Positions 1 through 64,000 of a DNA stretch of 64,000 nt are shown here, one piece after another. Position numbers and translations under genes: made by a program. The notes beneath the pieces were generated by a model. It made no database searches. It saw only the letters and a list, made by a program, of their open reading frames with translations, and was not told the origin of the DNA. Every line of letters starts with the position of its first letter. Position 1 is the stretch's first letter. The stretch comes from Methylorubrum extorquens. Lineage in GTDB: Bacteria > Pseudomonadota > Alphaproteobacteria > Rhizobiales > Beijerinckiaceae. The stretch covers positions 3,168,001-3,232,000 of the forward strand of contig NZ_JALJXF010000001.1 of NCBI RefSeq assembly GCF_024169925.1. The letters run 5' to 3'.

Positions 1-199
1 TCTCGGTGCCGTCCGCAACGAGGATCTTGGCGAGGACGCCCTCGTCGATCGCCTCGACCTCCATCGTCGCCTTATCGGTCTCGATCTCGGCCAGGATGTC
101 GCCGGCCTTGACCGGATCGCCCTCCTTTTTCAGCCATTTGGCGAGCTTTCCCTCCTCCATGGTCGGAGAAAGGGCGGGCATCAGGATGTCGGTCGCCAT
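1..199 (-). CDS. pdhB: Pyruvate dehydrogenase E1 beta, N-terminal lipoyl domain (partial)
   Basis: Only the first 66 residues lie in the window; the rest runs off the left edge. They form a biotinyl/lipoyl domain with the ETDKATME motif, whose Lys43 would carry lipoate. The ATG is at 199. The gene follows pdhA on the same strand after 109 bases. In Rhizobiales the E1 beta subunit usually carries an N-terminal lipoyl domain and directly follows pdhA, which is why I prefer pdhB. The E2 acyltransferase starts with a very similar domain and cannot be excluded from this fragment. The complex converts pyruvate to acetyl-CoA, CO2 and NADH in the cytoplasm. Confidence 0.75.
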
Positions 200-308
200 A
201 TGCGCTGCTCTATCGATCCGGGTGCGTCGACGGTCGGGCGTGTTTTTTTCGAATGCGTCGCTCAGGACCTCCGAACCGAGACGGCTCGGGGGCGTGTCAG
301 GGACACAG

Positions 309-1358
309 TCAGGCGCGGGCTTCGAGAAGGATGTCGGTCCAGAGTTCCGACGGATCGGGCTCGGGATCGTGGGTCGCGAAATCCGCCGACTCGTTGACGA
401 TCTCGCGGACCTTGGCGTCGATGCTCTTCAGCTCCGCCTCGGGCACGCCGTGCGCCTCGAGCAGGCGCTTGCGTACCATCTCGATCGGATCGTGCTCGTC
501 ACGCATCTTCGAGACCTCGTCCTTGGTCCGGTACTTGGCCGGGTCGGACATCGAGTGGCCGCGATAGCGGTAGGTCTGCATCTCGAGGATGTAAGGGCCC
601 TCACCCGAACGTGCGTGGTTGATGGCGCGCGCCGCCGCCTCGCGGACGGTGCGGACGTCCATGCCATCCACTTGCTCGCCGGGGATGCCGAAGGAAAGGC
701 CGCGCTTGGAGAAGTCCGTCTGCGCCGAGGCGCGGGCCACCGAAGTGCCCATGGCGTAGCGGTTGTTCTCGATCACGTAGACCACCGGCAGCTTCCACAG
801 AGCCGCCATGTTGAAGCTTTCGTAGACCTGACCCTGGTTGGCCGCGCCGTCACCCATATAGGTGAAGCTGACCTTGCCGTTCTTGAGGTAGGCGTCGGCG
901 AAGGCAAGGCCGGTGCCGAGCGACACCTGCGCGCCGACAATGCCGTGGCCGCCGAAGAACTGCTTCTCGCGGCTGAACATATGCATCGAGCCGCCCTTGC
1001 CGCGGGAATAACCGCCGCGGCGCCCGGTCAACTCGGCCATCACGCCCTTGGGGTCCATGCCGCAAGCGAGCATGTGGCCGTGGTCGCGGTACCCGGTGAT
1101 ATTCTGGTCACCGTCCTCGCCGGCCATCTGCATGCCGACGACCACGGCTTCCTGGCCGATATAGAGGTGGCAGAAGCCGCCGATCAGGCCCATGCCGTAG
1201 AGCTGGCCCGCCTTCTCCTCGAAGCGGCGAATACTCAGCATCTCGCGGTAGGCGTGAAGGTCTTCGTCCTTCGTGAACTGCGGAATATTAGGCGCCGGTC
1301 GATGTTGCGGCGCGTCTGTTTCCGCCGCAGGTTTCCCCGCCTCGCTGCCCGCACCCAT
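309..1358 (-). CDS. pdhA: Pyruvate dehydrogenase E1 component, alpha subunit
   Basis: This 349-residue protein is the thiamine-diphosphate-binding half of the E1 heterotetramer, which decarboxylates pyruvate and hands the acetyl group to lipoate. The ThDP motif runs from GDGAANQG (about residue 169) to ENNR (about 197). The [18 protein letters not shown] segment that carries the phosphorylation loop in eukaryotes is also present. Length is normal for the family. The first 30 residues are a low-complexity Ala/Pro-rich extension. It heads an apparent operon with the lipoyl-domain gene downstream. The FtsB-like gene lies upstream on the same strand after 174 bases, so its own promoter is likely there. 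Confidence 0.95.
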
Positions 1359-1532
1359 CGGTGTCCTCCCGCAATCGCGTTGTTGGAGAGGGTTCTAGGG
1401 CAGCGACTTACGGAAATCGAGGGGCGGGCTGACAGCCATCAAATGCTGTTACCGTCACGGTTGCACCGGTGGATAAATCGCAAGGACAGTGCAAATGAAT
1501 ATTTATCGTAGCTAGTCTTGCAGAAATAAAAT

Positions 1533-1844
1533 TTATGGGCCGATGATGACGAGGTCATTGGCGTGGACACGGCCGAGCACGACACGGGCGCGCTCCTCCA
1601 GAAGATCGCGGTCGATCTGCTCGCTGCGCAGCAGGGAGACACGATGCTCCCAGGTCGACCGCTCGGCCTTGGCGGCGTTCAACTCCTGGGTGAGCCCGTA
1701 GGCTTCGACCTTGAGCACCCGCTTGGCTTCGAGGCCGCGGCTTCCGCTCTCGGCCTGATGCACGAAGTAGCCCACGACGAGAGCCGAGACCGTCCAGAGG
1801 ACGGCGGGAACGACGATGGCGCGGACGCGGCGACGAATGACCAT
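1533..1844 (-). CDS. Septum formation initiator (FtsB/DivIC-like) protein
   Basis: A 103-residue protein with a short basic cytoplasmic N-terminus, one membrane helix at about residues 10-27, then a periplasmic coiled coil (residues 35-75) rich in Glu, Lys, Arg and Leu. This is the FtsB/DivIC layout: such proteins bridge FtsL and FtsQ in the division complex. It lies between eno and pdhA on the same strand, a common arrangement in alphaproteobacteria, where the family is annotated as septum formation initiator. Sequence similarity to E. coli FtsB is weak in this clade, so the assignment rests on architecture and position. Confidence 0.8.
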   Translation of the reverse strand: MVIRRRVRAIVVPAVLWTVSALVVGYFVHQAESGSRGLEAKRVLKVEAYGLTQELNAAKAERSTWEHRVSLLRSEQIDRDLLEERARVVLGRVHANDLVIIGP

Positions 1845-1924
1845 GGCAGCGGGAGCTTCACCCGAACAAGGTGAAGAAATGGTTTCCGCGCGGTGAGATC
1901 ACCCTCCCCTCCGGTCCGTGAACG

Positions 1925-1959
1925 AAAAAAGCGCGGCGGACCTGTTCGGCCTGCCGCGC
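1925..1959 (-). terminator. Rho-independent terminator after eno
   Basis: A hairpin with 7-bp GC arms (1931-1937 and 1953-1959) is followed on the minus strand by six T (1930-1925). It begins 25 bases past the eno stop, so it should end the enolase transcript before the FtsB-like gene. Confidence 0.85.
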
Positions 1960-1983
1960 CCCGACTGCTAATTCGGTGACCGA

Positions 1984-3360
<1,377 letters not shown>

Positions 3361-3561
3361 TTATCCGCCAACCTCGGGATACGGGCAAGCGCTCGACCGG
3401 CCCCTGGGGTCAAGCAAGTTTCACAAAATCCGCTCGATGCCACAATTTTTTTGGTTAGCACGTTCCCCGGAGCCGGTCCCTGGAACGGTTCTGAGCTCGG
3501 AGGATCCCTGGCATTCACCCGGTGCCATAGGCGCGGGTGGCGCCGCCGGGTATAGGCAGGC

Positions 3562-4023
3562 ATGGATTCGATCGAGACCCACGCCCAGCAACTCGGACGG
3601 CAGACGCCGCTGCCGGCTTCACCCGAGGCCGCGCAGCTCGACCGCGTGCCCAACCCCCACGCCGACACCGATTATCTTGCCCGTTTCACCGCGCCGGAAT
3701 TCACCTCGCTCTGCCCGGTGACGGGCCAGCCGGATTTCGCGACGCTCGTCATCGACTACGTGCCGGACCGCTGGCTCGTGGAATCCAAATCGCTGAAGCT
3801 CTACCTCGGCGCCTTCCGCAACCACGGCGCGTTCCACGAGGATTGCACCGTCGGCATCGGGCGCCGGCTCGTCGCGGTGCTCGAACCGCGCTGGCTGCGC
3901 ATCGGCGGCTACTGGTATCCGCGCGGCGGGATCCCGATCGACGTGTTCTGGCAGACGGGCGAGCCGCTCAAATCCGTCTGGCTGCCGGATCAGGGGGTCG
4001 CGCCCTATCGCGGCCGGGGTTGA
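3562..4023 (+). CDS. queF: NADPH-dependent 7-cyano-7-deazaguanine reductase (QueF)
   Basis: QueF reduces preQ0 to preQ1, the last free-base step of queuosine biosynthesis. The 153-residue protein is the short, type I form of the family. It has the nucleophilic cysteine in [11 protein letters not shown] (Cys51), the general acid Asp58 seven residues on, and the substrate and NADPH-binding stretch around [16 protein letters not shown] (75-90). No preQ1 riboswitch is evident in the 288-bp upstream gap shared with eno. It converges with the next gene, stop to stop, with 18 bases between. Confidence 0.96.
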
Positions 4024-4041
4024 GCGACCGCGACGCTGCCG

Positions 4042-4560
4042 TCAGTGCTGCTCGGCCAACACGCGGACGGTGCGCGCGATGAAGCGTTCCTGGGCCTCGA
4101 TCGGCCCGCCATGGATGACGGCGACGGCCTCCAGCATTCGCTCCAGATCGTCGCACTCGGATCCGTCGAGCTTGTCCCGCAGAAGCGGCGCGAGGTGATC
4201 GACGGCGGTGTTGGCGTCGGAGGCCTGGGCGGCGGCGTGACGGATATAGGCCATACGCGTCCCGTGGTCGTCGTCGGGCCCGGTGATCGTGCGCATCTCG
4301 GCTTCGATCGCGGCCTCCTGCTCCGGGGTCGGGGTGCCGCGGGCAAGGGCCACCAGCATCATCAGCACGCCGGCCGCGTCGGCCGGATCGCGGATCGCGC
4401 GTAGCGGCGCAGCCCGGAAGGCAGCCTCGCTCTTCGCCCTGAGCTTCGCATTGCGCCGATCACCGAGGAAGTGGTCGAGCTGCGCCATCCCGTTGCCGTA
4501 GATGAAATAGTACATCAGGCCGGTCATGAACGCCCCGACGACGGCCGCGATGACAGGCAT
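4042..4560 (-). CDS. Hypothetical membrane-anchored protein, TerB-like helical body
   Basis: I take the start at 4560, giving 172 residues that begin with one membrane helix (about 2-22). An upstream in-frame ATG at 4632 would add a Pro-rich leader and looks less likely. The rest is alpha-helical and acidic, with segments such as DPADAAGVLMMLVALARG and TPEQEAAIEAEM that resemble the tellurite-resistance TerB / DjlA N-terminal fold. I infer that from helix pattern only. Function is unknown. It converges on queF. Confidence 0.75.
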   Translation of the reverse strand: MPVIAAVVGAFMTGLMYYFIYGNGMAQLDHFLGDRRNAKLRAKSEAAFRAAPLRAIRDPADAAGVLMMLVALARGTPTPEQEAAIEAEMRTITGPDDDHGTRMAYIRHAAAQASDANTAVDHLAPLLRDKLDGSECDDLERMLEAVAVIHGGPIEAQERFIARTVRVLAEQH

Positions 4561-4685
4561 GATTCCCCCATAGCTGTTGCGATGCGGGATAAGGTGTCGC
4601 ATCGGCGGCGGGGGTGCAATCCGGGGGTGCATTTCGCTCCGTGCCGACGGTGAACTCTCGACGGATCTGAAACACGGGACGCACG

Positions 4686-4712
4686 AAAAAGGCGGCCGGT
4701 TACCCGGCCGCC
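4686..4712 (-). terminator. Rho-independent terminator
   Basis: A perfect 9-bp GC stem (4691-4699 with 4704-4712) and 4-base loop are followed on the minus strand by five T. It lies 26 bases beyond the stop of the Gly/Tyr-rich small protein gene and should end its transcript. Confidence 0.9.
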
Positions 4713-4738
4713 TCTCGGCATCAGATGAGGCTCAGGCC

Positions 4739-5050
4739 TCAGTAGCCGTAATCGTAGCCGCCGCCGTAGGCCGGACGACCATAGTAGCTGTCGCGGGCAT
4801 AGGCGTCGCGCGCCGCGCCGGCGGCAATCGCGCCAGCCGCGAGACCGGCAATACCGAGACCCACGGCCGCGCCGGTGCCGATGCCGCGGCGGCGACCGCC
4901 GCCGTAATAGGCACCCCGGCCGTAGCCGCCGCCATGATAATGGCCGTGGTGATGGCCGTAGCCGCGGCCGTAGGGGCGCGCATCGGCGGAGGTGGCGGTG
5001 AGCGTGCCGACCGAGATCAGGGCGGCGGTGACGAGGGCGAGCTTACGCAT
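4739..5050 (-). CDS. Small secreted Gly/Tyr/His-rich protein
   Basis: A 103-residue protein with a signal peptide (about 1-23, ending near SADA). A Gly/Tyr/His/Arg repeat region (GYGHHHGHYHGGGYGRG) follows, then a Gly/Ala-rich hydrophobic stretch (about 58-78) resembling a glycine-zipper, and a Tyr/Gly-rich tail. I chose the ATG at 5050 because the signal peptide begins there. Similar small exported proteins are common in Methylobacterium, but no function is known to me. The His cluster could bind metal, which is only a guess. Single-gene unit with its own terminator. Confidence 0.8.
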   Translation of the reverse strand: MRKLALVTAALISVGTLTATSADARPYGRGYGHHHGHYHGGGYGRGAYYGGGRRRGIGTGAAVGLGIAGLAAGAIAAGAARDAYARDSYYGRPAYGGGYDYGY

Positions 5051-5241
5051 AGCGTCCTTTCCCATCCAGAAGCATCTTGCGAGAAACGTCTTGGCGGTCA
5101 AACACCCGAGCTTTGCCGGAAGTTCCCGCGCACTCCGATCGGGGTCGAAGTCTGAACGCGGAGCCGCGTTGTTCTCGATTGGATGCGAAGATCGCGCCTT
5201 TCGCCTGAACGAAACCTGAAACCGGTCCGTTCGCGCCAGCC

Positions 5242-6090
5242 CTACGCCTTGGCGAGACGGTCGAATGCCATCAGCGTTTCGACCAGCGCCGGCAGGTCGG
5301 ACAGCGCAACCATGTTCGGCCCGTCGGAGGGGGCTCGGTCGGGATCGGGATGAGTCTCGATGAACACGCCTGCCACGCCGACCGCCACCGCGGCGCGGGC
5401 GAGCACCGCGACGAACTCCCGCTGCCCCCCGGAGGTGGCGCCCTGCCCGCCGGGCTGCTGCACCGAGTGCGTGGCGTCGAACACCACCGGTGCGCCGCCG
5501 GTGACGCGGGCCATGATCGGCAGCGAGCGCATGTCGGAGACGAGGGTGTTGTAGCCGAACGAGGCGCCGCGCTCGGTGACGATGACGTTGGGGTTGCCGG
5601 CCTCGGTCACCTTGGACGCGACATGGGCCATGTCCCAGGGCGCGAGGAACTGACCCTTCTTGACGTTGACTGCCCGGCCCGTGGCGGCAGCGGCGAGCAG
5701 AAGGTCCGTCTGGCGGCAGAGGAAGGCCGGGATCTGCAGGATGTCGACGGCTTGCGCCGCCCGCGCGCATTGCCCGGCCTCGTGCACGTCGGTGAGCACG
5801 GGCAGCCCGAGGCTCTCGCGGATCTCGGCGAAGACCGGCAGCGCCTCGTCGAGGCCGACGCCGCGGGCGGTGCGGCCGGAGGTGCGGTTGGCCTTGTCGA
5901 AGGACGATTTGAACACGAGGCCGATGCCGAGCCGGCCCGCCATCTCCTTGAGGGCGGCAGCGACTTCGAGGGCGTGGGTTCGCCCTTCGAGCTGGCACGG
6001 GCCGGCGATCAGCGCCAGCGGCAGATGGTTGGCGAAGGCGACGCCGCCGGTCTGTACGACGGAGCCGGAAGTTTGTGCGGTCTCGGGCAT
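5242..6090 (-). CDS. kdsA: 3-deoxy-8-phosphooctulonate (KDO-8-P) synthase
   Basis: KdsA condenses PEP with arabinose-5-phosphate to KDO-8-phosphate for the inner core of lipopolysaccharide. The 282-residue protein shows the family stretches AGPCQLEG (29-36), [12 protein letters not shown] (60-71), [14 protein letters not shown] (about 141), the Asn-Val-Ile-Val-Thr-Glu-Arg-Gly strand, and [11 protein letters not shown]. Cysteine in AGPCQLEG and a His/Glu/Asp set fit a metal-dependent form, but I cannot settle metal use by eye. It uses PEP, the product of the nearby enolase; eno and kdsA are often close in alphaproteobacteria. Confidence 0.96.
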
Positions 6091-6099
6091 AGGGCCCGT

Positions 6100-6588
6100 C
6101 TAGCCCGGCGCCGCCGCGCGGGAAAGACCGCGGCCCGGCCTCTCCGCCGCCAGACGGCACAGGCTGCCGACGCCGAAGCCGTCCGGCCGGTCGCCGGGAT
6201 CACAGCGCACCACCGCGCCGCCGACGCGGCCGAGCTGCGGCGCGCCGGTGAGCAGGCTGTCCTGGTGCAGGCGCTGGGCAAGCGTCTCGACGGAATCGGC
6301 CGGTGCGCCGGCAAGCGTCCGGGCGGCGAGCCCGATCAGGACGAAGAACCCGCGCGGCGGCTCGCGGAGATCCGAGCGGAACGCGAGCCGCCGCGGCATC
6401 GCGCAATCGAGGCTCATCCGGTTGGCGTCGGCGGCGCGGAATACGACGGTGGCGCCGCTGCGTCCGGCTAGGGCGACGCCCGTTTCCCGGATCAACCGCA
6501 CGGTCAGCCCATCGCAGGAATCCGCTTGCGCGGCTGTGCCGAGGGCGAAAACAAGGGCGAGGCTGGCAAGGTGAGTGCGCAGGGTCAT
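6100..6588 (-). CDS. Secreted hypothetical protein
   Basis: From the ATG at 6588 this is a 162-residue protein with a clear signal peptide (MTLRTHLASLALVFALG, cleavage near AQA-D). ATGs further up at 6600 and 6618 are in frame, but 6618 would overlap the end of the ClC gene. The mature part has three cysteines and no motif I recognise. It sits 9 bases upstream of kdsA and 26 bases downstream of the ClC gene on the same strand, so co-transcription is plausible. Function unknown. Confidence 0.75.
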   Translation of the reverse strand: MTLRTHLASLALVFALGTAAQADSCDGLTVRLIRETGVALAGRSGATVVFRAADANRMSLDCAMPRRLAFRSDLREPPRGFFVLIGLAARTLAGAPADSVETLAQRLHQDSLLTGAPQLGRVGGAVVRCDPGDRPDGFGVGSLCRLAAERPGRGLSRAAAPG

Positions 6589-6614
6589 GCCGCGACCCAT
6601 AGCACGGGCGCGCC

Positions 6615-8552
6615 TCAAGCCGCTTCGCCGAGCATGGCGCGACGCTGCCGGTCCAGCTCTTCGCTGTAGCGTTTGAGCGTGTGGCTCTCGGTCAACAATC
6701 CGATGACCCGGCGGCTCTGCGAACCGTCAAGCACGGCGAGTTCTTCGCTCTCAGCCCCATCGAAGGCGGTCGCGGCCTGCTTGACGGTCATGTCGGCAAG
6801 TAGAAACGAACCGGGGTAGCGCACGACGTCGGCGAGGCGCGGCGTCTCGCCGTCATTCTCAGCCGCCCGCGCGTGCGCCTCCGGCACGAGCACGATACCG
6901 GCATAGCGATCGTGCTCGTCCACGATGACCACTCGCGACGGCGAGCCGAGGGGATGCGCGCGCAGGAATGTCGCCATCGGGGTGTCGAGGGGCACCGGCC
7001 GGATGTCCTTGCGCATCATCCGCCCGACCGTCAGGGAGCGCATCCAGCCGACATCGTGGGCACTGCGGATGCTTTCCCCGCGCAGGTGGAAGCGCCAAGT
7101 GGCGAAGGAGTAGCCGAAGGTCTTCCGCACCGTGAGCGACGAGGCGATCACCGAAGCGAGCACGAGCCCCGTCACGGGGAAGCTGCCCGTCATCTCCAGG
7201 GCGAGGAAGGTCATGGTGAGCGGGCCGCCGACGATGGCGACGGCGAAGGCGCTCATGCCGATCACGGCATAGCCGACCGGCGCGAGGCCGAACCCCTCGA
7301 AGCCGGGCCAGACCATCGGCGCGAGCCCGGCGAACAGGCGGCCCACCAGCGCGCCGAGAAACAATGATGCGAAGAACAGGCCGCCGCGGAAGCCTGACCC
7401 GATCGACATCGCGGAGGCCGCGGCCTTAGCGACGATGAGGCCGGCGAGCGCTCCGAGCCCCGCCGCCGCCTCGGGCGCAAGGGTGATGTGGAGCGCGCCA
7501 TGCCCGGCCGCGAGCACCTGAGGGGTCGTCGCGAGAGCCAGCCCGCCGACGCACAGCCCGCCGAGGACGGGCCGCAGCGGCGCGGGCAGGCGCGAGGCGC
7601 GAAAGCCCTGCTCCACCAGCGTCACGCCGCGCATCAGCAGCACCGCCAGGCCGGCGCAGACGAGGCCGAGGACGAGGCACGGCAGCGTGTCGCCCGCCAC
7701 CAAAGCCGTATCCTTGGCCAGAGCCAGGGATCCGACATCGACCAGGGCGACCTGAGGGGTAAGCGCCCGCGCCACGAGGCTTCCGCACAGGGCCGCGACG
7801 ACGACGGGGGCGAGCGTCGCAATGGTGTAGGTGCCGATGATGAGTTCGAACGCGTAGAACGCGCCGGTCAGGGGCGAGCCGAACGCGGCGGCGATCGCAG
7901 CGGCCGAGCCGCAGCCGACTAAGGTACGCAGGTCCGAACGCCGCATCTCGAAGGCGATGCCGAGCCGCGAGGCGATCGCCGCCGCGACCTGGGTGTACCC
8001 TGCCTCCAGCCCGACCGAGGCGCCGCAGCCGTTCGAGACCACGTTCTGCGCCGCCACGTCGAGGGAGCCGCGCAGCGACATCCGCCCCCCGTGCAGTGCG
8101 TTGGCCTCGATCGGATCGACCACTGCACGCTTGGCCTTGCCGCGCCCCCTCGTTGCGATCAGGAGCAGCAGGCCGAGGATCGCGCCGCCGAGCGCCGGAG
8201 CCAGGAACGGAACCCCCATCAGCCCCTCTGCCGGAAGGTCCGTCAGGCTGCTGAGGCGCTGGCCCGCGGGGAGCCGATAGAGGATTTCGCGCAGGAACTG
8301 GGTGGCGCCGCTCATGGCGACGACGACGAGCCCCCCGACGCATCCCGTCACGGCGGCGAGCCCCACGAGGGCGATCTCGTTCCCCCGCACCCAGGCTCGA
8401 AGCCGGACCGGAGCCTGGACGAGCGGGGCGGTGGTGGGCGGAGACGGGCTCATCGCACTCGCGGAGGCTGGGGCCGGATCGCATACCATGGCGGCCATGC
8501 GCCCGCGGTCTAACATCGGTGGATCGGTGGTGCGAACCGCGAAGAGGCGCAT
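6615..8552 (-). CDS. ClC-family chloride channel/antiporter with C-terminal CBS domains
   Basis: Up to 645 residues. About ten to twelve hydrophobic segments span residues 55-470, followed by a cytoplasmic tail with two CBS-like halves (about 505-560 and 575-630). The selectivity-filter motifs are divergent: the usual G-K/R-E-G-P appears as GLEAG, which keeps the gating glutamate, in the segment SNGCGASVGLEAGYTQ. This matches a ClC subgroup common in Rhizobiales. Transport of Cl- with or without proton exchange cannot be told from sequence. The first 33 residues look non-conserved, and internal ATGs at 8516, 8498 and 8453 are possible starts. Confidence 0.88.
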   Translation of the reverse strand: MRLFAVRTTDPPMLDRGRMAAMVCDPAPASASAMSPSPPTTAPLVQAPVRLRAWVRGNEIALVGLAAVTGCVGGLVVVAMSGATQFLREILYRLPAGQRLSSLTDLPAEGLMGVPFLAPALGGAILGLLLLIATRGRGKAKRAVVDPIEANALHGGRMSLRGSLDVAAQNVVSNGCGASVGLEAGYTQVAAAIASRLGIAFEMRRSDLRTLVGCGSAAAIAAAFGSPLTGAFYAFELIIGTYTIATLAPVVVAALCGSLVARALTPQVALVDVGSLALAKDTALVAGDTLPCLVLGLVCAGLAVLLMRGVTLVEQGFRASRLPAPLRPVLGGLCVGGLALATTPQVLAAGHGALHITLAPEAAAGLGALAGLIVAKAAASAMSIGSGFRGGLFFASLFLGALVGRLFAGLAPMVWPGFEGFGLAPVGYAVIGMSAFAVAIVGGPLTMTFLALEMTGSFPVTGLVLASVIASSLTVRKTFGYSFATWRFHLRGESIRSAHDVGWMRSLTVGRMMRKDIRPVPLDTPMATFLRAHPLGSPSRVVIVDEHDRYAGIVLVPEAHARAAENDGETPRLADVVRYPGSFLLADMTVKQAATAFDGAESEELAVLDGSQSRRVIGLLTESHTLKRYSEELDRQRRAMLGEAA

Positions 8553-8600
8553 TGAAGGCGCTTGAAATGCCGCGAGCCTCGGGATAAGTCCCCCTCACGT

Positions 8601-8677
8601 GCCGCCGTAGCTCAGTTGGTTAGAGCACTAGATTGTGGATCTAGGGGTCCCCCGTTCGAGCCGGGGCGGTGGTACCA
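8601..8677 (+). tRNA. tRNA-His (GTG)
   Basis: A 77-base cloverleaf with 7-bp acceptor stem, a 5-bp anticodon stem around loop TTGTGGA (anticodon GTG) and encoded CCA. The base before position 1 is T, so no G-1 is encoded. Position 72 is T opposite G1 and the discriminator is A73. This G-1-less, U72/A73 form is the one described for a group of alphaproteobacteria. Its 3' end is the left boundary of the accessory segment. Confidence 0.97.
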
Positions 8678-8683
8678 TACAAT

Positions 8684-9108
8684 TCAGTGACTTAGCCGGG
8701 GTCTGAGCCACCGCTCAGGCCCCGGTTTGCTGTTCATTTGGAAAGTATCGTTCCGCTTCCGAGTTCGGCTCGATGAGTCAGGCGTCCATCTTCGCTTCGT
8801 TGCGACGGTTCGCGAAGGCTGTATGTTCCCGGCATGGATGAGGTGGCGGAGGTTTCCGCGGCGGTTGTTCAGCCCGTCCCCATCGCGGTCGTCGATCTCT
8901 GCGCCGTCTACGACCCCCAGCACCTGCTGGTGCATGAAGATGAAGCCCCTACCCTCTCGGCGCGACCGTCGGCGCTTGACGTAGACGTGAGCGAGCGGGG
9001 CGCCCGGTGCGCGTACCAGCGGAAGCGCGACAGGGCGGCAAAGTCCTCCTCATCGACCTCGGCACAGATTCCCTTGTTGCGCTCAGCCTCTGCTGAGAGA
9101 GCGATGGG
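8684..9108 (-). pseudogene. HNH homing-type endonuclease, frameshifted
   Basis: Two adjacent minus-strand frames together encode a phage-type HNH endonuclease. The upstream frame (about 9108 to 8998) gives PIALSAEAER...VDEEDFAALSRFRWYAHRAP. The downstream frame (about 8998 to 8684) gives LAHVYVKRR...FIFMHQQVLG then DDRDGDGLNNRRGNLR, the His and Asn-Asn-Arg elements of the HNH site. Adding one C to the CCCC run at 8997-9000 joins them in frame, so a one-base deletion explains the break. The first HNH histidine position reads Asp-Asp rather than Asp-His. No good start codon is visible at the 5' end. Such genes are carried by phages and integrated elements. Confidence 0.8.
8696..8729 (+). terminator. 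Terminator downstream of tRNA-His
   Basis: A 13-bp stem with one G.T pair (8696-8708 with 8713-8725) and a 4-base loop is followed by a short T-rich tail. It lies on the accessory side of the tRNA's 3' end, so if the segment is an integrated element, the element supplied this terminator. Confidence 0.8.
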
Positions 9109-9130
9109 TCGGCGGGGAGCACAGGTTCGA

Positions 9131-9207
9131 CGTGGCGTAGAGCACCCCGGTAGCTCGCTGGGCTCACAACCTGAGAGTCGCCAATTCAAATCCGACAGCC
9201 GCAACCA
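9131..9207 (+). pseudogene. Decayed initiator tRNA-fMet copy
   Basis: Seventy-seven bases align position by position with bacterial initiator tRNA. Kept features are the unpaired C1 x A72 typical of tRNA-fMet, an intact GAGC/GCTC D stem, GGTA in the D loop, a TTCAAAT T loop and CCA. The anticodon reads CAC instead of CAT, the anticodon stem has one mismatch and two G.T pairs, and three of five T-stem pairs are broken. The T-stem damage argues strongly against function. It overlaps the upstream edge of the HNH pseudogene on the other strand. Confidence 0.75.
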
Positions 9208-9345
9208 GTTTCAGAATGGAAGCGCGGGCCGAATCCCTCTCCCCCCAGATCCAGACCGCCTTGAATTTTGTGATCTGCTACGCAGAGTCCGGGTGATCCA
9301 TGCAGCGCCGAGATTGATCTGCCGACCGGATGCGACCGATGGAAG

Positions 9346-9450
9346 CTAGAGCATCGTCCCGGATATCGGATCCAGGACAATGCTCTAGCCTCTTGTTTTT
9401 GCATCATTTTTTCCGAAATCTGGAAACCAACTTTCGGGATGATGCTCTAG
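9346..9450. repeat. Interspersed repeat, copy 1 (CTAGAGCATC family)
   Basis: A 105-bp element starting with CTAGAGCATCGT and ending with GATGATGCTCTAG, with internal inverted repeats. A close relative sits at 55919-56021, a part copy in reverse orientation at 55259-55314, and a decayed part at 58843-58878. The last bases supply the stop codon (TAG) of the neighbouring secreted protein gene. Confidence 0.85.
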
Positions 9451-9971
9451 GCGTAAGCATCGACGATTTTGCCGGCTCTATCTGCCTTGCACGTCAGTAC
9501 GCCTTGTCGCACCTCGTGGTTCTCGCCCTTCTTGAGACTTGCATAAATTAGGCGAAAACCGACTCGTGCGGCGGAACCGCCGTTCGTTCGCCTTTCAGGA
9601 CCAGCCGATGCAGCATCAATCCGTATGGCCCCCAGCTTCCTTGCTGATTTAGCGACCGTCGAACGACAAGAATCTACCAGCGAGTTTCGGCCCGGCGTTT
9701 TTGGCAGCGGTGCGAATACGTAGCGCAACGCAACTTTTGTGCCTCGCACTTTTCCATATTTCGGCAACCGGACCACTATTGTCCGCTCACCCTTCGCCCG
9801 CGAGGCGGCGGAAGAAAGGCTCAACTGCCACGGCATCGTCCATGTCGCGTATGTTTTCAGTCTCGGCGTTGAGTGACCCGGCCGAGCATTCGCTTCGCCG
9901 GCTCCGACCGCAAGCATGAAGCAGGCAGCCCAGGTGCTGTTGATGACGGTGGCCAAAATTTTCGCGTGCAT
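9447..9971 (-). CDS. Secreted hypothetical protein in the accessory segment
   Basis: From the ATG at 9971 this is a 174-residue protein with a signal peptide (MHAKILATVINSTWAACFML, cleavage near ANA-R). An ATG at 9989 is also in frame. The mature part is basic, with two cysteines and beta-rich stretches such as RVGFRLIYASLKKGE; I recognise no family. Its stop codon lies in the terminal CTAG of the repeat at 9346-9450, so the C-terminus may have been set by that insertion. Base composition is AT-richer than the core genes. Confidence 0.6.
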   Translation of the reverse strand: MHAKILATVINSTWAACFMLAVGAGEANARPGHSTPRLKTYATWTMPWQLSLSSAASRAKGERTIVVRLPKYGKVRGTKVALRYVFAPLPKTPGRNSLVDSCRSTVAKSARKLGAIRIDAASAGPERRTNGGSAARVGFRLIYASLKKGENHEVRQGVLTCKADRAGKIVDAYA

Positions 9972-10010
9972 TTGTCGGATCCTATACATTTTGCAGGATG
10001 ATCTGTCCGT

Positions 10011-11144
10011 CTAGTGCGGCGTTGGTCGTAGGAGGGATGGCAACGTGAAGTTTCTTAGTCGATCCGCTCTGGCGAGATGCGGAAGTGCTGGTCTGGCTTC
10101 GCGCCGTAATTTGCTGAAACCAATTCCTGTGTGCGATCGAGTGCGAGGCCGTAGCGGTTTCGATCTTTCGCTGGTTCTCGCCGCCTCGCTAGTTGGTTCG
10201 CCCTGCGTCGGACGGCCCGCCTCGCGATAGGAGCCGGCATCAGACGAGGCTCCCGTTCGGACACCTCCGGGACTTCGATCGATTGGTGGGCCCTCTTCGC
10301 TCGCAGCGTTGTGCGCCGTAACCTCGACCGAAAGGTTTGCGTCCGTGATGAGCGGCTTCGGGGGAGCCAGGATCCGCACGGTCGGCCCCTGCGGTAGGGA
10401 TATGCGAGCATGGCGCGGGACTGACACGGCGGGCGAAATGCCTGGGCTGCTCACGATCGCCGCGACTTCAATAGCATCGCCGTTCAATGTTGATGCCGAA
10501 CTAGGCGAGGCATCCGTTTCAGCAAATTTCTCTGGGGCAAGGACGGTGACGGTCTCGGTAAGCGGGATGTCCAGCAATTTGCGCAACCCCGCTGAAGGCG
10601 TGGCGGGTGCTGGGCTCATCGGGGAATGAGTCGCCTGACGATCTGTCGTGTCGAGGGTATCTTGTTGCCGTCTAAACTCGATGAGAGCAGTGATCCCGCA
10701 CACCAGAGTTAAAGCGGCTACGCCGCACTTCGCGTATGGCCATGCCGTGCGCCGATCGTTAGATGCAAAACTTTCCTGACTGAGCGTCGGTGACTGACTT
10801 ACTTCTCCCGTATCCGCACTTCCGCGGCAGATTTCACGATTGGCTTCAGTCGAAAGCTCTGCCCCATCGGCGTGTCGATTCTCTGCCGGCTTCGCTTGCG
10901 TCGACTCTGTGCGGCGAGCGTCGCGCTCCTTGTCCAGTTGGTTGAGAAGCTGTGTGACCCAGAGACTATCACCCGATGTTCCATTTTCGTGATTCGTAAA
11001 ACCTGATCTAGAGTAGTGCGGCCGGAAATTTCCCACCCTGGTTGCGCCATCTGTGGCCTCGGAGTTCGTATCTTGTTGATCGACGTCCACACGCCGGGCA
11101 CTTAAACGGTGCCGTGTCGGATTTTCTTTCCGATCACCGGTCAT
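10011..11144 (-). CDS. Hypothetical single-span membrane protein
   Basis: A 377-residue protein with a hydrophilic, Ser/Thr/Glu/Arg-rich N-terminal half, one membrane helix at about residues 140-158 (CGVAALTLVCGITALIEF) and a long Pro/Ser/Ala-rich C-terminal part that ends in a basic Arg/Pro-rich tail. No signal peptide; the topology would be N-in, C-out. The low-complexity C-terminus recalls SPOR-type or cell-envelope linker proteins, but no SPOR repeat is visible. Codon use is less GC-biased than in the core genes. It lies 39 bases upstream of the secreted protein gene on the same strand. Function unknown. Confidence 0.6.
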   Translation of the reverse strand: MTGDRKENPTRHRLSARRVDVDQQDTNSEATDGATRVGNFRPHYSRSGFTNHENGTSGDSLWVTQLLNQLDKERDARRTESTQAKPAENRHADGAELSTEANREICRGSADTGEVSQSPTLSQESFASNDRRTAWPYAKCGVAALTLVCGITALIEFRRQQDTLDTTDRQATHSPMSPAPATPSAGLRKLLDIPLTETVTVLAPEKFAETDASPSSASTLNGDAIEVAAIVSSPGISPAVSVPRHARISLPQGPTVRILAPPKPLITDANLSVEVTAHNAASEEGPPIDRSPGGVRTGASSDAGSYREAGRPTQGEPTSEAARTSERSKPLRPRTRSHTGIGFSKLRREARPALPHLARADRLRNFTLPSLLRPTPH

Positions 11145-11413
11145 CGTCCTACTCCAAGAGTGTGCAGAGCAGTTGCTGCTGTAGGATCATCGGCCGGAGC
11201 CTGCAGAAGCTATAAGATCATCTCACGCCGGGTCAGATAGCTTGCATGGATGGGCTTGCCCTGCATTTACTCTTAAGTGGTATGAGGTCTGGGGATAGAG
11301 TCCGGAGATGATCGATTTCGTTGAAAACTCGTTCTCGGCCGAAATTAGGGCCTGTCGTCGTCTGAACGAATTGCGAAGTCTGGCGGTTTCTCGTTTTCAA
11401 GTGAGGAGACGTG

Positions 11414-11488
11414 ATGCTGTCAGACGCGCAGTGGATTGAGTTGGAGCCGTTGACTGAAGCCTGTCGCCCGAAGGCCAAGCACCGCCCA
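11414..11488 (+). mobile_element. IS5-family transposase remnant (N-terminus only)
   Basis: About 25 residues, MLSDAQWIELEPLTEACRPK and on, match the start of IS5-group (IS427-like) transposases. A purine-rich ribosome-binding site (GAGGAGAC) lies just upstream. The frame then runs into unrelated sequence, so the element is truncated and inactive. Confidence 0.75.
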
Positions 11489-11490
11489 AC

Positions 11491-11892
11491 ATGCCGAATC
11501 GTTGCTGGATCGCGTCCGGCGGCGCCTGCCTCGTGCTTTTCGCCCTCTACTTCGGCGCGGTCGCCGGGGCCCGGCGCTGGTCCTGCGAGGTGCTACCACC
11601 ATCGGCACCCCGCGCGCCGCCCGGCTCGAGCTTCTCCATGGCCCGCACGATCGATTATGAGGACGAGTGCGAGTTGAACTACGAGCGCCTGCTTCTGTCG
11701 GACGTGCCAGGACCGAGGGGCGCCTTCCGCAGGGTGAGCCTCGAAGACGTCTATTTCCGTAGGCCGCCGTGGGAGTTGGACCGGAAGCCCTGGTACAGCC
11801 AAGGGCACATCCCCGACGACTTCCGATGCGGCCCTGCGCGGATCGTCGATAGCTCCTCGGCTGCCCGCAGCTCGCTCCAGCGGTTGTTCTAG
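11491..11892 (+). CDS. Hypothetical protein with N-terminal membrane segment
   Basis: A 133-residue reading frame with a hydrophobic segment at about 9-26 (GACLVLFALYFGAVAGA) and a charged body (TIDYEDECELNYERLLLSDV, RRPPWELDRKPWYSQ). Third codon positions are GC-rich through most of it, as in real genes here. No clear ribosome-binding site precedes the ATG, which sits at the break point of the IS5 remnant, so the true start may have been lost or moved. No family recognised. Confidence 0.45.
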   Translation: MPNRCWIASGGACLVLFALYFGAVAGARRWSCEVLPPSAPRAPPGSSFSMARTIDYEDECELNYERLLLSDVPGPRGAFRRVSLEDVYFRRPPWELDRKPWYSQGHIPDDFRCGPARIVDSSSAARSSLQRLF

Positions 11893-12223
11893 CGGCAGCG
11901 GCGGGGCTACGCTTAACGGTCGACTGCTCGGGATCGACGCCGCTGCCATAGCCATTTTCGCCACTCGTCCGGACATCAACCTCGCAACCGAACGGGCCCG
12001 GCCCGGTGTCGGGAAATGGTGGCGGACGGAGGTGCTTGGGATCGGCGGGCCGCCTCCAGGGTGAGGTGTGGGGGAGCTGCGTCAATATGGACGAAGGTTT
12101 CAACTCCGCCCGCCCCAATGCACGCGAATAACTAGCGCACAATTCGTTATCGCCGACTGACGTCTACGGGCGTCGACGACTGAGAGAGGTTTGTGCTCTT
12201 GCCTTCATCGTAGGATGTAAACA
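11893..12223. other. Gene-free stretch in the accessory segment
   Basis: About 330 bases with no frame I would call and no strong hairpin. The reading frames that cross it are short and without coding bias. Confidence 0.5.
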
Positions 12224-12469
12224 GTGCCTCTCTATTACTTCGATGTGCACGATGGCACTCACATAACAGATAAAGTCGGCGTGGAACTTGAAGACTTTGA
12301 GGCGGCGAAGTTGCATGCAATGCACGTAGCCGCGATCCATTCGGTAAATCCGAAAATGATCGGAAGCAATGGTGGGGCAATGGTTATCGTCATTCGTCGG
12401 CCCGATAATACAGTGATGGCAAGTGTACGAATGTCGTTCAATATAAATATCGAGAAAAGAGAAACATAA
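12224..12469 (+). CDS. DUF6894 family protein (copy 1)
   Basis: An 81-residue protein starting at GTG 12224. The opening PLYYFDVHDGTHITDKVGVEL and the following EDFEAAKLHAMHVAAIH are the signature of the DUF6894 family, small proteins found in many paralogous copies in Methylobacterium and other Rhizobiales. Function unknown. A second member is at 15292. Codon use is markedly AT-richer than in the core genes, which fits transfer. Confidence 0.8.
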   Translation: MPLYYFDVHDGTHITDKVGVELEDFEAAKLHAMHVAAIHSVNPKMIGSNGGAMVIVIRRPDNTVMASVRMSFNINIEKRET

Positions 12470-12616
12470 AGCACGAGCGATCCGGTAGGCGATCAAAAGT
12501 GAGGTTTTGGATTCGGCAATTATATATTTAATGCTTTGTCGGTCCGAACTTACCTGATCAGGCGTTACCCCACCGGGAGGTTGCTCAGTCCCACTCTGGA
12601 ATGTGGGATTGACCAA

Positions 12617-12859
12617 ATGGCTGCGAACCCCGAATGGCCGGCAACGGGCCAATGGATGAGTATCCGCGTTGTGCTGCGCTCGGAGCGCCCGCGAGCCTTC
12701 TGCAACCATTGTTTGTCGGACATGCTCACGATTCTTTACGAAGACGTGGTTCGAGAGACGAGCCGTCTCATGGAAGGGGACACCTACCAGCGTCGAAAAG
12801 GTCGCTGCTTTCGATGCCGAAGCACCAAGCGATACGTCATTCGCGATTTGACGCCCTGA
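12617..12859 (+). CDS. Small zinc-ribbon hypothetical protein
   Basis: About 80 residues from ATG 12617 (ATG 12656 or 12536 possible). Two Cys-x2-Cys pairs, CNHC and CFRC, lie about 35 residues apart and the latter is followed by a basic stretch (RSTKRYVIRD). This is a zinc-ribbon arrangement, likely structural or nucleic-acid binding. Similar short CxxC...CxxC orphans occur in Methylobacterium; I do not recognise a named family. Confidence 0.55.
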   Translation: MAANPEWPATGQWMSIRVVLRSERPRAFCNHCLSDMLTILYEDVVRETSRLMEGDTYQRRKGRCFRCRSTKRYVIRDLTP

Positions 12860-12868
12860 CACCGGGCC

Positions 12869-13054
12869 TTGCGATCGCAGGGGCTCGGGCGACGCGTCAT
12901 CACGACATGCTTCGCCGTGCCGGAGGAATTCGAGCCGGGCGGCGGCGAGCACTACGCGGCGCCGAAATACGCCTGTAACCCGCTGCAGCGATACTACCGG
13001 CCGATCACACGGGCGCAGAACGTGGTCAAAGTTCAGATTGAACTAAAGCCGTGA
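12869..13054 (+). CDS. Possible small hypothetical protein
   Basis: A 61-residue frame following the zinc-ribbon gene after 9 bases. Its second half (EEFEPGGGEHYAAPKYACNP, QRYYRPITRAQNVVKVQIEL) has GC-rich third positions, which favours coding. The start is uncertain and no family is recognised. Confidence 0.3.
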   Translation: MRSQGLGRRVITTCFAVPEEFEPGGGEHYAAPKYACNPLQRYYRPITRAQNVVKVQIELKP

Positions 13055-13154
13055 GTGGCACATCGAAACAGGATGTGCGATCGACCGCTATGCAACATGC
13101 AATTGTCTGTGCAGTCTCGTTCCATAGGCGGCCCCTCGCCGCTGGAGGCGCAGC

Positions 13155-13403
13155 ATGGTCAGCACCAATCCGACAGCGAATGTGGAAAGCGATCCCCCGA
13201 CTGATCGGTGTGAGCGCGCCCTCACTGAGGCGATCGGCGCTCTCGAAGCCATCCGCGATGAAGGGCCCACGGCCGATCCGGCCTATCCGACCCACGGAGG
13301 GATTGAGGCGCACGATGCATGGGGTTTCGACTCGGCCTCGCACGAGCGCGCGGAGACCGCTCGGGGCACCCTGGCGGACGTAGAGGCGATCATGAAGGAG
13401 TGA
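13155..13403 (+). CDS. Small acidic hypothetical protein
   Basis: An 82-residue acidic protein with a good ribosome-binding site (GGAGG, seven bases before the ATG). It is largely helical by composition (RALTEAIGALEAIRDEG, HERAETARGTLADVEAIMKE). No family recognised. Terminator hairpins follow about 60-120 bases after its stop. Confidence 0.55.
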   Translation: MVSTNPTANVESDPPTDRCERALTEAIGALEAIRDEGPTADPAYPTHGGIEAHDAWGFDSASHERAETARGTLADVEAIMKE

Positions 13404-13494
13404 TCGGCGTGGGGGCGCTGATCCGGACTATCCACCCGCCGCAGCTCGTCTGCCTCATGCCCGCCCTCCAGCGGGCTTCGTAAGACCCAACTTA

Positions 13495-13524
13495 CCCCGC
13501 CGGCGCCCGCCGTGCGGGGTTTTT
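13495..13524 (+). terminator. Rho-independent terminator, copy 1 of a repeated type
   Basis: CCCCGC (13495-13500) pairs with GCGGGG (13514-13519), then five T. A smaller hairpin with GCCCGC/GCGGGC arms lies just upstream at about 13460-13476. Serves the small acidic protein gene. Confidence 0.8.
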
Positions 13525-13638
13525 GTTGGCAGGCGTTGCGCGTCCAGCGCAGGTCAGGCCCGCCGGACTGAACGCCGCTGACGCCCGTCTACCCTACGTC
13601 CGCCCATCAGCGGACCCTTCCATCTCGATACCCACCTT

Positions 13639-13670
13639 GCCCCGCCCGGCTCGCTGCGGCGGGGCTTTTT
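13639..13670 (+). terminator. Rho-independent terminator, copy 2 of a repeated type
   Basis: GCCCCGCC (13639-13646) pairs with GGCGGGGC (13658-13665), then five T. No plus-strand gene is visible directly upstream, so it may be left over from a lost gene. It is preceded by CCTT, as is the copy at 15014. Confidence 0.75.
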
Positions 13671-13782
13671 ATGCGCCTACCCAAGCTGGGGCGCTACGCA
13701 GCACGTGTAGGGCCAAGCCAGCGAGAATGGCGCCAACACCGATCAGTACAAGAATGTCGCCGAGTGACGTAGGTTGTTTCAT
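13669..13782 (-). CDS. Tiny single-span membrane protein
   Basis: A 37-residue frame from ATG 13782 to TAA at 13669. It begins MKQPTSLGD, has one hydrophobic helix (ILVLIGVGAILAGLALHVL) and ends in APAWVGA. The pattern is that of phage or toxin-like small membrane peptides, but no family can be named at this length. Upstream bases include a weak GAACGG. Its stop abuts the T-run of the hairpin on the other strand. Confidence 0.4.
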   Translation of the reverse strand: MKQPTSLGDILVLIGVGAILAGLALHVLRSAPAWVGA

Positions 13783-13862
13783 GGCCGTTCATTGCAGCTG
13801 GACGAGCCTGCAATCCATCAGAGAGTGGACCTCTGACGGGTTTTTGATCCGGCGCTGTCATA

Positions 13863-13894
13863 GCTCCGCCCGGCTTAGCTGCGGCAGGGTTTTT
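13863..13894 (+). terminator. Decayed terminator, copy 3 of a repeated type
   Basis: The sequence closely resembles the hairpin at 13639 (GCTCCGCCCGG...GCGGCAGGG, then five T) but with mismatches in the stem. It appears to be a degenerate copy. Confidence 0.55.
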
Positions 13895-13974
13895 GGGTGT
13901 GCCAAAGACTATGGAGGTGATGCAGGCGCCGCGCATGGAGCGGACCGCGCTGAAACGTGCCTCACCAGCGCACA

Positions 13975-14199
13975 TCACTCCTGCTGGCTTTGTTCCGACT
14001 TGGTCTGGCTCAGCGCGATGAGGGCAGCGAACGCGCCGCCGGCTGATCCAAGAACGCCTGCCAGCGCGACGGCAATGGGAGGGAGTGGCGCAAGCTGCTG
14101 CGGCCACAACAGCCAGAGAGTGCCAAGGGCGACGAGCCCACAGCATGCGCCGCTCAGCAGTGCGAAGACGACGCGTCGTCTGAGAAGTTGTTTGTTCAT
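13975..14199 (-). CDS. Small two-helix membrane protein
   Basis: A 74-residue protein with a basic N-terminus (MNKQLLRRR), two hydrophobic helices (about 11-31 and 39-63) joined by a Pro-rich turn, and a polar tail (QTKSEQSQQE). Size and layout resemble phage holins, but no sequence motif supports that, and no lysis genes are nearby. Function unknown. Confidence 0.5.
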   Translation of the reverse strand: MNKQLLRRRVVFALLSGACCGLVALGTLWLLWPQQLAPLPPIAVALAGVLGSAGGAFAALIALSQTKSEQSQQE

Positions 14200-14253
14200 C
14201 CGTTGTATCTAGGGCGCGCTGAGATTTAATCGCGTCCCCTGCGCCGTCGTCGC

Positions 14254-14428
14254 GACCCGGCCGACATCGGCTATGACAGCCACGATCAGCTTAGAGATCA
14301 CCTCCAACTCTTCGTGGATGCCTACAACCACGCCCGCCGCCTCAAGACGCTGCCACGAACACGTCTGCCAAGCCTGGACCAAAGAAACCCAACGCTTCAG
14401 GGTTGATCCGTCACACCACATCCCGGGA
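14254..14428 (+). mobile_element. IS481-like transposase remnant (C-terminus only)
   Basis: One frame gives DQLRDHLQLFVDAYNHARRL, typical of the integrase-core C-terminus of IS481-group transposases. A second frame, about 20 bases on, gives CQAWTKETQRFRVDPSHHIP, the usual C-terminal end of the same family. A short deletion between them breaks the frame. The rest of the element is missing. Confidence 0.75.
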
Positions 14429-14466
14429 TCGTACAGTTGGCCCGTGGTCCCGCTCCCTCCACTCCG

Positions 14467-14760
14467 CTATCGGCCCACAGAGCGCCGCGTGTCCGCGCAC
14501 ACGGCGGCCAGCCCTTCCTTCACGACGCGAGAGCGGAACGCTGTGTCGGCTTCCCTGGTGGTCTGGTCGAAATCCGGCTCCGACAGAGCCGTGGCGCAGG
14601 ACTGGACGGCTCCCGCTGCCGCGCTCGCCCCGAACTCCTCCCGGCACTCGATTTCGGCGAAGGTGAGCGTCGAGACGGAGCGGACGGTGTCGTAGCAGTC
14701 GCTTTGCGCCTTCGCAGATACGCATGAAGCCAGCATGATTGCCGTGACCAATCGCAGCAC
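14467..14760 (-). CDS. Secreted cysteine-containing hypothetical protein
   Basis: From GTG 14760, which has a GGAGG ribosome-binding site eight bases upstream, this is a 97-residue protein with a signal peptide (to about AKAQ-S). The mature part has four cysteines (SDCYDT, IECREE, QSCATA, AVCADT), enough for two disulfides in the periplasm. No family recognised. An in-frame ATG at 14805 would spoil the signal peptide. Confidence 0.6.
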   Translation of the reverse strand: MLRLVTAIMLASCVSAKAQSDCYDTVRSVSTLTFAEIECREEFGASAAAGAVQSCATALSEPDFDQTTREADTAFRSRVVKEGLAAVCADTRRSVGR

Positions 14761-15291
14761 CGTTCGCCCCTCCGCTCGCCAGCGGCCATTTCGGCTCCGG
14801 CGCATCTTGACGCTACTGCCGCCCGCCTGTCGCGGGAAGGGGGCGGCTGCACGCTGTGCCAGGAATGGGCCACCTTGTCCTTCGCAGGACTTTGAGGTGC
14901 GGGAGGCATCGAAAATAATCGTTGCTGCTCATGGGGTGCAGAGATCCCGCACCTAGGCAACCGGCGTTGACCTCGTTGGTTTATTTTACTTCATTTCTGA
15001 ACACGCCTACCTTGCCCCGCCCGGTCCAGCCGCAGCGGGGCTTTTCGTTTCTGGCGCTGCTGGCTCGGCTCCTCCGAGGCTCGCCCCGCCGCATCGTCAC
15101 CGATCATTTGGATCACCCTCTCAAACTCGGCGAGCGATGTCTTCGTGTGCGATGGTAGCTTCGGATGTCATGACTCGTTTTTGTTGTAGCTAACGCCCGG
15201 CATACGTTTAAGGTGATCCGGTCGCGGTCCGGATTATGGCTTTCCGCGGTTGAGAGACAGATGTGCTCCCGCCCAGCGAGCGGAGAGTCAC
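14761..15291. other. Gene-free stretch in the accessory segment
   Basis: About 530 bases with no convincing gene. It holds one terminator-like hairpin (15014-15045) of the repeated type but no plus-strand gene upstream for it to serve, which suggests gene loss. Confidence 0.5.
15014..15045 (+). terminator. Rho-independent terminator, copy 4 of a repeated type
   Basis: GCCCCGC (15014-15020) pairs with GCGGGGC (15035-15041), then four T. The flank CTACCTT and the stem match the copy at 13639. Confidence 0.7.
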
Positions 15292-15531
15292 ATGCCGCGC
15301 TTTTTCTTCGACGTCCATGACGGTCACCACGAGCGCGACGACGAGGGTACCCTTTGTGACAACGTGCAGGCCGCGGCGCTGGAGGCCAAGATCCTGCTGC
15401 CCGCGATCGCAAGACACGAGGTGCCGAAGGATGGTGAGCGCCAAACCATTACGGTGCTGGTGACCGACGAGGACGGGCATCCCGTCTACTCTGCCGCTCT
15501 TTGCTTTGTGGGTACCTGGCTGCTTCGCTGA
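15292..15531 (+). CDS. DUF6894 family protein (copy 2)
   Basis: A 79-residue protein starting MPRFFFDVHDGHHERDDEG, the DUF6894 signature, with the central VQAAALEAKILLPAIARHEV helix and a C-terminal strand pair (ITVLVTDEDGHPVYSA). The ATG at 15292 has a GGAG box seven bases upstream; an ATG at 15250 is less likely. Function unknown. It is the last gene before the right boundary repeat. Confidence 0.85.
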   Translation: MPRFFFDVHDGHHERDDEGTLCDNVQAAALEAKILLPAIARHEVPKDGERQTITVLVTDEDGHPVYSAALCFVGTWLLR

Positions 15532-15704
15532 CGCCGGTCGCGGCGCATTCCCGCCCGAGCGCCTCGTAAATCGCCCGCACTGTCGTCTCGTCCAAGCCGA
15601 GGCCCTATGCGAACCGGAGCGGGCTTCGCAACTCGGCGGCGGATCGTTCGGTGGTCTAGGTCGCGCTCATATCCAATCCTGCTCATGGAGCGCTGCAGGG
15701 ATCC

Positions 15705-15734
15705 CCCCCGTTCGCGCCGGGGCGGTGGTACCAT
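15705..15734 (+). repeat. Right-end copy of the tRNA-His 3' end (putative att site)
   Basis: Thirty bases match positions 8649-8678 (the T-arm, acceptor strand and CCA of tRNA-His plus one base) with a single A-to-C difference. A weaker match extends a few bases left, with two extra C in the C-run. There is no 5' half of a tRNA here. This is what a tyrosine recombinase leaves when an element enters a tRNA gene. The two copies enclose about 7 kb. Confidence 0.8.
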
Positions 15735-15752
15735 CGAACTTCGCATGGTCTG

Positions 15753-15785
15753 GAAGGGGGCGGCGCCGAGCCAGCCCCTTCTTCG
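15753..15785 (+). terminator. Probable original terminator of tRNA-His
   Basis: GAAGGGG (15753-15759) pairs with CCCCTTC (15775-15781), followed by a T-rich tail. It lies 19 bases beyond the right-end tRNA fragment. If the segment is an insertion, this was the tRNA's own terminator before integration. Confidence 0.5.
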
Positions 15786-15894
15786 TTTGGCTCGACCCAG
15801 GGCTGGCGCCTGTGAGCCGGTCGGACCCGCTTGCCGGTCAAGCCGGGCTTCCCCTGCTGCTACGAGCCAGCGAGCAGGGGGCAGCGCCATGGCA

Positions 15895-16146
15895 TCAGGT
15901 GGCGATCACCGGCTTCGCGATCGGCGAGCGCGTGAGCTGCTGGATTTCGCGCGGTGCCCGGCCGGCCTTCTGCGCGATTTCCGCCTCCTGCTCGGCGATG
16001 AGCTGACGCGCCGGCTCGTCACCGTCGAGCCCACCGAGGATTTCCATCGGGACACGCCGGTTCGAGGCGCGTGTGCCGTCTTCGAAGACAACGTCGAAGA
16101 GAACGAAGCCGCGCTGCTGCGGTAGAGATTTGGTGCGTTTGGACAT
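15895..16146 (-). CDS. Small conserved-type hypothetical protein
   Basis: An 83-residue protein from ATG 16146. It has a basic start (MSKRTKSLPQ), a beta-rich part (GFVLFDVVFEDGTRASNRRV) and a helical C-terminal half (ARQLIAEQEAEIAQKAGRA). The frame stays open upstream, but coding bias and the divergent methyltransferase gene argue for the short form. No family recognised. It is the first native gene right of the accessory segment. Confidence 0.65.
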   Translation of the reverse strand: MSKRTKSLPQQRGFVLFDVVFEDGTRASNRRVPMEILGGLDGDEPARQLIAEQEAEIAQKAGRAPREIQQLTRSPIAKPVIAT

Positions 16147-16234
16147 GCCCGCTGATAGGCGGCCTTCAGCGGAAAGAGCAATGGCGGCGGACGCATGCGG
16201 GGTCGCACCCGGCGCCCGGCCGGGAAAGGCAGCG

Positions 16235-16906
16235 ATGAACGAGTGGGTGCACCTCGAAACCAGCGACGTGCCCGGCGGCGGCAAGAGCCTCGCCTTGATG
16301 CAGCGCGGCGGTGAATTCTCCATCGTTGTCGGCAACATCGAACTGATGAACAGCACGCGCGGCACCTCGGAGGAAGCTCTGGCGTCGCTGACCTGTGCCC
16401 GGCTGACGGGCCGGCCGGCGCCGCGTATCCTGATCGGCGGCCTCGGGATGGGCTTCACGCTTCGCGCCGCTTTGCGGGAATTTGGACCGGACGCGCGCAT
16501 CGTCGTCGCCGAACTCGTGCCGGCGGTTGCCGCCTGGGCGCGGGGACCGCTTGCGCCCGTCTTCGCCGGCTGCCTGGACGATCCGCGCGTCGAGCTGCGC
16601 GAGACGGACGTGACCCGCCTGATCCAGTCCGAGGCTTCCGGGTGGGATGCCATCCTCTTGGATGTGGATAACGGACCGGAGGGGCTGCTGCGACGCGCGA
16701 ACAACCGGCTCTACGACGAGTGGGGACTGAGGCGGGCACAATGGGCCTTGAAGCCCGGCGGCACGCTCGGCGTCTGGTCGGGGACGCCTGACCGCAAGTT
16801 CAAGGCACGGCTCCAGCGTCTTGGCTTCGCCGTCGAGGAGGTTCGTCGCCCGGCCAGCGGTTCGAGCGGGCCCCGCCATGTCATCTGGCTCGCAACGCCG
16901 CCCTGA
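16235..16906 (+). CDS. Spermidine synthase-like SAM-dependent methyltransferase
   Basis: A 223-residue Rossmann-fold protein. A glycine-rich SAM-type motif (ILIGGLGMGFT, about 67-77) is followed by an acidic strand end (VVAELVPAVAAW), then WDAILLDVDNGPEGLL and a late KPGGTLGVWS motif, the order found in spermidine synthase-like proteins. The N-terminal polyamine-binding domain of true spermidine synthases is short or absent, so substrate is unknown. The ATG at 16235 has a GGGAAAGG site upstream. It is transcribed away from the 83-residue gene. Confidence 0.75.
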   Translation: MNEWVHLETSDVPGGGKSLALMQRGGEFSIVVGNIELMNSTRGTSEEALASLTCARLTGRPAPRILIGGLGMGFTLRAALREFGPDARIVVAELVPAVAAWARGPLAPVFAGCLDDPRVELRETDVTRLIQSEASGWDAILLDVDNGPEGLLRRANNRLYDEWGLRRAQWALKPGGTLGVWSGTPDRKFKARLQRLGFAVEEVRRPASGSSGPRHVIWLATPP

Positions 16907-17006
16907 CGGCTTGGTGAGCTGTCCGCACACCGGGCCAAAATCCTTCGGCCGGGTACGCGATGTCTTGTCGCTCGGAGCCGATGCGGCTGTCGAGCTCGTC
17001 TGTGGG

Positions 17007-17132
17007 TCAGCGATCTGCCTTCTCGCCCGCCACGGCACCGACGATGGCATCGACCGCCCCGGCTTCCTGAACCTTGGTCGGCGCATTCTCGAGGTTGATC
17101 GCGACGGCCGTCGCCAGAAAGAGCGATGGCAC
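17007..17132 (-). CDS. Possible 41-residue open frame behind the GGDEF-EAL gene
   Basis: A GTG-start frame in the same phase as the upstream GGDEF-EAL gene. Codon use is strongly GC3-biased, as in real genes, and the product (LFLATAVAINLENAPTKVQE, then DAIVGAVAGEKADR) is not low-complexity. No ribosome-binding site is obvious. It could be a small gene or the tail of a decayed one. Confidence 0.3.
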   Translation of the reverse strand: MPSLFLATAVAINLENAPTKVQEAGAVDAIVGAVAGEKADR

Positions 17133-17186
17133 GTCACGTTCCGAAATGGCGGCATGACGGGCTCCACGCCCCGATCGCGTGGCGGT

Positions 17187-20039
17187 TCAGGCGGCGTTCC
17201 GACCGAGTGCCGTGACCAGTTCGCGGATCGAGGCCGAGGGGACGGGGCGGCTGAACAGGTAGCCTTGACCCTCGTCGCACCCTTCGAGGCGCAGCTGGTC
17301 GAGTTGGGCCTCCGTCTCGATGCCTTCGGCCGTGGTCGTCATGCCGAGGCTGCGGCCGAGGCCGACTACGGAACGCACGATCAGCCGCGCATTGCCGGTC
17401 GCGGCGAGGTTGCGCACGAAGGACTGATCGATCTTGATCTTGTCGAAGGGGAAGCTCTGCAGGTAGCTCAACGACGAGAACCCGGTCCCGAAATCGTCCA
17501 TCGCCACCCGCACGCCGAGGCGCTTCAGGGTGTGAAGCGTCGCCAGTGTCGTCACGCTGTCGTTGAGCAGCACCGATTCGGTGATTTCCAGCTCCAGCCG
17601 GTGCGCCGGCAATCCGCTCGCGGCGAGCGCATCCATCACTGCCCGGACGACCGCGGCATTCCTGAACTGCGCGGCGGAGACGTTGACGGCCACGCCGATG
17701 CCGGCGGGCCAGGTCGCGGCCTCACTGCAAGCCTTGTGCAGCACCCATTCGCCAATTTCGCCGATGGTGCCCGTTTCCTCCGCCAGGGGAATGAAATCCG
17801 CGGGAGAGACATAGCCGCGCTCGGGATGCCTCCACCGCAGCAGCGCCTCGCAACTGGCGATTCGCTCCCGGTCGAGCTTGACGATCGGCTGGAACACGAG
17901 TTCGAACTCGCCGTTGCCGACGGCCTTCTTGAGATCGCTTTCCAGGGCCCGGCGCTTGCGCAGCTCGACGTCCATTCCCTCATCGAAGAACGACCAGCAG
18001 CCCCGTCCGGTCGCCTTGGCGCGGTAGAGCGCGAGATCGGCACTCTTGAGCAACTTCTCCGGGCTCGTTCCGTGTTCGGGGGCGAGCGAGATTCCGATGC
18101 TGAGCCCCACCGTCACGGTGTGCCCGTCGAGGAGGAAGGGCTGCTGGAAGGCCGCGATCAGGCGCTTGGCGAGGGCGCTCGCATCCCGCCGCGCATGCGT
18201 GCCGGCCTGGACGATGGCGAACTCGTCGCCCCCCAGCCGCGCCACGAGGTCGGTCTCGCGCAGGCAGCTTTGCAGCCGTTCCGCAACGCTGCGCAGCAGG
18301 CCGTCACCGATGGGATGGCCGAGCGTGTCGTTGACTTCCTTGAACCGGTCGAGATCGAGGCAGAGCGTGGCGAACCCGGCACCGTCCCCTTCGGCAAGGC
18401 GCGCGGCGGCCTCCTCCAGGCGTTCGCCGAACACCATGCGGTTGGCGAGCCCCGTCAACGCGTCCTTTCGCGCCATGGTGATGATCCGCGCTTCCGCCTC
18501 GTAGCGCTGGGTGACATCCTCGTAGGTGGCGATCCAACCCCCCTCCGCGGTCGGCTGCTGCTTGAGCGCGACGATGCAGTCCGTCCGGATCGGGCAACAG
18601 AGCGACGCGCTCGACCCGCGTTGGAGCAGGGCCTCCTGCTCGATGAGGAGATCGATCGCGCGGCTGTTATCGGACGACGCCTCGACGAGACGGGCTACGT
18701 CTCGGATGGTCATGCCCGGCCGCAGCGCGCCAGCATCGACGCCGAACATATCGCAGAAGCGGCGATTGTAGACGAGCAGGCCACCCTCCGAGTCGTAGAG
18801 GCAGAGCCCTTGGAGCATGTTGCTGAGAGCCGCGTCGAGCTGCGCGTTGCTGCGCTTGAGCTGATCCTCCTGTTCTTTCAGCAAGGACACGTCGCTGCAG
18901 ACGGCGACGAAGCCGCCCTCTCGTGTCGGACTGCGGCTGATGCGCAGCCAGCGCCCGTCGGCGGCATGCGTCTCTGCGGTCAGGGTGGCATTGCCGGGCA
19001 TGGCGAGCAGGGCATCGGCGACGGCCGAACCCCTGGCCTCCGAGAGAGGGCGATGTCCGGGCTCGGCCTGATCGATCCCGAGCAGAGCTGCCGCCCGCGC
19101 GTTCGCGAGCACGATGCGGCCTCCGGCATCGACGACGACGATGCCTTCGATCGAACCCTGCACCGCGTCGGCCAGCAGGCTTTGGGCGGAGTGGCGCTGA
19201 GCGACCTCCTCCTGCATCATCGCCGCGATGTTGTCGCGCATGACCGCCATGGCGCGCAGCAAGGCGCCGAACTCGTCGTCGCCGCCCTCGGGCACGCGCA
19301 CGGTCAACTCGCCGGCTGCGATGCGGCTCGCGACCGTCGAGGCGTCGGCCACCGGCCGTACGATCTGCCGTAGCAGGAGCAAGGCGACGATGCCCGAGAG
19401 AACGATTGCCAGAGAGGTCGCGAAGATGCTGAACCCCACGTCGCGGGCCACGTCCGCGCGGGCCGTCTGCCGATAGGAGAATCCATCGCCGGCGGTGAAG
19501 TTGATGAGCAGGTCGATATGCTGCTCGGCCACCGCCGCGTGGGCGTCGAGCGCCTGCCACACATCCACCGTCTGTTGATCGGGGCCGAACTCCCTCCGGG
19601 CGGCGAGCCAATGCGTGACGGCATCCTTGGCGGCGGCGGCTTCCCGCGTCGCGCGCTCTGATTGGGCTCGGTCCGCCGCGATCTCCAGGTCTTCCTCGAA
19701 CGATTGCGTCAGCGCCTCGATCCGCGCCTCCAGCGTGCGCCGCTCGGAGCTATCGCCCGCGAGGCGGGCTCGGGCCACCGCAGCTTGGAGCATCGCGAGG
19801 TCGGTCGCGGCAGCCCGGGCGTAATTGATCGCCATCAGAGAGCGGTCGTAGGTTTTGTCGACCAGCGCACCGGTAGTCATGATGCCGAAGGCGGCGTAAC
19901 CGCCGAGCGACGCCGTGATCGCGCTCAGCATCAGGAAGGCGAGGAAGATGCGGCCGCGAATCGTGCGACCACCGCGCAGCACGGCCTCGACGGCCGTGCG
20001 CCCCCGCGAAAAGCCAATTGGTTGGCGTGTAAGACTCAT
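17187..20039 (-). CDS. Membrane GGDEF-EAL protein with HAMP and PAS domains
   Basis: A 950-residue c-di-GMP enzyme (start ATG 20039; ATG 20066 possible). Order: membrane helix (about 31-55), periplasmic helical sensor region, second helix (about 203-224), HAMP (about 225-285), PAS (about 290-390), a PAS-7-like domain (about 400-515), GGDEF (motif GGDEF at about 603-607) and EAL (motif EALLRW at about 731; DDFGTGFSS later). Both catalytic motifs look intact, so it could make and break c-di-GMP. Such proteins tune motility versus biofilm. Monocistronic. Confidence 0.92.
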   Translation of the reverse strand: MSLTRQPIGFSRGRTAVEAVLRGGRTIRGRIFLAFLMLSAITASLGGYAAFGIMTTGALVDKTYDRSLMAINYARAAATDLAMLQAAVARARLAGDSSERRTLEARIEALTQSFEEDLEIAADRAQSERATREAAAAKDAVTHWLAARREFGPDQQTVDVWQALDAHAAVAEQHIDLLINFTAGDGFSYRQTARADVARDVGFSIFATSLAIVLSGIVALLLLRQIVRPVADASTVASRIAAGELTVRVPEGGDDEFGALLRAMAVMRDNIAAMMQEEVAQRHSAQSLLADAVQGSIEGIVVVDAGGRIVLANARAAALLGIDQAEPGHRPLSEARGSAVADALLAMPGNATLTAETHAADGRWLRISRSPTREGGFVAVCSDVSLLKEQEDQLKRSNAQLDAALSNMLQGLCLYDSEGGLLVYNRRFCDMFGVDAGALRPGMTIRDVARLVEASSDNSRAIDLLIEQEALLQRGSSASLCCPIRTDCIVALKQQPTAEGGWIATYEDVTQRYEAEARIITMARKDALTGLANRMVFGERLEEAAARLAEGDGAGFATLCLDLDRFKEVNDTLGHPIGDGLLRSVAERLQSCLRETDLVARLGGDEFAIVQAGTHARRDASALAKRLIAAFQQPFLLDGHTVTVGLSIGISLAPEHGTSPEKLLKSADLALYRAKATGRGCWSFFDEGMDVELRKRRALESDLKKAVGNGEFELVFQPIVKLDRERIASCEALLRWRHPERGYVSPADFIPLAEETGTIGEIGEWVLHKACSEAATWPAGIGVAVNVSAAQFRNAAVVRAVMDALAASGLPAHRLELEITESVLLNDSVTTLATLHTLKRLGVRVAMDDFGTGFSSLSYLQSFPFDKIKIDQSFVRNLAATGNARLIVRSVVGLGRSLGMTTTAEGIETEAQLDQLRLEGCDEGQGYLFSRPVPSASIRELVTALGRNAA

Positions 20040-20222
20040 CGGGCAAACGCTCGCTTCTGGCGGCAAGCATGTCCGATAATCGTTAAGGTAATCTACGGCG
20101 TCAGCGATGTCGGTAGCGTATCCCTCCGATTCGGCGATGACGTTAAGGCGAACGCAACTTCATGGATGTTCATCTGAGACGAACGAGTGCGCGGGGGCGT
20201 CCTCGAAATAGAGGAGACGGGC

Positions 20223-20594
20223 ATGACGGATGCATGCCGGATGAGGATTGCGCCCGCACCGCGGCGCACGGGTTCAGTCCTGTTGCTCACATCCCTCATC
20301 GCATCCGGAACGGCGCTTGCGCTGGCGGGTGATACGGCGTCCCACCGCGTCACGCAGAAGGGTCGATCCTTCGCGCCGGGCGCAATCTCCCTGCGGGCCG
20401 GCGAAGCCATCGCCATCGTCAACGACGATGGAGAACTCGTCCATCACGCCTATCTGGAAAATCCGGACTTCAGCTTCGACACCGGTGAGCAGAGTCCAGG
20501 CAGTAAAACGGTCGTCTTTTTCCCGAAGCCAGGGCAGTTCACGATCCTGTGCGGCATTCATCCGAAAATGAAGCTCGCCGTCTCAGTGAAGTGA
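20223..20594 (+). CDS. Exported cupredoxin (plastocyanin-like blue copper protein)
   Basis: A 123-residue protein with a signal peptide (about 1-34) and a mature cupredoxin fold. Copper ligands are visible: a His in GELVHHAYLE, and the C-terminal loop ILCGIHPKM supplying Cys, His and Met. This is a type 1 site of the plastocyanin/pseudoazurin kind, in a periplasmic electron carrier. The ATG at 20223 follows GGAGACGG. It is upstream of a di-haem MauG-like gene on the same strand after 166 bases, so the two may exchange electrons (inference). Confidence 0.88.
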   Translation: MTDACRMRIAPAPRRTGSVLLLTSLIASGTALALAGDTASHRVTQKGRSFAPGAISLRAGEAIAIVNDDGELVHHAYLENPDFSFDTGEQSPGSKTVVFFPKPGQFTILCGIHPKMKLAVSVK

Positions 20595-20760
20595 TGAAGC
20601 GTGCGATATTTCTTGTTAGAGAATTTCGAGATGCTTCTGGGGCTATCGATCCGTCGGCATCTCGGAAACCAGGCCTGCGCGCGCGTTTCACGCCGACGTC
20701 ATGCGAGGCTTAACCGAAATTAAAGCTAGAGCCTCAAAGATCGAATCGATCGAGGTTCGA

Positions 20761-21819
20761 ATGGCTTGGAAATTCGTGGGGGGTGTGGCGGCCCTCCTGA
20801 CGATTTTATTGGGAGGTTTGGCGATCGCGACGAACGGCGAGCCCGACCGCTCGGCCATGTTCGCCGAATACCGCCGCCCGGCCACCATCCCCTTCCCCGA
20901 CGACAACCCGTATGGGGCGGCCAAGGCCGAACTCGGCCGCGCGCTGTTCTTCGAGCCCGTCCTCTCGCGTGACGGCGATCGCACCTGCGCCACCTGTCAC
21001 ATACCGGGGCAGGATTGGACCGACTCGAATCCGCGCGCTCCGCGCAGCGACGGCGGCTTCATGGATTTCCGCACGCCGACGCTGCTCAACGTCGCCTGGA
21101 CCGACACGATCTATGGCTGGGACGGCAAGTTCCGCGGCCTTGAGACGGTGGCCCGCACGCCGCTGACTGCGCCGGGCAACATGAACATGCCGCCCGAAGA
21201 GATGGTCCGGCGCCTCTCGGCCGATCCGAAATATGTCACGGCTTTCGCAAATGCTTTCCCTGGACCCGTTCCGGAGGGCGGACCGGTCACACAGGAGCGC
21301 ATTGAGCAGGCACTCGCCACCTTCCAGCGCCTGATCGTCTCCGGCCGCGCACCCTTCGACCGCTGGGTCGAGGGCGATGCGCGCGCACTGAAACCGGCCG
21401 CCAAGCGCGGCTTCGATCTGTTCAACGAAAAGGCCAATTGCGCCGCCTGCCATTCGGGCTGGAACTTCACCGACGGATCGTTCCACGACATCGGCGTCAC
21501 CACCGACGGTGCGATCGGCCGGGGGCGGTTCTTCCCGACCTCGACGGCCCTGCGCCACGCCTTCAAGACGCCGACCCTGCGCAACGTCGCCCGGCGCCCG
21601 CCCTACATGCATGACGGCTCACTGACGACGTTGCCGCAGGTGATCGACCTCTACGACCGCGGCGGCATCGACCGGCCGAGCCGGTCCCGCGACATCCGTC
21701 CGCTCCACCTGACGGCGCAGGAGAAGGCCGACCTCATCGCCTTCATGGAATCCCTGAACGACGACGGCAGCGACGGGCCCGCCTACCAGCCGATCGGAGC
21801 CGAGCCACCGCGCCCGTGA
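20761..21819 (+). CDS. MauG/cytochrome c peroxidase-like di-haem protein
   Basis: A 352-residue exported protein with an N-terminal membrane/signal helix (about 3-22) and two c-type haem sites, CATCH (about 79) and CAACH (about 221). The surrounding GRALFFEPVLSRDGDRTCATCH and LRHAFKTPTLRNVARRPPYMHDGS are typical of the CcpA/MauG family. Members reduce H2O2 or carry out oxidative protein modification; which one applies here is not readable. I start at ATG 20761 (GAGG six bases upstream) rather than 20701. No methylamine dehydrogenase genes are in the window. Confidence 0.9.
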   Translation: MAWKFVGGVAALLTILLGGLAIATNGEPDRSAMFAEYRRPATIPFPDDNPYGAAKAELGRALFFEPVLSRDGDRTCATCHIPGQDWTDSNPRAPRSDGGFMDFRTPTLLNVAWTDTIYGWDGKFRGLETVARTPLTAPGNMNMPPEEMVRRLSADPKYVTAFANAFPGPVPEGGPVTQERIEQALATFQRLIVSGRAPFDRWVEGDARALKPAAKRGFDLFNEKANCAACHSGWNFTDGSFHDIGVTTDGAIGRGRFFPTSTALRHAFKTPTLRNVARRPPYMHDGSLTTLPQVIDLYDRGGIDRPSRSRDIRPLHLTAQEKADLIAFMESLNDDGSDGPAYQPIGAEPPRP

Positions 21820-21843
21820 TCGACATCGAGTCCGGCGCACTTG

Positions 21844-23490
21844 TCAGTAGTTGACCGTCGCGCGCAGACCCAGAACCGTGGCGTTGCGCAATCGGCGCCC
21901 GCGCTCGTCGGCCAGACCGCCGCCGGGCCGCATGACGTATTGGAGATCCGGCTGAAGGGTGAGGCCGGGCACCATTTCGGCTTGATACGTCGCCTCGAAC
22001 ACTGTCTCGCTGCTGCGCAGCGGCCCCGATCCGGCCCCGAAGATGCGGACATCCCGGTCGAAGGCGCGGGCGGCCGGGCTGATGCGGGAATGGATCACCC
22101 CGAGGCCCAGCGTATCGTTGGGGCGGCCCTCGAACAGGCCGCGATAGGCCACACCCGCATCGACGTAGAGATCGATCAAGTTGCGGTCGGCCGGCACGGC
22201 GGAGACCCGCAGGAAGGCCGAGGCACCCTCGTTCACCGTGCCGGGCTCGCGATAGATCGTCTGATCGAGCATCGCGTAGAGGCCCGCATTGCCGCGAAAG
22301 CGCCGGGCGATCCCGCTCGCCTCGGGATCGGCCAGAAGCCGACCCCGGACTTCGTCGAGGCGGGGGCTGTCGAATCGTCCGAAATGGTACCAGCCGCCCA
22401 GGGTCGCGGTGCCGGGCAGCCGCTCGGCACCGGGCAGGCTGGTATAGGCATAGGCCACCTCGCCGATCAGCAGTGCCGGGTCATTGACGCGGAAACTTGT
22501 GCCGGTGCGGTTGCGCCGCTCCGGATCGGTCTCGTCGCCGGCCGGACTGCCCGCCGGGTCGCCGTTGAACAGCCCACCCTGCAGCGAGAGTTCGTCGGTT
22601 GGCTCGTATTTCAGGCGGATGGCCGGCGTGGCCAGCGGATAGATCGGCCCGCCGCTCGGCATCACGACCGCGCCAACATTCGGCCAGCCGAATCCGGCAT
22701 TGATGAACACCACCCCCGACTGCGCGATGGCGAACTCCGTGTCGGCCGAGACCTGCCCGATCTTCACCGAGAGCCGGTCGTCGAAGAAGCGCTGCTCGAT
22801 CCACAGCTCGAACAGCCGGGTCGAGGGCAAAGCCTCGATGCCGCTGACCGTCGTCAGGTTGTTGACGAAGCGCCGCGACAGGCCGTGCCCGTGGATCTGG
22901 AAGAAGTCGGTGTGAAACCGGGCGCCGCTCCAGCCGGCGAGCCGGTCGAGATCGATGTCGAGCGAGGTGTCGAGGCGACCGCCGAAGGTCGTCCCGCGCC
23001 GTAGCCCGCCGGAGGCACTGGAAAACCCCTCGCCGATATAGGTGAGGACGTAGGTGACGCCCCGTGCGGCCAGCGCCGCGCGCAGGCCGAACGGATCGCC
23101 GTAGGGGCCGAGCGCATCCTGGATCGAGCCCTCGTTCGTCACCGACACCTGATCCGACGTCCGCGATTGCGCGATCGCGGTCTGCGGGTCGCCGCCCGCA
23201 CCCGTCAGCGGTAGGGCCAGGGATGGCAGCGATTGGGCACATGCCGGGACGGAGGCGGCGCAGAGCAGACCGGACAGGGCGAGGACCGACGCGCCGCCCT
23301 CGAGGAGACGGCGTGTTCGGGCCGCGCGACCGCGTGTCGTTTCCGCTCTCAAGGCATCGCTCGGCTCGGCACACAGGGGTGTCTGCGCGGTCGGCGCCCC
23401 TCCGTCGAGGGGAGCGGTCCGGCCGGGACATATCGGACGATATCCAAGCAGGCGCAAATGACAGCCCTGCGAAACGCCGGTCCTCGGCAC
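21844..23490 (-). CDS. OprB-family carbohydrate-selective porin
   Basis: Up to 548 residues. The body (FGLRAALAARGVTYVLTYIG, then GGLRRGTTFGGRLDTSLDID, and a closing VLGLRATVNY strand) is the alpha-proteobacterial OprB porin type, an outer-membrane beta-barrel for sugars and similar solutes. The first 60 or so residues do not look like a signal peptide. The hydrophobic leader (GASVLALSGLLCAASVPACAQ) starts near residue 64, so the real start is probably downstream, for example TTG 23352. It follows the sigma-54 activator gene on the same strand. Confidence 0.85.
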   Translation of the reverse strand: MPRTGVSQGCHLRLLGYRPICPGRTAPLDGGAPTAQTPLCAEPSDALRAETTRGRAARTRRLLEGGASVLALSGLLCAASVPACAQSLPSLALPLTGAGGDPQTAIAQSRTSDQVSVTNEGSIQDALGPYGDPFGLRAALAARGVTYVLTYIGEGFSSASGGLRRGTTFGGRLDTSLDIDLDRLAGWSGARFHTDFFQIHGHGLSRRFVNNLTTVSGIEALPSTRLFELWIEQRFFDDRLSVKIGQVSADTEFAIAQSGVVFINAGFGWPNVGAVVMPSGGPIYPLATPAIRLKYEPTDELSLQGGLFNGDPAGSPAGDETDPERRNRTGTSFRVNDPALLIGEVAYAYTSLPGAERLPGTATLGGWYHFGRFDSPRLDEVRGRLLADPEASGIARRFRGNAGLYAMLDQTIYREPGTVNEGASAFLRVSAVPADRNLIDLYVDAGVAYRGLFEGRPNDTLGLGVIHSRISPAARAFDRDVRIFGAGSGPLRSSETVFEATYQAEMVPGLTLQPDLQYVMRPGGGLADERGRRLRNATVLGLRATVNY

Positions 23491-23515
23491 GGTTTCGGAT
23501 GGGGATCACCGCCCG

Positions 23516-25381
23516 TCAAAGCGGTTCGATCCCGAGCACCTTCATCCGCGAGCGCAACGTCGTCGGCTTGAGACCAAGGAGTTCGGCCGCGCCGCCGGCA
23601 CCGAAGACCTTTCCGCCGCTGATGTGAAGCGCCGCCTCGATTTCGCTGCGCGCGCGGGCACGGCGCTCCTCCTCCGACAGCGGCCGGCCAAGATCCGCCG
23701 GGCGCTCCGGCGCGGGCGTGACAGGGCCGGTGCTGCGGGCTTCCGGCAGATCGAAGCGCAGCCGCCCGCGCTCGGCGAGGATCGCGGCGCGCTCGATCAC
23801 ATTCTCCAACTCCCGCACATTGCCCGGCCAGTCGTAACGGGACAGGCGCCGCGCGTCGGCCTCGGTCAGGCGCAGATCCGTCCGGTTCAGGCGCCGCGCG
23901 GCAGCCTTCAGGACATGCTGCGCGATGAGCGGCACGTCCTCGCGGCGCTCTCGCAAGGGCGCGGAGGTTAGGGGGAAGACGTTGAGGCGGAAGTAGAGAT
24001 CCTCACGGAATCGCCCGCGGCGCACCTCCTCCTTGAGGTCGCGGTTGGTTGCGGCGATCAGCCGGATATCGACCGCGCGGGTGCGTTCCTCGCCGACCCG
24101 CTCGAACTGGCGCTCTTGCAGGACGCGCAGGAGCTTGCCCTGGAGGTCGAGCGGAATTTCCCCGACCTCGTCGAGGAACAGCGTACCGCCGTCGGCGAGT
24201 TCGAACCGTCCGATCCGGTCGCGCAGGGCTCCGGTGAAGGCGCCCTTGGCGTGGCCGAAGAACTCGCTCTCGAACAGGTCGCGCGGGATCGCTGCGCAGT
24301 TCACGCGGATCAGCGGCCGCTCGCGGCGGCGGCTCGCCTCGTGGATCGCCCGGGCGATCAGCTCCTTCCCGGTCCCGGATTCGCCGGTGACGAGGACGGT
24401 GGCATCGGTGCCTGCGACCACGTCGATCTGGCGCAGCAACGCCTCCATGACCGGGCTACGCCCGATGATGCCCTGATGGTGGCTCTCGGCGCGAATCTCC
24501 TCCTTCAGGTAGGCGTTCTCCTGCTCCAGGCGCTCGCGCAGGGAATCGACCTCGGCGAGCGCCGCGCGCAGCCGGTCCTCGTCCTCCCGGCGCTGGCTGA
24601 CGTCGCGAAACACGATCACCGCGCCGAGCAATTGCCCGCTCTCGCGGATCGGCGTCGAGGTGTACTCGACGGGAAAACAGGTGCCGTCCTTGCGCCAGAA
24701 CACCTCGCCATCGACCTGATGCACGGCTCCGTCGCGGAAGGCCGCGTAGATCGGGCAGTCGCGATGCGGGTAATGCGCGCCGCCCGGATGGGTGTGGTGG
24801 ACGGTGGCGTGCATATCCTTGCCGACGAGGTCGGCCGAGGCCCATCCCAGCATCCGCTCCGCGGCCGGGTTGACGAAGGTGGTGATCCCCTCCGCATTGA
24901 CGCCGTAGATTCCCTCCCCCGCCGCGCCCAGGATCAGCCGGTTGCCGCGCTCGATGTCGCGAAAGATGCGCTCCATGCGCTGCCATTCCGGCAGGCCGGC
25001 ACGCATATGCGCCTCGGCCTCCCGGTCGATGCGGCGGCGCTCGCGCTCATCGAGATCAAAGAGGGTGACGAGCAGCCGTGTCGGCTCGCCCGAGAGGACG
25101 CAGCCGGCATATTCGAGCTGCAACGGCTTTCCGCCGCCGTGGCGCGGCGTGAGGGTGTGCGTCCACCATCGCCCCTCCGCGAGGACAGCCTGGGTGAATA
25201 CCACGAGCGCGGGCCGTTGATCGGGGTGGAGGACGCTCACCGGCATGGCGCGCAGCGCTGCACGCGAATGGCCGAGGAGGCGGATCGCGGCCGGATTCGC
25301 GTCGGCGATGCGGTCGGCCAGCGGCTCGAAAACCAGCATCGCTTCGCCATTCTCATCGAAGGCGCGGCCGTAATCCGACAT
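23516..25381 (-). CDS. Sigma-54-dependent activator with two PAS domains
   Basis: A 621-residue bacterial enhancer-binding protein. Order: PAS (about 10-110), PAS (about 140-255, with the [15 protein letters not shown] signature), a short coiled coil, an AAA+ domain (about 315-545) with Walker A GESGTGKE and the sigma-54 contact loop GAFTGA, and a Fis-like helix-turn-helix at the end. It senses an unknown ligand through PAS and has no receiver domain. It is divergent from cynS, whose promoter is a sigma-54 type with inverted repeats between, so it most likely controls cyanase. Starts upstream at 25432 are possible. Confidence 0.92.
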
Positions 25382-25411
25382 GGCTGCCTGCCTCGACGTC
25401 GCTGTCATCAC

Positions 25412-25463
25412 TGCGAAATCTCGCATCATCACTACGGGATTTCGTCATATGCGAAATGTCGTA
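25412..25463. promoter_or_regulatory. Three putative upstream activator sites for the sigma-54 activator
   Basis: Two near-identical palindromes, TGCGAAATCTCGCA (25412-25425) and TGCGAAATGTCGTA (25450-25463), flank a third related site in the other orientation (25433-25447). The spacing is about 19 bases. They sit 60-110 bases upstream of the cynS -24 element, the usual place for enhancer sites, and next to the activator's own start. Confidence 0.65.
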
Positions 25464-25521
25464 GCCGAGCCACGAGGTGCTAAGTCTCTGCAGATACGAG
25501 AGTTGCGCCGCGTTGCCGATA

Positions 25522-25537
25522 TGGCACGTCGCTTGCC
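25522..25537 (+). promoter_or_regulatory. Sigma-54 (-24/-12) promoter of cynS
   Basis: TGGCACG-N4-TTGC matches the RpoN consensus exactly, with GG at -24 and GC at -12. It lies about 100 bases upstream of the cynS start codon. Confidence 0.85.
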
Positions 25538-25639
25538 AAACGACTGGGTGAAGACGCAGCGAACACGTCGGTGCGTCGTCCCAGGCTCGTTCCGGCACCT
25601 CGGGACACGCCGGAACGGCCCGCCCGCAGGGAGACAAGC

Positions 25640-26128
25640 ATGAAGCGCGAAGACCTCACCGAGAAGCTTCTCGACATCAAGCGCGAGAAGGGCTGGACCT
25701 GGAAGTACATTCAGGAGGAGATCGGCGGCATCTCACCGATCCTCATCACCGCCGCCTGCATGGGCCAGATGAAGCTGCCCAAGGCGCAGGCCGCCAAGGC
25801 CGCCAAGCTGTTTGGGCTGAGCCAGGCCGAGGAGCGGATGCTGAACGAGGCCCCCTATCGCGGCTCGATCCCGCAGATGCCGCCGACCGACCCGCTGGTC
25901 TACCGCTTCTACGAGTTGGTGATGGTCTATGGCACGACCTGGAAGGAACTGATCCAGGAGGAGTTCGGCGACGGCATCATGTCGGCGATCGACTTCAACA
26001 TGACGATGGAGCGCGAGCCCAACAACAAGGGCGACCGGGTGAAGATGAATCTTTCCGGCAAGTTCCTGCCCTACAAATACTACGGCAACGACGAAGGCGT
26101 GCCGGAATACGGCTTCAAGGAGCCGTAG
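25640..26128 (+). CDS. cynS: Cyanate hydratase (cyanase)
   Basis: Cyanase converts cyanate and bicarbonate to CO2 and carbamate, which decays to ammonia, giving both detoxification and a nitrogen source. The 162-residue protein has the N-terminal helical, HTH-like domain (about 1-80) and the C-terminal catalytic domain with YRFYELVMVYGTTWKELIQE (Arg, Glu) and SAIDF (Ser); those Arg/Glu/Ser residues form the decameric active site in E. coli CynS. The ATG at 25640 has GGGAGA upstream. Its sigma-54 promoter suggests nitrogen- or cyanate-responsive control. Confidence 0.97.
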   Translation: MKREDLTEKLLDIKREKGWTWKYIQEEIGGISPILITAACMGQMKLPKAQAAKAAKLFGLSQAEERMLNEAPYRGSIPQMPPTDPLVYRFYELVMVYGTTWKELIQEEFGDGIMSAIDFNMTMEREPNNKGDRVKMNLSGKFLPYKYYGNDEGVPEYGFKEP

Positions 26129-26142
26129 GAGCCCGCCGGTTG

Positions 26143-26178
26143 AGAGAAGCCCGGTGCGACGGCGCCGGTCTTCTCTTC
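26143..26178 (+). terminator. Terminator after cynS
   Basis: AGAGAAGCCCGG (26143-26154) pairs with CCGGTCTTCTCT (26165-26176) with one mismatch, followed by a short T stretch. Fifteen bases after the cynS stop; the cyanase gene is therefore probably monocistronic. Confidence 0.7.
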
Positions 26179-26227
26179 GTGTCAAAGGGTTTTCGTCCGG
26201 ATCGATATCGGCTTCGCCTGATCCGGT

Positions 26228-26497
26228 TCAGCAGCCGACACAGATATCCTTCATGAGGAAACTGTCCTTGAACTGAGGTTCAGGCTTCTGCGCGGCCTCG
26301 CCGCTTGTCGGCGCGCCCAAGACCTGCGGGCGAGGGATGACTCTTCCTGTCGGCGCGACATGCGGGGCCGTGATCGTGGTCTCCGGGCCACCGCCCGTCC
26401 CGGTCTGCGCCGGATGATTCATCGCGTTTGCGACCGTGGGCGCGACCAGGCAGATCGCGCCGACGACCGCGATTCTCAAAGATGTCGTTCCATTCAC
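26228..26497 (-). CDS. Small secreted hypothetical protein
   Basis: From GTG 26497 (GGGAG site upstream) this is an 89-residue protein with a signal peptide (SLRIAVVGAICLVAPTVANA) and a Pro/Thr/Gly-rich mature part ending in KDICVGC. The terminal Cys-Val-Gly-Cys could bind metal or form a disulfide. It converges with cynS. No family recognised. Confidence 0.6.
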   Translation of the reverse strand: MNGTTSLRIAVVGAICLVAPTVANAMNHPAQTGTGGGPETTITAPHVAPTGRVIPRPQVLGAPTSGEAAQKPEPQFKDSFLMKDICVGC

Positions 26498-26689
26498 GCT
26501 TCGTCTCCCTGTTCGATTGCGGATCCTTCTCATATCTTGCGGATTCTTCTTATGTCTGGGCGTCTATTCCAAATATGCGCCGCCTCTCACCAAATCTGAC
26601 CGGTCTTTGACTGCAATCGATCCGTCACGATTGGATCTATTTTAAACGAACTGTCGCGATCCCTCCCTCCACGGCGCATCGCGATGCGT

Positions 26690-27016
26690 TCAGCGTGTTC
26701 CGGGGAGATGACAGATCAGCGGGTTCGCTCGACGGCCGCCGCTTTGATAGCTCTTTGCGTGGCCGATCGAGCCGGTCATGTCCTGCGTCGGGTTTCCGCC
26801 GGGACGTTTCACCACGATATCGCAGTACATCCGATTGGGATCGCCGGGGCCTTGTAGGTCCATCGTGCGCCGAGCCAGCGCCAACGTCGGCAGCAGGATA
26901 GGCGCGACGGCAGCAAGCAGACCCAGTGCGCGGCTTAATCCACGAAACAACAAATTTCTCCTGTCTTGCAGAGCGCGGCCCAAACAAGAGGCAAATTGAT
27001 TAAATATAAATCTCAT
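26690..27016 (-). CDS. Small secreted hypothetical protein
   Basis: From ATG 27016, 108 residues (ATG 27058 also in frame). A basic, hydrophobic N-terminal part (GLSRALGLLAAVAPILLPTLALA) acts as signal or membrane anchor, followed by a short mature region (RTMDLQGPGDPNRMYCDIVV) with two cysteines. No family recognised. Upstream sequence is AT-rich, as expected for a promoter. Confidence 0.5.
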   Translation of the reverse strand: MRFIFNQFASCLGRALQDRRNLLFRGLSRALGLLAAVAPILLPTLALARRTMDLQGPGDPNRMYCDIVVKRPGGNPTQDMTGSIGHAKSYQSGGRRANPLICHLPGTR

Positions 27017-27413
27017 AATGGAAGCCAAGTGCGTAAGAACACATCCGAGATAATGCAACAGCTTTGCACAAAGTCGAAATTATAATCAGGAATAAATCTA
27101 CTGTTTAAACGTGTTAGGCTGGTAGCAACCCGAAATTTACGGGGCAATACGCTCGCTAGCATCCCGATATGACTTGGTCCCTGACCCGCTCCGAGAAAAC
27201 GCTTCGGATCACATCCGGCGATTTACGGTCGGCCGCGAACGGCTATGCACCGCTGCTCACGGGGTTGAGCGGATCGTACGTCGATCCAAGCGGGTCATCG
27301 CCGGGCGAAACGGATGGCAAGGCCAGCGGCCGTCTTCTTCGGACAGGTCGTCCTGCTGCACTATGACCGCGCCGAGCGCGAGGGCGGCGACGGGCTCGGT
27401 GACTGTTAGCGCG
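27017..27413. other. Gene-free stretch upstream of the small secreted gene and behind tamB
   Basis: About 400 bases. The first 120 are clearly AT-rich and probably carry the promoter of the secreted-protein gene. The rest has one 65-codon plus-strand frame without coding bias. I see no RNA gene or repeat. Confidence 0.5.
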
Positions 27414-30400
27414 TCACCACTCCCACTCCGCGCCGACGCCGACCGAGGTGCGGCCATCACTGCCGGCCTCGCCGTTCAGCTTGATCCGCCGCGTCACGTC
27501 GTAGTTGATCGTCGCGGCGGTGTCGGCGGGCTTGGCGCCGGCCTTCACGCCGACGCTGATGCGGTCGTTGATGTAGCGCGAGGCGCCGACCGCCGGGCCG
27601 CCGCTCGCGCCCGTCGAGACATCGAGGCTGTCGAGGCCGAGCCCCTTGCGGGCCGCCTCGAACACGTCGGGGCCCCCTGCCCCGCCGGAAAGCTGCGCCA
27701 CGGCCTGAGCCAATTGCAGCGCCTGGAACGCCGAGAGCCCGGCCGCCGCCTTCTTGAACAGGATGCGCGAGAGGATCTCGTCCTGTGGCAGGCTCGGATC
27801 TGAGGAAAGCGCGAAGACGGGCTGCGCGGCGGGGCCGGTGACCGCGACGCGGGCGGTGACGTCGGCGGCCTTGGTCTCGGCAGCGAAGTCGAGGTCGGGC
27901 TGGGCGATGTCGCCGGCGAAGAACACCCGGCCCCGGGTGAAATCGAGGCGCTGTCCGCCGAGGCTGAACACGCCGCGGCGCAGCGAGAAGTCGCCGTTGG
28001 CCTGCGGGTCGCGCGAGGAGCCGGTGACGTGCAGTTCGCCGCCGAGCTCCGCGTCGATGCCGCGTCCGCGCACGAAGATGCGGCTCGGCGCACTCACGAT
28101 CACGTCCAGACCGGCATCGAAGGGCGGGGTTGCCTTCTTCCGGCGGCCGGCTGCGTCGATCTGCGCCTTGCGCTCGGCCCGCTTGGTGAGGCGCTCGCGC
28201 ACCTCCGGGGTCACGTTCACCCGTCGGATGCCCGGAAGCGGCTGCACCGTTGCGGGCAGGCGGTCGGGCACCGAGACATCGATGGACACGACATCGATCC
28301 GGCCCTTGATGACCGGTTTGCGGGCGAGCGGCCCCGAGAGGGCAAGGTTGAGGCTTGAGACGGCCGTCATCAGCGGGCTCGACACCAGTTCGGCCCGGTC
28401 GGCGGTGATGCGAAGCGTGCCGGGAAAGCCGGAGGCCGGTTCGACGGCGACGCGCCCGTCCACGGAGAGGCGCCCGCCATTGCGGGTCGCCGCGGTCAGC
28501 CGCTCGATGACGATCGTGTCGCCCCGGCCCGTCACCCGACCCTGGATGTCGGTGATGCGGATGCCGTTGATCGGATCGGTGAGGCTGCCCCCCGAAAGCG
28601 TCGCCGAACCTTCCACCTTCGGCGCCGCGACCGTGCCGGCCACGCCCGCATCGAGCCCGATACGGCCGGCGACCCGCTGCCCGCTCCCGCTCAGCATCGA
28701 GTTGGCGAGCGCCGCGTCGAGGTTGCCGCGGGCGCGGAGATTCAACCAGCCGCCGGCTTCGACGGGTACTGTGCCCGTTACGGTCACGTCGGCGCCGCGC
28801 CCGGCCGAGACCCGCCCGTCGATGCTGGCCTCGCCGTCATTGAGCCGACCGTTCGCCCGCGCGGTGATCGGCGGCAGGCCGGCCTTGCGGGTCTCCGGCG
28901 TCACGAGGCCGGCGACGGTGAGGGCATAGCGCCCTTCCGGCCGCGCGGCGGTCCCGTGCAGGTCCGCCTCGCCCTCCAGCGTGCCGGAGAGCGCGAGGCT
29001 CGGGCTCGCAATCCGCGCGAGCGACAGCGGCAGGGCACGGATGCCGAGCTTGAGGTCGAGATCGGACCCGGCCCGCCCCTGAACGCTGATCCGGCCGGAG
29101 CCCGCGGCCACGACCAGATTCTCGATCAGCGCGGAGCCACCGTCGAGCGTGATCGCGGCGGGGCCAGCCAGCGCCAGACGGTCGCCGCCGCGCTGCGCCG
29201 AGAACCGGGCAATCTCGATCCGCGTGCGCTCGGCCGGGATCAGCCGCGCGGCGCCATCAAGCGCGAAGCCGCGGGCCTGGGCGGTGAGGGTGATGTCACT
29301 CGCCGCCGCGGTGCCGTTGGCGGTGAGCCGCACCGTATCGACGCTCTGGCCCGCCGCCACGAGCCGCCCGATATCGGCATGGCCGTCGATGACCGGATGC
29401 GCTCGAAGATCGCGGCCGGTGAGATCCGCGTCGAGCTTGGCGAGGCCGAACGTGTCGTAGCGCAGGCTGGAACCCGTGGCACGGATCGTCGCGTCCTGAC
29501 GCCCGCCCGCGCGGGTGAGGGTCACCGCCGCATCGAGGCTGCCGCCCATGGGTGCAAGCGCGAGCGGTGACAGGTCGCCGAGATCCCCGGCGCGGACCGT
29601 CAGAGCTCCTTCGGCGAGGAGGCTGTCGGCATTGAGGACCGCTTGTCCGTCCGCGGCGACGGAGCCGAGAGCGAAGGCAAGCCGGTCGAGGGCGTAGTCG
29701 CTCCGGCTCGGCCGGGCGATGTGGGCCTCGGCCCGCAACGGCTTGCCGGCGATATCGCCGGTCATGCGCAGCGTGCCGTCCAGGGCGTCGCGGAGGTCGT
29801 TCAGCGCCGCATCGAGGCGCAGATCCCGAATCGGACGCCCGTTGGCGCTCACCTCCGGTGCGCGGAGCGCGGCGGTGACGGCCGGCTTGAGCAGGGAGCC
29901 GGTCAGCCGCGCATCGGCGCTCGCCGGCCCGGACAGGCGCTCGTCGAAGGCGGAGAGGTTCTTGAGATCGACGCGGGCGGCGACATCGGCGGTCTTGGCG
30001 TTCGCCTGCCCCTGGAGGGTGGCGACGAGCCCCGCGCCCTCGAAGCGCAGGCGCTCGAAACCGTAGCCGTCATAGGTCTGCGAGACGCGTCCCGTCAGTG
30101 CCGGAGTGCGGCCGACGAGCCGATCGGCGGTCGCCTCGCCCAGCACGAGACCGCCGCCCCGCAGGTCGAGGTCGGCGGAAAGAGCCTTGCGGGCGGGATC
30201 ACCGCTCAAGACCGCCTTGGCATCGAGACGACCGGCGAGGGTCCGGCCGACGATGCCCGAGAAAGCGCCGACATCGGACAAAGCTGCCTCGAGTGTGCCG
30301 GCCAGCGTGTTCTGCCCGATCCGTCCGGCATAGGCGGCGCGGGCCGTCTCCGACTCGACGGTCAGGGTGGTGACATCCAATACGCCGTCCGAGCCGGCGG

Positions 30401-31805
30401 CGGCGCGTAAGGTGAGCTTGGCGCGGCTGCCGACGGCACGGCGTAGCGCGGGATCGGCGAGACGCAGGCCGTCCATGGCCGCATCGGCGGTGATAGCGAA
30501 TCGTTGCGCCTTATCGGTGCCCGTCGGCTCGACGTTCAGCACGGCATCGATGCGCTCCAGGCTCGATTCGCTGGTGCGCAGACCGGCGGCCTTGAGGTTG
30601 CCCTTCACCCGCGGCGCCGAGAGCAGCCCCTTCAGGCTGCCGTCGAAGACGAGGGTGTCCAACTCGGCATCCGCCGCCTTGGTGACGCCGCCCTCGGTCG
30701 GGACCGCCCGCGCCGAGATCGTGAAATCCGCGACCCGGTCGGCGGTGAGGGTTCCGCCGACCGCGAGCCGCGCGGTGCGCGAGGCAAGGTCGAGCCGGTC
30801 GATGCGGAACGACCCCGTATCGGAGAAGGCCATGCCGCCGTCGAGCTTGGTCTCACCGGAGAAGATCGCCGCGGCCGGGCCCGGCACGAGGCCCTCGATG
30901 CGCGAGGTCAGGTCGAGGCTCAGGCGACGGTCCGTGCCGATGCGCGAGAGGCGCGCGCCGCCTTTGGCACCGATGTCCGGGCCGGCGTCGAAATCGAGCT
31001 TCGCATTGAAGGAATCGAGGGTGCCGCGACCGTCGAGGTCGAAGTTGATCGGCGGTGTGCCGGGGAGGTTCGCGGCCTTCGAGAGAAGCCCGCCCTGTGG
31101 CTCGACGAGGCTCGCCTTCAGTTCCAGGCGCTCGCCCTTGGGCACGAACAGGAGCCGGGCGATGAAGCGACCGGCCGCGTCGAGGCGGCGGAAATCGGCG
31201 CTGACGTCCAGCCCCTCGGAGGGGTTTCCGAGCTTGGCCTTGCCATCACCGGCGAGCCGCGCCGGTTGGCCCGCGACGCTCTCGCCCAGCACCAGTTCGG
31301 CCAGCGCGAAGCTCTTGATCTCGACCTTCACCGGCAGGTCCGGCAGCAGGCTGCCATCGGGATCGGCCTCGACCGGCGTCGGGCCGGGTACCGGCTTGCG
31401 CAGGACTTCGAGGCGGCCGATCTCCAGAGTGTCGACTTCGAGCCGACCGGACAGCAGCGCGAGGCGCCGCCAGACCAAGCGAGCGCGGTCGAGCTTCAGC
31501 CACGGACCGTCGGAATCGCTGATGACCACGTCGCGGATCGTGGCGTCCGAGGACAGGGCGCCATCGACGGCGCCGATCGTGACCTGCGACGAGGGGGTCG
31601 AGAGCGCCTTCGACAGGAGGCCGCCGAGCACCGTCTTCTCGCCATCGGCGGCGCGGGTGTCGTCGGTGGCGATGAGGGCGGAGAGAAGCAGGGCGATTGA
31701 CAGGAACGCGGCCGCGAACAAAGCACTGCCGCGGTCTCGGCCCCTCCCCTCGCCCGCCGTGGCGGCCGGGCTGCGACGGTGTCGTCCGCGAGCAGAAAAC
31801 GCCAT
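27414..31805 (-). CDS. tamB: TamB translocation and assembly module, inner-membrane component
   Basis: A 1463-residue AsmA/DUF490-type protein with an N-terminal signal anchor (about 28-46) and a very long run of beta-rich periplasmic repeats. It ends in the conserved TamB C-terminal domain (from about residue 1100; closing INYDVTRRIKLNGEAGSDGR, then VGAEWEW). TamB forms a periplasm-spanning groove and works with TamA in outer-membrane protein and probably lipid traffic. It is immediately downstream of tamA with no spacing, so the two are co-transcribed. Length is normal for alphaproteobacteria. Confidence 0.93.
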   Translation of the reverse strand: MAFSARGRHRRSPAATAGEGRGRDRGSALFAAAFLSIALLLSALIATDDTRAADGEKTVLGGLLSKALSTPSSQVTIGAVDGALSSDATIRDVVISDSDGPWLKLDRARLVWRRLALLSGRLEVDTLEIGRLEVLRKPVPGPTPVEADPDGSLLPDLPVKVEIKSFALAELVLGESVAGQPARLAGDGKAKLGNPSEGLDVSADFRRLDAAGRFIARLLFVPKGERLELKASLVEPQGGLLSKAANLPGTPPINFDLDGRGTLDSFNAKLDFDAGPDIGAKGGARLSRIGTDRRLSLDLTSRIEGLVPGPAAAIFSGETKLDGGMAFSDTGSFRIDRLDLASRTARLAVGGTLTADRVADFTISARAVPTEGGVTKAADAELDTLVFDGSLKGLLSAPRVKGNLKAAGLRTSESSLERIDAVLNVEPTGTDKAQRFAITADAAMDGLRLADPALRRAVGSRAKLTLRAAAGSDGVLDVTTLTVESETARAAYAGRIGQNTLAGTLEAALSDVGAFSGIVGRTLAGRLDAKAVLSGDPARKALSADLDLRGGGLVLGEATADRLVGRTPALTGRVSQTYDGYGFERLRFEGAGLVATLQGQANAKTADVAARVDLKNLSAFDERLSGPASADARLTGSLLKPAVTAALRAPEVSANGRPIRDLRLDAALNDLRDALDGTLRMTGDIAGKPLRAEAHIARPSRSDYALDRLAFALGSVAADGQAVLNADSLLAEGALTVRAGDLGDLSPLALAPMGGSLDAAVTLTRAGGRQDATIRATGSSLRYDTFGLAKLDADLTGRDLRAHPVIDGHADIGRLVAAGQSVDTVRLTANGTAAASDITLTAQARGFALDGAARLIPAERTRIEIARFSAQRGGDRLALAGPAAITLDGGSALIENLVVAAGSGRISVQGRAGSDLDLKLGIRALPLSLARIASPSLALSGTLEGEADLHGTAARPEGRYALTVAGLVTPETRKAGLPPITARANGRLNDGEASIDGRVSAGRGADVTVTGTVPVEAGGWLNLRARGNLDAALANSMLSGSGQRVAGRIGLDAGVAGTVAAPKVEGSATLSGGSLTDPINGIRITDIQGRVTGRGDTIVIERLTAATRNGGRLSVDGRVAVEPASGFPGTLRITADRAELVSSPLMTAVSSLNLALSGPLARKPVIKGRIDVVSIDVSVPDRLPATVQPLPGIRRVNVTPEVRERLTKRAERKAQIDAAGRRKKATPPFDAGLDVIVSAPSRIFVRGRGIDAELGGELHVTGSSRDPQANGDFSLRRGVFSLGGQRLDFTRGRVFFAGDIAQPDLDFAAETKAADVTARVAVTGPAAQPVFALSSDPSLPQDEILSRILFKKAAAGLSAFQALQLAQAVAQLSGGAGGPDVFEAARKGLGLDSLDVSTGASGGPAVGASRYINDRISVGVKAGAKPADTAATINYDVTRRIKLNGEAGSDGRTSVGVGAEWEW

Positions 31806-33779
31806 TCAGAACGCCTGTCCGAGGCTGATGTACAGGGCTACCGGCAGCTCGCGATTTCCCTTGATCCGGTCGAGTGGGAAGGCGAGATCGGCGCGGATCG
31901 GACCGATGCCGGTGTAGTAGCGGACGCCGATGCCCGCCGCCTTGCGGATACGCTCATCGAAATCCGGCAGTGTCGAGGCGAAGGCGGTGCCCGCATCGAA
32001 GAACGGCACGACGCCGATCGTGTCGGTGACCTTGATCCGGGCCTCGATCGAGGCCTCCAGAAGGCTGCGCCCGCCGATCGGCAGGTTGAACGGCCCGCGG
32101 GGCCCCAGCGTGCGGAAGGCGAAGCCGCGCACCGAGCCGCCGCCGCCTGCAAAGAAGCGGAAATTGTCGGGGATCTCGTCGAGCCGGGCGCCCGAGACCG
32201 AGCCGAAGCCGACGCGGCCGGCGAGCACATATTTCCGCTCGTCGTCGAGCGCGTAGTAGGTCGAGCCCTGCGCCTTCGCGACGAAGATGCCCGGATCCGA
32301 GCCGAGGAAGCCGGGATAGGGCGCTGCCGACGCGATCACCCGGAAACCCTCGGTCGGGTCGAGCAGACTGTCGGTCGAGTCGTAGGTGACTGAGAGGGGC
32401 ACGCCGATCAGCCGGTAATCGACGGTGCCGATGGCATCCTTCGATCGGCCGACCTGCCCGTCGAGGCCGATCTGGGCCGAGAAGGTGTCGGAGAAACGGT
32501 GGCGGACCGCGACCGAAGCCCCGGCCGCGTCCACGAAGTAGCTCTGCTGCACCTCGCGGGTAACGAAGAGGTTCGCCAGCAGATCGTTGCGGGTGCCGCC
32601 GAGTGCCGGCTTCACGAAGGTGGCCGAGAGGCGCCCGCCGAGGCCGGTCGTGTCGATGCCGGCAAGCTTGCGCTGGGTTGCGAACGGATCGAAGCCGAGG
32701 CCGAGATAATAGATGTCGGCGTCGAGCCGCAGCGTCTCGCCGCCGCCCCAGAGGTTGCGGTTGGCATAGTAGGCGCGCACGCCCGGCCCATCGACCGTGG
32801 AGTAGCGCGCCGAGACGCCGATGAGGTTGCGTTCGCGCTCGCTCACCTCGACGAAGATCGGCAGGTTGCCCTGCGCATCGAGGCTTTCGCCCTCGCGTAC
32901 GCGGACCGCGCCGAGGCCCTCGATGCGGGCGACCGAGCGACGGATGTCGGAGACCGCCTTCGGCGAGTAGGGATCGCCGGGCTCGGAATAGATGAACGAG
33001 CGGATCACCGCCGGATCGATCCCGTTGGTCGCCTTGACCGACACTTCGCCGAGCCCGGCCATCGGCCCGGGATCGATGGTGAAGGTCACGTCCATGACGT
33101 GGGCCGCGTCGTCCACGACGGGATCGCGCGTCACGGCCTTGGCGAAGGGGTGGCCGAGGGCGCGGAAGCGATCGACGATCTTCGCCTCGCGGGCGAGCAC
33201 GGTCGCCGAGCGGGCTGGAACGTCGTCGCCGGTGCGGGTGAAGCGCTCCGGCAGCACCTCGTCCGAGAACGGACGGCCGCGGGGGTCCAGGGCGCGCACG
33301 GTGCGCAGGGTGTAGGCGGGACCGAGATCAACCGCGATCTTGACCGGAACCAGCGCCCGTGCGCGCGACGCCTCCGCGGCACGGGCGGCGGCGGACAAAG
33401 ATGCCTCGCCGCCCACCGGGATGCCGTCGATCCGGATCGAGACGGTGCCCTGATAATAGCCGTAACCGGACAACACATCGGTCAGGCGGCGTAGGTCTGC
33501 CTCGGCGCGCCGCACCAGCCCCTCCCCGTCCGGCGGCGCCTCCTGGCGCAGGCGGTGGAGCGTCGAGGTGTCTTGCAGGGCCCGGAGAATGTCCGAGTCG
33601 TCGGTGCCGGTGATCCGAAGGCTGTAAGGCAGTGCCGTCGCGCTCGGCGCCGGCGGCTCCTCGTCCGAGCCGAACAAGCCGAACAGGTCGAAGGCTGCGG
33701 CCGGCTGCGGCAGCAGGACCAAAGCCGCGACACTCAGAAGAACGCCACCAAAGACCGGCGAACGCAGCAGGCAGTTCAT
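31806..33779 (-). CDS. tamA: TamA, Omp85-family outer-membrane assembly protein
   Basis: From ATG 33779, 657 residues with a signal peptide (about 1-24), three POTRA-like periplasmic domains (to about 320) and a C-terminal 16-strand Omp85 barrel. The barrel holds the GGGGSVRGF motif at about residue 545 (the lid-loop VRGF/Y signature) and ends in a YISLGQAF beta-signal strand with C-terminal Phe. It partners TamB, encoded directly downstream. An ATG at 33929 would add 50 residues without signal-peptide character. Confidence 0.92.
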   Translation of the reverse strand: MNCLLRSPVFGGVLLSVAALVLLPQPAAAFDLFGLFGSDEEPPAPSATALPYSLRITGTDDSDILRALQDTSTLHRLRQEAPPDGEGLVRRAEADLRRLTDVLSGYGYYQGTVSIRIDGIPVGGEASLSAAARAAEASRARALVPVKIAVDLGPAYTLRTVRALDPRGRPFSDEVLPERFTRTGDDVPARSATVLAREAKIVDRFRALGHPFAKAVTRDPVVDDAAHVMDVTFTIDPGPMAGLGEVSVKATNGIDPAVIRSFIYSEPGDPYSPKAVSDIRRSVARIEGLGAVRVREGESLDAQGNLPIFVEVSERERNLIGVSARYSTVDGPGVRAYYANRNLWGGGETLRLDADIYYLGLGFDPFATQRKLAGIDTTGLGGRLSATFVKPALGGTRNDLLANLFVTREVQQSYFVDAAGASVAVRHRFSDTFSAQIGLDGQVGRSKDAIGTVDYRLIGVPLSVTYDSTDSLLDPTEGFRVIASAAPYPGFLGSDPGIFVAKAQGSTYYALDDERKYVLAGRVGFGSVSGARLDEIPDNFRFFAGGGGSVRGFAFRTLGPRGPFNLPIGGRSLLEASIEARIKVTDTIGVVPFFDAGTAFASTLPDFDERIRKAAGIGVRYYTGIGPIRADLAFPLDRIKGNRELPVALYISLGQAF

Positions 33780-34002
33780 CCGGACATGCATTCGCTGGGT
33801 GGGGTCCGCTGCTCGTGACGGGCGATGCCTCCAGGAAAGCATCCACGTATTAAGTACCCGTCGATCCCATGCGCGGCTACCCCGGCCCCGCTTGGCACAG
33901 TGCGAGATCGAGAAATGGTGAGCGGACAACGGCCGGGTGTACCCGATGCGCCGCAGTTCGGGGCTGGCCGCCGTGACACGCGGCGCGTTCGGGGACGCGG
34001 CC

Positions 34003-34707
34003 CTACTCTTCGTCTCCGATGACCGTGATCTGAGCCGGCAGCGGCAGACTGATCGTACAGCGCAGACCCTGCGGTTCGAAGGCGAGGGTCGTCTCCGCCT
34101 TCAACTCGTAGCGGAGGCTGCGTTTGAGCACTTCCATGCCGAAGCCGCAGTGCGACGGCGCTGGCTTGAGGTCGGCGAGACCGCTTTCTTCCCAGACGAA
34201 GGTCAATCGCGGGCGGGAGCCAGCCGACTCTACCGGCTGCGACAGCGTCCAGGTGACGTGGATGCATCCCTGCGGCACCGTCAGGGCGCCGTGCTCGACG
34301 GCGTTCACGGCGAGTTCGTGGATGGCCATGGCCAGCACCTCCGCCGCGCCGGGGCGCAGAAAGAGGCTCGGGCCGGAAATCGCCACCTGTTCCCCCTCGC
34401 GCGCGAGATGGACAAGAAGTTCATCCGCGACGAGGGAGTGCAGGCCGATCCCCTCGGGTACGCTGCGCATCAGGGCATTGAGCACGCGGGCGAGCGCGTC
34501 GAGCCGTCCGTCGAGATGAGCGACATAGGACTCGACGGAATCGCTCGTCTCGGCGGAGCGTCGGATGATCGCCCGCAGCATGGAAAGCGTGTTGCGCACC
34601 TTGTGACGTAGTTCCGCAGGTAAGCCCGTCTCGTCGAGGAAGCGGCGCAGGCGCCGATTCTCGGCCTCCAACTCCTCGATGCGTGCGTCGCGCGGATCCT
34701 GGTTCAT
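34003..34707 (-). CDS. HWE/HisKA_2-type sensor histidine kinase, soluble
   Basis: A 234-residue kinase without membrane segments. It starts with a short coiled coil (RIEELEAENRRLRRFLDE), then a phospho-acceptor H-box (LRHKVRNTLSMLRAIIRR), an N-box (AIHELAVNAVEHGAL, about 135) and a G-box (CGFGMEVL, about 190). This is the HWE/HisKA_2 group common in Rhizobiales, some of which feed the general stress response. It has no sensor domain, so input must come from a partner. It lies downstream of the Crp/Fnr gene on the same strand after 51 bases. Confidence 0.85.
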   Translation of the reverse strand: MNQDPRDARIEELEAENRRLRRFLDETGLPAELRHKVRNTLSMLRAIIRRSAETSDSVESYVAHLDGRLDALARVLNALMRSVPEGIGLHSLVADELLVHLAREGEQVAISGPSLFLRPGAAEVLAMAIHELAVNAVEHGALTVPQGCIHVTWTLSQPVESAGSRPRLTFVWEESGLADLKPAPSHCGFGMEVLKRSLRYELKAETTLAFEPQGLRCTISLPLPAQITVIGDEE

Positions 34708-34758
34708 GACCTAGCCGTTCGCTGACTTTGGTAGGATGAATCGGCCAGTCGCCGATCC

Positions 34759-35520
34759 TTAATCCTCGTCCATGACTGACGAATCGCGCTCATGATGGAG
34801 ATAGGACGGGTCGAACAGCGAGGCGGCCTGGAGTGCCGGAAAGTCCGGAATCGTCAGCTGTCGGCCGCGCAGCCGGATCAAACCTTCCGCCCGCAATTCC
34901 TTGAGGGTGCGATTGATGTGGACCGTGGAGAGTCCCATCGCATCGCCGAGATCGGCCTGGGTGATCGGGAACTCGCAACTGGTATCGCTCGTCATGCCGA
35001 CGGCGCGCAGACGCAGGAACAACTCGCAGAACAGATGCCCGAGCCGCTCGGTCGCCAATCGCTGACCGAGGCTGACGGTCCATTCGCGCTGGATCGCCGA
35101 CGTCACGAGCATTTCCCACCACAGCGCCTCCGCCACACGCGGAAATTGGACGGAGATCTCCCGTATTGCGGCTTCCGAAATTTCGGCGAGAACCACCGAG
35201 GTCAACGTACCGAGAGAGTGGTCCATCTTCCGCAGCACGAAGACATGCGGATCGCACAGATCACCGGGCAGAAAGATCGAGATAACCTGACGGCGTCCAT
35301 CCTCGAGTTGCTTGTAACGGCAAGCCCAGCCTTCGAGCACGACGTTGACATGACGCGGCCGGTCACCGTCGCGGACCACGTCTTCACGCGGTCCCAGCCT
35401 TCGTGTCGGCTGAGCGATCTTCTCCAACGCCTGCTTCTCTTCGGAAGTGAGGCGAATGAAGTTTTCCAGCTTGCGGACGAGCAGGTTTGCCACTGGGTTT
35501 CCTTGGCCTAGTCGAGGCAA
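34759..35520 (-). CDS. Crp/Fnr-family transcriptional regulator
   Basis: A 253-residue regulator: cyclic-nucleotide-binding-like beta-roll (about 25-135), dimer helix, and a winged helix with the recognition part ITQADLGDAMGLSTVHINRTLKELRAEG (split over about 180-208). The Fnr iron-sulfur cysteines and the Arg of a cAMP pocket are not evident, so the effector is unknown. Rhizobial relatives respond to oxygen, stress or nutrient signals. GTG 35493 is an alternative start. Likely co-transcribed with the histidine kinase. Confidence 0.88.
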   Translation of the reverse strand: MPRLGQGNPVANLLVRKLENFIRLTSEEKQALEKIAQPTRRLGPREDVVRDGDRPRHVNVVLEGWACRYKQLEDGRRQVISIFLPGDLCDPHVFVLRKMDHSLGTLTSVVLAEISEAAIREISVQFPRVAEALWWEMLVTSAIQREWTVSLGQRLATERLGHLFCELFLRLRAVGMTSDTSCEFPITQADLGDAMGLSTVHINRTLKELRAEGLIRLRGRQLTIPDFPALQAASLFDPSYLHHERDSSVMDED

Positions 35521-35746
35521 CCTAGCGCTCTCGAAATCGAGCTGAACTAACGTACGTTATTTTGGCATCCGAAAGCATTGAGCTGTGAACAGAATCATGC
35601 CACCGGGCCGAGGGCGTACGGCCGCAGGCATTCGCTTCAGGTTGCGTCGCCGAGGGGCTCGAGTCGCCTGCCGCCCCGCCAATCAACCCGATCGACAAAC
35701 GCTGCAAGAGGCGGAATGGTCGGCCGAAATTTTTGAACGTGAAGTT

Positions 35747-35830
35747 TGGTGGGGGAAGTAGGACTCGAACCTACGAAGCTTACGCAGCGGATTTACAGTC
35801 CGCCCCCTTTGCCGCTCGGGACATTCCCCC
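35747..35830 (-). tRNA. tRNA-Tyr (GTA)
   Basis: An 84-base type II tRNA with a 7-bp acceptor stem (GGGGGAA with TTCCCCC), anticodon loop CTGTAAA (anticodon GTA), a long variable arm (TGCGTAAGCTTCG) and encoded CCA. Confidence 0.97.
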
Positions 35831-35919
35831 AAACCGGGTCACCGCGTGTCTTTCGCGGCGGGCGAGGTCCTTATGATTAGGGCGCGAACGGGTGTCAACC
35901 GATCTGCTCGGCCCAATTT

Positions 35920-37755
35920 CTATCCACAGGGCGCCACATCGCAGATTCGGACCTGAGCCCGCTCCGCCCCCCGCCAGCGGTCGCATGACAGGGTTCCGGC
36001 GATGTGGAAGCTCCGGCCGATCCCGCCGAGCAGGGCGACGCCCAGCGGTCCCTGCGCGGCCCTGAAGGCGATCGCGCCGACCGCCTGCCCGTCCCCGCTG
36101 ACGAGGCGGGCGCGGACATGCCCGTTGCCGACGATCCCGGCATCGACAATGCGGTGGCGGGGCAACGCCATCACCGGCTCGGGCGCCCCCTGCCCGAACG
36201 GGCCGGCCCGCTGGATCAGGCGCACGAGTTCGGCGGTCGCTCCTCCGGCGCTCACGGTGCCGTCGATCAGCAGCGCCTCGGCGGCACGGGCCCGGCCGAC
36301 CGCCTCGACGAGATCACCGGTGAGGCTTTCCCCGAAGGCGGTGAGGCCTCCGGGCGGGAGGGTCACGCCCGCGGCCATGGCGTGCCCACCGCCTTTGACC
36401 GCAAGCCCCGCCTCGACCGCGGCGCGCACGGCACCGCCGAGATCCGCCCCGACGACGGAACGGCCGGAGCCGACGGCGCTGCCATCTGGCTTCACCGCGA
36501 AGGCGAATGCCGGCCGGCCGAATCGCTCCTTGAGCCGGGCTGCGATGAGGCCGACAATGCCGGGATGCCATTCCGGAGAGGCGGCGATCAGGATCGGACG
36601 GTCGGGATCGCGGGTCAGGTACGCATCCATCTCCGCCTCGGCCTCGGCGACGGCCTGCGCCTCGATGGCCTGCCGCTCGCGGTTGAGCCGATCGAGTTCG
36701 TCGGCGATGCGACGGGCCTCCATCGGATCGGCCGTGGTGAGAAGCCGCGCGCCGAGACCGGCATCGCCGATCCGCCCGCCGGCATTGATGCGCGGCCCGA
36801 GGAGAAAGCCGAGATGCCACGCCTCGGGCGGCTCGCTCAGTCCGGCCGCATCGAGCAGTGCTGCCAGTCCCGGACGCCCGCGCCCGCGCATCACCGCAAG
36901 CCCCTGGACGACGAAGGCGCGGTTGAGACCGGTCAGCGGCACCACGTCGGCGACGGTGGCGAGGGCGACCAGGTCGAGGAAGTCGGTGAGGCGCGGCTCG
37001 GCGGATGTTGCGAAGACGCCATCCCGCCGCAGTCGACGGGCCAGTGCGACGAGGGTCATGAAGACCACGCCCGCCGCGCAGAGATGGCCGAGGCCGGACA
37101 GGTCGTCGAGACGGTTCGGGTTGACCAGGGCGCGCGTCTGAGGAAGCTCTTCCGGCGCGCCATGGTGGTCGAGCACGATCACGTCGAGGCCCAGGGCCGC
37201 GGCGGCGGCCAGCGGCTCATGGCCGGCGGTGCCGCAATCGACGCAGACCAGTAGGCCCGCGCCCTCCTCCCGGAGGGTCGTGACGGCGCCGACATTGGGG
37301 CCGTACCCTTCCGTAATGCGGTCGGGAATGTGGATGCGAACCGGTACGCCGAGGGCTCGAAGATAATCGGCAAGCAGGGCCGCGCTCGACGCGCCGTCGA
37401 CGTCGTAATCGCCGAAGATCGCCACCGCTTCGCGGGCGCGCACGGCATGGGCAAGCCGCTCGACCGCCGCCTCCATATCCACGAGGACGGAGGGGTCCGG
37501 CATTAGGTCGCGCAGACGCGGGGCGAGGTAGGCTTCCGCCTCCGCCGGCCGTACGCCGCGCCCGACGAGAACGCGCGCGAGCAGATCGGGCAGGCCATAG
37601 GCCTGGGTCATCGTCACGGCGAGCGCTTGGAGGCTCGGATCGCCGCAGCGCTCGCGCCAGGGCCGCCCGAGCGCCGAGGCGGTGACGTCGAGGAATGGAC
37701 GCGGGAGGCCCGAGGGCGGATCGATGAGCATGGCGGCGGTCACGCGGCCGACCAT
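35920..37755 (-). CDS. recJ: Single-stranded-DNA-specific exonuclease RecJ
   Basis: RecJ degrades single-stranded DNA 5' to 3' in recombination and mismatch repair. From ATG 37755 the protein has 611 residues (ATG 37731 gives 603; the frame stays open to 37893 without conservation). DHH-family motifs are present: FGDYDVDG, then VLDHHGA, and the DHHA1 signature GGHAMAAG, with the C-terminal OB-like domain. Two Mn2+ are bound by the Asp/His set. Transcribed away from nothing obvious; tRNA-Tyr follows. Confidence 0.93.
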   Translation of the reverse strand: MVGRVTAAMLIDPPSGLPRPFLDVTASALGRPWRERCGDPSLQALAVTMTQAYGLPDLLARVLVGRGVRPAEAEAYLAPRLRDLMPDPSVLVDMEAAVERLAHAVRAREAVAIFGDYDVDGASSAALLADYLRALGVPVRIHIPDRITEGYGPNVGAVTTLREEGAGLLVCVDCGTAGHEPLAAAAALGLDVIVLDHHGAPEELPQTRALVNPNRLDDLSGLGHLCAAGVVFMTLVALARRLRRDGVFATSAEPRLTDFLDLVALATVADVVPLTGLNRAFVVQGLAVMRGRGRPGLAALLDAAGLSEPPEAWHLGFLLGPRINAGGRIGDAGLGARLLTTADPMEARRIADELDRLNRERQAIEAQAVAEAEAEMDAYLTRDPDRPILIAASPEWHPGIVGLIAARLKERFGRPAFAFAVKPDGSAVGSGRSVVGADLGGAVRAAVEAGLAVKGGGHAMAAGVTLPPGGLTAFGESLTGDLVEAVGRARAAEALLIDGTVSAGGATAELVRLIQRAGPFGQGAPEPVMALPRHRIVDAGIVGNGHVRARLVSGDGQAVGAIAFRAAQGPLGVALLGGIGRSFHIAGTLSCDRWRGAERAQVRICDVAPCG

Positions 37756-37849
37756 AGTCGCTTTCGCGCGCCGAGGCTGCGCCCCGCAAACGACAACGGG
37801 GCAGGCGATTGCTCGCCCGCCCCGCCGCGCTGCCGGTCGTATGGACCGG

Positions 37850-39250
37850 TCAGAGGTTCTTGACGATCGAGTCGACGACCTTCTTGGCGTCACCGAACAA
37901 CATCATCGTGTTGTCGCGGAAGAACACCTCGTTCTCGACGCCGGCATAGCCGGAGCCCATGCCGCGCTTGATGAAGAGAACGGTCTTGGCCTTCTCCACG
38001 TCGAGGATCGGCATGCCGTAGATCGGCGAGGCCTTGTCGGTCTTGGCAGCCGGGTTGGTGACGTCGTTGGCGCCGATCACGAAGGCCACGTCGGCCTGCG
38101 GGAACTCGCCGTTGATGTCTTCCAGCTCGAACACCTCGTCGTAGGGCACGTTGGCTTCGGCCAGGAGCACGTTCATGTGCCCCGGCATGCGGCCTGCCAC
38201 CGGGTGGATGGCGTACTTCACCTCGACGCCTTCCTTCTTCAGCATGTCCACCATCTCGCGGAGGCTATGCTGAGCCTGGGCGACCGCCATGCCGTAGCCC
38301 GGCACGATGATGACGCGCTCGGCGTTCTTCATGATGTAAGCCGCGTCGTCGGCCGAGCCCTGCTTGACGGGGCGCGTCTCGACTTGGCCGCCACCGGCCG
38401 CCGCGGCGGAATCACCGCCGAAGCCGCCGAGGATGACCGAGATGAACGACCGGTTCATCGCCTTGCACATGATGTAGGACAGGATCGCGCCCGACGAGCC
38501 GACCAGCGAACCTGTGATGATCAGCGCGAGGTTGCCCAGGGTGAAGCCGATGCCGGCCGCCGCCCAGCCCGAGTAGGAGTTCAGCATCGAGACGACGACG
38601 GGCATGTCCGCGCCGCCGATCGGGATGATGAGCAGTCCGCCCAGGGTGAAGGACAGGAGCACGATCAGCCAGAAGACGAGCTTGCTCTCGTTGCCGATGA
38701 ACACGGCGATCAGCACCACCAGGGCGATGCCCAGCGCGATGTTGATGGCGTGCCGCTGCGGCAACATGATCGGCTTGCCGGACATGCGCCCGTCGAGCTT
38801 GGCGAAGGCGATGACCGACCCGGTGAAGGTGATCGCGCCGATCGCCGCGCCCAGCGCCATCTCGAACAGCGACTCCTTGTGGATGTGGCCGTTCTCGAGG
38901 ATGCCGACCGCCTGGGGAGCGTAGAGCGTGGCCGCCGCACCCGCCACGGCGGCGAGGCCGACGAGCGAGTGGAAGGCCGCGACGAGCTGCGGCATCGCCG
39001 TCATCGGCACCCGCTTGGCGATCACGGCACCGGCGCCACCGCCAATGCCGAGGCCGAGCAGCACCAGGATCCAGGCGCCGAACCCGGCCGGCGGATGGCC
39101 GACCAGGGTCGTGAGCACGGCGAGTGCCATGCCGATCATGCCGTACAGGTTACCCTGTCGCGACGTGGTGGGGTGCGAGAGCCCCCGCAGCGCCATGATG
39201 AACAGGACGCCGGCGACGATGTAGAGAAGGGATGAGACGTTTTCCGACAT
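37850..39250 (-). CDS. pntB: NAD(P) transhydrogenase, beta subunit
   Basis: A 466-residue membrane subunit with about nine helices (1-260) and a C-terminal NADP(H)-binding domain (domain III) containing VIIVPGYGMAVAQAQ (about 314) and FVIGANDVTNPAA. The enzyme couples proton entry to hydride transfer from NADH to NADP+, an NADPH source in methylotrophs. Last gene of pntAa-pntAb-pntB, with four bases between it and pntAb. Confidence 0.95.
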   Translation of the reverse strand: MSENVSSLLYIVAGVLFIMALRGLSHPTTSRQGNLYGMIGMALAVLTTLVGHPPAGFGAWILVLLGLGIGGGAGAVIAKRVPMTAMPQLVAAFHSLVGLAAVAGAAATLYAPQAVGILENGHIHKESLFEMALGAAIGAITFTGSVIAFAKLDGRMSGKPIMLPQRHAINIALGIALVVLIAVFIGNESKLVFWLIVLLSFTLGGLLIIPIGGADMPVVVSMLNSYSGWAAAGIGFTLGNLALIITGSLVGSSGAILSYIMCKAMNRSFISVILGGFGGDSAAAAGGGQVETRPVKQGSADDAAYIMKNAERVIIVPGYGMAVAQAQHSLREMVDMLKKEGVEVKYAIHPVAGRMPGHMNVLLAEANVPYDEVFELEDINGEFPQADVAFVIGANDVTNPAAKTDKASPIYGMPILDVEKAKTVLFIKRGMGSGYAGVENEVFFRDNTMMLFGDAKKVVDSIVKNL

Positions 39251-39254
39251 CGCC

Positions 39255-39707
39255 TCAGGCCTTCTTCTTGTACATGCCGAGCATGCGCTGGGTGACGAGG
39301 AAGCCGCCGAAGATGTTCACGGAGGCGAGGACGATGCCGATGAAGCCGAAGAAGCGGGCCCAGCCGGTGCCCTTCTCGATGAGCGGCACGCCGGCCGCCA
39401 GGAGCGCACCGACGATGATGACCGACGAGATCGCGTTGGTCACCGACATCAGCGGCGTGTGCAGGGCCGGGGTCACCGACCAGACAACGTAGTAGCCGAC
39501 GAAGATCGCGAGCACGAAGATCGCGAGCTGGAACACCGTGGGATCGACGGCGCCGTGGGTGGCGGCGGCGATGCCGTGCCCGAGCGAGTCGGCGATCGAC
39601 TGCGCTTGGGCGGCGTTCTGATGGGCGATGTCAGCCGCGGCGCGCGCGGCCGAGGCAGCGGCCTGGGCCTGCTCTGCAGGTGAGACGGGCGGAAGGGGGG
39701 TTGCCAT
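39255..39707 (-). CDS. pntAb: NAD(P) transhydrogenase, alpha subunit part 2 (membrane)
   Basis: A 150-residue membrane subunit. An Ala/Gln-rich N-terminal helix (about 8-40) precedes four hydrophobic helices with the family stretch [20 protein letters not shown]. In alphaproteobacteria the PntA chain is split and this is the membrane part. It lies 21 bases after pntAa. Confidence 0.93.
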
Positions 39708-39728
39708 GGTGAGATCCTCCGCGACCGA

Positions 39729-40868
39729 TCAGGCTTTGGGCTGAAAGTTGGGGTGGACCACCTGACCGTCGCGGGTCAGATTGGTGGCCTTGACGAGTTC
39801 GTCGTCCCACTGCACCGCCAGCGCCTTCGACTCCTTGTCGATCAGGGTCTCGACGAAAGCGTAGAGGTTGCGGGCGTAGAGGCTCGACGCGGTAGCCGCG
39901 AGGCGGCCCGGCACGTTGACGTGGCCGACGATCTTCACGCCGTTGCCGACGGTGACGATCTCACCGGGCTTTGCGCCCGCGACGTTGCCGCCGCGCTCGA
40001 CCGCGAGGTCGACGAGCACCGAGCCCGGCTTCATCGAAGCGACCATCTCCTCGGAGACGAGCTTCGGCGCGGGCCGGCCAGGGATCAGCGCCGTGGTGAT
40101 GACGATGTCCTGCTTGGCGATGTGGCCCTTGACCAGCTCCGCCTGCTTCTTCTGGTACTCGGCCGACATCTCCTTGGCGTAGCCGCCGGAGGTCTCGGCC
40201 TGCTTGAACTCGTCGTCCTCGACGGCGACGAACTTCGCGCCGAGCGATTCGACCTGTTCCTTGGTGGCGGGCCGCACGTCGGTGGCGGTCACCACGGCAC
40301 CCATGCGGCGGGCGGTGGCAATGGCCTGCAGGCCGGCGACGCCGACGCCCATGATGAAGATGCGCGCGGCCGGAACGGTGCCGGCGGCGGTCATCATCAT
40401 CGGCAGGGAGCGGCCGTACTCGGCGGCGCCATCGACCACGGCGCGGTAGCCGGCGAGGTTCGCCTGCGAGGAGAGGACGTCCATCACCTGCGCGCGGGTG
40501 ATGCGGGGCATCAGCTCCATGGCGAAGGTGTTGACACCGGCCTCGGCGGCAGCCTTCAGCGCGTCCTCGTGCCCGTAGGGGTCCATGATCGCGACGACCG
40601 TGGCGCCCTTCTGGGTCTTGCCCAGTTCCTCGGCATTGAGACGGCGGACCTTCAGGACGAGGTCGGCGCCGGAGAGAGCTTCCTCGGCGCTTCCGGCGAT
40701 CTTGGCGCCGGCGGCCTCGTACTCGCCATCGGGCACGCCGGCCTTGGCGCCGGCTCCCGATTGCACGACGACATCGGACCCCAGACCTATGAACTTCTTG
40801 ACCGTTTCTGGGACGGCCGCGACCCGTGGTTCTGTCGGGTCCGTCTCCGTCAAGACGGCAATACGCAT
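39729..40868 (-). CDS. pntAa: NAD(P) transhydrogenase, alpha subunit part 1 (NAD-binding)
   Basis: A 379-residue soluble domain I subunit, homologous to alanine dehydrogenase. It has a Rossmann motif GVGVAGLQAIATARRMGA (about 175-192) for NAD(H), the mobile-loop region QKKQAELVKGHIAKQDIVIT and the PGRPAPKLV segment. It docks on the PntB NADP domain in the cytoplasm. First gene of the operon; the 111-bp gap before it may carry the promoter. Confidence 0.95.
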   Translation of the reverse strand: MRIAVLTETDPTEPRVAAVPETVKKFIGLGSDVVVQSGAGAKAGVPDGEYEAAGAKIAGSAEEALSGADLVLKVRRLNAEELGKTQKGATVVAIMDPYGHEDALKAAAEAGVNTFAMELMPRITRAQVMDVLSSQANLAGYRAVVDGAAEYGRSLPMMMTAAGTVPAARIFIMGVGVAGLQAIATARRMGAVVTATDVRPATKEQVESLGAKFVAVEDDEFKQAETSGGYAKEMSAEYQKKQAELVKGHIAKQDIVITTALIPGRPAPKLVSEEMVASMKPGSVLVDLAVERGGNVAGAKPGEIVTVGNGVKIVGHVNVPGRLAATASSLYARNLYAFVETLIDKESKALAVQWDDELVKATNLTRDGQVVHPNFQPKA

Positions 40869-40979
40869 CAGTTGCTCCCGTTCTTACAGCCGCCTTTCGG
40901 CGTGCCGGTATCCGAGCTTGCTGGGAAGTTCAGATTTGGAAAAGGCCGACGCAGTAAGTCGGCCTGGAAGTCTCGATCC

Positions 40980-41273
40980 TCAGCTCAGGAAAAGGATCGC
41001 GAGGAGTGCGGCGAAGACGAAGGCCTGGGCCTTCCAGCCGATGGCGGGGACGAAGGCGCCGATGGCTGCGGCCACCCAGGAGACCAGCACGCCGATGATC
41101 GCGGTCAGCCACGCTTCGTGCACGCCGCCGATCGCGAGAGCGGTCACCCAGCACAACACCGTGACGGTACCGATCTCGACGAAGCGGACGAAGCCCCGAT
41201 AGGTCTGCTCGTGGGTCTTCTCGTCCATCGCCGGGCTGTAGTGCATGCCGGTGAGGGTCTTCGTATCCGCCAT
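40980..41273 (-). CDS. aa3-type cytochrome c oxidase subunit IV
   Basis: A 97-residue protein from ATG 41273 (ATG 41309 also in frame). The soluble start, MDEKTHEQTYRGFVRF, is the signature of the small bacterial aa3 oxidase subunit IV family. Two or three hydrophobic helices follow. It packs beside the oxidase core; its exact role is unclear even in Rhodobacter and Paracoccus, where it is dispensable. It lies just upstream of the pnt operon on the same strand. Confidence 0.85.
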   Translation of the reverse strand: MADTKTLTGMHYSPAMDEKTHEQTYRGFVRFVEIGTVTVLCWVTALAIGGVHEAWLTAIIGVLVSWVAAAIGAFVPAIGWKAQAFVFAALLAILFLS

Positions 41274-41385
41274 TGCGCGCCCGTTCCCTGGTATCGTTTT
41301 GCTTGTCACGCGCGGATTTAGCGCAAGGCAACTCCGCTCGCAATCAGCTTGACGGTCGCGCTGGGGAGTCGTGAGCCGGCTTTTG

Positions 41386-42756
41386 TCAGACCGGAGCCGG
41401 CAGACCGGCTTCCGCGAGCGCCGTTTCCTGACGCTCCGAGAGCATTTCCAGTGAGAAACGCTCGATCTCGGCTTCGAACAGGCGGTGATAGTTCAACTCG
41501 GACCGCAAGTGCAGGAAGACAGCACCGAGCCCGACCGCCGCACGGTCCATGAACACGAATTCCTGTGGAATCGTGACCGGCCCGCGCTCCTTCAGGGCTT
41601 GATGTACAGAGAAGGCCTCCCGCCTGCCGTAGGCTCCGGGTTCGATCCCATCCGCGACCGTGCGCGTGCGGTCTTCCAGCAGCGGCCCGTAGATGAAACG
41701 GGCCCAGATATTGAGGATGTCGACGGTCTCCTTGTCGAGCTGCTTGAATCCCCAGACTTCGTAGGCGTGGACCACGCGATCCCGGTCGTTTTCCAGCAGA
41801 CCGCGATAGAGATCGACGACGCCGCCGACGAATCGCGGGTGGAAGATGCGTACGCATCCGTAGTCGAGCAGGTTGATGCCCTGCGCCTCGCCGCCCTCGG
41901 AAAAGACGGTGTAGTTGCCCAGATGCGGATCGCCGTGGATGACCGCGGCGCGGCTGAACGGATGCCACCACGCCCTGAACATGGCTTGGGCGATGCGGTT
42001 GCGGATCTCGATCGGGGCGTCGGCGAAATTCAGGATCCTTTCGCCGTCGAGCCAGCCGAGGGTAAGAAGGCGTTTCGTCGACAGGGTGGGATGGACCGTC
42101 GGCACCCGCACCGAATCAACGTCCCTGAGCACGCTACCGTAGAGCTCGGCATGCTTGGCCTCGCGGCCGTAATCGAGTTCTTCCCGCACCCGGGCGCCGA
42201 TCTCCTTGGCAATCTCGGAGGTATCGAGCCAAGAGTTCATCCGGCGATGCAGCGCAAAGGCGACCTGAAGCTGCTTCAGGTCGGCTTCGACGGCCGACTG
42301 CATGTCGGGATATTGGAGCTTGCAGGCGAGAGCTGCCCCGTCGAGCGATTCGGCGCGATGGACCTGCCCCAGCGAGGCGGCGGCGGCCGGCTTGAGATCG
42401 AAGCTGCCGAAGCGGCTCTGCCAGTCGGCCCCGAGTTCGGCCATCATCCGGCGCTTGACGAAGGCCGCGCCCATCGGCGGCGCATCGGCCTGAAGTTTCT
42501 GCAATTCGGCGGCATATTCCGGCGGCAGCAGGTCCGGCACGGTGGCGAGCAGCTGCGCCACCTTCATGATCGGCCCTTTGAGGCCGCCGAGCGCCTGGGC
42601 CAAAGCCGCCGCGTTGTTCAGGCTCGCACCGTCCTTGCCGCCGAACAGGCGCGCCGCCGCCATCCGCGCGGCCACCCCTCCGACATTGGCGCCGACGCTG
42701 GCATAGCGGCTCGCGCGGGCGGTGAAGCGGTTGGCTTCGCGGTCGGTCTCGGCCAT
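41386..42756 (-). CDS. ABC1/UbiB-family atypical kinase (AarF domain)
   Basis: A 456-residue protein of the ABC1/ADCK family. Motifs seen are GLKGPIMKVAQLLA (KxGQ-type region, about 57-70), the Ala/nucleotide-lysine strand ALACKLQYPD (about 133), catalytic loop HGDPHLGNY (about 277) and LLDYGCVR (about 297, DFG-like). Family members support ubiquinone biosynthesis through ATPase activity; this longer-branch type is not the classic UbiB with C-terminal membrane helices, which I do not see. Partner unknown. Confidence 0.85.
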   Translation of the reverse strand: MAETDREANRFTARASRYASVGANVGGVAARMAAARLFGGKDGASLNNAAALAQALGGLKGPIMKVAQLLATVPDLLPPEYAAELQKLQADAPPMGAAFVKRRMMAELGADWQSRFGSFDLKPAAAASLGQVHRAESLDGAALACKLQYPDMQSAVEADLKQLQVAFALHRRMNSWLDTSEIAKEIGARVREELDYGREAKHAELYGSVLRDVDSVRVPTVHPTLSTKRLLTLGWLDGERILNFADAPIEIRNRIAQAMFRAWWHPFSRAAVIHGDPHLGNYTVFSEGGEAQGINLLDYGCVRIFHPRFVGGVVDLYRGLLENDRDRVVHAYEVWGFKQLDKETVDILNIWARFIYGPLLEDRTRTVADGIEPGAYGRREAFSVHQALKERGPVTIPQEFVFMDRAAVGLGAVFLHLRSELNYHRLFEAEIERFSLEMLSERQETALAEAGLPAPV

Positions 42757-42848
42757 GGATTCGGATCGATTCCTATCGGGACTCGACCGGAGATAGGCAC
42801 CGCCGGGCCTCGCGCCCAGGGCGCTGGGGCGGCGCGCCGCGGGTGGCG

Positions 42849-43235
42849 CTACGCTTTCGGCCAGTTGTCTCGGATCCAGCGGGTCAGGCCGGATTCATCG
42901 ATCTCGCCCGCGGCGAGGCCACGGATCATCAGCACCGCCTCCGCCTCGGCAACGAAGAAGTCGATGTCGTTCAGACCGAGAAAGGTCACGAACGCCAGCA
43001 GTGCCGCGCGCTTGTTGCCATCGATGAACGGACGGTTATTGGCGATTCTGAAAGCGTAGGCCGCGGCGAGTTCGGACAGGTCTGGCTCGCCGTAGCCCGC
43101 GCGGTTGGTGGGCCGACCGACGGCCGATTCGAGCGCCCCCTCGTCGCGCAGACCCGAAGGCCCGCCGAAGAGCTTGAGTTGCTGTGCGTGGATGGCCTGG
43201 ACGAGCTTGCTCGTGAGCCAGATGATTTCGCTTAC
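42849..43235 (-). pseudogene. Doc (death-on-curing) Fic-fold toxin without a usable start codon
   Basis: The frame encodes about 128 residues of the Doc toxin family (EIIWLTSKLVQAIHAQQLKL, GGPSGLRDEGALESAVGRPT, then RPFIDGNKRAALLAF). Doc proteins phosphorylate EF-Tu. The codon where the start should be reads GTA (43235-43233), overlapping the antitoxin stop TAA. A single G-to-A change from GTGA to GTAA would explain both. No ATG, GTG or TTG precedes the conserved core. The Fic-motif histidine (HPFxDGNK) is Arg here. Probably inactive, unless translated by coupling from GTA. Confidence 0.7.
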
Positions 43236-43456
43236 TTCGCAAGCTCGGCGAGCGCGTTCCGATAGGACTTCATCGCCTTACCGGCGATCTTCATGCCCTT
43301 CTTGAAGGTCGGGTCGTAGGGCGAGAGATGCAGCGTGCCGTCGGCGTTCTCGGTGACGTGCAACCAGTCACCCTGATCCAGCTTGAGCCTGCCGACGAGT
43401 TCCTTCGGCAGGATCAGCCCGGTCGAATTTCCGATGCGCTTGATTGCGAGTTTCAT
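43232..43456 (-). CDS. AbrB/MazE-type antitoxin
   Basis: A 74-residue protein with a swapped-hairpin AbrB DNA-binding domain: MKLAIKRIGNSTGLILPKEL, then LKLDQGDWLHVTEN. The C-terminal half (FKKGMKIAGKAMKSYRNALA) would wrap the toxin. Such antitoxins bind their own promoter and neutralise the Doc partner, whose frame overlaps the stop by four bases. The gene seems intact although the toxin is not. Confidence 0.85.
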   Translation of the reverse strand: MKLAIKRIGNSTGLILPKELVGRLKLDQGDWLHVTENADGTLHLSPYDPTFKKGMKIAGKAMKSYRNALAELAK

Positions 43457-43518
43457 GGAATTGGCCCTCGCGCCTATCAGCGTTCAACACGCTCGGGCCA
43501 CAGCCCATAGAATGTGGG

Positions 43519-45396
43519 CTACGCTCCCTCCATCGCCTCCAGCTCCGCGATCATCCCCTCGATCATCCCGAGACCAATCTGCCAGAAGCCCGGATCGCTG
43601 GCGTCGAGCCCGAACGGCTTCAGCAACTCGCCGTAAGGCTTCGAACCGCCGGCCGACAGCAGGGCGAAGTAGCGCTCGACGAAGCCGGGCTCGGCGCGGG
43701 CGTAGACGCCGTAGAGCGAGTTCACGAGGCAATCGCCGAACGCGTAGGCGTAGACGTAGAACGGCGAGTGGATGAAGTGCGGGATGTAGGCCCAGAACGG
43801 CTCGTAGCCCTTGTCGAGGGTAATTGCCGGACCGAGGCTCTCGGACTGCACCGACATCCAGAGTTCGTTGATCTGCTCGGCCGTCAGCTCGCCCTTGGCG
43901 CGGGCGAGGTGGACCTTCCGCTCGAACGAGTAGAACGCGATCTGGCGTACCACCGTGTTGATCATGTCCTCGACCTTGGCCGCCAGCATCGCCCGGCGCT
44001 GGGTCGGGTCCGTGGTCTGGCCCAAGAGGCGCTGGAAGGTCAGCATCTCGCCGAACACGCTCGCCGTTTCGGCCAGCGTCAGGGGGGTCGGCGCCATCAA
44101 CGCGCCGTTGGGGGCGGCGAGCACCTGATGCACGCCGTGGCCGAGTTCGTGCGCGAGGGTCATCACGTCGCGCGGCTTGCCCTGGTAATTCACCAGCACG
44201 TAGGGGTGGGCCGAGGGCACGGTCGGGTGCGCGAAGGCGCCGGGCGCCTTGCCGGGCCGGGTCGGCGCATCGATCCAGCCGCCGTCGAAGAATTTCTTGG
44301 CGATGCCGGCCATGTCCGGTGAGAAGGCGTCGTAGGCCTCCAGCACCGTGTCGCGGGCCTGAGCCCAAGGAATCGTGCGCTGCTCGACCTTCGGCAGCGG
44401 CGCGTTGCGGTCCCAGTAGGGCAGCGCCTCGACGCCGAACCACTTGGCCTTGAGCCGGTAATAGCGGTGCGACAGCCGCGGATAGGCCGCGCGCACGGCC
44501 TCGACCATGGCGGCGACGACCTCCGGCTCGACGCGGTTCGAGAGGTGGCGGGCATCGGCCACGTCCTTGAAGCCGCGCCAGCGGTCAGAGATCTCCTTGT
44601 CCTTGGCCAGGGTGTTGGTGATCAGCGTGAAGATACGCAGATTCGCCCGCAGGGTCTCGCCGAGCGCCTGCGCCGCCTCCTGGCGCACCGCCCCGTCCGC
44701 GTCCTGAAGCTTGTTGAGCGTCGGCTCCAGCGTCAGGCGCTCGCCCTGAACCGAGAAGCGGAGTGAGGCGATCGTCTCATTGAACAGCCGGTCCCAGGCG
44801 GCGTTCGATGTCACCGACTTGTCGAGGAACAGCTTTTCCGTGCGGTCGTCGAGCTGGTGCGGCTTCTCGCGCCGCAGATCCTCGATCCAGGGCCGGTAGT
44901 GGGCCAGCGGCCCGGCCACCATCGCGGCATCGAGCACGGCATCCTCGACGCGGTTCAACTCCAGACCGAAGAACAGCAGGTCGCCCGAGGCCGTAGTCAG
45001 CCGCTCGCGGGTGTCGCCATAGAACTTGGCGCGGGTCTCGTCCGTCGTGTCGCCGGAATAGACAAGGCCGGCATAGGACATCAGCCGCCCCATCAGATCC
45101 TCGATCCGCTCGAAGGTCTGCACCGACTCGCCGAGCACGGAAGAGGCATCCGGCCCGGCCGCGATCTCGGCAATCCGGCCCGCATAGCGTTCGGCGAAAA
45201 CTCGACTCTCCGCCTCAGCCCGGTCGAGATCGTCGCGGAAGGCCGGCGCGTCCATGCTCGGATAGAGGTCGGTAAGGTCCCATTCCGGCAGCACGCCGAG
45301 ATCGGCCGCCTGCAGCGCCCCGCGCACCGCCGCGAGTTCCTCAGCCCCTCTCGGCAAGTCCGGCGACAGGGCGGCGAAAACGGCTCGGCTCGACAT
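43519..45396 (-). CDS. pepF: M3-family oligoendopeptidase F
   Basis: A 625-residue cytoplasmic zinc peptidase from ATG 45396 (ATG 45438 also in frame). The active site HELGHGVHQ lies at about residue 410, and the third zinc ligand is in a later glutamate helix (SVFGEMLTFQRLL, about 432). PepF-type enzymes cut oligopeptides of 7-17 residues in protein turnover. Length is normal. The gene follows the toxin-antitoxin pair on the same strand but is upstream of neither in transcription; it has its own 328-bp upstream region. Confidence 0.93.
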   Translation of the reverse strand: MSSRAVFAALSPDLPRGAEELAAVRGALQAADLGVLPEWDLTDLYPSMDAPAFRDDLDRAEAESRVFAERYAGRIAEIAAGPDASSVLGESVQTFERIEDLMGRLMSYAGLVYSGDTTDETRAKFYGDTRERLTTASGDLLFFGLELNRVEDAVLDAAMVAGPLAHYRPWIEDLRREKPHQLDDRTEKLFLDKSVTSNAAWDRLFNETIASLRFSVQGERLTLEPTLNKLQDADGAVRQEAAQALGETLRANLRIFTLITNTLAKDKEISDRWRGFKDVADARHLSNRVEPEVVAAMVEAVRAAYPRLSHRYYRLKAKWFGVEALPYWDRNAPLPKVEQRTIPWAQARDTVLEAYDAFSPDMAGIAKKFFDGGWIDAPTRPGKAPGAFAHPTVPSAHPYVLVNYQGKPRDVMTLAHELGHGVHQVLAAPNGALMAPTPLTLAETASVFGEMLTFQRLLGQTTDPTQRRAMLAAKVEDMINTVVRQIAFYSFERKVHLARAKGELTAEQINELWMSVQSESLGPAITLDKGYEPFWAYIPHFIHSPFYVYAYAFGDCLVNSLYGVYARAEPGFVERYFALLSAGGSKPYGELLKPFGLDASDPGFWQIGLGMIEGMIAELEAMEGA

Positions 45397-45724
45397 GATG
45401 TGCTGTTTCCTCGACGTAGTGGATCGCGGGTTCGGCATCGGGCGCGCCCGCGCAGCCAGAGTCAGATATCGAGCGCAGGGCCGTCACGATCAACTGCGCT
45501 CCGCAATCCCAGGCGCGTGAGGGCCGACGGATGGTTCCGCCGGGCGGGCCATCACGCCGTTTGGAGGGCCGTGCGGGTTAAATTCGAGCGTCGTTAAGCG
45601 GCGCTTTACGCTCTTCGGCGACCCTGTGCCTCGAAACGAAACAGCCGCCGCCATGCGCCGCCGGTTCCCCTTGGGAGGCCGGTTCGGCCCGCGGCCGGCT
45701 TGAGCGGAAAGCGAGGCGCCCCGC
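45397..45724. other. Divergent promoter region of pepF and the sigma-54 response regulator
   Basis: About 330 bases between two start codons. A short AT-rich patch at about 45575-45600 is the likeliest promoter area. No repeat or RNA gene recognised. Confidence 0.5.
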
Positions 45725-47215
45725 ATGTCGACCACCGTTCTCATCATCGACGACGATCCCGTGCAGCGTCGCCTCGCCGAGGCGATGGTGCGTCGCCTCG
45801 GTTTCCAGGCACAGATCGCGGAGAACGGCCATGACGGGCTCAATCTGCTGCGCGGCGGCGAAAGCGTCGATGTCGTGCTGCTCGATCTCGTCATGCCCGG
45901 CGGCATGGATGGACTGAGCGTCCTGGCCGAGATGCGCAAGAGCGGCATCGATACCCCCGTCATCGTTCAGACCTCGAACGGCTCCATCGACGCGGTGGTC
46001 AACGCCATGCGGGCGGGCGCCGTCGATTTCGTGGTCAAGCCGGCCGGCGCCGAGCGTCTTCAGGTCTCGATCAAGAACGCCCTGCGGGTCGATCAGCTTG
46101 AGGAGGAGGTGCGCCGGATGCGCCGCCGCGCCTCGGGCGCGCTGGGCTTCAAGGATCTCGCCTCGAAGAGCCCGGACATGGAGCGGGTGATCCGGCTGGC
46201 CGAACGGTCGGCCAAATCGAACATCCCCGTCCTGATCGAGGGCGAATCGGGTGTCGGCAAGGAGGTTCTGGCCCGCGCGATCCAGGGCTCGGGCGACCGG
46301 CGCGGCAAGCCGTTCGTCACCGTGAACTGCGGGGCGATCCCCGAGAACCTCGTCGAATCGACCCTGTTCGGTCACGAGAAGGGCGCCTTCACCGGCGCCA
46401 CCGAGAAGCATGTCGGCAAGTTCGTGGAAGCGTCGGGGGGCACGCTGTTCCTCGACGAGATCGGAGAACTGCCCCTCGATGCTCAGGTGAAGCTCCTGCG
46501 GGCGCTGCAGGAGGGCGAGGTCGATCCCGTGGGCGGCAAGCGCGCCGTGCGCGTCGATATCCGTCTGATCTCGGCGACCAACCGCTCGCTGCTCGACCTC
46601 GTAAAGCAGGGCAAGTTCCGCGAGGATCTCTATTACCGCCTCAACGTCTTCCCCATGACGCTGCCGCCGCTGCGGGCGCGGCGCGAGGACATCCCGGATC
46701 TCGTGCGCTCGTTCTGCGCGCGGTTCGCGGCGGAGGAAGGCAAACGCCTGCGCGGCATCACGGCCGAGGCGATGGCGCTGCTCTCGCGCTATCCCTGGCC
46801 CGGCAACGTGCGCCAGTTGGAGAACGCGCTGTTCCGAGCGGTCGTGCTCGCCGACGGCGACGAACTGACGGTGGCGGAATTTCCGCAAATCGCGGCGCAG
46901 GTCGAGGGTTTCGATGTCCGCATCCCGCCGTTACCGGCGCAGGCTGCCCTGCCCGCGGGCGGGCTCGAGCCGGTGCGGGAGATCGTCCGCGTCGAGGTGC
47001 GCGATCCGCACGCCATGTCGCTCGTCGTCGAGGACACCGGCGACATGAAGACGATGGAGGCGGTCGAGGCGGAGGTGATCCGGTTCGCCCTGCAATTCTA
47101 CCGCGGCCGAATGTCCGAAGTCTCCCGCCGCCTCGGAATCGGCCGATCGACCCTCTACCGCAAACTCAAGGAGCTCGGCCTCGACGAAGAGGAGCGCTCC
47201 GAGGACGCCGCCTGA
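45725..47215 (+). CDS. NtrC-family sigma-54 response regulator
   Basis: A 496-residue regulator: receiver domain with acidic pocket IIDDDP and phospho-acceptor Asp54 (LLDLVMP), AAA+ domain with Walker A GESGVGKE (173-180) and the sigma-54 loop GAFTGA (220-225), and a C-terminal Fis-type helix-turn-helix (MSEVSRRLGIGRSTLYRKLK). The linker between AAA+ and HTH is unusually long. No histidine kinase gene is adjacent, so it is an orphan. Targets are unknown; the GGAGCG-like site upstream of ATG 45725 supports the start weakly. Confidence 0.93.
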   Translation: MSTTVLIIDDDPVQRRLAEAMVRRLGFQAQIAENGHDGLNLLRGGESVDVVLLDLVMPGGMDGLSVLAEMRKSGIDTPVIVQTSNGSIDAVVNAMRAGAVDFVVKPAGAERLQVSIKNALRVDQLEEEVRRMRRRASGALGFKDLASKSPDMERVIRLAERSAKSNIPVLIEGESGVGKEVLARAIQGSGDRRGKPFVTVNCGAIPENLVESTLFGHEKGAFTGATEKHVGKFVEASGGTLFLDEIGELPLDAQVKLLRALQEGEVDPVGGKRAVRVDIRLISATNRSLLDLVKQGKFREDLYYRLNVFPMTLPPLRARREDIPDLVRSFCARFAAEEGKRLRGITAEAMALLSRYPWPGNVRQLENALFRAVVLADGDELTVAEFPQIAAQVEGFDVRIPPLPAQAALPAGGLEPVREIVRVEVRDPHAMSLVVEDTGDMKTMEAVEAEVIRFALQFYRGRMSEVSRRLGIGRSTLYRKLKELGLDEEERSEDAA

Positions 47216-47413
47216 GGCCGGAACAGTCGTTCAGAGCGGTCGTCCCGAAAGAGGGTCACACCTCTCGGCACGACGCATTGGCCTTCCGCCCCTCGCCTTC
47301 AGGTTCCGGCTCGGCCGTGGCATGTGGTCGTGTGGTTGCGCACGGCCGTGCTTCGGTCGATGATCTTTAAGCAGAGCTGCGGCAGTCTCGGCCGTATCCA
47401 GGGAGTTGCCGAC

Positions 47414-49357
47414 ATGCGCGCTGCATCGGAAGCCGGAACGGGCATCGTGCGGACCTTGTCCGTCGCGCTGGCGGCCCTCCTCGCTTTCAGCCAAGCCCCG
47501 GCCTGTGCCGAGGAAGCGCCGGCCGCGACGGAATCGGGCGTCGTCATCCGTAAGGCCGCCGTCGATCTCGCCAACGAACCGGCGGTCACGACCGACGCCA
47601 CCGACGGCGCGGCAGCGACCGTCGATGCGCCGCCCTCCGGCGAGCCCGCCCCCGCGCCCGCTGCCGAGGGGCCGCCGGCGCCCGTCGCGCCGAGCGAGCC
47701 GCTTCCGGCGGCCGTCTATGCGCGTCTCACCGATTCCGCGCCGCTGCTCCAGCGACTGACCGGCAAGGATCGCGAGGCGATTCAGGCTTTCTACGCGCTC
47801 GGCAACTTCAAGCCGGTCTGGATCGAGAACCGGACCTTTACCGCCGCCGCCAACGCGGCCATCGCCCGCCTGCGGGAAGCGGGCGAGGACGGGCTCGATC
47901 CGAACGCCTATCCCGTTCCAGTCGTGGGCAAGCTCAGCCGCCCGGACACGGAGGCCGAGATCGCCGAGGCCGACCTCAAGCTCTCGGCCGCGCTCGCCCT
48001 CTACGCCCGCGACGCCCGCGGCGGACGGGTGAACCCGGCCACGATCTCAAAGCTCATCACGCCCACCCTCGACCTGCCGCCGGCTGACACGGTGCTGACC
48101 CGCCTTGCCGCGGCGGGTGCGGGGGCCGGAGAGGTGCTGCAAAGCTACAATCCGCGCCAGCCCGGATACCTCGCCCTGAAGAAGCGCCTCGCCGGACTGC
48201 GTGCCGGCCGGACGCAGGGCGTGCCGAGCGTCAGGTTGCCCGACGGGCCGGATCTCAAGCTCGGGATGAGCGATCCGCGCGTACCGCTGCTGCGCAGCCG
48301 CTTCGGCCTGGACGCGCGCCCCGCCGGCACCCTCGATATGGCACCCGGCGAGGCGGATGCCTACGACCGCTCCGTCGCCGATGCCGTCAAGAGCTTCCAG
48401 CGCAGCCGCGGCCTCCCGGCGAGCGGGACGCTCACCCGCGCGACCGTCGCCGCGCTTGCCAGCCCGAGCGTGCCGAAGACGAGCGCGAGCGAGGCCGACC
48501 TTCTCGTCAACATGGAGCGCTGGCGCTGGCTGCCGCCCGAACTCGGGCCGAACTACGTTTTCGTCAACGTGCCCGAATTCAAGCTGAAGGTCATTCGCGA
48601 TGGGCAGGTGCGTGACGAGACGCGGGTGATCGTCGGCAAGCCGACGAGCCCGACGCCGACCTTCTCGGGGATGATGGAATACGCCGTCGTCAATCCGTCC
48701 TGGTACGTGCCGCCCTCGATCCTGAAGCAGATGCTGGCCTCGGGCCGCACCGCCGGGTTCGAGGTGGTGCGTCGGGGCGGCAACATCTCGCTGCGCCAGC
48801 CGCCGGGGGAGCGGAACGCGCTCGGCTTCATCAAGTTCATGTTCCCCAACCAGCACGCGGTCTACCTGCACGACACGCCGAACCGCTCGCTGTTCTCCGC
48901 CTCGACCCGCGCCTTCAGCCATGGCTGCGTGCGCGTGGACGACCCGTTCCGCTTCGCCGACGCGGTGCTGCCGAACTGGACGCAGGAACGCCTCAAGAAG
49001 CTGATCGGCAAGGGCGAGCGGACGCTGCGCCTGCCCGAGAAGCTGCCGGTGCACCTCGCCTACTTCACGGCGGAAGTGGACGATCTCGGGACCTACCGCA
49101 CCCTGACGGACCTCTACGGCTACGATGGCCCGATGAAGGTCGCGCTGGGGCTGAGCCCCCGCTCGGACGCCGTGGCGAAGGGGCCCACGAAGGAGAAGCG
49201 CCCGAGTGCCGAGGCCTCCCGCGCGGCTCCGCGCCAGGCGATCGCGCGTGAGGCAGTACGCAGCGAGCGCCGCGCTGCCCCCCGCCGCTCGTCGGACATG
49301 TTCGGCGAACCCGAAAACGCCCCGACCTACGCGTATCCGCCGCGCAGCTACTGGTAG
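47414..49357 (+). CDS. L,D-transpeptidase (YcbB/LdtD type) with peptidoglycan-binding domain
   Basis: A 647-residue periplasmic enzyme that forms 3-3 crosslinks in peptidoglycan. From ATG 47414 it has a signal peptide (about 1-33), a Pro/Ala-rich linker, a scaffold domain, a peptidoglycan-binding helical domain (about 300-355) and the YkuD catalytic domain with HDTPNR and SHGCVRVDDP (nucleophile Cys at about 504). The Ala/Arg-rich C-terminal tail ends in Tyr/Trp. Followed by an M15-type peptidase gene on the same strand. Confidence 0.92.
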   Translation: MRAASEAGTGIVRTLSVALAALLAFSQAPACAEEAPAATESGVVIRKAAVDLANEPAVTTDATDGAAATVDAPPSGEPAPAPAAEGPPAPVAPSEPLPAAVYARLTDSAPLLQRLTGKDREAIQAFYALGNFKPVWIENRTFTAAANAAIARLREAGEDGLDPNAYPVPVVGKLSRPDTEAEIAEADLKLSAALALYARDARGGRVNPATISKLITPTLDLPPADTVLTRLAAAGAGAGEVLQSYNPRQPGYLALKKRLAGLRAGRTQGVPSVRLPDGPDLKLGMSDPRVPLLRSRFGLDARPAGTLDMAPGEADAYDRSVADAVKSFQRSRGLPASGTLTRATVAALASPSVPKTSASEADLLVNMERWRWLPPELGPNYVFVNVPEFKLKVIRDGQVRDETRVIVGKPTSPTPTFSGMMEYAVVNPSWYVPPSILKQMLASGRTAGFEVVRRGGNISLRQPPGERNALGFIKFMFPNQHAVYLHDTPNRSLFSASTRAFSHGCVRVDDPFRFADAVLPNWTQERLKKLIGKGERTLRLPEKLPVHLAYFTAEVDDLGTYRTLTDLYGYDGPMKVALGLSPRSDAVAKGPTKEKRPSAEASRAAPRQAIAREAVRSERRAAPRRSSDMFGEPENAPTYAYPPRSYW

Positions 49358-49594
49358 AGCGGCGATCGCGCGCCTTTGCCAACATAGATCATCGGCGCCG
49401 TCATTCCGCGCGGGACAGCGTCGGTCCGCGTGCCGTCTTGCATCTTGCGAGGCTCTTTTTTGCCACGGTTGGCCCGTAGCCGTCTTCGAAAGACGGTGAG
49501 CAGCACGGGCCCCGACGACCCGCCTTTCCGGTCCTCGGCCATCCTTGCGCCCCGCGGCATCGCCGATGCCGCGCCGTTTCGCGAGGTGAGGACC

Positions 49595-51085
49595 ATGCTG
49601 CGCACGATCCGGGACCGCCTGTCCTCGAAACGCACTTCGCCCTCCCCGCGCCTGAAGCGCCTCGCCTCCGCCACCGGCGCGATGGCCGCCCTGCTCATCG
49701 CCGGCACGGTCGAGACGCAGGACGCGGTCGCCAACGGCGACACCCGCAGCCTCTCCATGGTGCATGAGCACACCGGCGAGACGCTGAACGTCACCTTCAA
49801 GCGCGACGGGCGCTACGATCGCGCCGCCCTCGACCAGATCAACTGGCTCATGCGCGACTGGCGCGAGAACGAATCGGTCAAGATGGACCCGCGCCTGTTC
49901 GACGTGGTGTGGGAGGCGCAGCGTTCCGTCGGCTCGACCGCGCCGCTGCGCATCGTCTGCGGCTACCGCAGCCCGAAGACCAACGGCATGCTGCGTCGCC
50001 GCTCCTCGGGCGTTGCCGAGACCAGCCAGCACATGCTCGGCAAGGCCATGGACTTCTTCATGACCGATGCCTCGATCGACCAGATCCGCGCTGTCGGCAT
50101 GCGGATGCAGCGCGGCGGTGTCGGCTGGTATCCCCGCTCGGGCTCGCCCTTCGTGCATCTCGATGTCGGCTCGGTGCGCTCCTGGCCGCGCATGAGCCAC
50201 GACCAGCTCGCCCGCTTGTTCCCGGACGGCAAGACCGTCCACCTTCCCGCCGACGGCAAGCCGCTTGCCCGCTACGAGGAAGCCCGCGCTGAGATCCTCT
50301 CCCGCGGCGGCACCGTGCTGGGCTACACGGCGCTGGCCAGCGCCGACGAGGTCGGCGAAGGGCCGGGGCTCAAGGGCTTCTTCGCCTCCCTCTTCGGCGG
50401 AAGCGGTGGGACGGATGCGCCGCCGGCCGCGCTCGCCAGCGCCGCCGTGCCGTCGAAAGCCCGGGCCAAGCCGAGCATCGCCGTCGCGAGCGCCGATCCC
50501 GCCGATGCGACTGCCGCGATGGCCTATGCCGCACCGGCCGCCTCCGAGGCTCTGCGCGCGACGAGCCTGCGCCGGGACGGCGCCTCGGCCAAGGAATTGC
50601 TGACCGGCGAGGCGGATCAGGCGGTGGTCGCGCCGCTGCCGCCGCGGCGTCCCTCGGAATTCGCCGTCGTCGCCACCGCCCTCACCATTCCGCTGCCGCC
50701 GCAGCGCCCGGTGCAGCTCGCCTCTCTCAACGGTGAGGGCTTAGGCGGCATGGTTCACGTCGCGCAGGCCGGAAGCGAGACGCGCGACGAGGCGCCGGAG
50801 CCGGGCGCCATCGAGGCGCGTCTGGTGCCGGCGGATGCCGACCCGCGCGAGCAGGTCCGCAGCCTGTTCTTCGCCGCGGTTCAGGGCATCTCGGAGCCGG
50901 CCGCACCGACCGCCTTCGTCCGCGTGGCGCTGGCGCGCTCGCGCCCCGACGAGGCGCTGCCCGCCGAAGCGCTTCACATCCCCTCGGTCGAGGCGCTGGG
51001 CGGACGGTTCTCGGCCGAACCGGCGACTTTGTCCGCCGCCCGCTTCTCCGGCTCTGCCACGCAGAGGCCGGCTGCCGCCCGTTGA
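49595..51085 (+). CDS. DUF882 / M15-family murein peptidase-like protein
   Basis: From ATG 49595 (GAGGTGAGG upstream), 496 residues: a basic start and hydrophobic anchor (about 22-45), then the DUF882 (M15_3) zinc-peptidase domain with CGYRSPKTNGMLR, SQHMLGKAMDFF (His, Asp ligands) and FVHLDVGSVRSW (His ligand). The last 240 residues are Ala/Pro-rich and disordered. The domain resembles VanY/EnvC-class murein hydrolases, and location behind an L,D-transpeptidase supports a cell-wall role. Substrate not known. Confidence 0.88.
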   Translation: MLRTIRDRLSSKRTSPSPRLKRLASATGAMAALLIAGTVETQDAVANGDTRSLSMVHEHTGETLNVTFKRDGRYDRAALDQINWLMRDWRENESVKMDPRLFDVVWEAQRSVGSTAPLRIVCGYRSPKTNGMLRRRSSGVAETSQHMLGKAMDFFMTDASIDQIRAVGMRMQRGGVGWYPRSGSPFVHLDVGSVRSWPRMSHDQLARLFPDGKTVHLPADGKPLARYEEARAEILSRGGTVLGYTALASADEVGEGPGLKGFFASLFGGSGGTDAPPAALASAAVPSKARAKPSIAVASADPADATAAMAYAAPAASEALRATSLRRDGASAKELLTGEADQAVVAPLPPRRPSEFAVVATALTIPLPPQRPVQLASLNGEGLGGMVHVAQAGSETRDEAPEPGAIEARLVPADADPREQVRSLFFAAVQGISEPAAPTAFVRVALARSRPDEALPAEALHIPSVEALGGRFSAEPATLSAARFSGSATQRPAAAR

Positions 51086-51186
51086 CGCCGGGGGCGCCCG
51101 CGTTCCATTCGGGGGAACTCATACCAAGTCCGGTTGATTCCTTCGGGATGGTGGATTTGGGTCTCGCTCAAGCGCCGCGCGGGCTT

Positions 51187-51229
51187 GCCGATACGGTTTC
51201 CGCTTGAAGCAAGCGGAAACCGTATCGGC
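51187..51229. repeat. Perfect 20-bp inverted repeat
   Basis: Arms 51187-51206 and 51210-51229 are perfectly complementary, with a 3-base loop. It lies 13 bases before the GST start codon, so a transcript from upstream would fold over the ribosome-binding region. Confidence 0.9.
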
Positions 51230-51241
51230 CGAGGCCCTCCC

Positions 51242-52024
51242 ATGCTGCTCTACGAGCACCCGCTTTCGTCCTACGCCCAGAAGATCAAGATCGCGCTACG
51301 CGAGAAGGGTGTACCGTTCACGGGCGAGATCCCCGAGAGCTTCGGCAGCGGCCGAAGCGACGGCCCCTTCGCCGCCGCCAACCCGCGTACCGAGGTGCCG
51401 GTGCTGGTCGATGGCGACGTCTCGATCTTCGAATCGACCGTGATTCTCGAATACATCGAGGAGCGTTGGCCCGATCCGCCGCTTCTGCCCCGCGACCCGG
51501 CCGCCCGCGCGTTTGCACGGCTCACCGAGGAGGTCTGCGATACGCAGTACGAGGCGGTGAACTGGGGATTTGGCGAAGTGCTGTGGTTTGCCCGCGCCAC
51601 CGGCGCCCTGGCCGACCACCTTCGGGAGCGGGCCGCGGCGCAGACCCGCACGCTCCAGGCTTGGCTGACGTCGCGCCTCGGCGAGGCCGACTGGTTCGGC
51701 GGCGACACGTTCGGCTGGGCCGACGCGGCGGCGGCGCCGATGGTCAACCGTTCGGTGCATTACGGCCTGGGGCCGGAGGCAGGCACGCCGCTCGCCCGCT
51801 GGCACGCGCGGCTGCGGGAACGGCCCTCCGTCGCCGCGACCTTCGCGGAGTTCGACGCCGCCGCGGAGACAATGGCCGCCGCCTCGAACCATTACACGAC
51901 GGGCGGGCGCCGCCGGGCATATCGCGACCACCGGATCGAATGGATGGTGAAAACCGGCGGGATCGAGGTGGTGCTGGCCGGCCTACGCGACGGCAACATC
52001 CGCTTTCCGTGGCCGGAGGGTTGA
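51242..52024 (+). CDS. Glutathione S-transferase family protein
   Basis: A 260-residue GST: thioredoxin-like N-domain (MLLYEHPLSSYAQKIKIALR, about 1-80) with EVPVLVDGD and the Glu-Ser glutathione-binding pair in FESTVILEYIEE, then an all-helical C-domain. A Ser in PLSSYAQ is the likely activating residue. A short extra C-terminal extension (HRIEWMVKTGGIEVVLAGLR) is unusual for the fold. Substrate unknown. Translation starts 13 bases after a strong hairpin. Confidence 0.87.
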   Translation: MLLYEHPLSSYAQKIKIALREKGVPFTGEIPESFGSGRSDGPFAAANPRTEVPVLVDGDVSIFESTVILEYIEERWPDPPLLPRDPAARAFARLTEEVCDTQYEAVNWGFGEVLWFARATGALADHLRERAAAQTRTLQAWLTSRLGEADWFGGDTFGWADAAAAPMVNRSVHYGLGPEAGTPLARWHARLRERPSVAATFAEFDAAAETMAAASNHYTTGGRRRAYRDHRIEWMVKTGGIEVVLAGLRDGNIRFPWPEG

Positions 52025-52051
52025 GTCGCCTGCATTCCCATCCACATCCCT

Positions 52052-52150
52052 CATCCTGAGGTGCCCGCGTCAGCGGCCCCCGAAGGATCTTCCAGGGATC
52101 GCGCGAAAGCTGGAGGGTCCTTCGAGGCCGCTGCGCGACACCTCAGGATG
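52052..52150. repeat. REP-type palindromic element
   Basis: CATCCTGAGGTG (52052-52063) and CACCTCAGGATG (52139-52150) are perfect inverted ends, with a second nested inverted repeat (GAAGGATC, GGTCCTTC) inside. This is a familiar class of Rhizobiales intergenic repeat. It lies between convergent GST and gapR. Confidence 0.85.
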
Positions 52151-52184
52151 GGGTCTCGGTGGGGCTGACGCTGCTTGGGTGGCG

Positions 52185-52451
52185 CTACGCCATGCCGAGG
52201 GCCTGAAGGTAGAGTTCGAGGATCGCCTCCTCTTCCTGGCGCTCGTCGTGGTCGCGCTTGCGCAGGGAGATGATCTTGCGCAGCACCTTCACATCGAAGC
52301 CGTTGGCCTTGGCTTCGGCGTAGACATCCTTGATGTCGCCCGCGATGCCGGCCTTCTCCTCTTCGAGACGCTCGATGCGCTCGATGATGCTCTTGAGCTG
52401 GTCGGCGGCGACCGAGGACGGGTCGACGGCGGGGGCAGGCGAGGCGGCCAT
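52185..52451 (-). CDS. gapR: Nucleoid-associated protein GapR (DUF2312)
   Basis: An 88-residue protein almost identical in pattern to Caulobacter Gap[41 protein letters not shown], then the [15 protein letters not shown] tail. GapR tetramers clamp overtwisted AT-rich DNA ahead of replication and transcription and stimulate topoisomerases. Length is normal. Small genes of core function follow on the same strand side. Confidence 0.93.
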
Positions 52452-52555
52452 GGCAGCGCTCCTTCACGCGAGGGATGGCGTGTGCCCGAAGACCCACGCC
52501 GGATGCCTGGGGATTACGGCATCAACCTTACCTGCTCGTTGATGCCGATGCTCCC

Positions 52556-52876
52556 TCAGTGGCCGCCGGTCTGGGCAGCGGAGAAGCGTGCCTGCTGATC
52601 GGGGGCCGCCTCGGTCTGGTGCTTCTGCTTCCACTCTTCGTAGGGCATGCCGTAGACGAGCTCGCGGCTCTGATCCTTCGAGAGGGCGAGGCCGCGCTCG
52701 TCGGCCGCGTCCTTTAGCCAGTTCGACAGGCAGTTGCGGCAGAAGCCAGCGAGATTCATCAGGTCGATATTCTGCACATCGGTGCGGTTGCGCAGATGCG
52801 AGACGAGGCGGCGGAACACGGCCGCCTCCAGCTCGGTCTGCGTCGCGGGATCGATGCCGGGTGCGGGTTCGGTCAT
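52556..52876 (-). CDS. DUF1244 family protein
   Basis: From ATG 52876, 106 residues. The conserved block DLMNLAGFCRNCLSNWLKDA with CRNC, followed by ELVYGMPYEEWKQKHQ, identifies DUF1244, a small alphaproteobacterial and gammaproteobacterial family of unknown function. The CxxC pair may bind zinc. The upstream neighbour on the same strand is the N-formylglutamate amidohydrolase gene, 59 bases away, so an operon is likely. Confidence 0.9.
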   Translation of the reverse strand: MTEPAPGIDPATQTELEAAVFRRLVSHLRNRTDVQNIDLMNLAGFCRNCLSNWLKDAADERGLALSKDQSRELVYGMPYEEWKQKHQTEAAPDQQARFSAAQTGGH

Positions 52877-52935
52877 GGCGGCGGCTCTCGCTGTCGAGGG
52901 GGATCGCGCAGTGGTCGTCCCGCGATCCCCTCCCG

Positions 52936-53727
52936 TCAAGCGGGCGGACGCAGCATCGGCCTCAGGATGCGGGCAAAGCGCTGCGCCCACTCCTCCTGGC
53001 CCTCGGGCCCGCCGATCAGATCCTGGCGGATCTCGATCAAGGCGTTTGGCAGGCCGCGGACGGTGGCGTGCCGGTCGATCGTGTCGCCGGGCAGGCCGCC
53101 GCCGTAGGGCTGGTTGTCGCCGACGCAGAGGCCGGCCGGATCGGCCTTGAGCGCCTCGATCAGCAGCCGGCTCAGCCCCGCATCCCGGTCGTAGAGGACG
53201 CCGACCTGCCAGGGCCGGGCAATGGTGCGCCAGAACGGCGTGAAGCTGTGGATCGTCATCAGCATCGGACGTACGCCTGCCGCCTCCGACCGGCTGACCG
53301 CCTCGTCCACGGCGCGGTCGAACGGCACGTAGAAGCGCCGGATCCGCTCGGCGATGCCGGCCGCGTCGATCCGGGCGTTGCCGGGCACGATCGCGCCGTC
53401 GGAGAGCCGCATCACCAGGGTCGGATCGCGCCGGCCCCGGTTCGGATCGATGATGAGCCGCGAGAACTGCGTCAGCACCGCCGGCACCCCGAGCCGGGCG
53501 GCGAGCCGGCGCGTCACCTCGGCGGCGCCGATATCGTAGGCGATGTGGCGGGAGAATTCGGCTTCCGGCACGCCGAGCCGGCCGAGATCGTCCGGCACCG
53601 CGTTCGAAGCGTGTTCGCAGACGAGCAGGAGACCCAGGGACGCATCGCCCTCGATGCGCTCGATGGGATGTTCGGGGCGGGTTTCGGTCTCGGGTTCAAG
53701 GGACAGCATGGCGCTTATCTGGGCCAC
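52936..53727 (-). CDS. N-formylglutamate amidohydrolase family protein
   Basis: A 263-residue protein of the FGase family, which hydrolyses N-formylglutamate in histidine breakdown or cleaves similar N-acyl amino acids. Motifs: LLVCEHASNAVP (about 34), RLIIDPNRGRRDP (about 89), a Ser/His pair in MTIHSFTP and LIEIRQDL near the end. No other hut genes are near, so the substrate here may differ. Alternative start at ATG 53709. It is divergent from glycerate kinase. Confidence 0.9.
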   Translation of the reverse strand: MAQISAMLSLEPETETRPEHPIERIEGDASLGLLLVCEHASNAVPDDLGRLGVPEAEFSRHIAYDIGAAEVTRRLAARLGVPAVLTQFSRLIIDPNRGRRDPTLVMRLSDGAIVPGNARIDAAGIAERIRRFYVPFDRAVDEAVSRSEAAGVRPMLMTIHSFTPFWRTIARPWQVGVLYDRDAGLSRLLIEALKADPAGLCVGDNQPYGGGLPGDTIDRHATVRGLPNALIEIRQDLIGGPEGQEEWAQRFARILRPMLRPPA

Positions 53728-53936
53728 TGCTGCGAGATCGAAAGGGGCGCGGCTTTGACCGCCGACCCGCCATGCGCAGGGCGCTCCGTAAGTCGACCAG
53801 CAAGGATGGTGCCGGGGTCAAAAAGAATGCTCCGGCGCCCGAAAGTTTTGTGAAACCGGGGAGGCTTGCCGATACGGCGGCGCTCGGGCAAGCAAACGCA
53901 CAAACAAGAACCGTCAAGAACCGCGCGAGGACGCCC

Positions 53937-55250
<1,314 letters not shown>

Positions 55251-55258
55251 GTTCTCCG

Positions 55259-55314
55259 GAGCATCGTCCCAAAAGGCAGCCACCGGCTTTTGGAAGAAGA
55301 CGATGCAGAAACAA
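55259..55314 (-). repeat. Part copy of the CTAGAGCATC repeat, used as leader
   Basis: Fifty-six bases match the reverse complement of the repeat at 55919-56021 at roughly 80 percent, all differences being transitions. Matching changes on both sides of the hairpin (CCAAAAG/CTTTTGG versus CCGAAAG/CTTTCGG) keep the stem. It includes the ribosome-binding site and the first codons of the next gene. Confidence 0.75.
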
Positions 55315-55758
55315 GCGAGCGCGCGCTCGCTGCGCAGGGCCGTCCTCGGGCTCTGCGCCGCCGCCTCCGCGCTCCTCCCCCTCCCCGCTTCGGCCGATCT
55401 GCGCCTGTGCAACCAGACCGCCAGCAAGGTCGGCGTGACCCTGGGCTACCGGGACGCGCAGGGTTGGGTGACCGAAGGCTGGTGGGATCTCAAGCCGCGC
55501 AACTGCGAGACCCTGCTCAAGGGCTCGCTCGCGGCGCAGTTCTATTATCTCTACGCTGTCGATTACAGCCGCGGCGGCGAGTGGAGCGGACGTGCCATGA
55601 TGTGCACCCGTGACACTTCCTTCACCATTCGCGGTGTCGAGGACTGCCTCGCTCGCGGCTTCGACCGCAACGGCTTCATCGAGGTCGATACCGGCCAGCA
55701 GCGGAACTGGACGATCCAGCTCTCCGATCCGGGCCAACCTCTGGCCGGCGGTCCGTAA
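55303..55758 (+). CDS. DUF1036 family secreted protein
   Basis: From ATG 55303, 151 residues with a signal peptide (to about PASA-D) and the DUF1036 domain: LRLCNQTASKVGVTLGYRD, WVTEGWWDLKPRNC and YYLYAVDYSRGGEW. The family is exported, widespread in Rhizobiales, and of unknown function. The GGAAGAAG ribosome-binding site, ATG and first four codons (MQKQ) lie in a repeat fragment. It follows glycerate kinase after 52 bases on the same strand. Confidence 0.88.
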   Translation: MQKQASARSLRRAVLGLCAAASALLPLPASADLRLCNQTASKVGVTLGYRDAQGWVTEGWWDLKPRNCETLLKGSLAAQFYYLYAVDYSRGGEWSGRAMMCTRDTSFTIRGVEDCLARGFDRNGFIEVDTGQQRNWTIQLSDPGQPLAGGP

Positions 55759-55918
55759 GAACGCCCGCTCGCTGCGATTCGTGGTGCGACGGGCCAGGGT
55801 CACGCCGATCCGAATCAATGAGGCAGAATGTGACCATCGCGGCGTCGCGCCGTGCGGGGGCGATATCCCGCGCCGACAGCGGCAGCCATGGCAGCACTGA
55901 ACGCCACACGCCGCACAG

Positions 55919-56021
55919 CTAGAGCATCGTTTTGGATATCGGAGCCAGGACGATGCTCTAGCTTCTTGTTTTTGCATCATCTTTTTCCGAAAGCCGGCAA
56001 CCACCTTTCGGGATGATGCTC
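55919..56021. repeat. Interspersed repeat, copy 2 (CTAGAGCATC family)
   Basis: A 103-bp relative of the element at 9346-9450, starting CTAGAGCATCG and ending GGATGATGCTC, with the last CTAG lost. It lies in the gap between the DUF1036 gene and the convergent outer-membrane protein gene. Confidence 0.85.
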
Positions 56022-56115
56022 GATCGCCAGCTTTGGCGAAGCAACCGAGCCATCGCGATGCAGGACGGATGAAGTGAGCCGTCGTCCGTGGCCACATCCG
56101 AGTAGACTAGCCCAA

Positions 56116-56145
56116 ACGAAAACGGGCGCCTCATGGAGGCGCCCG
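56116..56145 (-). terminator. Terminator after the outer-membrane protein gene
   Basis: A perfect 10-bp stem (56123-56132 with 56136-56145) and 3-base loop, followed on the minus strand by TTTTCGTTT. About 30 bases past the gene's stop. Confidence 0.9.
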
Positions 56146-56176
56146 CTAAACATCGTCGGTCTGTGAAGTTCGAGCC

Positions 56177-57034
56177 TTAGAGGCCGCTGAACTTGTAGTT
56201 GAAGCCGGCGCGGATCAGGCTGCCCTCGGTGGCGAAACGCGAGGTGTAGGAGCCGGGCGGGGTCGGCGCGGTCTGGTTGATCAGCACGTTGCGGCTGCCG
56301 AGATCGTAGCGGATGTACTCCGCCTTGATCGTCACGTCGGACTTGATACCGAGCCAGCGGCCAACCGAGAAGTAGTTCAGGAAGCTGTCGACCGGGATCG
56401 CGTACTCGATACCACCGCCGTAGTTGTAGCCGGTCTCGAAGATCTTCCGACCGCCACCGGTGTACTGGAGGACGGTGGCGCCCGGGTTGAAGAAGTCCGC
56501 GCCGTAGCTGACGTGGCCGAAGGCGAGACCGCCGGTGCCGTAGACGAAGAACCGGTCGAAGGCGTAGCCGAGCTTGCCGTTGACGGTGCCGAGGAAGTCG
56601 AGGTTCTGCGTGTAGACGCTGGCGTTGCCGACGGTCGGGTTCGGCGCGCCGTAGAAGCCCGTGCGCTTGTCGAGGTCGAGCCAGGTAGCGTCGAAGGCCA
56701 GACCGGCCACGAAGCCGCCGCCCGGCGTGAACTGATGGTTGTAGCCGAAGCCGCCGCCGATGCGGGAGAAGCCATCGACTTCGCTCTTGAGGGAGGCGGG
56801 GCGACGGGCGAGCGTCACGTTGCTGGCGGTGAAGGGATCGTTGCCGCGGGTCTGGATGTTCGGGTTGTCGGTGAACGCGTAACCCGTGTGCAGGCCGGCG
56901 TAGAAGCCGGTCCAGGTGAAGACCGGGACGGGCGCGAAAGCGATCGGCGGAGCCTCACGGCGCGGCAGATCGGCGGCGAGCGCGGCGGTGCTCACGAGTG
57001 CCGCGGTGCCGCCCAGGAAGAGAGCTCTGATCAC
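56177..57034 (-). CDS. Outer-membrane beta-barrel protein (Omp25/31-like)
   Basis: A 285-residue protein with a signal peptide (about 1-20) and an eight-strand barrel of the Omp25/Omp31 class: opening FTWTGFYAGLHTGYAF, alternating aromatic strands, and a closing IRAGFNYKFSGL strand. Such proteins are abundant structural porins in Rhizobiales. It has its own strong terminator, which fits high expression. Confidence 0.88.
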   Translation of the reverse strand: MIRALFLGGTAALVSTAALAADLPRREAPPIAFAPVPVFTWTGFYAGLHTGYAFTDNPNIQTRGNDPFTASNVTLARRPASLKSEVDGFSRIGGGFGYNHQFTPGGGFVAGLAFDATWLDLDKRTGFYGAPNPTVGNASVYTQNLDFLGTVNGKLGYAFDRFFVYGTGGLAFGHVSYGADFFNPGATVLQYTGGGRKIFETGYNYGGGIEYAIPVDSFLNYFSVGRWLGIKSDVTIKAEYIRYDLGSRNVLINQTAPTPPGSYTSRFATEGSLIRAGFNYKFSGL

Positions 57035-57386
57035 GATGGGGTCGCCTTCGAAGAATGCTGATTTCGAGGGCTAAGCTACCAGCGGGACGGCCAAGCTGCC
57101 TATGACTTTCCAGCAACACGCAGCGTCGATAACGCCAGAGTTGCGTTGTACGGCGCGTAAACGCTTAGATCTCGGAAAGTTGAACAGCACTGAACGAAGA
57201 GCCATAGAAAAAGTTCCCGCACCGGTCTTGGCGTTGAAATGCGTCGATGCTCCGGCCTTGACCTCGCGGGCCGGGGAATGCTTGTGGCCGCCAAGCCCCC
57301 GTCCGGCCATCGGCGCCTGCCCGCGCGCCGCCCATCCGCCGGGCCGTTCCCGCACGCGTTCACCGCGCTCCGTGGGTCCAGCGGGT

Positions 57387-58838
57387 ATGATGGAGGCCCC
57401 ATTGAAGCGCTCGCGCCGCACCAAAATCGTCGCCACCCTCGGCCCGGCATCCGACACGCCGGAGATGATCGAGAAGCTGTTTCATGCCGGTGCGGACGTG
57501 TTCCGCATCAACATGAGCCATCTCGCCCGCGAGAAGCTGCCCGAGCGCATCGAGGTGATCCGCACCATCGAGCGCGAGGCCAAGCGCCCCATCGGCATCC
57601 TCGTGGACCTTCAGGGCCCGAAGCTGCGGCTCGGCACCTTCGTGGGTGACGCGGCGGTACTCGAGAACGGACAGACCTTCGTGCTCGATTCGGATCCGAC
57701 GCCGGGCGATGCCGACCGCGTCTTCCTTCCCCATCCCGAGATCCTGTCGGCGCTGGAGCCCAGTCACGGCATCCTGATCGACGACGGCAAGCTTCGCCTC
57801 GTCGTCACCGAAGTGAGCGAGGGGCGTGCGGTCACCCGCGTCGAGGTCGGCGGCCGCATCTCGAATCGCAAGGGCGTGTCGCTGCCTCACACCGTGCTGC
57901 CGGTGCCGGCGATGACCGAGAAGGATCGCGGTGATCTGGAAGCGGGCCTCGCGGCCGGCGCCGACTGGATCGCCGTTTCCTTCGTGCAGCGCCCGGAAGA
58001 CGTGGCGGAAGTGAAGAAGGTGGCCGCCGGGCGTGCCCTGGTGATGGCCAAGATCGAGAAGCCTCAGGCGCTCACCCGACTCGACGAGATCATCGAGATT
58101 TCCGACGGCATCATGGTCGCCCGCGGCGATCTCGGCGTCGAGATGCCGCTCGAACAGGTGCCGGGCGTGCAGAAGCGCATCACCCGCGGCGCGCGCCGGC
58201 TCGGCAAGCCGGTCGTCGTCGCGACGCAGATGCTCGAATCGATGATCACCTCGCCGGTGCCGACCCGCGCCGAGGTGTCGGACGTGGCCACCGCCGTCTA
58301 CGAGGGCGCGGATGCGGTGATGCTCTCGGCCGAGAGCGCCGCCGGCGAGTTTCCGGTCGAGGCGATCGGCACCATGAACCGCATCGCCGAGCAGGTGGAG
58401 CGCGACGCGCTCTACTGGTCGATCCTCATGGCGCAGCGTTCCGAGCCGGAGCCGACGGCTTCCGACGCCATCGCGGCCGCGGCCCACCAGATCGTCGAGG
58501 CGCTGAGCCTGCGCGCGATCATGGCCTGGACCCATTCGGGTTCGACGGTGCTGCGGCTTGCGCGCGCCCGGCCCAATGCCAGCGTCATCGCGCTGACGCC
58601 GAAACGCGAGACGGCGCGGCGCCTTACCATGGCCTGGGGCGTGCACCCGATCGTCACCAAGGATGCCAGCGACGTGGACGACATGGCCTTTCGCGCGGCG
58701 AAGTTCGCGGTGCGCGAGCGCTTTGCTGAAATCGGCGACCGGGTGATCATCGTGGCCGGCGTGCCGTTCGGCATTCCGGGAGCGACCAACATGGTGCGCA
58801 TCGCCTTCGTCACCCGCGAGCACGCCGAGCGGGCCTGA
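57387..58838 (+). CDS. pyk: Pyruvate kinase
   Basis: Pyruvate kinase converts PEP and ADP to pyruvate and ATP. From ATG 57387 (or 57390) it has 483 residues. Motifs are RTKIVATLGPAS (about 10-21), FRINMSH (about 38), LQGPKLRLG, the active-site KIEKPQALTRLDEI (about 217) with DGIMVARGDLGVE, and the C-terminal domain. It drains PEP made by enolase, and feeds pyruvate dehydrogenase, both in this window. An in-frame 95-codon upstream extension (to 57102) lacks conservation. Confidence 0.96.
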   Translation: MMEAPLKRSRRTKIVATLGPASDTPEMIEKLFHAGADVFRINMSHLAREKLPERIEVIRTIEREAKRPIGILVDLQGPKLRLGTFVGDAAVLENGQTFVLDSDPTPGDADRVFLPHPEILSALEPSHGILIDDGKLRLVVTEVSEGRAVTRVEVGGRISNRKGVSLPHTVLPVPAMTEKDRGDLEAGLAAGADWIAVSFVQRPEDVAEVKKVAAGRALVMAKIEKPQALTRLDEIIEISDGIMVARGDLGVEMPLEQVPGVQKRITRGARRLGKPVVVATQMLESMITSPVPTRAEVSDVATAVYEGADAVMLSAESAAGEFPVEAIGTMNRIAEQVERDALYWSILMAQRSEPEPTASDAIAAAAHQIVEALSLRAIMAWTHSGSTVLRLARARPNASVIALTPKRETARRLTMAWGVHPIVTKDASDVDDMAFRAAKFAVRERFAEIGDRVIIVAGVPFGIPGATNMVRIAFVTREHAERA

Positions 58839-58842
58839 GGCA

Positions 58843-58878
58843 TCGGCCTGGATATCGGATCCAGATGGACGCTCGATC
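58843..58878. repeat. Decayed part of the CTAGAGCATC repeat
   Basis: About 36 bases, including GGATATCGGATCCAG, match the first third of the repeat at 9346. It sits between convergent pyk and the hydrolase gene. Confidence 0.55.
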
Positions 58879-58889
58879 GCGCGGAGGTT

Positions 58890-59885
58890 CTACCGCGCGA
58901 TCACCTCCGTCAACGCCTCAACCTCGCGCACGAGGGTGTCGGGGGCGGTGTAGGTTAGCATATGTCCGGCGCCCGGCACCACGACCCGCCGGGCGTGCGG
59001 TATCGCCCGGCTCAGCGGATCGGTCTGCAAGCGGGTTTGAACGACCGGATCGGCCTCGCCCGCCACGATCACGGTGGGCACGGCGATGGTTTGGTAGCGC
59101 GGCGCCTGTTCGGCGAGCGTGGCGGGAAGTCCGGCGAGATCCTGGATGTTGGCGAGCGCCGGACCCGGTCGCAGAATCAGCGGCGCCCGGCTCGCCTCGA
59201 TGTAGTTCTCCACCGGAGCTTCCGGTTTGAACACGCTTCTCGCCACCGAGGGCAGATAGGAGAGGCCGATCGGGACGGCGACGGTCTGGGTGAGTAGCCA
59301 CGTCACCGGCGGCATCAGGGCGATCCGCGCCCACCAGGGCAGCGGGCGCGATGGAAACGGCATCGCCACGGGCGCCACGAGAACGAGGCCTGCCACCTGC
59401 TCCGGCCGGTCGAGGGCCATCCGCAGGGCGAGCGCGCCGGACCAGGAATGGCCGAGCAGGATCGCCGGCCCGGTGCCGAGCCGTTCCAGGGCCTGTCCCA
59501 ACATCCTTCCCTGGAAGGCTGGTGAAGCGGCGTCCGCGCCGCCGATTCGGTCGCTGTTGCCGTAACCCGGCCGATCGAAGGCGATGACGCGAAAGCCGGA
59601 TCGGGCAAGGTGCCGGCCAACGCCCTCCATCGGATCGTAGGCGTTCGCCGAAGCGCCGTGGAGCAGGACGACCGTGCCCCGCGCGCCCGTCTCGGGCCCG
59701 TCCGCGAGATAGGCGATCCGGCCGCCCTCGACATCGATGCTTCGGTCAGCGGCCGGATAGCGTGCCTCGGTGCGCCATGCGATCAGCCGCGTCGCCACGG
59801 CCGCGCAGAGGAGCAGCAGCGCGACGAGAGCGATGAGCGCTGCCGAGAGGACGGCAACGAGTCGGAGGGGTTCAGCGAGGCTCAC
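58890..59885 (-). CDS. Alpha/beta hydrolase with N-terminal membrane anchor
   Basis: A 331-residue protein with one membrane helix (about 8-32) and an alpha/beta hydrolase fold. It shows the oxyanion-hole strand VVLLHGASANA (about 72), nucleophile elbow GHSWSG (about 146), a later Asp in VAGEADPV and catalytic His in VPGAGHML. Substrate unknown; the fold covers esterases, lipases and haloperoxidase-like enzymes. It follows the TPR gene after 10 bases, so they probably form an operon. Confidence 0.85.
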   Translation of the reverse strand: MSLAEPLRLVAVLSAALIALVALLLLCAAVATRLIAWRTEARYPAADRSIDVEGGRIAYLADGPETGARGTVVLLHGASANAYDPMEGVGRHLARSGFRVIAFDRPGYGNSDRIGGADAASPAFQGRMLGQALERLGTGPAILLGHSWSGALALRMALDRPEQVAGLVLVAPVAMPFPSRPLPWWARIALMPPVTWLLTQTVAVPIGLSYLPSVARSVFKPEAPVENYIEASRAPLILRPGPALANIQDLAGLPATLAEQAPRYQTIAVPTVIVAGEADPVVQTRLQTDPLSRAIPHARRVVVPGAGHMLTYTAPDTLVREVEALTEVIAR

Positions 59886-59895
59886 GGGGCGCGAA

Positions 59896-60504
59896 TCAAA
59901 GATCGCGTCCCTGCACGTCGGGTGTCAGCCGCTCGATCGCCTTCTTGAGCACGTCCCATTGCGGATAAAGCGCTTCCGCCCGGCGGAAGGCATCGAGGGC
60001 CCGGCCCTTGTCGTCCTGGGCGAGATAGAGCTTGCCGAGCGCGGCCCAGGCCTCGAAATGGCGCGGCTCCAGCACAAGCGCGCGCTGAAGGTCGGCAATG
60101 GCGGTCGCGGTGTCGGACAGACGCCAGAACAGGGTGGCTCGCCGGCTCCAGCCTTCGGACCAGTTCGGCTCGAGGGCGACGGAGCGGTCCATCAATTCGA
60201 CGGCCAGCGGCAGGTCGTTGCCGCTCATCGCCTGCCGGGCACGATCGGAGAGCAGGTCGGCCGTGGCACTGCCGGAGCGGCCGAGACGACGCTCGATCAA
60301 GGTGGCGACGGCCTTGGCCTCGGTCTCGTCCTCGGCCTGCTTCAGGCGGGTGTAGAGATCTTCGAGACTGACCGGCGGATGCGCCTTGCGCTCCTTCTCC
60401 GGTCGCGCCTTGTCGGCTGCCGCAAGGCTGGCGGTGGCCGCAGTACCTGCGAGCGCGAGGCCGAGGCAAAGGGCGGTCAGGAGAGGGGTGCGGCGAGCGT
60501 CCAT
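59896..60504 (-). CDS. Exported TPR protein
   Basis: A 202-residue protein with a signal peptide (about 1-30) and about three tetratricopeptide repeats (roughly 85-190; for example DLPLAVELMDRSVALEPNWS, then ATAIADLQRALVLEPRHFEA). It should be a periplasmic protein-protein adaptor. It lies directly upstream of the alpha/beta hydrolase gene, which may be its partner. Specific function unknown. Confidence 0.85.
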   Translation of the reverse strand: MDARRTPLLTALCLGLALAGTAATASLAAADKARPEKERKAHPPVSLEDLYTRLKQAEDETEAKAVATLIERRLGRSGSATADLLSDRARQAMSGNDLPLAVELMDRSVALEPNWSEGWSRRATLFWRLSDTATAIADLQRALVLEPRHFEAWAALGKLYLAQDDKGRALDAFRRAEALYPQWDVLKKAIERLTPDVQGRDL

Positions 60505-60581
60505 AGGTCCGGAGCTTCCACCCCGAACCCGGCTCCCGTCAACGCGCTTCGGTGCCGCGTCCGAGTCGCAGCACCGAGGGA

Positions 60582-60707
60582 TCAGCCCTGGCGGGCCTTG
60601 AAGCGCTTCTGGGTCTTGTTGATGACGTAGACGCGGCCCTTGCGGCGCACGAGCTGGTTATCGCGGTGACGGCCGCGCAGGGACTTGAGCGAGTTGCGAA
60701 TCTTCAT
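60582..60707 (-). CDS. rpmJ: 50S ribosomal protein L36, zinc-free type B
   Basis: A 41-residue basic protein, starting [18 protein letters not shown] and continuing [21 protein letters not shown]. It has none of the Cys/His zinc ligands of type A L36, so it is the C-minus form. It binds the large subunit near the peptidyl-transferase region. Many alphaproteobacteria have this form only; others keep a second L36 elsewhere. A 7-bp inverted repeat (60708-60714 with 60731-60737) lies just before the start codon. Confidence 0.96.
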
Positions 60708-61028
60708 CGGTCTCACATCGGCACGGATTCGAGACCGGCCGCCTGTTGTTCATGTGTCTCGAAGGAACGGAGCGCCACGGGGACGCTCCGGCGATGACAT
60801 CAGCGACATCGCGGGGAGGCGGTCGCCTTATCAGACAACCTGCCCGTCAGGCAAGGTCAGGCAATCGCTCGAAGCCGCGGGCGGCTTGCCGGCGCAAAGA
60901 GTCCCGTGCGGAGCGGACTCTTCGGGACTTCGGTCCTGATGAGCATCGAGCAGAGCGGAAGCCAAGCCGGCGGAGGCGGGCGCCGGCGTCTGAGGTCGGC
61001 GAGGGACCAGAGTGATCGCCCAAGAGTG
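60708..61028. other. Upstream region of rpmJ, no further gene
   Basis: About 320 bases between the rpmJ start and the end of the type I secretion adaptor gene. It contains the inverted repeat at the rpmJ leader and GC-rich sequence with weak hairpins around 60875-60935, which may end the secretion operon. No RNA gene or coding frame is supported. Confidence 0.5.
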
Positions 61029-62375
61029 TCAGCGCTCCCGCCACGCTTTTGCGATCTGATCGGTCAGAGGGCGCGTGAGATAGGACAAAACGGAGCGCTC
61101 GCCGATCTGAGTGAAGGACTCCGCCGGCATGCCCGGCACGAGGCGCAGGCCCTTCAGGCGCTCCTTCTGATCCTCGCGGATGCGGATGCGCGCCGTGTAG
61201 TAGCTCTGCCCGGTCTTGGGATCCTGGGTCACGTCCGCCGAGACCCGGGTCACCTCGCCGTCGATCTCCGGCGTCGTGCGCGTGTTGAAGGCCGGGAAGC
61301 GCAGCACCGCCTTCTGTCCGACCCGCACATTGTCAATGTCCTGCGGCTGCACCCGTACCTCGACCAGAAGCTGGTCGGAAGCCGGAACGATCAGCATCGC
61401 CGGCTCGCTCGGGACCACGAGCCCGCCGACCGTGTGCACGCTCATCTGGTGTACGAAGCCGTCCTGCGGTGCGCGCAGCTCGACCCGCTTGAGCTGGTCT
61501 TCCGCCGCCACGCGCTTCTCGCGCAACTCCGACCACTTGCCGCGGATCTCGGCCAGATCCTTGCCGGTCTCGGTGCGCATCTCGCCGTCGATCTGAATGA
61601 CCTGCAGCTCGGTCTCGGCGATCTTGCCGCGCGCCGAGGCCGTCGAGGCGACGAGCTGGCCGCGCTCGCCTTCGAGCCGGGCGGCGTCGCGCTCCAGGGC
61701 GGTGACGCGCGAGAGCGGCACGAGGTTCTTGGCGTAGAGGTCGCGAACGCCAGTCAGTTCGTGGCCGATGAGGCCGATCTCCCGGTCCTTGGCCGCGGCC
61801 TGCTTGGTGAGCCCGTCGATCTCCTGGCCGAGCTGGGCGATGCGCTCGCGCAACTGCGCCTTCTGCCCCTCGCGCCCGGCGACACGGGAGGCGAACAGGC
61901 GCGACTCGCCGTCGAGCAGCCGGGCGACGCTCGGGTCGTCGTCGATGCGCGCGACGAGGTCGGGCGGGAATGTGACGACTTTCAGCCCATCGCGCTCGGC
62001 CTCGTCCCTGGCGCGGCGGGCCGCCAACTCGTCCATGGCCTTGAGCACGATATCGAGGTTCGCCCGGGTCTGGGTTTCGTCGAGGCGGATCAGCACGTCG
62101 CCGGCCGCGACCCGCTGGCCCTCGCGGGCGAGGAGCTGGCCGACGACCCCGCCGGTGGGATGCTGCACCTTCTTCACATCGGTCTCGACCACGAGCTGGC
62201 CCGGCGCGATCACCGCGGCCGAGATCTCGGTGAAGGTGGCCCAGCCGCCGACACCGAGGACTAGGGCGACGGAGAGGCCGAGCGCGACGGTAAGGTGGCT
62301 GCGGATCGAGCCGTGGGCAACGGGGCGCGGCAGGGCCGGGGGAAGACCGCTGAGGGGGGCGAGGGTCGCGGACAT
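61029..62375 (-). CDS. HlyD-family type I secretion adaptor
   Basis: A 448-residue membrane-fusion protein: N-terminal helix (about 30-50), beta/lipoyl half (VVETDVKKVQHPTGGVVGQL), long coiled coil (about 140-290) and the second lipoyl half with the AprE/PrtE-type C-terminus (LRFPAFNTRTTPEIDGEVTR). It links an inner-membrane ABC exporter to a TolC-type channel. Its ATG overlaps the ABC gene stop (ATGA), so they are translationally coupled. Confidence 0.92.
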   Translation of the reverse strand: MSATLAPLSGLPPALPRPVAHGSIRSHLTVALGLSVALVLGVGGWATFTEISAAVIAPGQLVVETDVKKVQHPTGGVVGQLLAREGQRVAAGDVLIRLDETQTRANLDIVLKAMDELAARRARDEAERDGLKVVTFPPDLVARIDDDPSVARLLDGESRLFASRVAGREGQKAQLRERIAQLGQEIDGLTKQAAAKDREIGLIGHELTGVRDLYAKNLVPLSRVTALERDAARLEGERGQLVASTASARGKIAETELQVIQIDGEMRTETGKDLAEIRGKWSELREKRVAAEDQLKRVELRAPQDGFVHQMSVHTVGGLVVPSEPAMLIVPASDQLLVEVRVQPQDIDNVRVGQKAVLRFPAFNTRTTPEIDGEVTRVSADVTQDPKTGQSYYTARIRIREDQKERLKGLRLVPGMPAESFTQIGERSVLSYLTRPLTDQIAKAWRER

Positions 62376-64000
62376 CAGGCACTCTCACGGATCGAAGGCG
62401 CGGCGACTTGCGGAGCGGTGGCTTCGGCGGCGACCGGAACGGGGGCCGGCGCCGGGCGCAGGACGCGCTTGAGGATTTCGTCCTTGGGCCCGAAGGCCTG
62501 GGCGCGGCCGTCGGCCATCATCAGGATCAGGTCGAGGGCGGCGAGCGCGCTCGGACGGTGAGCGACAACGACGCAGATGCCGCCGCGCCGCCGCACGCCG
62601 AGGATCGCCTGCGTCAGGGCGTTCTCGCCCTCGCTGTCGAGGTTGGCGTTGGGCTCGTCGAGCACCACGAGGAAGGGCTCGCGGTAAAGCGCGCGGGCGA
62701 GCCCGACGCGCTGGCGTTGCCCGGCGGAGAGGCCCGTGCCGCCCTCGCCGATGCGGGTGTCGTAGCCTTCCGAAAGGCGCAGGATCAGCTCGTGCACGCC
62801 GGCCGCCTTGGCCGCGGCGATGACCGCCTCGGCCGGCGCGCCCGGCTCGAAGCGGGCGATGTTCTCGGCGACGCTGCCGGCGAAGAGTTCGACCTCCTGC
62901 GGCAGGAAACCGATATGGGGCCCGAGGTCGCCGCTCGTCCATTGATCGAGCGCCGCGCCGTCGAAGCGGATCTTTCCGCGGATCGGCGGCCAGACGCCGA
63001 CCAGCGCCCGCACCAGCGAGGACTTGCCCGAGGCCGAGGGGCCGATGATGCCGAGCCCCTGCCCCGCCCGGAGGCCGAAGCTGACATCCTGCACCACGAG
63101 GCGCGGCATGCCGGGCGGGGCGATGCTGGCAGCCTCGACGGTGATGGTCTCAGCGGGCGCCGGCAGGGCGTGCGGCTGCTCGCCCTGCGGCAGCCGGGCC
63201 AGCAGCTCGGAGAGCCGGTGCCAGCTCTGGCGCGCGGCGACAAAACCCTTCCAGTTGGCGATGGTGAGTTCCGCCGGCGCCAGGGCGCGGGAGACGAGGA
63301 TCGAGCTCGCGATGATGATGCCGGCGCTGGCCTCGTTGTGGATGACGAGCCAGGCGCCGAGCGCGAGCACGCCCGATTGCAGGGCCATGCGGAACACCTT
63401 GGAGCCGGCCCCGAAGCCGCTGCCGGCATCCGCCACGGCCTGATGCGCCTCCATGTATTCGCGGTTGGCCCCCGCCCAGCGGGCGGCGAGCCGCTCCTGC
63501 ATGCCCATCGCGGCCAGCACCTCGGCATTGCGGCGGCCGGATTCGGCCAGACTGTTGCGGCGCATGCCGTGGCCGGTCGCGGCCCGCGTCGGCCCCTTGC
63601 TGGCGCGGTCGGTGAGGAAGGTGAGTGCGGCGAGGATACCCATGCCGGCGAGGGCGGCGACACCGATCAGCGGATGAAACAGGAAGCAGATCAGCAGGTA
63701 GACCGGCATCCAGGGCAGGTCGAAGAAGGCGGAGGGACCGGAGCCGGACAGGAACGCGCGGATCTGATCGAGGTCGCGCAAGGGCAGAAGGCCGTCGCCC
63801 TGATTCGCGCCCTTCAGCGGGGCGCGCACCACGAGGTCGAACACCCGCCCGCTCAGCGCCTCGTCCAGCGCCGCACCGACGCGGGTGAGGATGCGGCCGC
63901 GGAGAGCCTCGAGCACGCCCTGGAAGGCGTAGAGCACGAGCGCGAGGGCAGCCAGCCCGATCAGGGTCGGCACGGAGCGGCTCGGGATCACCCGGTCATA
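62375..64000 (-). CDS. Type I secretion ABC exporter (PrtD/AprD type), partial
   Basis: At least 541 residues; the frame continues past the right window edge (YDRVIPSRSVPTLIG is the first visible part, typical of an interior position), so the start is missing. Several membrane helices precede an ATPase domain with Walker A GPSASGKSS, signature LSAGQRQR, Walker B FLVVLDEPNANLD and H-loop VVAHRPS. PrtD-type exporters fuse the two halves as homodimers and move RTX-type proteins out of the cell. Substrate is not in the window. Confidence 0.93.
   Translation of the reverse strand, partial: YDRVIPSRSVPTLIGLAALALVLYAFQGVLEALRGRILTRVGAALDEALSGRVFDLVVRAPLKGANQGDGLLPLRDLDQIRAFLSGSGPSAFFDLPWMPVYLLICFLFHPLIGVAALAGMGILAALTFLTDRASKGPTRAATGHGMRRNSLAESGRRNAEVLAAMGMQERLAARWAGANREYMEAHQAVADAGSGFGAGSKVFRMALQSGVLALGAWLVIHNEASAGIIIASSILVSRALAPAELTIANWKGFVAARQSWHRLSELLARLPQGEQPHALPAPAETITVEAASIAPPGMPRLVVQDVSFGLRAGQGLGIIGPSASGKSSLVRALVGVWPPIRGKIRFDGAALDQWTSGDLGPHIGFLPQEVELFAGSVAENIARFEPGAPAEAVIAAAKAAGVHELILRLSEGYDTRIGEGGTGLSAGQRQRVGLARALYREPFLVVLDEPNANLDSEGENALTQAILGVRRRGGICVVVAHRPSALAALDLILMMADGRAQAFGPKDEILKRVLRPAPAPVPVAAEATAPQVAAPSIRESA

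Follow-up and report, generated by a model that had tools for sequence, protein, structure and literature searches.

A relic of an integrative element at the 3' end of tRNA-His in Methylorubrum extorquens

A repeated tRNA-His end and its flanks

The window, by which we mean the whole 64 kb stretch of DNA analysed, carries a complete tRNA-His gene (anticodon GTG, CCA included) at 8601–8677 on the forward strand, recognized by ARAGORN and by Rfam (62.4 bits). Its 3' part is attL: the final 29 bases of the gene plus one base (8649–8678, forward strand) form the left copy of a 30-bp repeat, and the right copy, or attR core, lies in direct orientation at 15705–15734 (forward strand) with one mismatch, i.e., 29 of 30 bases are identical. 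This repeat, on which the preliminary description had based its proposal of an integrated element, was borne out by a scan of both strands of the 64 kb, which detected no third copy even with up to eight mismatches allowed; under a base-composition model, a 30-mer with one mismatch or fewer is expected by chance about 1.7e-10 times per 64 kb, counting both strands. The right copy had been said to lack the 5' half of the tRNA, and indeed no alignment of the 5' sides of the two copies, which would have extended the repeat into the anticodon arm, scored above zero. The relic comprises 7,056 bp.

The left end of the element (8679–8740, forward strand) begins with some ten bases that look like the native flank of the tRNA, followed by ACTTAGC and then by a hairpin that folds strongly relative to shuffled sequences (z = -5.63). 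Outside the right copy, positions 15735–15790 (forward strand) align to the native flanks of relatives and thus represent the native downstream region of tRNA-His with its original hairpin. The earlier suggestion of a second terminator at this position therefore holds for the provenance of the flank but not for the strength of its stem, which is no better than shuffles in the window (z = -0.69; 41 of 200 shuffles fold equally well). Neither hairpin is among the eight terminator-like sites of the consensus scan of the window, a scan that requires a T run. The interior is AT-richer, as had been noted: its GC content (8679–15704) is 60.5%, versus 68.2% in the remainder of the window, and the 172 other stretches of the same length, taken at steps of 250, range from 0.654 to 0.707.

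Empty sites in related genomes

An empty site in relatives had been put forward as the observation that would support integration, and all 111 genomes of the genus were searched for it. In the two nearest among the matches listed, G086 and G089, the flanks are 92% identical to those of the window, and 8678 is joined exactly to 15735 within a single unbroken alignment each, of 2,260 and 2,272 columns, respectively; both genomes have one tRNA-His. Alignments likewise run across the junction in G017, G008, and G015, which were examined in detail. Among the matches listed, nine further genomes have their flanks 10–590 bases apart and one tRNA-His end each; overall, the gap is 0–590 bases in 11 of the 11 genomes with neighbouring flank matches, a count based on genomes with two listed flank matches near each other and at least 81% identity in the right flank. 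The repeat and the exact empty sites agree, and the integration relic is thus cleanly shown. In the single-copy relative G018, 80 bases lying about 2.2 kb beyond its tRNA-His match a DUF6894 gene of the element, so a small part of the gene content of the element can occur near tRNA-His without the repeat.

Decayed and intact components of the element

Working from left to right, the interval opens with an HNH-endonuclease-like remnant in two frames on the reverse strand (8684–8935 and 8908–9204). The resemblance, already noted in the preliminary description, is weak: the first piece matches Pfam HNH_3 at E = 0.02, which is below the cut-off, and the second matches nothing. The decayed tRNA reported there is present as a tRNA-like remnant at 9131–9207 (forward strand), of initiator type with anticodon CAC and closest to prophage-borne tRNA-Met, and a dispersed repeat is represented at 9307–9455 on the reverse strand (Rfam BASRCI27, 43.4 bits against a gathering score of 59.8). 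Both of the transposase remnants were confirmed by matches to named families. The first, at 11346–11490 (forward strand), is a fragment of an IS5-family transposase, 89.5% identical to an annotated IS5 transposase over 11346–11487; the second, at about 14271–14436 (forward strand), matches a record annotated as IS481 and is 165 bases long, versus 179 in many copies in the genus.

No integrase gene lies in the interval: a genome-wide search with PF00589 gave 17 matches at E ≤ 10, all of them outside it. Nor were integrase remnants detected there by tblastn with eight integrases, the best of 46 rows having E = 0.20. This agrees with what had been claimed, and the missing integrase makes the element a relic. 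The 985–1000 kb region of the host genome shares dispersed segments with the element and has an integrase at 991,934; a tRNA gene was not found in the host's 972–1012 kb.

Several cargo genes are nevertheless open. A 180-aa gene at 9447–9989 (reverse strand), judged by eye to encode an exported protein, has no Pfam or PHROG match; 12 proteins were found, and its dN/dS against M. podarium is 0.12. The mean pLDDT of the protein model is 73.7, with residues 1–46 below 50, and no PDB match at E ≤ 0.001 was found. A ketosteroid-isomerase fold came up as a candidate (best Foldseek E = 0.039, TM about 0.25) and was not counted. Its neighbour, a 377-aa gene at 10011–11144 (reverse strand) with one hydrophobic segment seen by eye, has two relatives besides itself among 7999 candidates scored, and a dN/dS of 0.43.

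Further to the right, a 133-aa frame (11491–11892, forward strand) is 48% identical to an open frame of G060 with a dN/dS of 0.54. A small DUF6894 protein (12224–12469, forward strand; PF21834, E = 7e-13) is saturated for dN/dS, and a 107-aa frame (12536–12859, forward strand) weakly matches PHROG 2834 (E = 0.0073). A segment at 13057–13524 (forward strand), of which two more copies (87–88%) exist in the same genome, contains an 82-aa gene (13155–13403) with dN/dS values of 0.28 and 0.46 against two relatives. On the reverse strand, a 74-aa frame (13975–14199) is 81% identical to its counterpart in G017 (dN/dS 0.33), and a 112-aa frame (14467–14805) is 91% identical to one in G073 (dN/dS 0.17). 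The second DUF6894 gene (15250–15531, forward strand; E = 8.6e-20) is open, with a dN/dS of 0.11–0.13 over the 15292–15531 compared. The small genes had been called orphans, which does not apply to several of them, as they have relatives elsewhere in the genus. Similarly, "decayed" is only partly right as a description of the old, immobile island proposed earlier: the integrase is absent and the mobility parts, like the insertion sequences, are wrecked, but decay is not uniform, several cargo genes being open and conserved.

Other elements at tRNA-His

The gene for tRNA-His is a recurrent integration site in the genus. One tRNA-His 3' end was found in 100 of the 111 genomes, two in 10 (our own included), and none in one. 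Among the nine of 110 other genomes with a second end, eight have a tyrosine integrase just inside; the frames are 418–454 codons long, start 99–175 bases from the matched 26-mer in the partial copy, and contain Arm-DNA-bind_3, Phage_int_M, and Phage_integrase domains. The ninth has only 366 bases readable inside its partial copy. Second copies at the complete-tRNA locus itself were considered for G021, G111, and G117 and rejected: the flank there looks native, and the partial copy sits on a different contig.

Four elements are clear and lie on one contig each (G051, G088, G020, and G077). They share the tRNA and the orientation with the window element, and three of the four have ACTTAGC near the left junction. 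This motif was picked by eye beforehand and counted only afterwards; it is at the left end in the window and in five of the nine two-copy genomes, in none of 22 single-copy flanks, and not at the G086 and G089 loci. The four elements have 17–28 kb between copies and an integrase adjoining the partial copy, whereas the window element has 7 kb and none. In addition, the repeat in the other nine genomes is 49–53 bp (49–51 in the one-contig four) and starts in the anticodon arm, whereas that of the window is 30 bp and starts in the T arm. With the repeat shorter and no trace of an anticodon-arm extension, the integrase may have belonged to a different class. No DNA or protein was found in common between the window element and the other tRNA-His elements at the cut-offs used.

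Origin and history of the element

That the locus arose by site-specific integration at the tRNA-His 3' end and that mobility was lost afterwards is, in our judgement, very likely. The incoming integrative element, probably a temperate phage, would have used a tyrosine integrase, and its entry would postdate the separation of this lineage from the nearest relatives found in the search. It would have brought its own copy of the tRNA 3' end, leaving tRNA-His intact, and the native end that it pushed aside would now form the right boundary. As to the order of the subsequent losses, we infer that the integrase disappeared later, along with any structural genes of a phage, that decay set in at the HNH-like gene and at the phage tRNA, and that IS5 and IS481 copies arrived and became fragments, some cargo genes still being open.

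Two accounts dispense with an integration after that split. In one, the tRNA end was duplicated, by chance or as part of a segment, within an AT-rich intergenic zone. Duplication can generate partial tRNA copies, but the nearest relatives are contiguous at the exact junction and the sequence outside the right copy aligns with their native flank; we regard this origin as almost inconceivable. An ancestral element lost from the relatives by exact excision between the repeats would leave an identical empty site, but such losses would have had to be repeated and exact, as the element is absent from all 11 relatives whose flanks lie near each other among the matches listed and a single tRNA-His 3' end is the state of 100 of the 111 genomes; this we consider very improbable.

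The nature of the integrated element is less clear-cut. That it came from a phage is likely, though not proven. Phage-derived sequence is present: the decayed tRNA is nearest to a prophage or phage tRNA-Met, being 82% identical over 174 bp to a tRNA-Met of G015 beside helicase and Toprim genes, with close copies beside phage genes in G126 and G043; the HNH piece is weakly indicative. Four phage records were matched by the element, all at the decayed tRNA only. Other database matches seen were to IS pieces, the tRNA, and short repeats, and no plasmid record covers 80% of the whole element. A tRNA-Met inside the G088 element was considered as a link to the window, but by eye it is a different tRNA. 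A non-phage integrative island, such as a mobilizable element or a satellite, that gained the phage tRNA and the IS copies later is possible though distinctly less likely; that judgement concerns its non-phage nature, as the integration step is common to both readings. It would account for the absence of capsid, terminase, portal, and tail genes from the 10 open frames (no Pfam phage families; the PHROG 2834 match, of unknown function, is the only one), for a cargo of small genes and a two-gene module, and for a repeat shorter than in the other elements at the site. Against it, those same 10 frames contain no relaxase, type IV secretion, or other conjugation or mobilization Pfam family, the tRNA is phage-like and the HNH piece weakly so, and at least two other elements at tRNA-His are phage-like, carrying phage tail, terminase, or helicase/primase genes. 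The preferred reading remains a phage-derived relic.

We tentatively propose, with considerable doubt, that the 9447–11144 pair forms a previously undescribed functional module in Methylobacteriaceae, one that is spread by mobile elements and has persisted beyond the element that brought it, the relic being kept for its cargo. The module would consist of a predicted exported protein, from a family with no Pfam or PHROG match, and a predicted membrane-anchored partner; the surviving pair offers a modest entry point to a protein family that has no name yet.

Comparison with described islands

The integration relic is firmly shown, yet it is of an ordinary, well-known kind. A search for literature joining Methylobacterium, genomic islands, and tRNA-His found none in the library used, which does not prove absence. 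The chromosomal islands of Methylobacterium extorquens AM1 and DM4 are described, in the part of the account used here, as bordering tRNA genes in many cases, some being phage-related and one termed a "gene decay region" (PMC2680597); the window element resembles them in bordering a tRNA gene, the tRNAs being unnamed in that text. The tRNA-targeted islands defined by Islander are alike in that a complete tRNA and a direct 3' fragment bracket foreign DNA, and the T-stem-region (J) type of site, to which the window element also belongs, accounts for 1,836 of 3,919 islands there (PMC4383910). Islander, as described there, demands an integrase inside, whereas the window element has none and would therefore go unlisted under its rules (PMC4383910). 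Recognition of tRNA-His as a repeated phage and island site across the genus is useful for annotating islands passed over by finders that require an integrase.

A 7,056-bp addition at tRNA-His

The last 29 bases of tRNA-His (8601-8677) plus one more, forming a left copy at 8649-8678, recur in direct orientation with one mismatch at 15705-15734, and no third copy was found in the 64 kb with up to eight mismatches allowed. The direct repeat of the preliminary description is thus borne out, as is its AT-richer interval: the GC content inside the element is 0.605 against 0.682 for the remainder of the window, below all 172 other stretches of the same length, the lowest of which is at least 0.654. 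Another GC-poor stretch (0.57-0.60) lies at 26001-27500.

The empty site that the preliminary description led us to look for in relatives was found. In an initial flank search of 41 genomes (that carrying the window, 24 of the genus, and 16 of the order), G017, G008, and G015, with 83-87% DNA identity to the left flank and one tRNA-His each, had the left flank (6500-8688) adjoining the right (15705 onward); the joined-flank query gave a single alignment of 2,265 columns across the junction in G017 and one junction-crossing piece in each of the other two. A second search, using each flank separately against all 111 genus genomes, yielded nearer relatives, G086 and G089 (92% identity), in which the junction is exact, the flank matches abutting; here the joined query produced one alignment each (2,260 and 2,272 columns, respectively, 92%, single tRNA-His), and the element sequence had no match within either locus. 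Among the matches listed, the flanks are 10-590 bases apart in G017, G043, G068, G094, G069, G072, G091, G008, and G015, and all 11 empty-site genomes carry one tRNA-His 3' end. Because the flanks are contiguous in relatives, 8679-15734 (7,056 bp) was added in the window's lineage. Beyond the right copy, the sequence can be aligned to the native tRNA-His flank of relatives, but the stem at that place is unremarkable in the window (z -0.69), and a consensus terminator scan listed neither it nor the element's own left-end stem, which does stand out (z -5.63).

Most plausibly, a tyrosine integrase inserted the element at the tRNA-His 3' end, restoring the tRNA, and was then lost along with any phage genes. 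We consider integration at this end very probable, and a phage nature of the element somewhat favored.

Contents of the element

The decayed tRNA lies at 9131-9207. It retains initiator-type C1:A72 ends, its T stem is broken, and its anticodon is CAC where relatives have CAT (letters read by eye). Together with its 3' flank it is 82% identical over 174 bp to a tRNA-Met of G015, which helicase and Toprim genes adjoin, and close copies in G126 and G043 have phage replication, terminase, or portal genes alongside; the tRNA-Met (CAT) relatives in all three genomes are located in phage-like regions. The element is matched by four phage records, which represent three phages (phiLM21 appears twice, with the match annotated as tRNA-Met), and solely within the broken tRNA. 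Most of the other genus matches listed extend over just the tRNA, and many of them lie at the end of a contig; these are presumably the fMet genes that follow rRNA operons.

The two transposase remnants proved to be IS5 and IS481 fragments, and the HNH remnant is weak. A dispersed repeat at 9307-9455 (Rfam BASRCI27, score below gathering) is matched in many genus genomes. The segment 13057-13524, which holds an 82-aa gene, has two further copies in the same genome (87-88% identity), at C1:987200-987673 and 998343-998816. These adjoin other short segments common to the element, and a related mosaic may make up the 985-1000 kb region.

Decay is evident in the broken tRNA and IS fragments, but several cargo genes are undecayed, with pairwise dN/dS (Nei-Gojobori) of 0.11-0.54: 0.11 and 0.13 for a DUF6894 gene (15292-15531), 0.12 for a 180-aa gene (9447-9989, minus strand), 0.17 for a 112-aa gene, 0.28 and 0.46 for the 82-aa gene, 0.33 for a 74-aa gene, 0.43 for a 377-aa gene (10011-11144, minus strand), and 0.54 for a 133-aa gene; the DUF6894 gene at 12224 was saturated. 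These values mostly reflect history before insertion and are no proof of selection since. The 180-aa/377-aa pair was rare among the sequences searched. In genome_contigs, close relatives outside the species gave one locus, on M. podarium contig NZ_BPRD01000510.1 (72% DNA identity), which has tRNA-Cys and tRNA-Asn and no tRNA-His. Twelve proteins were found for the 180-aa gene, whose predicted fold had no convincing structural match, and three, including itself, for the 377-aa gene among 7999 candidates scored. A relic of integration at a tRNA gene is of a well-known kind; the gene pair is the one remaining lead.

tRNA-His as an integration site in the genus

The tRNA-His 3' end (at most two mismatches) occurs once in 100 of 111 genomes, twice in 10, including that carrying the window, and not at all in one. 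In four of the nine other two-copy genomes (G051, G077, G020, and G088) a single contig carries both copies, in the same orientation and separated by 17-28 kb. In eight of the nine, just inside the partial copy, there is an integrase whose domains are Arm-DNA-bind_3, Phage_int_M, and Phage_integrase; in the ninth, G060, the contig starts 366 bases ahead of that copy. The G088 element carries genes of three kinds (tape-measure, small-terminase-like, and helicase), and so does that of G051 (tape-measure, large-terminase, and primase). Integration at tRNA-His recurs in the genus, with elements of 17-28 kb (loci L072, L073, L074, and L075) whose integrases appear to fall into three or more sequence types.

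The motif ACTTAGC, which the window has close to the left junction, recurs at that position in five of the nine two-copy genomes and in none of 22 single-copy flanks; because it was spotted prior to counting, the link that it makes with the other tRNA-His elements is suggestive only. No DNA or protein common to the window element and the others was found at the cut-offs used, which speaks against close kinship. The Islander paper (PMC4383910) describes two kinds of tRNA site, anticodon (A) and T-stem-region (J). The window repeat covers 30 bp, starting in the T arm, whereas those of the other nine elements are exact and span 49-53 bp from the anticodon arm on.
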